Virus record (IMG/VR): IMGVR_UViG_3300042566_000967
Location: 1-24,695 of that record
Strand: one strand, 5' to 3'
Source of the DNA: a virus
DNA: 24,695 nucleotides
Shown piece after piece: positions 1 to 24,695 of this stretch. The number at the start of each line of letters is the position of its first letter. The first letter of the stretch is position 1. Below the pieces are notes generated by a model. The model was not told where the DNA came from. It worked only from the letters and a program-made list of their open reading frames with translations, and made no database searches. The position numbers and the translations under genes were made by a program.

Positions 1-25
1 ACATCAAGGCAGAAATACAATTAAA

Positions 26-784
26 ATGATTTTTCTAAGCAAAAACGGTGCTGATGAATACATTAACCTGCTTGCTCAAGGTCTTGGGCAAACACCTGTG
101 AGCGAGTTTGAGTATGAAGACACTCAAGAGCCTATAGTACTTAGAGGCATACTCAAGCACAAATTAATGAAACGCTGTTGGCAAGATGGCCGTGACTTTT
201 ACTACGTTGACACTGGATATTTTGGTAATGGTCGTTGGAAGCAATGGCACCGCATTGTTAAAAACAATCTTCAACTGACTGAAATACAAACTCGACCAGG
301 CGACAGATGGGAGCGGCACAAGATTAAATTTAGTTCCTGGAGCAAAGGTAGTAAAATTATTGTTGCTGCTCCAGATGAAAAACCTTGCAAGTTCTACAAC
401 ATAAATTTAGATGAATGGATAGCGCAAACTGTTGCTACACTTCAGCAACACACTGACAGGCCTATTGTTGTTAGACAACGTGCTCCAAAGCGCACAGACA
501 GAATATCCACAAATACTTTAGCACATGCCTTGACTGATGCACACGCTCTAGTAACATTCAATTCTAATGCTGCAACTGAGAGCATATTGTTAGGCGTTCC
601 AGTTTTTACTCTAGCTCCTAGTGCTGCTGGACCAGTTGGGTTACAAGATTTGACACAAATAGAAACACCGTACTATCCAAATCAGGATAAATTATATGCT
701 TGGGCATCAAGTCTGGCATACAGCCAATTTCATATTGATGAAATGAAATCAGGAAAAGTTTGGAAAATATTAAATGCAAGTTAA
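26..784 (+). CDS. GT-B-like phage surface-glycan protein, paralog 1
   Basis: 252 aa. First of four related proteins in the window (the others start at 774, 1709 and 8511). The shared C-terminal half has a strand ending in DRPIVVR (residues 144-150), then a TFNSNAATESILLGVPV stretch (about 177-193), and an end of the form LAYSQFHIDEMKSGKVW (about 230-246). An N/S-rich loop followed by a small-residue helix and GxPV resembles the donor-binding side of GT-B capsule-type glycosyltransferases (KpsC/KpsS-like), but that assignment rests on motif resemblance only. It is about 60 residues shorter than paralogs 2 and 3, and its N-terminal half does not obviously match theirs. It also lacks the HP after RPIxxR that the others carry. 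Its end overlaps the next start by 11 bases. Only 25 bases precede it here, so its promoter lies outside the window or it continues an upstream operon. Confidence 0.72.
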   Translation: MIFLSKNGADEYINLLAQGLGQTPVSEFEYEDTQEPIVLRGILKHKLMKRCWQDGRDFYYVDTGYFGNGRWKQWHRIVKNNLQLTEIQTRPGDRWERHKIKFSSWSKGSKIIVAAPDEKPCKFYNINLDEWIAQTVATLQQHTDRPIVVRQRAPKRTDRISTNTLAHALTDAHALVTFNSNAATESILLGVPVFTLAPSAAGPVGLQDLTQIETPYYPNQDKLYAWASSLAYSQFHIDEMKSGKVWKILNAS

Positions 785-1712
785 AACATTTTTAGAAACA
801 GCTGGTAATTTTGAAGAACGAGACATACTCAAAAAATTTTACCAAGGTCTATTAGTAGATCAAACGGTAAATGCAAAAATCAGTTTGGAGTTAAACTACT
901 CTGCTTGCGAAGTTGCAGTGCTTTACGGTAGTTGGAAACCCAGAGACAGAGATTATCATGTGGTTCGAAATAGCATTGTTAATGAAGCACAGGCATTTGT
1001 GGTGATCGAAACCGCATTGTTAACCAGAAAAGTATTTGAAGAAAATCGATACTACAGGATTGGTGTGAATGGATTCTTAAACAACTCGGGCACGTTTACA
1101 AACAATGAAATTGATGATACTCGATTCAATCAACTTGGGCTGTCTTGGCCAAACTGGCAAAACAACCCTGACGGGTATATTTTGTTGATGTTGCAATTGC
1201 CTGGCGATGCCAGTCTTCGGGGAATTGACATATATGAATGGTGCAAGTTTGCTATGAAACAAATTCGTAAAGTGTCAGACAGGCCTATTAGAATTCGATC
1301 TCATCCTCTGCACAAGTCCAAAGAAAATGACGACTTTCAAAAATTTGTTTTTGAGTTGGCAATGAACTCAACTAGCAATATTATGTTTAGTCAAGGCAGC
1401 GAAATCTCTCTTGCAGATGATTTGATGCATGCGTATTGCACAGTTGGATATTCTACTGGAAGCAGTATTGATTCCATACTATGTGGAATTCCTGCAGTGG
1501 CATGTGACCCAGGTAATTTTGCCTATGAAGTCAGCACAAATTTTTTAGATTCTATTGAAGATCTAATACAACCAGATCAATCTGTAATCATGCCTTGGTT
1601 ATACAAATTGGCATACAGTCAATGGACATTAGAAGAGATGGCTAACGGCCAGGCGTGGAAACACATAAAGCCCTTGATAAATTTTAACAATACACCGCGT
1701 AAGAAAAAATGA
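774..1712 (+). CDS. GT-B-like phage surface-glycan protein, paralog 2
   Basis: 312 aa. Shares with its neighbours the sequence DRPIRIRSHPLHK in the middle, a glycine/serine-rich TVGYSTGSSIDSILCGIPAV segment and the C-terminal LAYSQWTLEEMANGQAW signature. The conserved RSHP and the SxGSxxxxxLxGxP loop look like a GT-B C-terminal nucleotide-sugar-binding domain. The N-terminal part (about 1-150) has alternating strands and helices and includes AVLYGSWKP. No signal peptide or membrane segment is visible. Translation is probably coupled to the gene before (11-base overlap) and to the gene after (ATGA overlap at 1709-1712). Specific donor and acceptor cannot be read from the sequence. The alternative is a glycan-binding or processing protein without transferase activity. 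Confidence 0.72.
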   Translation: MQVKTFLETAGNFEERDILKKFYQGLLVDQTVNAKISLELNYSACEVAVLYGSWKPRDRDYHVVRNSIVNEAQAFVVIETALLTRKVFEENRYYRIGVNGFLNNSGTFTNNEIDDTRFNQLGLSWPNWQNNPDGYILLMLQLPGDASLRGIDIYEWCKFAMKQIRKVSDRPIRIRSHPLHKSKENDDFQKFVFELAMNSTSNIMFSQGSEISLADDLMHAYCTVGYSTGSSIDSILCGIPAVACDPGNFAYEVSTNFLDSIEDLIQPDQSVIMPWLYKLAYSQWTLEEMANGQAWKHIKPLINFNNTPRKKK

Positions 1713-2647
1713 AAACTGTTTCGGTTTCGGTATATCATCGAACTGTGCCAAATGTTAAAAATCAAGAAAAAGTTGATGTCTTAAAGTTTTTTTCCAATGG
1801 TGCTGGGCTTGTTGGCGACCAAGTAATTGATGTTCAGGATTTCCATTGCAGATCAACAGATGTAGCAGTAATACAAGGCTGGATAACAAACGATCCAGGG
1901 ACCAAAAAACACCTAGATTTACGCAACAGAGTTATCAAGCATCAACTGGAAAATCACAAGCACGTTGTGGGTATTGATTCCAATGTGTTTTTGTATGCTA
2001 CTCCGGGCAATCCACATCATTATTTGCGATTTAGTTTTAATAGTATATTTCCTGATCAAGGAAACTATTGTGATTCGCTATCTGATCCTGCTCGCTGGCA
2101 AAAGATCAGCCAAGACTTAAACATTTCTCTCAAAAGTTATCGCACATCAGGCGACCATATATTGTTGTTGCTTCAACGCAATGGTGGATGGAGCATGGGC
2201 AGTTTTGATGTGCAAGATTGGTGCAACAATACCATTGTACAACTGAGGAAATATACCAACAGGCCTATTGTGGTGCGAGCCCATCCTGGAGACAAACAGG
2301 CATTGGCTTATCTTAATCCTGCAACCGGCAAGTGTAAAATTCCGTGGAGTCACAACATTCGTTTAAGCACCAATCGTGAGCTGACAGATGATTTAGTCGG
2401 CTGCTGGGCCGCAGTCAATCACAACAGTTCTCCTGTAGTAGGTGCAGCTATCGAAGGCTATCCTATTTTTGTCACCGATCCGGTCAAGAGTCAATGTCGA
2501 GAAATTGCTAATATAGATTTTTCACAGATTGAAAACCCACAATTACCAGACAGACAACAATGGGTGGAAAGATTAGCAATGAGTCACTGGAAGTTTGATG
2601 AGCTGCGCTCGGGTCAAACTTGGGCACACATGCGGAAATTTATTTAG
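1709..2647 (+). CDS. GT-B-like phage surface-glycan protein, paralog 3
   Basis: 312 aa, same length as the gene before and clearly related. It has NRPIVVRAHPGDK in the middle, AAVNHNSSPVVGAAIEGYPIF as the serine/glycine loop, a repeated 'IENPQLPDRQQW' element and a C-terminal LAMSHWKFDELRSGQTW. The N-terminal domain carries AVIQGWITNDP, matching AVLYGSWKP in paralog 2, so the two share the whole fold and not only the C-terminus. It is the last gene of the first rightward group. Its TAG stop overlaps by three bases the stop of the leftward dehydrogenase gene, so the two operons meet tail to tail with no room for a terminator. The function is probably glycosyl transfer, inferred from the loop pattern and the surrounding sugar genes. 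Confidence 0.72.
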   Translation: MKTVSVSVYHRTVPNVKNQEKVDVLKFFSNGAGLVGDQVIDVQDFHCRSTDVAVIQGWITNDPGTKKHLDLRNRVIKHQLENHKHVVGIDSNVFLYATPGNPHHYLRFSFNSIFPDQGNYCDSLSDPARWQKISQDLNISLKSYRTSGDHILLLLQRNGGWSMGSFDVQDWCNNTIVQLRKYTNRPIVVRAHPGDKQALAYLNPATGKCKIPWSHNIRLSTNRELTDDLVGCWAAVNHNSSPVVGAAIEGYPIFVTDPVKSQCREIANIDFSQIENPQLPDRQQWVERLAMSHWKFDELRSGQTWAHMRKFI

Positions 2648-3438
2648 ACTCGCATGCCTGGAAACACAGTGCGTTTGACTTGATCGTTGTCGTGATCAAT
2701 TGTGTCAAACAATTCAAATGGCAACTCTAATTGTTTACACAAATCGGCCATGGCTTTGGTATCCTTGGGCAAACACATACCACCATATCCACGCATGTCT
2801 GGACCGCAATTCAAGTAATTGGAACTTGATGTGCCGCGCAATAAAAATGTGCTTAACACAACGTCATAATCTGAATTTAGCCGATCGCAAATTTCATACA
2901 TCACATTGGCAAATGTTACACGCAGAGCATTAAACGTATTTGAGTAATATTTTAAAATTTCTGCCTCCGTTGGAGTCATTTTTACACGATGCTTGGGCAA
3001 CCATGCATGTGCTTCGCACACTCTATGCCATGCACGTTCACTGGCCACTCCCACAGCCAGCAAGTCATGATTGCGAACAAAGTCTTCCAAGGCACTGCGC
3101 TCACGCAGAAACTCTGGCACAAAACAAATGTCTCGATCCTGATATTGATCAATTAATTTCTGTGTGGTTCCGGGCACACTGGTTGACTTGAGCGCAATCA
3201 CTCCGGTGTATCCAATGTCTTTGAGTCCTTGTATAGTGCCATGCACAATACTTAGATCGCATTCACCATTTGTACCAGCAGGAGTGGGCACACAAACAAA
3301 TACAATTTCTGTGCCTAACAATGAATCAAGGGCAGTTGATAGTTTTGGATCATGTGCCACAACTTCGTGCCCGAGCATTCGAAACCCTTCTCCACAAGCA
3401 GATCCTACCACACCCCATCCAGCAACACCTATTTTCAT
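2644..3438 (-). CDS. UDP-glucose/GDP-mannose dehydrogenase, shortened
   Basis: 264 aa. Family members oxidise the C6 alcohol of an NDP-hexose to a uronic acid with two NAD+. Visible motifs are the Rossmann GWGVVG (7-12), CVPTP (49-53), KSTSVPGTT (84-92), PEFLRERSALEDF (108-120), the active-site Lys in ILKYYSNTFNA (Lys163), and the catalytic cysteine in GYGGMCLPKD (Cys222). It ends about 40 residues after that cysteine, whereas cellular enzymes run to roughly 390-450 aa with a C-terminal UDP-binding domain. That third domain is therefore absent. All catalytic residues I can check are present, and the stop is in a compact gene junction, so this looks like a stable short form and not a frameshift. 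It is translationally coupled (ATGA) to the upstream epimerase gene. The likely product is a uronic acid donor for the adjacent transferases. Confidence 0.88.
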   Translation of the reverse strand: MKIGVAGWGVVGSACGEGFRMLGHEVVAHDPKLSTALDSLLGTEIVFVCVPTPAGTNGECDLSIVHGTIQGLKDIGYTGVIALKSTSVPGTTQKLIDQYQDRDICFVPEFLRERSALEDFVRNHDLLAVGVASERAWHRVCEAHAWLPKHRVKMTPTEAEILKYYSNTFNALRVTFANVMYEICDRLNSDYDVVLSTFLLRGTSSSNYLNCGPDMRGYGGMCLPKDTKAMADLCKQLELPFELFDTIDHDNDQVKRTVFPGMRV

Positions 3439-4313
3439 TTTAAACTTTCTAAAGTTAAACGAATACCCTCGGGCAATGCAATCTTTGCTTCAAAGTCAGT
3501 TAACGAATGAAATTTATCAATTGTTCCACATCGACGTTTTACTGAACCTTCGGGTGCTGGCATACAAACAACATCTCCAGTGATGCCTGCTTCACACAGT
3601 ATTTTGATAGCCAAATCTCGGATTGAAATCTCATCATCAACTCCAATGTTTACAATTTGATTGGCAAAGTTTTCCTCCATGATCACTCGGCAAGTGGCTT
3701 CAATGGCATCCGAAATGTACATGAAACTTCTAGTGTTCTCCCAACCGTGCAATGTTAGGTCACCTGTGAGAGCACGTTCATAAAACTCTGGAATAAAGTG
3801 ATCAACTTGCCCGGGGCCATACACATTGTGATAACGAATGATAGCATACTCCTGACCCAGTTGGGCATGAGCCGCAACACACTGAATTTCATTTACAATT
3901 TTACTGCCACCATAACTCCAGCGTGGATTGGTCACATCACCAACTACCAACGGTACTCGTTCATCTGTGGGCACAGGATAATCAAACAAGTCCACAGCAC
4001 CAGCATAGCTTTCACATGTGCCAGTAAACACAAAACGTTTTACTTGGCCTGCGTATCGGTCCAATAGATATTGAGTAGGTAGCACACTATCACGCACTAC
4101 ATCAAGTGGGCGATTGTAAAAGTGCTTGGTTCCGTTGTGTGCGGCTAGATGAACCACAATGTCCACATCCGGCAATGAATCTACATTTGCTTTTACAGTT
4201 AGATCACATCCATCCGTGCGGTCTGCTCTAACCACTACATGCCCTTGTGCTTCTAAGGCAGGCACAAGGTGTTGGCCAATAAAGCCACTGCTGCCAGTTA
4301 CTAATATTTTCAT
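3435..4313 (-). CDS. NAD-dependent epimerase/dehydratase (extended SDR)
   Basis: 292 aa. Extended short-chain dehydrogenase fold acting on NDP-sugars. TGSSGFIG (7-14) is the GxxGxxG nucleotide-binding motif. HLAAHNG is the usual HLAA strand. FTGTCESYAG carries the active-site Ser/Thr region, and the catalytic YxxxK is YGGSK. RYHNVYGPGQ is the substrate-side motif of UDP-glucose 4-epimerase and dehydratase relatives. I place the start at the ATG at 4313, because MKILVTG is the normal N-terminus and this ATG forms an ATGA overlap with the upstream methyltransferase stop. An ATG 24 bases further upstream would add a nonsense extension. The exact reaction (4-epimerase, 4,6-dehydratase or reductase) is not resolved. 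Together with the dehydrogenase it probably supplies an activated sugar. Confidence 0.88.
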   Translation of the reverse strand: MKILVTGSSGFIGQHLVPALEAQGHVVVRADRTDGCDLTVKANVDSLPDVDIVVHLAAHNGTKHFYNRPLDVVRDSVLPTQYLLDRYAGQVKRFVFTGTCESYAGAVDLFDYPVPTDERVPLVVGDVTNPRWSYGGSKIVNEIQCVAAHAQLGQEYAIIRYHNVYGPGQVDHFIPEFYERALTGDLTLHGWENTRSFMYISDAIEATCRVIMEENFANQIVNIGVDDEISIRDLAIKILCEAGITGDVVCMPAPEGSVKRRCGTIDKFHSLTDFEAKIALPEGIRLTLESLK

Positions 4314-4930
4314 TTGATATTGTACTGCTTTTTCCATTCAAAAAATTCCATTGTTTCAAATGGAACGTCGTTGTTGACATACCAAGTTTCCATATGACTC
4401 CATACTCCTGGATTGCGTTTGCGTTGTGAACAAACATTATATACAGCTACTTTGTAGCCTTGAGTCAGCAAGTAATTGGTAGCAATCACATTGTAATTTA
4501 CGTCTTGGCAATAGAGATCATGTTCAAACGCAATAAAATCAAAAGTCAATCCAGATTCAACTGCTTTTTTAAGTGCGGTAAATGTATTTTCGGGCGGTTC
4601 TATGTCTGCCTGTAAGAAGTTGATGCGGTTGGGCAATCCTTGAGCTTGGGCCGCTGACCAGTAATCAAAGGTAGTGGCATCCTCCCAATAGATATGATTG
4701 GTTCTACAATCAGGCCAGAATGGTTGGTTTCTAGTGTCCAGTTCTAGTCCAAACCCCCGCCATCCCAGTCTTTCCAATGCCACAGTGTTGCTTCTCTGCA
4801 CAGGCTTTTGAGATCCTATTTCTATATAAGTGCCGTTTGGCCCACACAGCCCGTATGCAAACCTGTCTACCTTGGCTTCTGCTGATTTATTGAACGTCAG
4901 GTCTTTGAGTTGATTGAAGTAGAATGTCAT
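4310..4930 (-). CDS. FkbM-like SAM-dependent methyltransferase 1
   Basis: 206 aa. The segment NGTYIEIGSQKPVQRSNTVALE (about 32-53) followed by LGWRGFGLELD (55-65) is the motif I to motif II stretch of FkbM-type methyltransferases. In these the glycine-rich loop binds S-adenosylmethionine and the following acidic residue binds the ribose. INFLQADIEPPENTFTALKK (103-122) and FDFIAFEHD (130-138) give the later strands. FkbM proteins O-methylate sugars or related small molecules. It is clearly paralogous to the gene at 6393, including the EIGxxKPxxxSNTxALE and DIEPPxNTFxALK stretches. It is the first gene of the leftward late operon, with the TATAAATA promoter 17 bases before its start. The natural substrate is probably the glycan made by this locus, which is inferred. 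Confidence 0.8.
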   Translation of the reverse strand: MTFYFNQLKDLTFNKSAEAKVDRFAYGLCGPNGTYIEIGSQKPVQRSNTVALERLGWRGFGLELDTRNQPFWPDCRTNHIYWEDATTFDYWSAAQAQGLPNRINFLQADIEPPENTFTALKKAVESGLTFDFIAFEHDLYCQDVNYNVIATNYLLTQGYKVAVYNVCSQRKRNPGVWSHMETWYVNNDVPFETMEFFEWKKQYNIK

Positions 4931-4946
4931 GGATTTCTTTGTTGGG

Positions 4947-4954
4947 TATTTATA
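4947..4954 (-). promoter_or_regulatory. T4-type late promoter, leftward
   Basis: TATTTATA on the plus strand reads as TATAAATA on the minus strand, an exact match to the T4 late promoter box recognised by the gp55 sigma factor. It lies 16 bases upstream of the leftward methyltransferase start codon, leaving room for a short leader. It should drive the three-gene leftward operon. Confidence 0.75.
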
Positions 4955-4956
4955 GT

Positions 4957-4964
4957 TATAAATA
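4957..4964 (+). promoter_or_regulatory. T4-type late promoter, rightward
   Basis: Exact TATAAATA, 26 bases before the ATG at 4991, which also has an AAAAAGG ribosome-binding site. It is separated from the leftward late box by only two bases (TATTTATA-gt-TATAAATA). It should drive the rightward GT-GT-methyltransferase-GT operon. Confidence 0.78.
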
Positions 4965-4990
4965 TATGTAGTTAATTAAAAAGGTTACAG

Positions 4991-5740
4991 ATGACAATTC
5001 ACGTTTACACATCACAAAGTATTGATTATTTCAATGACATTGGCAAATACAGTTTGGCCAGCGTATTAAAATTTCTTCCTAGCGACACAAAAATTACAGT
5101 CACTACAGAAGATTTTGACAAGTGGCCCAAATTGAATCCTAGAATCAATCTAGTTGATTTGTACAGTCTCAACAACGGGTTTAAACCGTTTGAAGATCGC
5201 TGGCAAGGTAAAATCATGCAGAAGGTTATTAGTTTTGCCAAAAAAGGCTATACTGTGTTGGAAGGAACAGAACACAGTGCTGCTGATACCATGATATGGT
5301 TAGATGCTGATGCGTTCATCAAACGTTCGCTTGATGAAGCGTTTTTTAGAAAGTTGTTAAATGGCAATCTATCAGCACACCTAGGCGTCACACACGACAG
5401 CGGCGAGTTTTGTGTTGAAAGTGGTTTCTTTGTATTTGATCTAACACATCCAGGCCGCAGTGATTTTGCTAGAATCTATCGAGACTACTATGACAATGAT
5501 CGCATGGAAGGCATGGGTCGTTTTTATGACAGCAACGTGCAAGGGCATGTGGTCAAAGATTGCGAAAAATTAGGAATTACATTTACAGAAATGAATCTCC
5601 GTCAAAAAGGCAATACACCCATTCGTGGCAGCATGGTCAACGACGACGTGGGACACTTCAAAGGAAAAATCAAACGCCAAGCCGAAGAATTGTACGAAGA
5701 ATTTGTCATTAAAGATTATGTCAGTCAGGTGCTTGCATGA
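4991..5740 (+). CDS. GT-A-like glycosyltransferase 1 (DxD)
   Basis: 249 aa. MIWLDADAFI places a DxD-type metal/nucleotide-sugar motif at D105-A-D107. CVESGFFVFD (141-150) is the GT8/GT-A-like strand that follows, and GHFKGKIKRQ (221-230) is the C-terminal HxKGxxK element that usually coordinates the diphosphate. The order of these three elements is that of GT8-like transferases. No membrane segment is seen, so it is likely cytoplasmic. The start is supported by AAAAAGG 7 bases upstream and by the late promoter before it. It is first in a tightly coupled four-gene operon (ATGA to the next gene). The 6983/7007 gene is its nearest relative in the window, sharing WLDAD and a similar length. Donor and acceptor are unknown. 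Confidence 0.8.
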   Translation: MTIHVYTSQSIDYFNDIGKYSLASVLKFLPSDTKITVTTEDFDKWPKLNPRINLVDLYSLNNGFKPFEDRWQGKIMQKVISFAKKGYTVLEGTEHSAADTMIWLDADAFIKRSLDEAFFRKLLNGNLSAHLGVTHDSGEFCVESGFFVFDLTHPGRSDFARIYRDYYDNDRMEGMGRFYDSNVQGHVVKDCEKLGITFTEMNLRQKGNTPIRGSMVNDDVGHFKGKIKRQAEELYEEFVIKDYVSQVLA

Positions 5741-6396
5741 CACATGACATAACATGGATCACAAGCTTCAGCCAAGTTTATTTTGACTCTGTAGCAAAAT
5801 ATAATTTACCTGGCTGGTCAATGCTGGAAGGTCACAAAATTGCCATGACTGAAAACATGCCAGGGTTTTCTTATCCAGGACTTGAAGTCATTGATGCAAC
5901 TCCTGCATACCCAGATCCCAATGATCCACACTTTGCTCTTGGTGGCACTAAAAAGGGCAAGTTTTGGCGCAAAGGCAAGTGTTTTTTGTGGGCCATTCGT
6001 AATGCCAAAACACGTTGGGTGATTTGGCTCGACAGCGATGTTAAAGTTCTAAACCCCATTGACTTGAGTCGCTTCTGGCCTAGAGAAGGAGATGTTGTGA
6101 GTCTCATCTGCGGAAATCTCAAACAGGCAGAATCTGGTTTTGTTATTGTAGATACCCACCATCCATTGTTTAGGCAATGGACTGATGAATACGAACAATG
6201 CTGGTACAACGGCATTGTTGATACACTACATCGTCCCTGGGATAATGATGTGTTGTGGTATGTGTGTAAAAAATTACCACATCGCAATTTAAGCAAGAGT
6301 GTAACAAAAAGTCCACAAGGATTTGAGGACACAGACTTATTGGATTACATGTACCACTATTCGGGTAAACGTCAAAAAGATCTGGTGCGAGCATGA
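5737..6396 (+). CDS. GT-A-like glycosyltransferase 2 (DxD)
   Basis: 219 aa. RWVIWLDSDVKV gives the DxD motif at D99-S-D101. QAESGFVIVDTHHPLF is the post-DxD strand shared with the other GT-A-like genes, RPWDNDVLWYV lines up with the usual D-N-D acceptor-side segment, and YMYHYSGKRQKDL is the C-terminal HxSGKR element. The N-terminus ITWITSFSQVYFD matches ITSFDQTYYD of the 7007 gene, so the two are paralogs. Start and stop are fixed by ATGA overlaps on both sides. Probable cytoplasmic sugar transferase acting with the methyltransferase encoded next. Specificity is unknown. Confidence 0.78.
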   Translation: MTHDITWITSFSQVYFDSVAKYNLPGWSMLEGHKIAMTENMPGFSYPGLEVIDATPAYPDPNDPHFALGGTKKGKFWRKGKCFLWAIRNAKTRWVIWLDSDVKVLNPIDLSRFWPREGDVVSLICGNLKQAESGFVIVDTHHPLFRQWTDEYEQCWYNGIVDTLHRPWDNDVLWYVCKKLPHRNLSKSVTKSPQGFEDTDLLDYMYHYSGKRQKDLVRA

Positions 6397-7010
6397 AGCC
6401 ACAACTATTAGCCTCTAAAAAACGCAGTCAGGCATACCAAGAATTTTTTGCCTTTAGCATTGGTGGCCCAAACAAAACCTATATTGAAATTGGTGCTTTT
6501 AAACCAGCAACCAAAAGCAATACCTATGCACTAGAAGTTGATCAGGGTTGGCGCGGATTTAGTATGGAACTAAATCAAAAATACAAAGGACATTGGGAAC
6601 AATGCTTAGAACGTCACAATCCTGTGTGTTGGGAAAATGCTATTACATTTGATTACCTTGCACAAATTGAAAAAATGAACTTGTCTCGGCGCATTACTTT
6701 CCTCAGTTGCGATATTGAACCACCTAGCAACACATTTGCCGCGCTAAAACGTGTGATAGAACAAGGCATTGAGTTTGATTGTATTTGTTTTGAGCATGAC
6801 AAGGCAAATCCCAGTAACAAAGATACCACTGACTATGATCCTATTGTGCGTGAATATTTGGCAGGCAAAAGTTACAGGGTAGCAGTCAGTGATGTTTATT
6901 GTAACAACCAAAAAGACTACTTGTTTGAAACTTGGTTTGTAAAAAATGACGTTGACTATCCGCCTACACAGACATTTGATGAGTGGAAAATCTGGATGGG
7001 CCTGGTATGA
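6393..7010 (+). CDS. FkbM-like SAM-dependent methyltransferase 2
   Basis: 205 aa, paralog of the leftward methyltransferase at 4310-4930. It shows NKTYIEIGAFKPATKSNTYALE then GWRGFSMELN, ITFLSCDIEPPSNTFAALKR, FDCICFEHD and a closing ETWFVKNDVDYPPTQTFDEW that aligns with ETWYVNNDVPFETMEFFEW in paralog 1. The acidic residue after the second strand is N here (MELN) where paralog 1 has D (LELD), a change at the usual ribose-binding position. It lies between two DxD transferases, with ATGA overlaps at both ends, so stoichiometric coupled translation is likely. I infer methylation of a sugar in the same glycan. Having two copies in opposite operons suggests two methylation positions or two glycans. 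Confidence 0.8.
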   Translation: MKPQLLASKKRSQAYQEFFAFSIGGPNKTYIEIGAFKPATKSNTYALEVDQGWRGFSMELNQKYKGHWEQCLERHNPVCWENAITFDYLAQIEKMNLSRRITFLSCDIEPPSNTFAALKRVIEQGIEFDCICFEHDKANPSNKDTTDYDPIVREYLAGKSYRVAVSDVYCNNQKDYLFETWFVKNDVDYPPTQTFDEWKIWMGLV

Positions 7011-7717
7011 ACATTGAAGTAATTACCAGTTTTGATCAAACGTACTATGACATGATTGGATATGCCTGTGTGGACACTTGGTTGCAGTATTGGCCTGACG
7101 ATTTGATTCTTACTTGTTATGTAGAAAATATGACCTTGCCCGAAAACTCACGCATTCGTCAAATTCCATTTGAAGAACTAGGTACATCGTATGTGCAATT
7201 CCAGCAGAGTGATGAAAGTGATCGTGTAAAAACTTTTTCTAAAAAAGCCTATTCAGTCATGCATGCGTTTGAAAATAGCACAGCAGATTTGATTATTTGG
7301 TTAGATGCAGATGTCATTACAAAACAACTATTGCCTCGTGAAGTGTTAGAATCATTGTGTTCCAACGCACAAATGGCAGCATACATGGCAGTAGATCATG
7401 ACGGATGGTACAGTGCTGAAACAGGTATTTTTGCAGTTAACACACGCCATGTTGCATTTAAAAAATTTGCTTCAAGATATCGTGAACGTTATGACAATCA
7501 TATCAAACATGATTTAAGACGTTTTTACGACGGAGAAGTGTTCGGTGCTGTGGCAAAAGAATTTAGAGCTCGGCCACATCAGTTTGAAATGAACGACTTA
7601 TGTGGCAAGTTTACAAAGGCTTATAAAACACCAATGAAACACACTGTTTTTGGAACGTTTTTGCATCACTACAAAGCCAAACATTCCAAAGCAGCTTTTG
7701 TAGCTCAGGTCCAGTAA
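7007..7717 (+). CDS. GT-A-like glycosyltransferase 3 (DxD)
   Basis: 236 aa from the ATG at 7007, which I choose because it forms an ATGA overlap with the methyltransferase stop and gives the normal MNIEVITSFDQTYYD start. An ATG 24 bases upstream is out of pattern. IIWLDADVI puts DxD at D100-A-D102. SAETGIFAVNTRH is the following strand and FLHHYKAKHSK the C-terminal HxKxKHSK element. RRFYDGEVFGAV matches GRFYDSNVQGHV in the 4991 gene, so these two are close paralogs. It is last in the late operon. Its 3' end runs 13 bases into the 3' end of the leftward gene at 7705. Function is probable sugar transfer to the surface glycan. Confidence 0.8.
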   Translation: MNIEVITSFDQTYYDMIGYACVDTWLQYWPDDLILTCYVENMTLPENSRIRQIPFEELGTSYVQFQQSDESDRVKTFSKKAYSVMHAFENSTADLIIWLDADVITKQLLPREVLESLCSNAQMAAYMAVDHDGWYSAETGIFAVNTRHVAFKKFASRYRERYDNHIKHDLRRFYDGEVFGAVAKEFRARPHQFEMNDLCGKFTKAYKTPMKHTVFGTFLHHYKAKHSKAAFVAQVQ

Positions 7718-8499
7718 GATTCTGTGCGTTGAATTTTTAAATCTTTAGCTTTGCTTTTACCCAGTGTTTTACGATCACCTTTTAAGTGATCTAGGTATGC
7801 ACCCCAGGCTGAGTTAATTAGGGGATGTCCTTCACCTGTGATCAAATGGCTTGACCAATCAAGCTCTTGTAATGGCAAATGTTTTCTCACAGCATCAAAC
7901 ACAAACGAGTCGTGCCATTCTGCTAGTGTAAAAATGCCCTGTTCGGCATCATCATAATAGCGTTGAAACTGTGTTAAAAAATCTCTTGTGCGTTGACTGC
8001 GCAAATTCATTGCATACAACCCACATTCAGTATATTTGCCACGCCGCCCCAAGAAACAAAGATCTTGATCTGCAGGGCATAGTCCATCCAAGTCATCAAC
8101 TGAGATAGGGCTATGACATACTGTGTCTGCATCCATCCAGATTAACCAATCAGTATCAATGTGTTTGGCACAGTGAAAAATACTGTAGACCTTGTGGGCA
8201 AATCTCACGGCGTCCCATTTGAATCCTTTGCCTGCATCCTTACGTTGCGATCTAACTGGATCAGCACTTACATCACCATTGGCCCTGGGCACACCCTGCC
8301 AACATTGTTTGAATGCAGTGAGTTCATTGACCACAGAGATGTCACGTACTACTAGATTGGGCGCTGTTTCTTGTACGCTACACCCTTCTGCATACACAAC
8401 CAAACTGACAGGCCACGTTTGCAAAAACGTTTGAATCATGCGGCGGCCGTACTTTGCATAACCATCCGCGTTGAAAGTGGTAATTACAGTGTATTTCAT
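7705..8499 (-). CDS. GT-A-like glycosyltransferase 4 (DxD), leftward
   Basis: 264 aa. DWLIWMDADTVCH gives DxD at D123-A-D125. FLGRRGKYTECGLYAMNLRSQRTRDFL is the post-DxD region, WHDSFVFDAVRKHLP the acceptor-side segment, and YLDHLKGDRKTLGKSKAKDL the C-terminal HLKG/basic element. It opens with YTVITTFNADGYAKYG, matching the ITSF start of the other GT-A-like genes. It is a lone leftward gene between two rightward groups. Its start is 11 bases from the rightward gene at 8511, so the short gap must hold any promoter for both; I see no convincing box there. It converges with the gene ending at 7717, overlapping by 13 bases. Confidence 0.8.
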   Translation of the reverse strand: MKYTVITTFNADGYAKYGRRMIQTFLQTWPVSLVVYAEGCSVQETAPNLVVRDISVVNELTAFKQCWQGVPRANGDVSADPVRSQRKDAGKGFKWDAVRFAHKVYSIFHCAKHIDTDWLIWMDADTVCHSPISVDDLDGLCPADQDLCFLGRRGKYTECGLYAMNLRSQRTRDFLTQFQRYYDDAEQGIFTLAEWHDSFVFDAVRKHLPLQELDWSSHLITGEGHPLINSAWGAYLDHLKGDRKTLGKSKAKDLKIQRTESYWT

Positions 8500-8510
8500 C
8501 TCACATACTT

Positions 8511-9359
8511 ATGATCAATAACGTAGCCTATTTTCCTTCTCAATGTGCTCAAAACTCTAGACCCATAATGAGTGCGGTACTGGATCTCTTGCAATCTCGG
8601 GGCATACAAACACAAGAAAACTCCATGACTGCTGATGCGGCCATAATTTGGTCAGTATTGTGGGCAGGGCGCATGGCGCCTAATCAAGCTGTATACGAAC
8701 ACTACCGCAGTCAAAACAAACCAGTAATTATTTTGGAAGTTGGTGCGTTGTATCGTGGGCAAACTTGGAAGGTAGCCGTAAACAACATTACCAGTGCAGG
8801 ATACTATGGACACACGGAAAATTTAGATTGGGACCGTCCTCGAACATTGGGAGTCAGCCAAGCCATAACTTTTAACTCCAATCCTGGGGTGGTTATTGCT
8901 GCCCAACATGCCCGCAGTTTGCAAGTGGCAGGTATTGACATGACACAGTGGGTGTTGGATCAAATCAAATTAGTACGTCGACATACAGATCGCCCAATCA
9001 GTGTGCGTCCGCACCCACGCAACAGATTGAATGTAAGTCAATTGCCACCAGATGTCAAGATAGAACAGCCACATCCTGTTGCTGACACCTACGACAGTTT
9101 TGACATGCGATTTAATTATCATGCGGTGGTCAATTACAATTCAGGACCAGGAGTACAAGCAGCCATTGCTGGATGCAGACCTATAGTGCATGAATCAAGT
9201 TTGGCTGCACCTGTTGGCATGACTATAGCTGATATAGAAAAACCATACGATATCAATCGAGATCAGTGGCTGGTAGAGATCTGCCACACTGAATACACAC
9301 TAGATGAATTGCGTAAAGGAACATGGCTAAAAAGAATAGAACCCGCACTGATCAAATGA
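8511..9359 (+). CDS. GT-B-like phage surface-glycan protein, paralog 4
   Basis: 282 aa, fourth member of the family that opens the window. It shows DRPISVRPHPRNR, AVVNYNSGPGVQAAIAGCRPIV, AAPVGMTIADIEKPYDINRDQW and the C-terminal CHTEYTLDELRKGTW. The loop VNYNSGPGxxAAIAG is very close to VNHNSSPVVGAAIEG of paralog 3. The N-terminal VIILEVGALYRGQTWKVAVN and GITSAGYYGH-type region matches the VGxDSNVFLY / IETALL region of the others. It sits away from the other three copies, next to GT-A-like genes on both sides. There is no clear Shine-Dalgarno before the ATG. It is coupled by ATGA to the following transferase. Confidence 0.72.
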   Translation: MINNVAYFPSQCAQNSRPIMSAVLDLLQSRGIQTQENSMTADAAIIWSVLWAGRMAPNQAVYEHYRSQNKPVIILEVGALYRGQTWKVAVNNITSAGYYGHTENLDWDRPRTLGVSQAITFNSNPGVVIAAQHARSLQVAGIDMTQWVLDQIKLVRRHTDRPISVRPHPRNRLNVSQLPPDVKIEQPHPVADTYDSFDMRFNYHAVVNYNSGPGVQAAIAGCRPIVHESSLAAPVGMTIADIEKPYDINRDQWLVEICHTEYTLDELRKGTWLKRIEPALIK

Positions 9360-10063
9360 CCGACTGCGCTTGCGTTATTCACGGAACTGGTTACGACTGG
9401 ATATATGTCGAACGGCTGTACAACATGTTGAATCGACGACTGAGCGGCGGTTGTAGAATGCATGTTTACACAGAACATGATAGGTCAGTGCCCCCGCACA
9501 TGATCAAACACTGTTTAGAAGAATGGAAAGGCATAAGTGGACCAAAAAAATCTTGGTGGTACAAAATGCAGTTGTTTAATCCTGAACACTACCAAGGCAA
9601 CTTGCTGTATTTTGATTTGGACGTTGTGATCAATGGAGACATCACGTGGATCACACATCTTGACACAGAAAAGTTCTGGACCATAAAAGATTTTAGATAT
9701 TTGCAACACCCCACATTGTCGGGCATCAACAGCAGTATCATGTGGTGGAATGTAAACCGCTATCAATATGTATGGGAAAAATTCAAATCTGAGGATGTGA
9801 CCAAAGTTGTGCGCCAGTATCATGGTGACCAGGACTACCTTAACGCTGTTATTGACTACAACAATCGCAGATACCTTGACGTCAATCGAATCAAAAGTTA
9901 TCGCTGGGAGATTGCTGATGGAGGTTTTGCCTTTCCCATGCGTGTGCCTCGCTCACCAGGTGCAGGTGCAGTGATTGACTCTGACACTTGTGTTATGGTG
10001 TTTCACGGTCACCCCAAGCCACACGAAGTACGTGATCCTAAAATTGTACAACTTTGGGTTTAG
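9356..10063 (+). CDS. GT-A-like glycosyltransferase 5 (DLD, HGHPKPH)
   Basis: 235 aa from the ATG at 9356, chosen because it overlaps the upstream stop as ATGA. An in-frame ATG at 9323 would add 11 basic residues. LLYFDLDVVING holds the DxD (D87-L-D89), HGDQDYLN (156-163) is the acceptor-side D-Q-D segment, and VFHGHPKPHEV (216-225) is the C-terminal diphosphate-binding element. This set differs from the WLDAD group in the window and matches a second type of phage-encoded GT-A-like transferase. SINSSIMWWN-type residues follow the DxD domain. It is the last gene of the sugar locus, and the first TTGACC promoter of the next region begins 11 bases after its stop. Confidence 0.78.
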   Translation: MTDCACVIHGTGYDWIYVERLYNMLNRRLSGGCRMHVYTEHDRSVPPHMIKHCLEEWKGISGPKKSWWYKMQLFNPEHYQGNLLYFDLDVVINGDITWITHLDTEKFWTIKDFRYLQHPTLSGINSSIMWWNVNRYQYVWEKFKSEDVTKVVRQYHGDQDYLNAVIDYNNRRYLDVNRIKSYRWEIADGGFAFPMRVPRSPGAGAVIDSDTCVMVFHGHPKPHEVRDPKIVQLWV

Positions 10064-10073
10064 TTTTGATCGG

Positions 10074-10102
10074 TTGACCAATAATTGACGTTTTGCTATA
10101 AT
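10074..10102 (+). promoter_or_regulatory. sigma70-like early promoter P1
   Basis: TTGACC (10074-10079), 17-base spacer, TGC-TATAAT with the -10 at 10097-10102. The TG one base before the -10 makes it an extended -10 promoter. The start codon is 26 bases after the -10, with AAGGAG in the leader. It shares TTGACCAATAATT with P2 and P3. Confidence 0.85.
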
Positions 10103-10128
10103 TAGGACTTAGCAACAAGGAGTCCTCC

Positions 10129-10335
10129 ATGGGGTACAAGGTTATTGAAGTTGATGCCATGCGTGACAAATACGGAGCCCGTGCAGGACTAGAAGGTCCG
10201 TTCAACTTCTCTGGCCGAGTGCTATACTACGACCCCAAAGAGGGCGCCTACTATGACCCCCGCACTGACTTCTACGTGAGCCAAGCAGAAATGGATGTGC
10301 TCAACCAACAATTTTACGAAATCTTAAAAAGGTAA
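10129..10335 (+). CDS. small conserved-looking phage protein, 68 aa
   Basis: 68 aa, tyrosine-rich, with no recognised domain. The central part reads FNFSGRVLYYDPKEGAYYDPRTDFYVS, where YYDP occurs twice nine residues apart, suggesting a small beta-rich fold. No signal peptide or membrane segment. It has its own strong promoter (P1) and a clear AAGGAG ribosome-binding site 10 bases upstream, so it is almost certainly expressed early. It is followed after 5 bases by the GGCT-fold gene, probably in the same transcript. Function is unknown. Confidence 0.75.
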   Translation: MGYKVIEVDAMRDKYGARAGLEGPFNFSGRVLYYDPKEGAYYDPRTDFYVSQAEMDVLNQQFYEILKR

Positions 10336-10340
10336 TACTT

Positions 10341-10754
10341 TTGTTATACTTTGCTTATGGAATGAACACCAACCGTGAAGGCATGTCTTCTCGCTGTCCG
10401 GGCGCACTGAGCTTGGGCCACGCACGCCTGATTGATCATGCCTTTCGCTTTGCCATTCATGCTGATGTAGTGCCATGCAAGGGCTCCTATGTGGATGGTG
10501 TGCTGTGGCGCATTGACGAGTTTCATTTGAACAGTCTGGACAATCTAGAAGGCTTTCCTTGGTACTATAATCGCGGACAATTTGCAGTGGAACATCGTGG
10601 TGAAGTGTTTGTTGCAGAGTGTTACTTCATGCAACCAGGCAACGAGGACAGCCTGCCCAATCAAAGCTATTTTGACATGGTGGTGCAGGGTTATGAGCAA
10701 CATGGCGTGCCCACAGAACAAGTGTTTAACTCTGTATACGATAGTATTACATAA
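10341..10754 (+). CDS. gamma-glutamylcyclotransferase-fold (AIG2-like) protein
   Basis: 137 aa with a TTG start. The N-terminus MLYFAYGMNTN is the YFAYGSN motif of the GGCT/AIG2 family, and LDNLEGFPWYY places the family's catalytic glutamate at Glu70. The family cleaves gamma-glutamyl-amines or gamma-glutamyl-amino acids to 5-oxoproline. The TTG at 10341 is supported by AAAAAGG (10326-10332) at normal spacing, and no in-frame ATG occurs until after the motif. An ATG at 10357 is out of frame. It lies in the P1 transcript. Canonical Ser in YGSN is Met here (YGMN), a change in the substrate loop. The substrate in infection is unknown; possibilities are glutathione-related or gamma-glutamylated polyamine or base compounds. 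Confidence 0.82.
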   Translation: MLYFAYGMNTNREGMSSRCPGALSLGHARLIDHAFRFAIHADVVPCKGSYVDGVLWRIDEFHLNSLDNLEGFPWYYNRGQFAVEHRGEVFVAECYFMQPGNEDSLPNQSYFDMVVQGYEQHGVPTEQVFNSVYDSIT

Positions 10755-10773
10755 CCCGCCAACTTATCGGGAC

Positions 10774-10802
10774 TTGACCAATAATTTCCAATCTGCTACA
10801 AT
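10774..10802 (+). promoter_or_regulatory. sigma70-like early promoter P2
   Basis: TTGACC (10774-10779), 17-base spacer, extended -10 TGC-TACAAT (10797-10802). It is 28 bases before the ATG of the two-TM protein. The first 19 bases, TTGACCAATAATTTCCAAT, are identical to P3. Confidence 0.85.
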
Positions 10803-10829
10803 AGTGGCATACAAAGCAAAAAGGATTAT

Positions 10830-11054
10830 ATGAATATTCGTGTTAAAGCCGCAGTCAGAACCGTGTTGATCCTCAGCGGATTTGCATTAGTTAGTATTGC
10901 AGTTCAATTAATACTAAAGTATACACCTCCAGAAATGATAGCGCCTGCTTTGGCTACTGTGGCCATTGGGGCAATGGTGTATCTTCTGTATACTATAGTA
11001 TTAGGGCAGATTCGCTCGGAAGAAATACTTAAAGCACTCAACACTAAAGGTTGA
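10830..11054 (+). CDS. small two-TM membrane protein
   Basis: 74 aa. Two hydrophobic helices are predicted by eye at about residues 11-29 (TVLILSGFALVSIAVQLIL) and 38-58 (APALATVAIGAMVYLLYTIVL), with a basic N-terminus (MNIRVKAAVR) and a charged tail. By the positive-inside rule both ends face the cytoplasm. It has its own early promoter (P2) and an AAAAAGGA ribosome-binding site. Its stop codon overlaps the -35 of the next promoter. No family is recognised. Early small membrane proteins of phages often act on the host envelope (exclusion, lysis timing), but nothing in the sequence settles that here. Confidence 0.75.
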   Translation: MNIRVKAAVRTVLILSGFALVSIAVQLILKYTPPEMIAPALATVAIGAMVYLLYTIVLGQIRSEEILKALNTKG

Positions 11055-11079
11055 CCAATAATTTCCAATTTGCTATAAT
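11051..11079 (+). promoter_or_regulatory. sigma70-like early promoter P3
   Basis: TTGACC (11051-11056), 17-base spacer, extended -10 TGC-TATAAT (11074-11079). The -35 overlaps the stop codon of the preceding membrane-protein gene. It leads to the AAA+ ATPase with a leader of about 40 bases and an AAGGAG site. Confidence 0.88.
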
Positions 11080-11124
11080 ACACACATAGACAGCAAAGTT
11101 CAACAGCACACCAAGGAGCCAACC

Positions 11125-12153
11125 ATGAGTGCAATTCGTATCGTTCGCGGCGTTTACCGCAACAAAACTGTTCAAAATCAAGTGTTCACTTTGGTGAGCG
11201 GATTTCAAACTGGTGCCAAAGGTGGCTATGTCACCGTGCAAAATGATGGTACCTTTCCTAACTGCCCTGATGCCATCCGCATCAAGGTAGAAAACATTTC
11301 AGACATTGAGTATACTTCAGGAGAGCATGTGCAAGAAAATACTGTGAAATTCAAACCCACTGTGGTGGCAGAGACTGATGAACAAGCCATGGACCGTATC
11401 CGTGAGCGTTTTGACATCCTGCATGAGATGACCAAGGCCTGTGTGAGCGGCGACATTCGTGCTATGATTGTGAGTGGCCCTCCGGGCGTGGGCAAGAGCT
11501 ACGGCGTGGAGCAAGAGATTGACAAGGCCTGTTTGTTTGACAAGCTGGCCAGCAAACGCCTTAAGGCTGAAGTTGTTAAAGGCTCAGCCAGCCCTATTGG
11601 CCTGTACCAAACCTTGTACAAGTATTCAGATCCCAATTGTGTGTTGGTATTTGATGACTGCGACTCAATCCTGTTGGATGACGTTGCACTGAATTTGCTG
11701 AAGGGTGCCTTGGACTCCGGCAAGAAGCGTAAGATTTCCTGGTTGTCGGACAGTCGCGTTTTGCGAAGCGAAGGCATTCCAGACAGTTTCGAGTTCAAGG
11801 GTTCGGTAATTTTTATTACCAACTTGAAGTTTGATACCATGCGTTCGCAGAAACTGCGGGACCACTTGGATGCATTGCAAAGCCGATGCCACTACTTGGA
11901 CTTGACACTTGACACCATGCGTGACAAGGTCCTGCGTATCAAGCAGATTGCCAAGGACGGTGTGTTGTTTGCAGACTATGACTTTGACGAGTGTGTGCAG
12001 GACGAGATCATTGCCTTCATGGACGAGAACAAAAATCGTCTGCGTGAGATGAGTTTGCGTATGGCTCTTAAGATTGCAGACTTGCGCAAGATGTCAGTGT
12101 TAAACTGGAAGCGTCTTGCAGAGACCACTGTTATGAAACCCGCAGGAGCCTAA
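11125..12153 (+). CDS. AAA+ family ATPase
   Basis: 342 aa. The N-terminal part (1-80) is beta-rich (SGFQTGAKGGYVTVQNDG) and unlike any domain I can name. The AAA+ core follows: Walker A GPPGVGKS (118-125), Walker B VLVFDDCD (173-180), sensor 1 in VIFITNLKF (Asn233) and a candidate arginine finger in ALQSRCHYL (Arg254). The all-helical lid lies at about 260-335. Clamp-loader and Cdc48-like ATPases share this layout, but gp44-type clamp-loader motifs are not evident. It is preceded by its own strong promoter P3, so it is made early and at high level. Two small genes follow immediately. Its partner and role (remodelling of a host or replication protein) are not shown by the sequence. Confidence 0.88.
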   Translation: MSAIRIVRGVYRNKTVQNQVFTLVSGFQTGAKGGYVTVQNDGTFPNCPDAIRIKVENISDIEYTSGEHVQENTVKFKPTVVAETDEQAMDRIRERFDILHEMTKACVSGDIRAMIVSGPPGVGKSYGVEQEIDKACLFDKLASKRLKAEVVKGSASPIGLYQTLYKYSDPNCVLVFDDCDSILLDDVALNLLKGALDSGKKRKISWLSDSRVLRSEGIPDSFEFKGSVIFITNLKFDTMRSQKLRDHLDALQSRCHYLDLTLDTMRDKVLRIKQIAKDGVLFADYDFDECVQDEIIAFMDENKNRLREMSLRMALKIADLRKMSVLNWKRLAETTVMKPAGA

Positions 12154-12154
12154 C

Positions 12155-12271
12155 ATGTATGAAATTTGGGATGGTGACTTGTACTTGTACTCGGTGGATA
12201 CTGAGTACGAAGCAGATGAACAGCGTGAAGCAGGCTTCACAGTTAAATATTTAGAATACTACGGAGCGTGA
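12155..12271 (+). CDS. 38-aa acidic small protein
   Basis: ATG at 12155 just after the AAA+ stop, with AGGAG (12144-12148) in the preceding gene's 3' end as ribosome-binding site. The product is MYEIWDGDLYLYSVDTEYEA followed by DEQREAGFTVKYLEYYGA, tyrosine-rich and strongly acidic. It ends one base before the next ATG. Good Shine-Dalgarno, exact packing between two genes and non-random composition support it as real. Possibly a small adaptor or inhibitor; no family recognised. Confidence 0.6.
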   Translation: MYEIWDGDLYLYSVDTEYEADEQREAGFTVKYLEYYGA

Positions 12272-12272
12272 T

Positions 12273-12488
12273 ATGGAAAAATTTGCAGTTTTTGTCGGTA
12301 CAGTTGTGCTTGCTATTGCAGGAGTTCTGTTACTGAGTTTCTTACTGAGCTGGCCAGTGTACATGCTGTGGAACGGTTGCTTGGTGAGTGCCGTAGCAGG
12401 GGTCAGTGAAGTGACTTGGTTGCAAGCCTGGGGTATTACCATCCTGTTCAGCTTCCTTTTTAAGACATCAGTCAACTCAAAAGCATAA
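12273..12488 (+). CDS. small membrane protein, 71 aa
   Basis: 71 aa with a long hydrophobic N-terminal segment (residues 4-32, FAVFVGTVVLAIAGVLLLSFLLSWPVYMLW-type) and a second at about 47-63 (TWLQAWGITILFSFLFK). WNGCLV between them and VTWLQAWGI resemble the short 'WN...FWQAWGL' membrane proteins common in aquatic phages. CGGAG lies 6 bases before the ATG. It is the last gene of the AAA+ operon, with terminators immediately downstream. Unknown function; it could anchor the AAA+ protein or its small partner at the membrane. Confidence 0.72.
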   Translation: MEKFAVFVGTVVLAIAGVLLLSFLLSWPVYMLWNGCLVSAVAGVSEVTWLQAWGITILFSFLFKTSVNSKA

Positions 12489-12502
12489 CCCTCCAAGGTT
12501 AT

Positions 12503-12530
12503 CCCGGGCATTGGTTGGCTCCGGCCCGGG
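12503..12530 (+). other. GC-rich hairpin downstream of the AAA+ operon
   Basis: CCCGGGC (12503-12509) pairs perfectly with GCCCGGG (12524-12530) around a 14-base loop. It lacks a T-run, so it is more likely an mRNA 3'-end stabiliser or an accessory to the terminator just after it. Confidence 0.55.
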
Positions 12531-12536
12531 CTTTGT

Positions 12537-12570
12537 GACAGGTACCCTTAAAAAAGGTACCTGTCTTTTT
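12537..12570 (+). terminator. intrinsic terminator after the AAA+ operon
   Basis: GACAGGTACC (12537-12546) and GGTACCTGTC (12556-12565) form a perfect 10-bp stem with a 9-base A-rich loop, followed by TTTTT (12566-12570). The last two T residues are also the first bases of the next promoter's -35, so termination of one unit and initiation of the next are fused. Confidence 0.88.
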
Positions 12571-12597
12571 GACTTTTATTTGTGCATGTGCTACTAT
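12569..12597 (+). promoter_or_regulatory. leaderless-type promoter L1 (radical SAM operon)
   Basis: TTGACT (12569-12574), 17-base spacer, extended -10 TGC-TACTAT (12592-12597). Only 7 bases separate the -10 from the ATG at 12605, so the expected +1 falls at or within a base or two of the start codon. There is no room for a Shine-Dalgarno. Confidence 0.72.
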
Positions 12598-12604
12598 ATA
12601 CACA

Positions 12605-13735
12605 ATGCCTTTTTGTTTTTCTCCTTGGACCAATATTGATGTCAGCCCCGTGGGTGACATTGCTCCTTGTTGTAAATTTATTACCGAGTCCTACAATCAA
12701 AAATTCAACATCAGTGAACACACTGTACACGATTATCGTGGCAGTGCTTTTTTGCAATCCGTACAACAAGATTTTCGTGCAGGGCAGTGGCCTGCAGGTT
12801 GCACACGATGCCAGATTGAAGAACAAAACAAAATTCAAAGCAAACGCCAATTGGATTTTGACCGTTGGCAATCACATTATATTGCCTACAATCTTGAACA
12901 AGATGGGTTTGTAACAGCCAGTATTGCATTTGGTAATACTTGTAATCTCACATGCATCACATGCAATCCTTATAGTAGTAGTCGTTGGCGGCATGAGTAC
13001 CAAACCATTTATCTCAAAGACGTAAAGAATTTTCATTTTTACAAAGATGATTTTGTGCAGGACTTGGTACAGTCGGCACCACATTTAGTACACATTGACA
13101 TACCTGGTGGCGAGCCATTTCTAAGTGGTGTTGCAGAACAGCATGCATTGTTGCAACACTATGTTGACACCAACCAAGCTAGTAACATTACACTGCACTA
13201 TACCACCAATGTGACCACTTATCCTAATCAGGAATGGTGGAACTTATGGCAACACTTCAAAGAAGTTGACATGCAGTTGAGCATAGATGGTGTGGGCGAA
13301 CGCTACAACTATATTCGTTATCCAGGTGACTGGGATCAGATACAGCCAAATATCCAAAGATATTTGGAGTGCCAAACTCTGCCAAATTTTTGTCTCAGCG
13401 TGAGTCACACTGTGAGTGCGTACAACATCTATTATCTTGACGAATTTTTTACGTGGTGTTATAATACAGCACTGCCTACGCCTTGGTTGGGTCGTGTACA
13501 CAATCCTGCGCACATGCGGCCTAGTGTGTGGCCAGATTGTGCAAAAAAAATCATAATTGAAAAATTAAAAACCAGTGCGTACAAGAATGTACAACCTTGG
13601 GCAGAGTTATTAACACGCACCGACGACAGTGGGGTTTTTGAAGAATTTAAAAACAAGTTACATGCGCATGATCAATTTCGTGGACTTGACTTCAAAAAAA
13701 CTTTTCCAGAATTATCTAAATTTATTATATCATGA
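12605..13735 (+). CDS. radical SAM protein with N-terminal twitch/SPASM-like cluster
   Basis: 376 aa. The canonical radical SAM motif is CNLTCITC (Cys113, Cys117, Cys120), which holds the 4Fe-4S cluster that cleaves SAM. IPGGEP (167-171) is the GGE motif binding the SAM amino group, and LSIDG lies on a later strand. Before the core is a second set of cysteines: Cys4, Cys22-Cys23 (DIAPCCKF) and Cys66-Cys69 (CTRC), typical of a twitch/SPASM auxiliary cluster, but N-terminal instead of C-terminal. I start it at the ATG at 12605 because MPFCFSPW is the usual opening of this type and because the promoter leaves no room for the longer reading from 12569. It is coupled by ATGA to the 2OG-oxygenase-like gene. 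Substrate unknown; a peptide, sugar or nucleotide modification is possible. Confidence 0.9.
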   Translation: MPFCFSPWTNIDVSPVGDIAPCCKFITESYNQKFNISEHTVHDYRGSAFLQSVQQDFRAGQWPAGCTRCQIEEQNKIQSKRQLDFDRWQSHYIAYNLEQDGFVTASIAFGNTCNLTCITCNPYSSSRWRHEYQTIYLKDVKNFHFYKDDFVQDLVQSAPHLVHIDIPGGEPFLSGVAEQHALLQHYVDTNQASNITLHYTTNVTTYPNQEWWNLWQHFKEVDMQLSIDGVGERYNYIRYPGDWDQIQPNIQRYLECQTLPNFCLSVSHTVSAYNIYYLDEFFTWCYNTALPTPWLGRVHNPAHMRPSVWPDCAKKIIIEKLKTSAYKNVQPWAELLTRTDDSGVFEEFKNKLHAHDQFRGLDFKKTFPELSKFIIS

Positions 13736-14421
13736 AACTATCACCAACTATTGAAGTAGACACGTTTTTAACAGAACAAGAAACAAATCAACTTGCCGCA
13801 TTGGTGTATGCGCAATCAGTGGCAAAATCTGACATTGGTAATTATACAGATTCGGGTAAAGATGGAAAACACAAAGGCAAAAAAATTGCAACATTTTATG
13901 ACACTGATGTTGATACATTGTATGAAGTACTAGATATTATTTTGCCTAAATTAAATCATGTTTTTGGATATCAACCCATCATCGAAGATTTACACATTTT
14001 GGAATCTAACATACCTTACATGATACACAATGATTTTACATCAAATCATAATTTGACTCCTCGAACAGTTGAATGGCTGAACAGTCATTTGCCAGAGTAT
14101 ACAATCATTATACCAATTGAAACTTACAACAGCATCACTGTTATTTTTGACGAGTCTTACAAAACAAACGATTTTGAACAATTTAAAAAAGAATATACTG
14201 GAGATCTCTCAATTAAATTAGACAAACGGTTTATAATGAACAATCTAACACATTTAAATCCAAAAGATTTACGTTATTTAACTTTGCATTCAACACACAA
14301 ATGGAACAAAGGTGCAATGTTTGCAGTAGATCGACGATATTACCATTGTAGTGATAATTTTATAAAAAAAGATATAGAGTATAAAAAAGCCATAGTGATT
14401 CGAACTGTGACAAAAATATAA
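13732..14421 (+). CDS. 2OG-Fe(II) oxygenase-like protein
   Basis: 229 aa. MIHNDFT (His99, Asp101) fits the HxD of the iron-binding facial triad, and YYHCSDN (His205) is a good distal histidine. AIVIRTVT (Arg224) fits the 2-oxoglutarate-binding arginine, on the last strand. Between them YTIIIPIETYNSITVIFD and GAMFAVDRRYY provide the expected jelly-roll strands. Members hydroxylate or demethylate proteins, nucleic acids or small molecules. The identification is by motif order; overall similarity cannot be measured here. It is coupled by ATGA to the radical SAM gene, and its stop overlaps the uvsW start by one base. Base use is more A/T-rich than in uvsW, which may mean separate ancestry. Confidence 0.62.
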   Translation: MKLSPTIEVDTFLTEQETNQLAALVYAQSVAKSDIGNYTDSGKDGKHKGKKIATFYDTDVDTLYEVLDIILPKLNHVFGYQPIIEDLHILESNIPYMIHNDFTSNHNLTPRTVEWLNSHLPEYTIIIPIETYNSITVIFDESYKTNDFEQFKKEYTGDLSIKLDKRFIMNNLTHLNPKDLRYLTLHSTHKWNKGAMFAVDRRYYHCSDNFIKKDIEYKKAIVIRTVTKI

Positions 14422-15890
14422 TGCCATACTGTACCATACAAATTCGAGATGAAGTAAACATCAAGATTGAAGGCCTGGACTTGGATGCTCGCAAGGCTTT
14501 GGTCAATGCGTTCAAGTATGATGTGCCTTATGCAAGATACTTGCCAGCAGTAAGGCTGGGTCGGTGGGACGGCAAAGTCAGTTACTTCCAACTAGGCGGC
14601 AGCACATACACCAATTTGTTGCCAGAGATCATGCCCATCTTGGAACGCTACAACTATGACATTGAATTGGATGACCAAAGAGAATACTCTACTGTATTTG
14701 AGTTTGCTCAAGTCACAGAACAAACATTTGCACACAAGACTTGGCCCAAAGGACATCCTGCAGAAGGGCAACCTATCCTGTTGCGTGACTACCAAGTAGA
14801 GATTGTGAACAACTTTTTGACCAATCCACAATGCATACAAGAAGTGGCCACAGGTGCAGGCAAAACAATCATGACAGCGGCATTGAGTGCCTCCGTAGAG
14901 CCATATGGCAGGTCCATTGTGATTGTGCCCAACAAGAGTTTAGTCACACAAACTGAAAAAGACTATGTTAATCTTGGCTTGGATGTGGGCGTTTACTTTG
15001 GTGACAGAAAAGAACACGGGCACACACATACCATCTGCACTTGGCAGAGTCTAAATGTATTGCTGAAGAATACTAAAGCAGGCATAGGTGAGGCAACCAT
15101 ACAGGACTTTATTGAAGATGTGGTATGTGTGATGGTAGACGAAGTACACATGGCCAAAGCAGATGCGCTCAAAACTCTGCTCACAAGCGTAATGGCTAGA
15201 GTGCCAATTCGCTGGGGATTGACCGGAACTGTGCCCAAAGAGAAGTTTGAAAGCCAGGCCCTGTTGGTGAGCCTGGGTCCTGTGATCAGCAAGCTGAGTG
15301 CTAACGAACTACAACAACAAGGCGTGCTGGCACAGTGCCATGTGAACATTGTGCAGTTGCAGGATCACGTGGAGTATTCCGACTACCAAAACGAGCTTAA
15401 ATACTTGTTGGAAGAGTCAGGCAGGCTGGATGCCATGAGCGAACTCATACGCCATGTAAATGAAACAGGCAACACCCTAGTGCTGGTTGATCGCACCGAA
15501 TGTGGTCGTCAATTGGTAGAGCGACTGGGCGAACGTGCTGTTTTTGTGTCAGGCGCAACCAAAGCAAAAGATAGACAAGACGAATATGACGAAGTGGCGG
15601 ACAGCACTGATAAGATTATTGTGGCTACCTATGGTGTTGCCGCTGTGGGTATTAATATCCCTAGGATTTTTAATTTGGTTCTTGTGGAACCAGGGAAAAG
15701 TTTTGTCCGCGTTATTCAAAGCATTGGACGCGGGATAAGAAAAGCAGAAGACAAAGAGCATGTTCAAATCTGGGACATAACTTCGACTTGTAAATTTGCC
15801 AAGCGCCATTTGACCAAGCGCAAACAATTCTACAAAGAAGCCAACTATCCGTTTACTCAAGAAAAACTTGAGTGGATGAAGATAAAATAG
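14421..15890 (+). CDS. uvsW: UvsW-type recombination DNA/RNA helicase
   Basis: 489 aa (T4 UvsW is about 503). An N-terminal DNA-binding domain (about 1-115) includes RLGRWDGKVSYF. The SF2 motor follows: LLRDYQ Q-like motif (120-125), Walker A ATGAGKT (143-149), DEVH (240-243), LTGT (267-270), motif IV/V LVLVDRTECGRQLVERL and ATYGVAAVGINIP, and motif VI QSIGRGIRK. In T4 UvsW unwinds D-loops, R-loops and stalled forks and helps shift from origin-dependent to recombination-dependent replication. Here it is transcribed with the radical SAM and oxygenase genes from L1 (TAATG overlap), and the L2 promoter begins right after its stop. All the main helicase motifs are intact. Confidence 0.93.
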   Translation: MPYCTIQIRDEVNIKIEGLDLDARKALVNAFKYDVPYARYLPAVRLGRWDGKVSYFQLGGSTYTNLLPEIMPILERYNYDIELDDQREYSTVFEFAQVTEQTFAHKTWPKGHPAEGQPILLRDYQVEIVNNFLTNPQCIQEVATGAGKTIMTAALSASVEPYGRSIVIVPNKSLVTQTEKDYVNLGLDVGVYFGDRKEHGHTHTICTWQSLNVLLKNTKAGIGEATIQDFIEDVVCVMVDEVHMAKADALKTLLTSVMARVPIRWGLTGTVPKEKFESQALLVSLGPVISKLSANELQQQGVLAQCHVNIVQLQDHVEYSDYQNELKYLLEESGRLDAMSELIRHVNETGNTLVLVDRTECGRQLVERLGERAVFVSGATKAKDRQDEYDEVADSTDKIIVATYGVAAVGINIPRIFNLVLVEPGKSFVRVIQSIGRGIRKAEDKEHVQIWDITSTCKFAKRHLTKRKQFYKEANYPFTQEKLEWMKIK

Positions 15891-15919
15891 TTGACTTTTC
15901 TATTAGATCTCTATATACT
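15891..15919 (+). promoter_or_regulatory. leaderless-type promoter L2
   Basis: TTGACT (15891-15896), 17-base spacer, TATACT (15914-15919), then 6 bases to the ATG at 15926. The -35 starts one base after the uvsW stop codon. The predicted +1 is at the A of the ATG. Confidence 0.75.
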
Positions 15920-15925
15920 ACAAAC

Positions 15926-16426
15926 ATGAGAATACTTACCCTAGACAATGCTACATACGATTTAGATCACCTGCCTGAAGAAGTAGATGACATGCGTTTT
16001 GCTATATTGGACAATTCAAATCCTGCAGATCCTGACTATCATTTTATACCATTGATCTTCTTGGAGAGCTTTAATGCTCCTGCTCTTGTGTTGCGCATAG
16101 GCGAGCACACTATAAAGATGCCCATGGATTGGCAGATACTAATTGGCGAACCTGACGTTGGAGACTTGGAAGTGCTACCACTTACATCAATCAACGATCG
16201 TGGGTTCAAAGTATTCCAGTTCAATCCATTGACTAGTTTCCGTCCTAGTTTCCCTGACATTGAAATCCTGGATGTCTATCACGAAGTCAGCTGGTATGCG
16301 CCCAAACTCAAGAATGGTCAACTGCTGGCTGTGCCTGTGAGTGAAGGTGCGGATCCTGACTGTGTGTACTTTGTCAAAGACGTCAGCCGCAATTGTGAGA
16401 TTGTGGACTACAATAAAGCGTGGTAG
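15926..16426 (+). CDS. conserved-looking phage protein, 166 aa
   Basis: 166 aa from the ATG at 15926 (an upstream in-frame ATG at 15872 lies inside uvsW and before the promoter, so it is rejected). MRILTLDNATYDLDHLPEEV is followed by FIPLIFLESFNAPALVLRIG, MPMDWQILIG and FNPLTSFRPSFPDIEILDVY. No cysteine pattern, signal peptide or membrane segment is seen. It is acidic, with a beta-rich composition. It has its own promoter and probably a leaderless mRNA. It opens the run of small replication-region genes that reaches to about 19947. I do not recognise a domain; I recall similar proteins in T4-like aquatic phages but cannot confirm it. Confidence 0.8.
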   Translation: MRILTLDNATYDLDHLPEEVDDMRFAILDNSNPADPDYHFIPLIFLESFNAPALVLRIGEHTIKMPMDWQILIGEPDVGDLEVLPLTSINDRGFKVFQFNPLTSFRPSFPDIEILDVYHEVSWYAPKLKNGQLLAVPVSEGADPDCVYFVKDVSRNCEIVDYNKAW

Positions 16427-16427
16427 T

Positions 16428-16574
16428 ATGCCCTACACTGAACCTGAAATGTTTGAAATCATCAATAGACTGGCCAGAGTATATCTGGAAAGTTATCCCA
16501 ACGATCGCGAAGGCCTAGAGCGGTTCTTACGTTGGGCACACCTACAATATGGCTACCAGTATGGGCAGTCTTAA
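16428..16574 (+). CDS. 48-aa phage protein
   Basis: ATG at 16428, two bases after the preceding stop. The 48-aa product begins MPYTEPEMFEIINRLARVYL and continues ESYPNDREGLERFLRWAHLQYGYQYGQS, predicted as two amphipathic helices. A longer in-frame reading back to 16341 overlaps the previous gene and is rejected. It overlaps the next gene by 26 bases. Unknown function, but the dense packing and helix pattern support it. Confidence 0.65.
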   Translation: MPYTEPEMFEIINRLARVYLESYPNDREGLERFLRWAHLQYGYQYGQS

Positions 16575-16863
16575 GCCGGGTGCCACATACATCTACGAAC
16601 GCAACGGTAATGAAGTGTATGCTCGTGAGTTTGGTGCTGACCCTGCTGACCGTGTGCTGGTTGGACATGGATATGACCCTGTGACTGGGCATAAAATAGA
16701 CTACGATAAAAGAACCAGCGACGGCCGGCCATTGCATGATCACCTAATGGAGGACAAACTGTGGGGCGAAATTCGGCGAGCTGCTCGAACCAATCCCACT
16801 TTACAAGACGCACTAGAACGTGCTATAATGATTTACAAACTGACCAAAACCGATGAGCGATAA
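16549..16863 (+). CDS. conserved-looking phage protein, 104 aa
   Basis: 104 aa from 16549, or 100 aa if the ATG at 16561 (MGSLKPGATYIYERNG) is used, which I think likelier because that N-terminus begins the recognisable fold. It has a beta-rich first half (GATYIYERNGNEVYAREFG) and a helical second half (LHDHLMEDKLWGEIRRAARTNP and LQDALERAIMIYKLTK). DGRPLHDHLMEDKLW is a distinctive motif that I associate with T4-like cyanophage hypotheticals. Its stop overlaps the next start by 11 bases. Function unknown. Confidence 0.72.
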   Translation: MATSMGSLKPGATYIYERNGNEVYAREFGADPADRVLVGHGYDPVTGHKIDYDKRTSDGRPLHDHLMEDKLWGEIRRAARTNPTLQDALERAIMIYKLTKTDER

Positions 16864-17299
16864 ACTGACCATTGCTAATGAGATGAAGATGTTTGACCGC
16901 AAGGTTAGATCATTCTATGACGATCTCACCGCAGAAGAAAAGAAAAAGTTTTCAAACTATCTCATGATACGTTGGGGTTCAGCAGTAGAAGGTTCAAGAG
17001 AACTGCAAGAGTTTTATGTGATTGCCACTAACGAACGATTGAACAAACACTTCTTCAATGTAAGCAAACATCCAAAACTGCAATGGCTCATGGCTACGTC
17101 AGTGAGTCCAGACTTAGGCAGTCAAAGACATCCTTGGATTGCTCCCAAGAAAAAACAAGCTGGCCTTAGCGCCAAACGCAAAGCACTGATGGCAATGTAT
17201 CCACACTACAAAGATGATGAAATAGAAGTAATGATGCAGATTGTGTCAGACAAAGAAATTAAACAATACTCAAAAGACTCTGGCGACGATCCCAAATGA
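16853..17299 (+). CDS. probable clamp-loader A subunit (gp62-like)
   Basis: 148 aa. It is a helical protein with SFYDDLTAEEKKKFSNYLMIRWGSAVEG, VIATNERLNKHFFNVSKHPKLQWLMATSVSPDLGSQRHPWI and KRKALMAMYPHYKDDEIEVMM. This pattern resembles the short 'clamp loader A subunit' proteins of T4-like aquatic phages. In these the LMA...VPRGKRYGKWAK segment of T4 gp62 is represented by WLMATSVSPDLGSQRHPWI. It is about 40 residues shorter than T4 gp62. If correct, it would bridge a gp44-type ATPase to load the sliding clamp. No gp44 or gp45 is in the window. The alternative is an unrelated replication accessory. It overlaps the next gene as ATGA. Confidence 0.55.
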   Translation: MSDKLTIANEMKMFDRKVRSFYDDLTAEEKKKFSNYLMIRWGSAVEGSRELQEFYVIATNERLNKHFFNVSKHPKLQWLMATSVSPDLGSQRHPWIAPKKKQAGLSAKRKALMAMYPHYKDDEIEVMMQIVSDKEIKQYSKDSGDDPK

Positions 17300-17967
17300 C
17301 ACAATGTCAATTCTGCAAAAAAGACTTTGCTCGAGAAACCAGTCTAGCAGTGCATGTGTGCGAGCAGAAAAAACGTAGACAAGAGCGTAGTGAACGTGGT
17401 GTGGAACTGGGCTTTCAAGCCTACATACGTTTCTATGAGATGAGCCAAGGCAGTGCCAAACTCAAAACGTTTGATGACTTTGCTGACTCGCCTTACTATC
17501 GCGGCTTTGTGAAGTTTGGACGCTATTGTGTGAGCACAAAAACTATCAATCCCAAACAGTTTCTTGAGTGGCTGTTGAAGAACAACAAAAAGATTGATCG
17601 TTGGGCAAGTGATCAACTGTACACAGAATATCTCATACAGCATTTGCCCGTGGAGAATGTGAACGATGCACTGGCACGAGCAGTGGAGTTTGGCATGGAC
17701 TGGGCAGAAAAAAATTCAGCACAACCGCAGGACTGTTTGAGATACGGCAGTACCGCAGCCATGTGCTATGCAGTCACAACAGGTAGGATATCACCTTGGG
17801 TGATTTACAATTCAGAGTCAGGGCAACAGTTCTTGGGCGAACTCTCTCCTGATCAGATCAGCATGGTATGGCCCTACATTGACTCAGATATATGGCAGAA
17901 AAAGTTTCACAACTACCCTGCTGATCAAGAGTATGCAAAAGACATATTGAGCAAGGCAGGTTGGTAA
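17296..17967 (+). CDS. zinc-finger phage protein, 223 aa
   Basis: 223 aa. The N-terminus CQFCKKDFARETSLAVHVCEQ has Cys4, Cys7, His20 and Cys22, a C2HC variant of the C2H2 finger. A strongly basic stretch KKRRQERSER follows (25-34). The rest is helical without known motifs (GFQAYIRFYEMSQG, FLEWLLKNNKKIDRWASDQLY). The finger and basic tail suggest nucleic acid binding. It is coupled by ATGA to the clamp-loader-like gene and is followed after one base by a membrane protein. No catalytic motif is seen. Function unknown, possibly a replication or transcription accessory. Confidence 0.72.
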   Translation: MTQCQFCKKDFARETSLAVHVCEQKKRRQERSERGVELGFQAYIRFYEMSQGSAKLKTFDDFADSPYYRGFVKFGRYCVSTKTINPKQFLEWLLKNNKKIDRWASDQLYTEYLIQHLPVENVNDALARAVEFGMDWAEKNSAQPQDCLRYGSTAAMCYAVTTGRISPWVIYNSESGQQFLGELSPDQISMVWPYIDSDIWQKKFHNYPADQEYAKDILSKAGW

Positions 17968-17968
17968 C

Positions 17969-18337
17969 ATGGCAACAGTGATATTTTTAACACTCATACT
18001 CCTACAGATCAAACACTGGTACATTGACTTTGTGGATCAGAGCATGGCAGAAGTCAATCACAAAGGCCAATACGGACACTGGCTGGGCATGCGGCACAGT
18101 CTCAAACAGGGCATTGGCACAGCCCTATGTGTTGGGTGTGTGTTAGGCCCTGTATACTGGGCCGCCAGCATAATGATGGGTGTGATAGATGCTGTGCTAC
18201 ATTATCACATTGACTGGGCCAAGATGAACTGGGGCAATAGAGACCTTCAGAATCCCAGCTTCTGGGCACACTTGGGTCTAGATCAGATGGCACATCAGTT
18301 GACTTACATTGGCCTTGTGGCTATAATTGCATTATGA
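17969..18337 (+). CDS. DUF3307-like membrane protein
   Basis: 122 aa. It starts with a hydrophobic helix (VIFLTLILLQI), then KHWYIDFVDQ (H16), YGHWLGMRHSLKQGIGTALCV, a second hydrophobic block (TALCVGCVLGPVYWAASIMMG), DAVLHYHIDWAKMNWG and a C-terminal segment DQMAHQLTYIGLVAIIAL. The spaced histidines near D residues (HW-D, HS, HYHID, DQMAHQ) in a membrane setting match DUF3307 as I know it. Function of that family is unknown; a metal-dependent membrane enzyme is an inference. It is coupled to the next gene by ATGA. Confidence 0.65.
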   Translation: MATVIFLTLILLQIKHWYIDFVDQSMAEVNHKGQYGHWLGMRHSLKQGIGTALCVGCVLGPVYWAASIMMGVIDAVLHYHIDWAKMNWGNRDLQNPSFWAHLGLDQMAHQLTYIGLVAIIAL

Positions 18338-18693
18338 TTAGAAATATTAGCGGCAGCAAATACATTCAAGTATCAGGTGGCATGTCTACCAATCCATACA
18401 TCAGCCCAGGTGCCAGCGGTGCAGGCATGGTGCGATGGAGTCCCAGCATGAACTGTTTGGAAATTAATGATGGCAACTCCTGGCAACAGCTTCACTCATC
18501 ACATCCTATGATTTCACTCTCATCAGACGCCGAAACCCTGTTGGACTGGGCACGAGCCAAGCGTGATGAAGAATGGCGCATTGCTGCCATGGCGGCCAAG
18601 CATCCCACAGTGGCAGATGCCTTGGCAGCAGTTGAACTGGCCAAAGAAAAACTGCAAGTTGTGACTGCACTTTGTGATACTGATTCAAAATGA
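18334..18693 (+). CDS. conserved-looking phage protein, possibly structural, 119 aa
   Basis: 119 aa. The first half is glycine/serine-rich and beta-like (SKYIQVSGGMSTNPYISPGASGAGMVRWSPSMNCLEINDGNSWQQL). The second half is a long helix (ETLLDWARAKRDEEWRIAAM, then AALAAVELAKEKLQVVTALC-type). The beta part ending in EINDGNSWQQL resembles the repeated 'v.dG..W..l' units of tail-fiber or decoration proteins. No family is recognised. It sits between DUF3307-like and SGNH-like genes with ATGA overlaps at both ends. Confidence 0.68.
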   Translation: MIRNISGSKYIQVSGGMSTNPYISPGASGAGMVRWSPSMNCLEINDGNSWQQLHSSHPMISLSSDAETLLDWARAKRDEEWRIAAMAAKHPTVADALAAVELAKEKLQVVTALCDTDSK

Positions 18694-19385
18694 TTGTTTA
18701 TAGCAACAGCGATAGTTACGGAGTGATGAGTACAGGATTGCGATACTCTGAATTTTTAGCACAATCACTAAATGCAACGTCTGTCAATGGTGGCAAAGAA
18801 GGCAGTTGTAATCAAAGAATATTCAGAACTACTGTTAGAGACTTGTTAAAATTGCGACAGCAAACTGATGAACCTATTTTGTGTTTGTTATGTCTTGGAT
18901 CATTGATTAGAGGCGAATGGTGGAATGAAGCAAAACTTCCGCTACCAAATGAAACAGACGGGCATTTTGAAAGTTTTCAAATACACGGAGTTGATTCCCT
19001 TGCCCATCCTGCTTGTGCTTATATGGATCAATGGTATAGAGTATATAATGATGAAGCAGTTCAAACTGATCTAATGTTGCAATTGACTTTGTTGACATCT
19101 TGGCTAACAACTAATAAAATTGAGTACATTATTTTTTCTGGTAACAACATTACATACAAGAAGATAGATTATAATGATATTTTTATAAAAGATTTTGCAA
19201 CGCCAATCTTTGCTGATCAAAGTATTTTTGATCTAAACAATTTTTCATTTGTAAAATTCTGCCTAGAGCAAGGACATATACCGTTTGATTATGACAAATG
19301 GAAAGAGCATGGCCATCATGGCGAATCTGCTCATAGAAATTTTGCAAACTTTTTGTTAAAATATTATCATGAGCGCAGACATTGA
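18690..19385 (+). CDS. SGNH-hydrolase-like protein (DUF6071-like)
   Basis: 231 aa. SNSDSYG (5-11) fits the block I nucleophile region of SGNH hydrolases. NGGKEGSCNQRI (33-44) fits block II. FSGNNIT (about 149-155) fits block III with its Gly-x-Asn. HGHHGESAHRNFANFLL near the C-terminus (about 208-224) fits the block V histidine region. SGNH enzymes are esterases and acyl-hydrolases, so acyl editing of a glycan is possible. The region is distinctly A/T-rich compared with both neighbours, hinting at a separate origin. It overlaps the next gene by 17 bases. An alternative is a non-catalytic member, as the GDS motif is not standard. Confidence 0.65.
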   Translation: MIVYSNSDSYGVMSTGLRYSEFLAQSLNATSVNGGKEGSCNQRIFRTTVRDLLKLRQQTDEPILCLLCLGSLIRGEWWNEAKLPLPNETDGHFESFQIHGVDSLAHPACAYMDQWYRVYNDEAVQTDLMLQLTLLTSWLTTNKIEYIIFSGNNITYKKIDYNDIFIKDFATPIFADQSIFDLNNFSFVKFCLEQGHIPFDYDKWKEHGHHGESAHRNFANFLLKYYHERRH

Positions 19386-19947
19386 CATCGATGTGCCGGA
19401 CAGAACGGCTGTGTTGAAACTGATTCAGCACACTGCCGCACGGCAACTGCATCAAGGTCAAGTGCGTAAGCACAATTCAGGCATTTATGTCACAGACATT
19501 CCTAGAGACATACCCAATGGCTGTGCAGCCATAGACTATGAGTCAGCAGAACAGCGTGGATACTTCAAGATAGACCTGTTGAACATGAGTGTGTATCAGT
19601 TGATCCGTGACCCTGCACACTATGCGGCTATGCTGGCAGCCGCGCCGCCATGGCAGAGACTGTGGACTGATACTGCCTGGGCCAGTCAACTGGTGCATGT
19701 GGGCAATTACGCAGATTTAATGGCGTCAATGCGGCCAGATTCCGTACCTAGAATGGCAGCATTTATTTCAGTTATCCGTCCGGGCAAAGCACACTTGCAA
19801 AATCGTCCTTGGACTGAAGTGTTTGCTGAAGTATGGAACGGAGATGATTCACGTGGATACACATTTAAGAAAAGCCACGCAGTTTCCTACGCGGCCCTTG
19901 TTGCCCTACACATGAACTTGCTCAATCAAGACGCCGCACAAGTGTAA
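19369..19947 (+). CDS. miniature DnaE-like (Pol III alpha-like) protein
   Basis: 192 aa against more than 1,100 for a bacterial alpha subunit. Four segments match DnaE landmarks in order. SADIDIDVPDR (2-12) resembles the PDIDxDF strand that carries two catalytic aspartates. HNSGIYVTDIP (35-45) resembles the HxxGVVI segment. RGYFKIDLLNMSVYQLI (63-79) resembles GLVKxDFLGLxTLTxI. MRPDSVPRMAAFISVIRPG (121-139) with YTFKKSHAVSYAALVALHMN (164-182) resembles the DLxAxxALxRPG and FNKSHAxAYAxxxY pair. PHP, OB, most of the palm and the third catalytic aspartate region are absent. It may be a decoy, a primer or clamp interactor, or a non-catalytic relic. Its end converges with a leftward gene (26-base overlap). 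Confidence 0.68.
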   Translation: MSADIDIDVPDRTAVLKLIQHTAARQLHQGQVRKHNSGIYVTDIPRDIPNGCAAIDYESAEQRGYFKIDLLNMSVYQLIRDPAHYAAMLAAAPPWQRLWTDTAWASQLVHVGNYADLMASMRPDSVPRMAAFISVIRPGKAHLQNRPWTEVFAEVWNGDDSRGYTFKKSHAVSYAALVALHMNLLNQDAAQV

Positions 19948-20299
19948 TTGATTTTCGCTTGGTTTTCTTGCGAGCAATGTCCATCAAACTGCAAGCTGGA
20001 CCGTGTAAAATTTCAAGATCTTTGTTGGAGAATGTGCGCAGTGTAGGGCGAAACTTGTCCCACTCACCACGCAAAAATATGTTTATGGGTATGCTTCTAT
20101 TGCTTTCCCACCACCAGGTGGCTGCCAGTTCTAGGTATTCTAGTTTGGCGTCTTGAGTTAGCACAGCACCAAAATCGTAGATGGTTGTGACAGCATCGTC
20201 TTTGTTTTGTACTACACCCACGTATTCTTCATTGGCGTACACACACAGCGTTATAAACGGATATTTTATTGCTAGTTTTTGAAATATATCATTGCCCAT
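19922..20299 (-). CDS. conserved-looking phage protein, leftward, 125 aa
   Basis: 125 aa. KYPFITLCVYANEEYVGVVQNKDDAVTTIYDFGAVL is an SH3- or PilZ-like beta segment. LELAATWWWESNRSIPINIFLRGEWDKFRP is a distinctive tryptophan-rich motif, followed by a basic C-terminus (ARKKTKRKSITLVRRL). It is the only leftward gene in region 3, converging on the DnaE-like gene and diverging from the structural gene at 20365. The tail suggests nucleic acid contact. No family is recognised. I recall very similar proteins in T4-like aquatic phages with the same WWWESNRSIPINIFL core, but cannot verify this. Confidence 0.72.
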   Translation of the reverse strand: MGNDIFQKLAIKYPFITLCVYANEEYVGVVQNKDDAVTTIYDFGAVLTQDAKLEYLELAATWWWESNRSIPINIFLRGEWDKFRPTLRTFSNKDLEILHGPACSLMDIARKKTKRKSITLVRRLD

Positions 20300-20310
20300 C
20301 GGTTGTACTT

Positions 20311-20361
20311 ATGGCCGGTAAAGATTGGTTAAAAAAAGCATTACCAAATCTTGGTAAATAG
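20311..20361 (+). CDS. possible 16-aa peptide in the divergent gap
   Basis: ATG at 20311 to TAG at 20359 encodes MAGKDWLKKALPNLGK, a basic amphipathic peptide. No ribosome-binding site precedes it, and it shares its bases with a small inverted repeat. It could be a chance reading frame, a leader peptide, or the remnant of a longer basic phage protein. Support is weak. Confidence 0.2.
   Translation: MAGKDWLKKALPNLGK
20341..20357. repeat. TTACCAA-atc-TTGGTAA inverted repeat
   Basis: Perfect 7-bp arms around 3 bases, in the 65-base gap between the divergent genes starting at 20299 and 20365. On the minus strand it is followed within three bases by seven T residues (plus-strand A-run 20331-20337), so it could act as a weak leftward attenuator or as an operator. 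No obvious promoter box is seen in this gap. Confidence 0.4.
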
Positions 20362-20364
20362 TAG

Positions 20365-21435
20365 ATGTATTCAACCACCATCTATCTTTACCAGCAAATT
20401 ACCAAAGTCTTGTTAGTTGACACCAGTGGTGGATATTTCACAGCGAGGTACGATCCAGTGTATGCAAAACAATTAACCGTTAACAAAGGCGTAGACAATG
20501 TGCTACTGTTTGAATTTATCAATCAAGAGGAAAAGCCTGTGAACATCACAGGCAGCAGTTTTGTGTTCAGATTGATGAATCAAGCTGGTGATCAATTGCT
20601 GGTTGAAAAGCCCATGGTCACACTCAGCGCCACACTGGGCAGAGTAAAAGTGGTGTTGGATAATGCGGATACCATCAACATCACAGCACAGCCCGGCAGC
20701 TACAGCATACAGCGCACGGCAGGAGACTATGTGCAAGCGGCCTATGTAGATGCCAATTCAGGCGCCAGAGCAGACTGCAACATTGTGAATAGTGTGCTGC
20801 CTGCGTTTGTGCCCAGTGAAATGTTGACCATTCCCACAATCTACGGCAAAGCACAACAACTGCAACCAGGACCCACAAACTATCCCGACTGGGCATTGAC
20901 TCCGCAACCAGTGAATACCACGCAACTTACAGAATTCTATTCTAGTCATATTCCCACTAGCGGACAAAGTTTGACAACAGTTAAAATGGACCTGGATCAC
21001 TATACCGGAACTGTTAAGTTTCAAGCAGCAGACACTTACGAATCAGTTTGGTATGATGTTACTGCAAGTTTTGAATTTTTTAATGAAACTTCTACACAGT
21101 ATTTTAACATTGTGGGCTTTTACAACTTGATCCGAGCTGGATTTAACAACAGCCAAGGATTTGGTGCATCAGCCACAGCACAAGTTGCTAATGGAGTGGT
21201 CACAGGTATCACTGTGAACAACAACGGACAGGGTTATGTGGCACCACCCAAAGTTCAAATCTTGGGTAACGGTTCGGGTGCAGAAGCCATTGTGACTTCG
21301 GTGGGCAATGGTGCAATTGGTGGCATCACTGTTACCAACGGCGGATCAGGATATCTACCAATCCAATACCAAGGCACCATAGCAGCCACGGTATTGATTA
21401 CTACAGGTTACATTACCAACCTCCAATATCGTTGA
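20365..21435 (+). CDS. virion structural protein (baseplate/fiber-like)
   Basis: 356 aa. Residues 35-125 (QLTVNKGVDNVLLFEFINQEEKPVNITGSSFVFRLMN and the following strand region) match a BppU-like, beta-sandwich N-terminal domain seen in tail and baseplate proteins. Residues 262-350 hold two repeats of a glycine-rich unit: GFGASATAQVANGVVTGITV followed by NNNGQGYVAPPKVQILGNG, then GSGAEAIVTSVGNGAIGGIT followed by VTNGGSGYLP. They resemble the 'GSGAxAxAxVxxGxVTxITVTxGGxGY' repeats of phage virion proteins. No Shine-Dalgarno or late TATAAATA is visible just upstream. It stands alone within replication genes, so it may be regulated differently. Role as a tail component is inferred from the composition and folds. 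Confidence 0.75.
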   Translation: MYSTTIYLYQQITKVLLVDTSGGYFTARYDPVYAKQLTVNKGVDNVLLFEFINQEEKPVNITGSSFVFRLMNQAGDQLLVEKPMVTLSATLGRVKVVLDNADTINITAQPGSYSIQRTAGDYVQAAYVDANSGARADCNIVNSVLPAFVPSEMLTIPTIYGKAQQLQPGPTNYPDWALTPQPVNTTQLTEFYSSHIPTSGQSLTTVKMDLDHYTGTVKFQAADTYESVWYDVTASFEFFNETSTQYFNIVGFYNLIRAGFNNSQGFGASATAQVANGVVTGITVNNNGQGYVAPPKVQILGNGSGAEAIVTSVGNGAIGGITVTNGGSGYLPIQYQGTIAATVLITTGYITNLQYR

Positions 21436-21460
21436 TTTAGCCCAGCTAATCTGCTACAAT
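21432..21460 (+). promoter_or_regulatory. leaderless-type promoter L3 (primase-helicase)
   Basis: TTGATT (21432-21437), 17-base spacer, extended -10 TGC-TACAAT (21455-21460), then 6 bases to the ATG at 21467. The -35 overlaps the stop of the structural gene. The AATCTGCTACAAT end is identical to that of P2. Confidence 0.78.
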
Positions 21461-21466
21461 GTAGCA

Positions 21467-22456
21467 ATGCTTGACATCCTTGCGTATCTACCTGCAAAAA
21501 AGAAACCCACACCATCAGGTTGGCTGAGTTTCAATGCGGTTTGTTGCCAGCACAACGGCAGCACTAGAGACACAAGAGGTCGTGCTGGTCTCAAAGCTAC
21601 CGAAGCAGGATGGAGTTATCACTGTTTCAATTGTAGTTACACGGCCAGTTTCATTCTAGGACGTAATGTAAGTTACAAAGCCCGTAAACTCCTGGGCTGG
21701 ATAGGTGTGCCAGAAACCGAAATAGAGATGCTTAATCTCGAAAGTCTGCGGCACAAGAACATACATGGCATACTCAGTGAACGGCAACAAGTTTGGAATG
21801 CCATCAGCGATATTCAATTTGGTGAGTTTGATGAGTTGCCACCGTTCGCAGAATTGGTCACGCCTGAACTACAATCTCAATGGGACTACTTGCGTTCAAG
21901 ACGGGTACCTGAAGACTTTCCTGTGCTCACAGCCGTACAAAACGATGGTGTCCACTGGACTCGTCCACAGGTCATAATACCGTTTACCTACAACAACGTC
22001 ATGGTGGGGTGGACTGCCAGGATGCTGGATGGAAAACAGCCCAAGTTTATCAGTCACAGTCAACCCGGCTATGTGTTTGGCACAGACTTACAACATGAGG
22101 ATTGGCAGCATGTGATTGTGACAGAAGGCATATTTGATGCACTCAGCATTGGTGGTGTGGCAGTGATGCACAACACCATAAGTGATCTACAAGCAAGATT
22201 GATACGCAGTCTAGGCAAGGAAATAACAGTGGTGCCAGATCAAGACACAGCAGGTATTGAATTGATTGACCGTGCTGTGGAACTGGGATGGGCGGTAAGT
22301 ATACCAGAATGGCCAGAAGGCTGTAAAGATGTCAATGATGCTGTAATTGCATTAGGGCGTGTTGGCACCTTGCTAACTATAATGCAATCAAGAGAAACCA
22401 GTAAGATCAAAATAGAACTAAGGAAAAAACAACTTGTTAAAAGAATACGGACTTGA
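21467..22456 (+). CDS. DNA primase (T4 gp61 type)
   Basis: 329 aa (T4 gp61 is 342). The zinc-binding domain has Cys27, His29, Cys53 and Cys56 (CCQHNG, HCFNC). The toprim core has VTEGIFDALSI with the catalytic glutamate Glu220 and VVPDQDTAG with Asp258 and Asp260. KFISHSQPGYVFG is the link region. It synthesises RNA primers for lagging strands and associates with the helicase encoded next. The promoter L3 leaves no room for a leader, so the start is fixed at 21467. The helicase gene begins inside its 3' end (23-base overlap), which is usual for tightly coupled primase-helicase pairs. Confidence 0.9.
   Translation: MLDILAYLPAKKKPTPSGWLSFNAVCCQHNGSTRDTRGRAGLKATEAGWSYHCFNCSYTASFILGRNVSYKARKLLGWIGVPETEIEMLNLESLRHKNIHGILSERQQVWNAISDIQFGEFDELPPFAELVTPELQSQWDYLRSRRVPEDFPVLTAVQNDGVHWTRPQVIIPFTYNNVMVGWTARMLDGKQPKFISHSQPGYVFGTDLQHEDWQHVIVTEGIFDALSIGGVAVMHNTISDLQARLIRSLGKEITVVPDQDTAGIELIDRAVELGWAVSIPEWPEGCKDVNDAVIALGRVGTLLTIMQSRETSKIKIELRKKQLVKRIRT
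22421..22436 (+). promoter_or_regulatory. AGGA ribosome-binding site before the TTG start of the helicase
   Basis: AGGA (22421-22424) lies 9 bases before the TTG at 22434. It decides the start: the frame then reads MLKEYGLDVQRLFLEMMLED, the usual opening of T4-like gp41 helicases. No ATG alternative comes before the conserved part. Confidence 0.7.
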
Positions 22457-23879
22457 TGTCCAACGCCTATTTCTAGAAATGATGTTGGAGGACGCACAAA
22501 GCTATGTGCGTGTTCAGAACATCTACAACCCGCAGAACTTTGACAAGAGTTTGAGACCTGCGGCTGAGTTCATCAAAGAACACTCAGACAAACACAAGAC
22601 CCTACCAGAGCGCACACAGATATCAGCTACCACAGGTGTTAAATTGGCGGCTGTGCCTGATTTGAACGAAGGACACTTTGACTGGTTCATGGGCGAGTTT
22701 GAGGCATTTACTCGACGACAGGAACTAGAGCGAGCTATTTTAAAAGCCGCAGACTTGTTGGAAAAAGGTGAATATGATCCTGTTGAAAAACTCATCAAAG
22801 ATGCAGTACAAATATCACTCACTAAAGACATGGGCACAGACTACTTTGCTGATCCTAAGTCTCGCATTGAGAAATACTTCAACTCGGGTGGACAAGTAAG
22901 CACAGGATGGCCGCAACTGGATAGATTGTTGTATGGTGGATTCAGTCGTGGCGAACTCAACATCTTTGCAGGCGGATCGGGCTCGGGCAAGAGCTTGGTC
23001 ATGATGAACATTGCATTAAACTGGCTACAGCAAGGACTCAGTGGGGTTTACATCACACTAGAACTTTCAGAAGAGCTTACGTCATTGCGCACAGATGCCA
23101 TGTTGACCAATATGTCAACAAAAGATATCCGCAAGGACATAGACACCACAGAGCTCAAGGTCAAGTTAGTGGCCAAAAAATCTGGCAACTATCAGGTTAA
23201 AGGCCTGCCAGCACAATCAAACATTAATGACATCCGTGCTTACTTGAAAGAGTATCAAATTCAAACAGGCAAACGAGTGGACTTTGTGATGATTGATTAC
23301 TTGGACTTGCTCATGCCAGTTAGCGCCAAAGTTAGTCCCAACGACTTGTTTGTGAAAGACAAGTATGTGAGTGAAGAATTGCGCAATTTGGCCAAAGAGC
23401 TGGGTATCCTAATGGTAACTGCAAGCCAGTTGAACAGATCCGCTGTGGAAGAAATTGAATTTGATCACAGCCACATTTCGGGTGGTATTAGTAAGATCAA
23501 CACAGCAGATAACGTGTTTGGTATCTTTACTTCACGTGCTATGAAAGAGCGTGGCAAGTATCAGATCCAGTGCATGAAGAGTCGAAGCTCGACCGGCGTT
23601 GGTCAAAAGATTGATTTGGAGTACAACATTGAAACCATGCGCATTACTGATGAAGGTGGGAATGACAACGAAAACGGGTTCAGTAAAAAACCCAGTACAA
23701 GTATCATGGACTCGATCAAAGCAAAAAGCCAAGTTAGTGCTGCCGCAGACGATGCCAAGTCTGCGCCCTGGGAACGACCCCAAGCTCGAGAAGGGTTTGA
23801 TTTAGAAACACCCAAAGTCACAGCTGATGTGCAAAGCGCCAAACTCAAGCAGTTGTTGGGCAAAATCAAAACATCATGA
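22434..23879 (+). CDS. replicative DNA helicase (T4 gp41/DnaB type)
   Basis: 481 aa (T4 gp41 is 475) with a TTG start. The N-terminal helical domain (1-130) has the repeated RQELERAILKAADLLEKGEYDPVEKL element. The RecA-like motor shows TGWPQLDRLLYGGFSRGELNIFAG then Walker A GGSGSGKS (180-187), ITLELSEE (Walker A' glutamate), DFVMIDYLDLL (Walker B), VTASQLNRSA (glutamine sensor) and MKSRSSTGVGQ (C-terminal loop). It unwinds the fork as a hexamer with the primase. A long low-complexity tail (about 400-470: SKKPSTSIMDSIKAKSQVSA and following) is probably a partner-binding linker. It is coupled by ATGA to the radical SAM gene. Confidence 0.94.
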   Translation: MLKEYGLDVQRLFLEMMLEDAQSYVRVQNIYNPQNFDKSLRPAAEFIKEHSDKHKTLPERTQISATTGVKLAAVPDLNEGHFDWFMGEFEAFTRRQELERAILKAADLLEKGEYDPVEKLIKDAVQISLTKDMGTDYFADPKSRIEKYFNSGGQVSTGWPQLDRLLYGGFSRGELNIFAGGSGSGKSLVMMNIALNWLQQGLSGVYITLELSEELTSLRTDAMLTNMSTKDIRKDIDTTELKVKLVAKKSGNYQVKGLPAQSNINDIRAYLKEYQIQTGKRVDFVMIDYLDLLMPVSAKVSPNDLFVKDKYVSEELRNLAKELGILMVTASQLNRSAVEEIEFDHSHISGGISKINTADNVFGIFTSRAMKERGKYQIQCMKSRSSTGVGQKIDLEYNIETMRITDEGGNDNENGFSKKPSTSIMDSIKAKSQVSAAADDAKSAPWERPQAREGFDLETPKVTADVQSAKLKQLLGKIKTS

Positions 23880-24695
23880 CTGACGCCTATTGCTCCATGA
23901 TTCATGGAGGATTACATTTAGACTTTAAACGCACACAAGTAACTGCTCAGCACTGTTGTTTGAGAAAAAATCAATTTCCCATTGATACCCAGACTAATTT
24001 TTGGAACAACAATAATTTTATTCCTCTGCGAGAAAAAAACAAAACTAATACATGGGATCTAGGATGTAGCAATTGTGAACGGCTTGAGGACAGCGGGCAT
24101 ACAAGCATGAGAACTGGCATGAATGCTGGGCTTAGAATCTTCGGCAAAACTGAGTTGACTGGTCCTGCTAGGATTGATCTAATGTTTGATATTAGTTGCA
24201 ATCTAGCCTGTAGAACTTGCGGAACACATTCTAGTACATTTTGGCAAAAACATCTTAAAGCACATGATCGTTGGCGTCATCCAATTTTTAGTCCGAAACA
24301 CAGTAATGAAGTAATACACAGCCTACAACAATTAGATTTGTCAAATCTACGGCAAATAGTATTTTGCGGCGGAGAAACCATGCTAGGTCAATCTTATTGG
24401 GATGTTGCTGCTTGGCTGGCTGATAATGTTCCTAATGCCAAACAACAACTCACTGTGTGTTTTCAAACCAATGGTACTCAACCAATTGTTGTAAAAAATA
24501 TTAAGATCATTGAAAAATTACATCTTGTTAAGTTGCATGTAAGCATTGACGGCATTGGAGAAAAATTTGAATACCTCCGATGGCCTGCTACATGGAATCA
24601 AGTAACAGACAACATACTAGAAATAAAACAAACTGCTCCAGGCAACGTGATGTTTGTGATAGAAGAAACTATTAGCATAAACATCACGTTGCCTG
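23876..24695 (+). CDS. radical SAM protein 2, cut by the window end
   Basis: Open from the ATG at 23876 (ATGA with the helicase stop) to the window edge, 273 codons. The layout equals that of the gene at 12605: an N-terminal auxiliary set Cys6, Cys27-Cys28 (HCCLRK), Cys64-Cys67 (CSNC), then the core CNLACRTC (Cys108, Cys112, Cys115), CGGE and LHVSIDG. Order and spacing are twitch/SPASM-like before the core in both. It is probably part of the primase-helicase transcript, an odd neighbour for replication genes. The last 17 bases are the reverse complement of 24639-24655, and the residues they encode (after ETISI) stop resembling the paralog, so the final five or six residues may not be genuine. 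Confidence 0.85.
   Translation, partial: MTDAYCSMIHGGLHLDFKRTQVTAQHCCLRKNQFPIDTQTNFWNNNNFIPLREKNKTNTWDLGCSNCERLEDSGHTSMRTGMNAGLRIFGKTELTGPARIDLMFDISCNLACRTCGTHSSTFWQKHLKAHDRWRHPIFSPKHSNEVIHSLQQLDLSNLRQIVFCGGETMLGQSYWDVAAWLADNVPNAKQQLTVCFQTNGTQPIVVKNIKIIEKLHLVKLHVSIDGIGEKFEYLRWPATWNQVTDNILEIKQTAPGNVMFVIEETISINITLP
24639..24695. repeat. perfect 17-bp inverted repeat at the window end
   Basis: CAGGCAACGTGATGTTT (24639-24655) and AAACATCACGTTGCCTG (24679-24695) are exact reverse complements around 23 bases, with the right arm ending at the final base of the window. It lies in the radical SAM reading frame. It is either a hairpin or a fold-back artefact at a contig end. Confidence 0.8.

Follow-up and report, generated by a model that had tools for sequence, protein, structure and literature searches.

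Small accessory genes headed by copies of one extended sigma70-type promoter in a clade of uncultured phages, some of them jumbo-sized

Three promoters within one kilobase of an uncultured virus record belong, as judged by sequence comparison, to a repeated class of sigma70-type promoters shared by a clade of uncultured phages, part of which are jumbo-sized. In the variable gene array that contains them, comparison of relatives shows that most of the small accessory genes have their own promoter copy, and that the boundaries of the gene units lie at the promoter. This arrangement probably reflects the shuffling of cassettes by recombination at copies of a promoter class that host sigma70 reads, with the consensus kept by soft selection together with exchange.

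The stretch of DNA analysed (the window) is a virus record of 24,695 bases (24.7 kb), with tailed-phage replication genes for a UvsW-like helicase, a primase and a DnaB-like helicase. For the two helicases and an AAA ATPase-like gene, each taken singly, relatives are found among T4-like and jumbo phages. The phages considered here are presumably freshwater phages, an impression given by the collection. The variable array lies entirely on the + strand between two anchors, a glycosyltransferase-like gene on the left (family A, 9323..10063; phrog_1962 glycosyltransferase, E 1.5e-26) and the AAA ATPase-like gene on the right (11125..12153; phrog_1250, E 2.9e-84). Beside the array, window positions 26-10063 are dense in glycosyltransferase-like and nucleotide-sugar genes (UDP-glucose dehydrogenase-like, epimerase-like), and a radical SAM/SPASM-like gene is located within the phage replication region at 12569-13735.

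Between the anchors, promoter P1 (10074..10102; TTGACC, 17 bases and TATAAT, with TGC), found by pattern scan and matched in relatives by corresponding promoters before gene B, heads unit B, a 68-aa ORF (10129..10335; phrog_13298, E 3.3e-11). An OCRE match of this ORF is probably spurious and was discarded. Behind B follows unit E, a gamma-glutamyl cyclotransferase-like ORF (10341..10754; PF06094, phrog_2520) that is without its own promoter in the window and has one in the related loci L184 and L185. Promoter P2 (10774..10802; pattern scan and relatives), whose -10 element TACAAT is retained in close relatives, is adjoined by a weak stem-loop, CCCG...CGGG (10755..10771), and heads unit D (10830..11054), a hydrophobic 74-aa ORF for which a family match was sought and none found. 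The stop codon of unit D overlaps the -35 element of P3 (11051..11079; pattern scan), which in turn heads the AAA gene and is predicted to start transcription at A 11086, inside a conserved CATA.

A search of the window with TTGACCAATAATT-N(6-12)-TAYAAT gave exactly three matches, P1 to P3, all on the + strand, and 100 dinucleotide shuffles of the window gave none; the three near-identical promoters in one kilobase described in the first-pass annotation are therefore borne out. All three spacers are 17 bases long and end in TGC. The first 19 bases of P2 and P3 are the same, and P1 has 13 in common with the pair. This match, together with near-perfect neighbouring promoter copies in some relatives, is what a recent local duplication of promoter-gene units would leave. 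In the window, however, P1, P2 and P3 have unrelated flanks and head unrelated genes, and the lack of common flanking sequence around P2 and P3 indicates that this pair is not a recent duplication. Moreover, close relatives have a counterpart of each promoter before the same gene with different spacer letters, and the exact identity of P2 and P3 is peculiar to the window phage, the counterparts differing in L170, L173 and L180. Recent duplication as the source of P1-P3 is accordingly disfavoured and seems very improbable.

When viral contigs were searched with TTGACCAATAAT-N11-TAYAAT, at least 120 stretches matched, compared with 16 for a scrambled-spacer control. A promoter of this class usually heads a single small gene. 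The class consensus is GG-TTGACC-AATAATTCCCAATTTGC-TATAAT-A..rCATA. Among the matches listed, 142 sites (near-duplicates included) were aligned, and these display a conserved GG before the -35, the letters T/C/C/C/A/A/T in the spacer, TGC, and A...rCATA after the -10. In these aligned sites the A of CATA lies 7 bases past the -10, where transcription is expected to start. To avoid query bias, later site sets were picked by sigma70 letters only. A site of the form TTGAC-N15-TGN-TAYAAT is present in 20 of 21 parent records, and in four contigs of 300-345 kb the core-chosen sites number 10, 23, 22 and 29, on one strand in each, with 0-1 in reversed-pattern controls. The core-chosen promoters near the AAA gene (at most 1 mismatch) retain the spacer consensus: of the 189 counted, 175 have A at -26, 180 have T at -15 and 183 have G at -14, a further 2 of 191 having been excluded from these columns because the next ORF is >150 nt distant. 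The spacer likeness beyond -35 and -10 that the first-pass annotation singled out is thus conserved in relatives; identity confined to this one locus, which it had named as the finding that would contradict its reading, is not what was seen.

The near-consensus -35, TGn and -10 elements of the class promoters stand at the preferred spacing; a spacer of 17 bases is strongly favoured, as in 56 of the 66 forward sites of contig G004. From these near-perfect elements, the host RNA polymerase with sigma70 would be expected to read each unit's own promoter, to start at the A of CATA, and to do so early in infection, the class promoters being putative early promoters. A search for the Rpb2 (RNAP beta-subunit) domain gave no match in four of four large records; this disfavours recognition by a phage RNA polymerase and is only consistent with reading by the host enzyme. 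The class motif was also considered as a host motif, and one scan of bacterial genome contigs returned 8 scattered matches in unrelated bacteria, so the motif is not that of one sequenced host group. A T4-type late motif, TATAAATA, occurs in three contigs 8, 7 and 8 times in the forward and 4, 5 and 1 times in the reverse orientation, which is a weak signal.

Contig G004 (locus L145) holds a cluster of 38 tRNA genes at ~282-297 kb, and the promoters there are mostly of the TTGACA type and mostly lack the class spacer. The spacer consensus is hence a property of the class and not general to sigma70 promoters. Because the class is distinct in this way, there is some room for a regulator, that is, a phage or host protein that reads the spacer and switches the class apart from other sigma70 promoters. 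In the consensus, CCAAT recurs at a 10-bp step by our reading, but no palindrome is visible.

Eighty loci with the AAA gene were gathered, and promoter positions were taken from 74 of these and the window, the other 6 having a partial gene or <300 bases upstream. In the listed loci a sigma70-type promoter, mostly of the class type, lies 56-75 nt before the AAA gene start. Omission of 5 more loci with <1000 bases upstream left 69 loci and the window, 70 in all, for comparison of the array, and removal of near-duplicates reduced these to 62. The last 1.6 kb upstream of the AAA gene contains 1-5 core-type promoters across the 70 loci, and at least 3 in 52 of them. Family A is present in 56/70 loci, family D in 16/70, and family B, more frequent than any other small-ORF family in the array, in 45/70. 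Between gene A and the AAA gene the small ORF families are arranged in numerous different orders, and the units are mostly separated by a promoter. Across the 62 non-redundant loci, 34 different orders of units occur; a tree of their AAA genes requires at least 39 layout changes, and the neighbour of the AAA gene changes on it at least 19 times. Array families turn up again in other parts of whole contigs: in G004, at 60-86 kb from the AAA gene, the array families V and f30 lie behind class promoters and family E lies behind another sigma70-type promoter. In three contigs the ORFs that directly follow class promoters have median lengths of 71.5 to 125 aa, compared with 144-168 aa for all forward ORFs of at least 60 aa (by crude ORF calling).

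The junctions between gained or lost units and their surroundings were located by comparison of relatives. When eight close relatives are aligned, one extra block of promoter, leader and ORF C stands out in L173 and L180; it is absent from the window, L170, L172 and L177. This block starts at GGTTGACC after gene D and stops immediately ahead of the AAA promoter's GGTTGAC, and in L180 the promoters flanking the extra unit are alike over 49 bp with 1 mismatch, 41 bp of which are exact. Locus L178, which is without the D unit, has a promoter of chimeric appearance, its upstream flank being P2-type (78% to L173 P2, 33% to L173 P3) and its downstream flank P3-type (97% to L173 P3, 58% to P2). Such a switch of partner is not confined to L178. 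At 26 of 191 promoters the upstream flank is common to one partner that is unlike downstream, and the downstream flank to another that is unlike upstream; control points lying 150 nt downstream and 120 nt upstream of these promoters gave 0/191 each.

Pairwise homology between loci also tends to end at promoters, in counts for which the locus pairs are not independent and the conserved leader may inflate downstream similarity and carry alignments to the promoter. Of 930 left ends, 86.7% are located in the interval -40..+60 around a promoter, compared with 23% (maximum 40%) for rotated promoters. Right ends are less sharp, 49% of 683 lying near a promoter against 23% (maximum 42%) after rotation, and in the narrow zone -12..+35 they show no excess (7% versus 11% rotated). 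The gene content of close relatives therefore differs by units bounded at the repeated promoter, from which exchange itself would be the natural reading. The first-pass annotation had proposed a cassette mechanism tied to recent duplication; the cassette part is supported, since promoter-gene units are gained, lost and reordered while the anchors stay fixed and the unit boundaries lie at the promoter, and the duplication of P2 and P3 falls away. Clustering of junctions at promoters could nevertheless arise simply because only intergenic insertion is tolerated.

The likeness of the spacers was next considered within and between phages. Promoters of different units within one phage are closer to each other than permuted ones (5.49 versus 6.13 differences, sd 0.12, 0/2000). 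Taken alone, likeness within a locus may be a lineage effect, or a lineage-specific consensus. In addition, exact in-register runs of at least 20 bp are shared by 25 of 129 pairs of neighbouring promoters and reach 55 bp, the control maximum being 7; neighbouring promoters are identical over 55 bp in L198 and over 51 bp in L207. Likeness within a phage combined with such long exact runs fits an exchange of sequence between copies.

Orthologous class promoters of two genomes, G002 and G003, differ at 1/198 core positions (0.5%), at 23/324 spacer positions (7.1%) and at about 7-9% of flank positions. Spacer divergence keeps pace with that of the flanks, which rules out strict purifying selection on every spacer base, and positions -28, -19 and -18 change most often. 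However, the changes that do occur shift the fit to the consensus little (3.1 versus 9.0 for random changes, 0/1000; 3 of 53 orthologous pairs were omitted from this test on account of gaps). A consensus-keeping bias of this kind was not seen at 32 other core-matching sites. The spacer, changing at the flank rate and yet in a consensus-compatible manner, thus drifts freely among acceptable letters under a soft constraint, and this drift speaks against a strict operator. The likeness of the spacers would then stem from a soft constraint, on DNA shape or promoter strength, or from repeated copying from sister promoters.

These data bear on the protein that might read the spacer. The soft constraint on spacer letters leaves room for such a regulator, the second proposal of the first-pass annotation, but the rate of spacer change relative to flanks and core, and the particular mutability of -28, -19 and -18, mean that it is not needed, and we regard it as improbable. 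A stronger rival holds that the consensus is purely a promoter optimum, namely a very strong promoter for the host polymerase of the kind that T4 uses early, with which each accessory gene must be equipped, and that units move into intergenic space by illegitimate recombination in which the promoter plays no part. The consensus-keeping substitutions in G002 and G003 are what this rival predicts, and spacer sequence can change promoter activity or strength, according to a passage of PMC2613000. T4 early promoters likewise join near-consensus -35, TGn and -10 elements to a consensus extending beyond these (PMC2988021); the class promoters differ from them in having no clear UP-element-like signal, with a weak upstream T bias only. 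Set against this are the exact repeats of 41-55 bp that run through the leader, the chimeric L178 promoter and the likeness within phages, all of which suggest exchange, and so a pure optimum appears unlikely, although it is the most serious of the rivals.

Hairpins were examined as a further possible component of the units (n=180, since 9 promoters with an unclustered ORF were excluded from the similarity and hairpin counts). A terminator-like hairpin lies within 60 nt upstream of 60 of the 180 promoters, compared with 21 in the control; the upstream fold energy overall equals that of an ORF control. Relatives have a stronger stem-loop before P2, its stem reaching 7 bp in L175 and L176. Just before many array promoters there are hairpins that recur, AAAAGTAATACTTTT and AAAAACCCTGC..GCAGGGTTTTT, for example at -302 in L190 and -366 in L236, relative to the AAA start. 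Inside the class-promoter spacer there is no hairpin (mean -0.5 kcal/mol, the lowest of 180 being -4.8). The upstream terminator-like hairpin is optional and does not define the units.

Promoter-early stem-loops (PeSLs) are reportedly found in the T4-like phages RB49/phi1, PST/T4 and nt-1/KVP40 (work attributed to Arbiol et al. 2010 and Comeau et al. 2014), and their cassettes are said to involve promoter mini-circles produced by exchange between neighbouring copies. The comparison made here draws on one passage of PMC4503421 and on a direct scan of RB49 and phi1. In that passage, relatives among PeSL phages differ through promoter-bounded gene gain, loss and replacement (PMC4503421). Our scan found 13 core-matching sites in RB49 and 10 in phi1, on one strand in each. 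Several RB49 sites have a strong hairpin inside the 17-base spacer: six of the 13 RB49 29-mers fold at -12 kcal/mol or lower, and the RB49 mean is -7.5. Hairpin-spacer promoters of RB49 (NC_005066) at 115005, 117137, 117381 and 121708 are without counterpart among the phi1 sites listed, which is consistent with cassette insertions or deletions between RB49 and phi1. Both systems place repeated sigma70-type promoters, strong by sequence, between small accessory genes and show promoter-bounded gene turnover. The present class differs in its promoter sequence, in its partly jumbo-sized contigs and in the position of hairpins, which lie in the spacer in RB49 and upstream, where present, here. An obligate composite of promoter and stem-loop, that is a PeSL proper, is ruled out, since spacer hairpins are absent and upstream hairpins accompany only about one-third of promoters. 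With no PeSL spacer hairpin and dispensable upstream hairpins, the class promoters would work in a PeSL-like manner with one defining feature missing.

Morons of lambdoid phages are small genes with their own promoter, and sometimes a terminator, inserted between phage genes. The units described here share these traits, including the sometimes present terminator, but differ in that one promoter sequence heads many unrelated arrayed units and marks their boundaries, and in that the terminator is optional. Cultured jumbo relatives are linked to the window by the DnaB-like helicase (PA5oct, SCTP-2, XaC1, Atu_ph07 and Phosso) and, for PA5oct, also by the AAA gene. Among the sites listed for seven cultured genomes (these five, a Vibrio phage and Cronobacter phage S13), all linked by the AAA or helicase gene, inspection by eye found the spacer class absent. 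Salicola phage SCTP-2 (MF360958) has its own near-identical repeated promoter, approximately TTGACGAGGGTAATATTTATAGATATAAT, at 110337, 240648, 415109 and 423867, which suggests that other jumbo phages keep repeated promoters of their own. Among the papers listed by literature searches, none describes the class promoter.

The reading that we favour, cassette shuffling at a host-read promoter class, can be put in mechanistic terms. Promoter copies that are alike over 20 to about 60 bp would act as short homologies for recombination, which would insert, delete or swap promoter-ORF cassettes without disturbing expression; the junctions are observed, and the recombination is what they point to. Neighbouring units open with nearly the same sequence, and a crossover between two promoters would therefore add or remove exactly one promoter-ORF unit and leave a working promoter in place, as far as static sequences allow this to be judged. 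Two processes may each contribute to keeping the extended consensus: soft selection, acting on DNA shape or promoter strength, and exchange among the copies themselves. It is possible, albeit doubtful, that the promoter is kept alike genome-wide as a recombination handle, an integrase-free, integron-like arrangement in which a standard promoter serves as the exchange site of each accessory gene. If so, newly arrived genes would be expressed on arrival.

Overall, the cassette reading, as supported by these comparisons, would extend promoter-mediated gene shuffling, known from cultured T4-like phages, to an uncultured clade common in viral metagenomes, in which many loci are available for reading junctions. 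One genome that holds promoters with and without the spacer consensus makes the role of the spacer testable. The extended promoter may also provide a simple tag for rapidly exchanged accessory genes, possibly including genes for host takeover and counter-defence.
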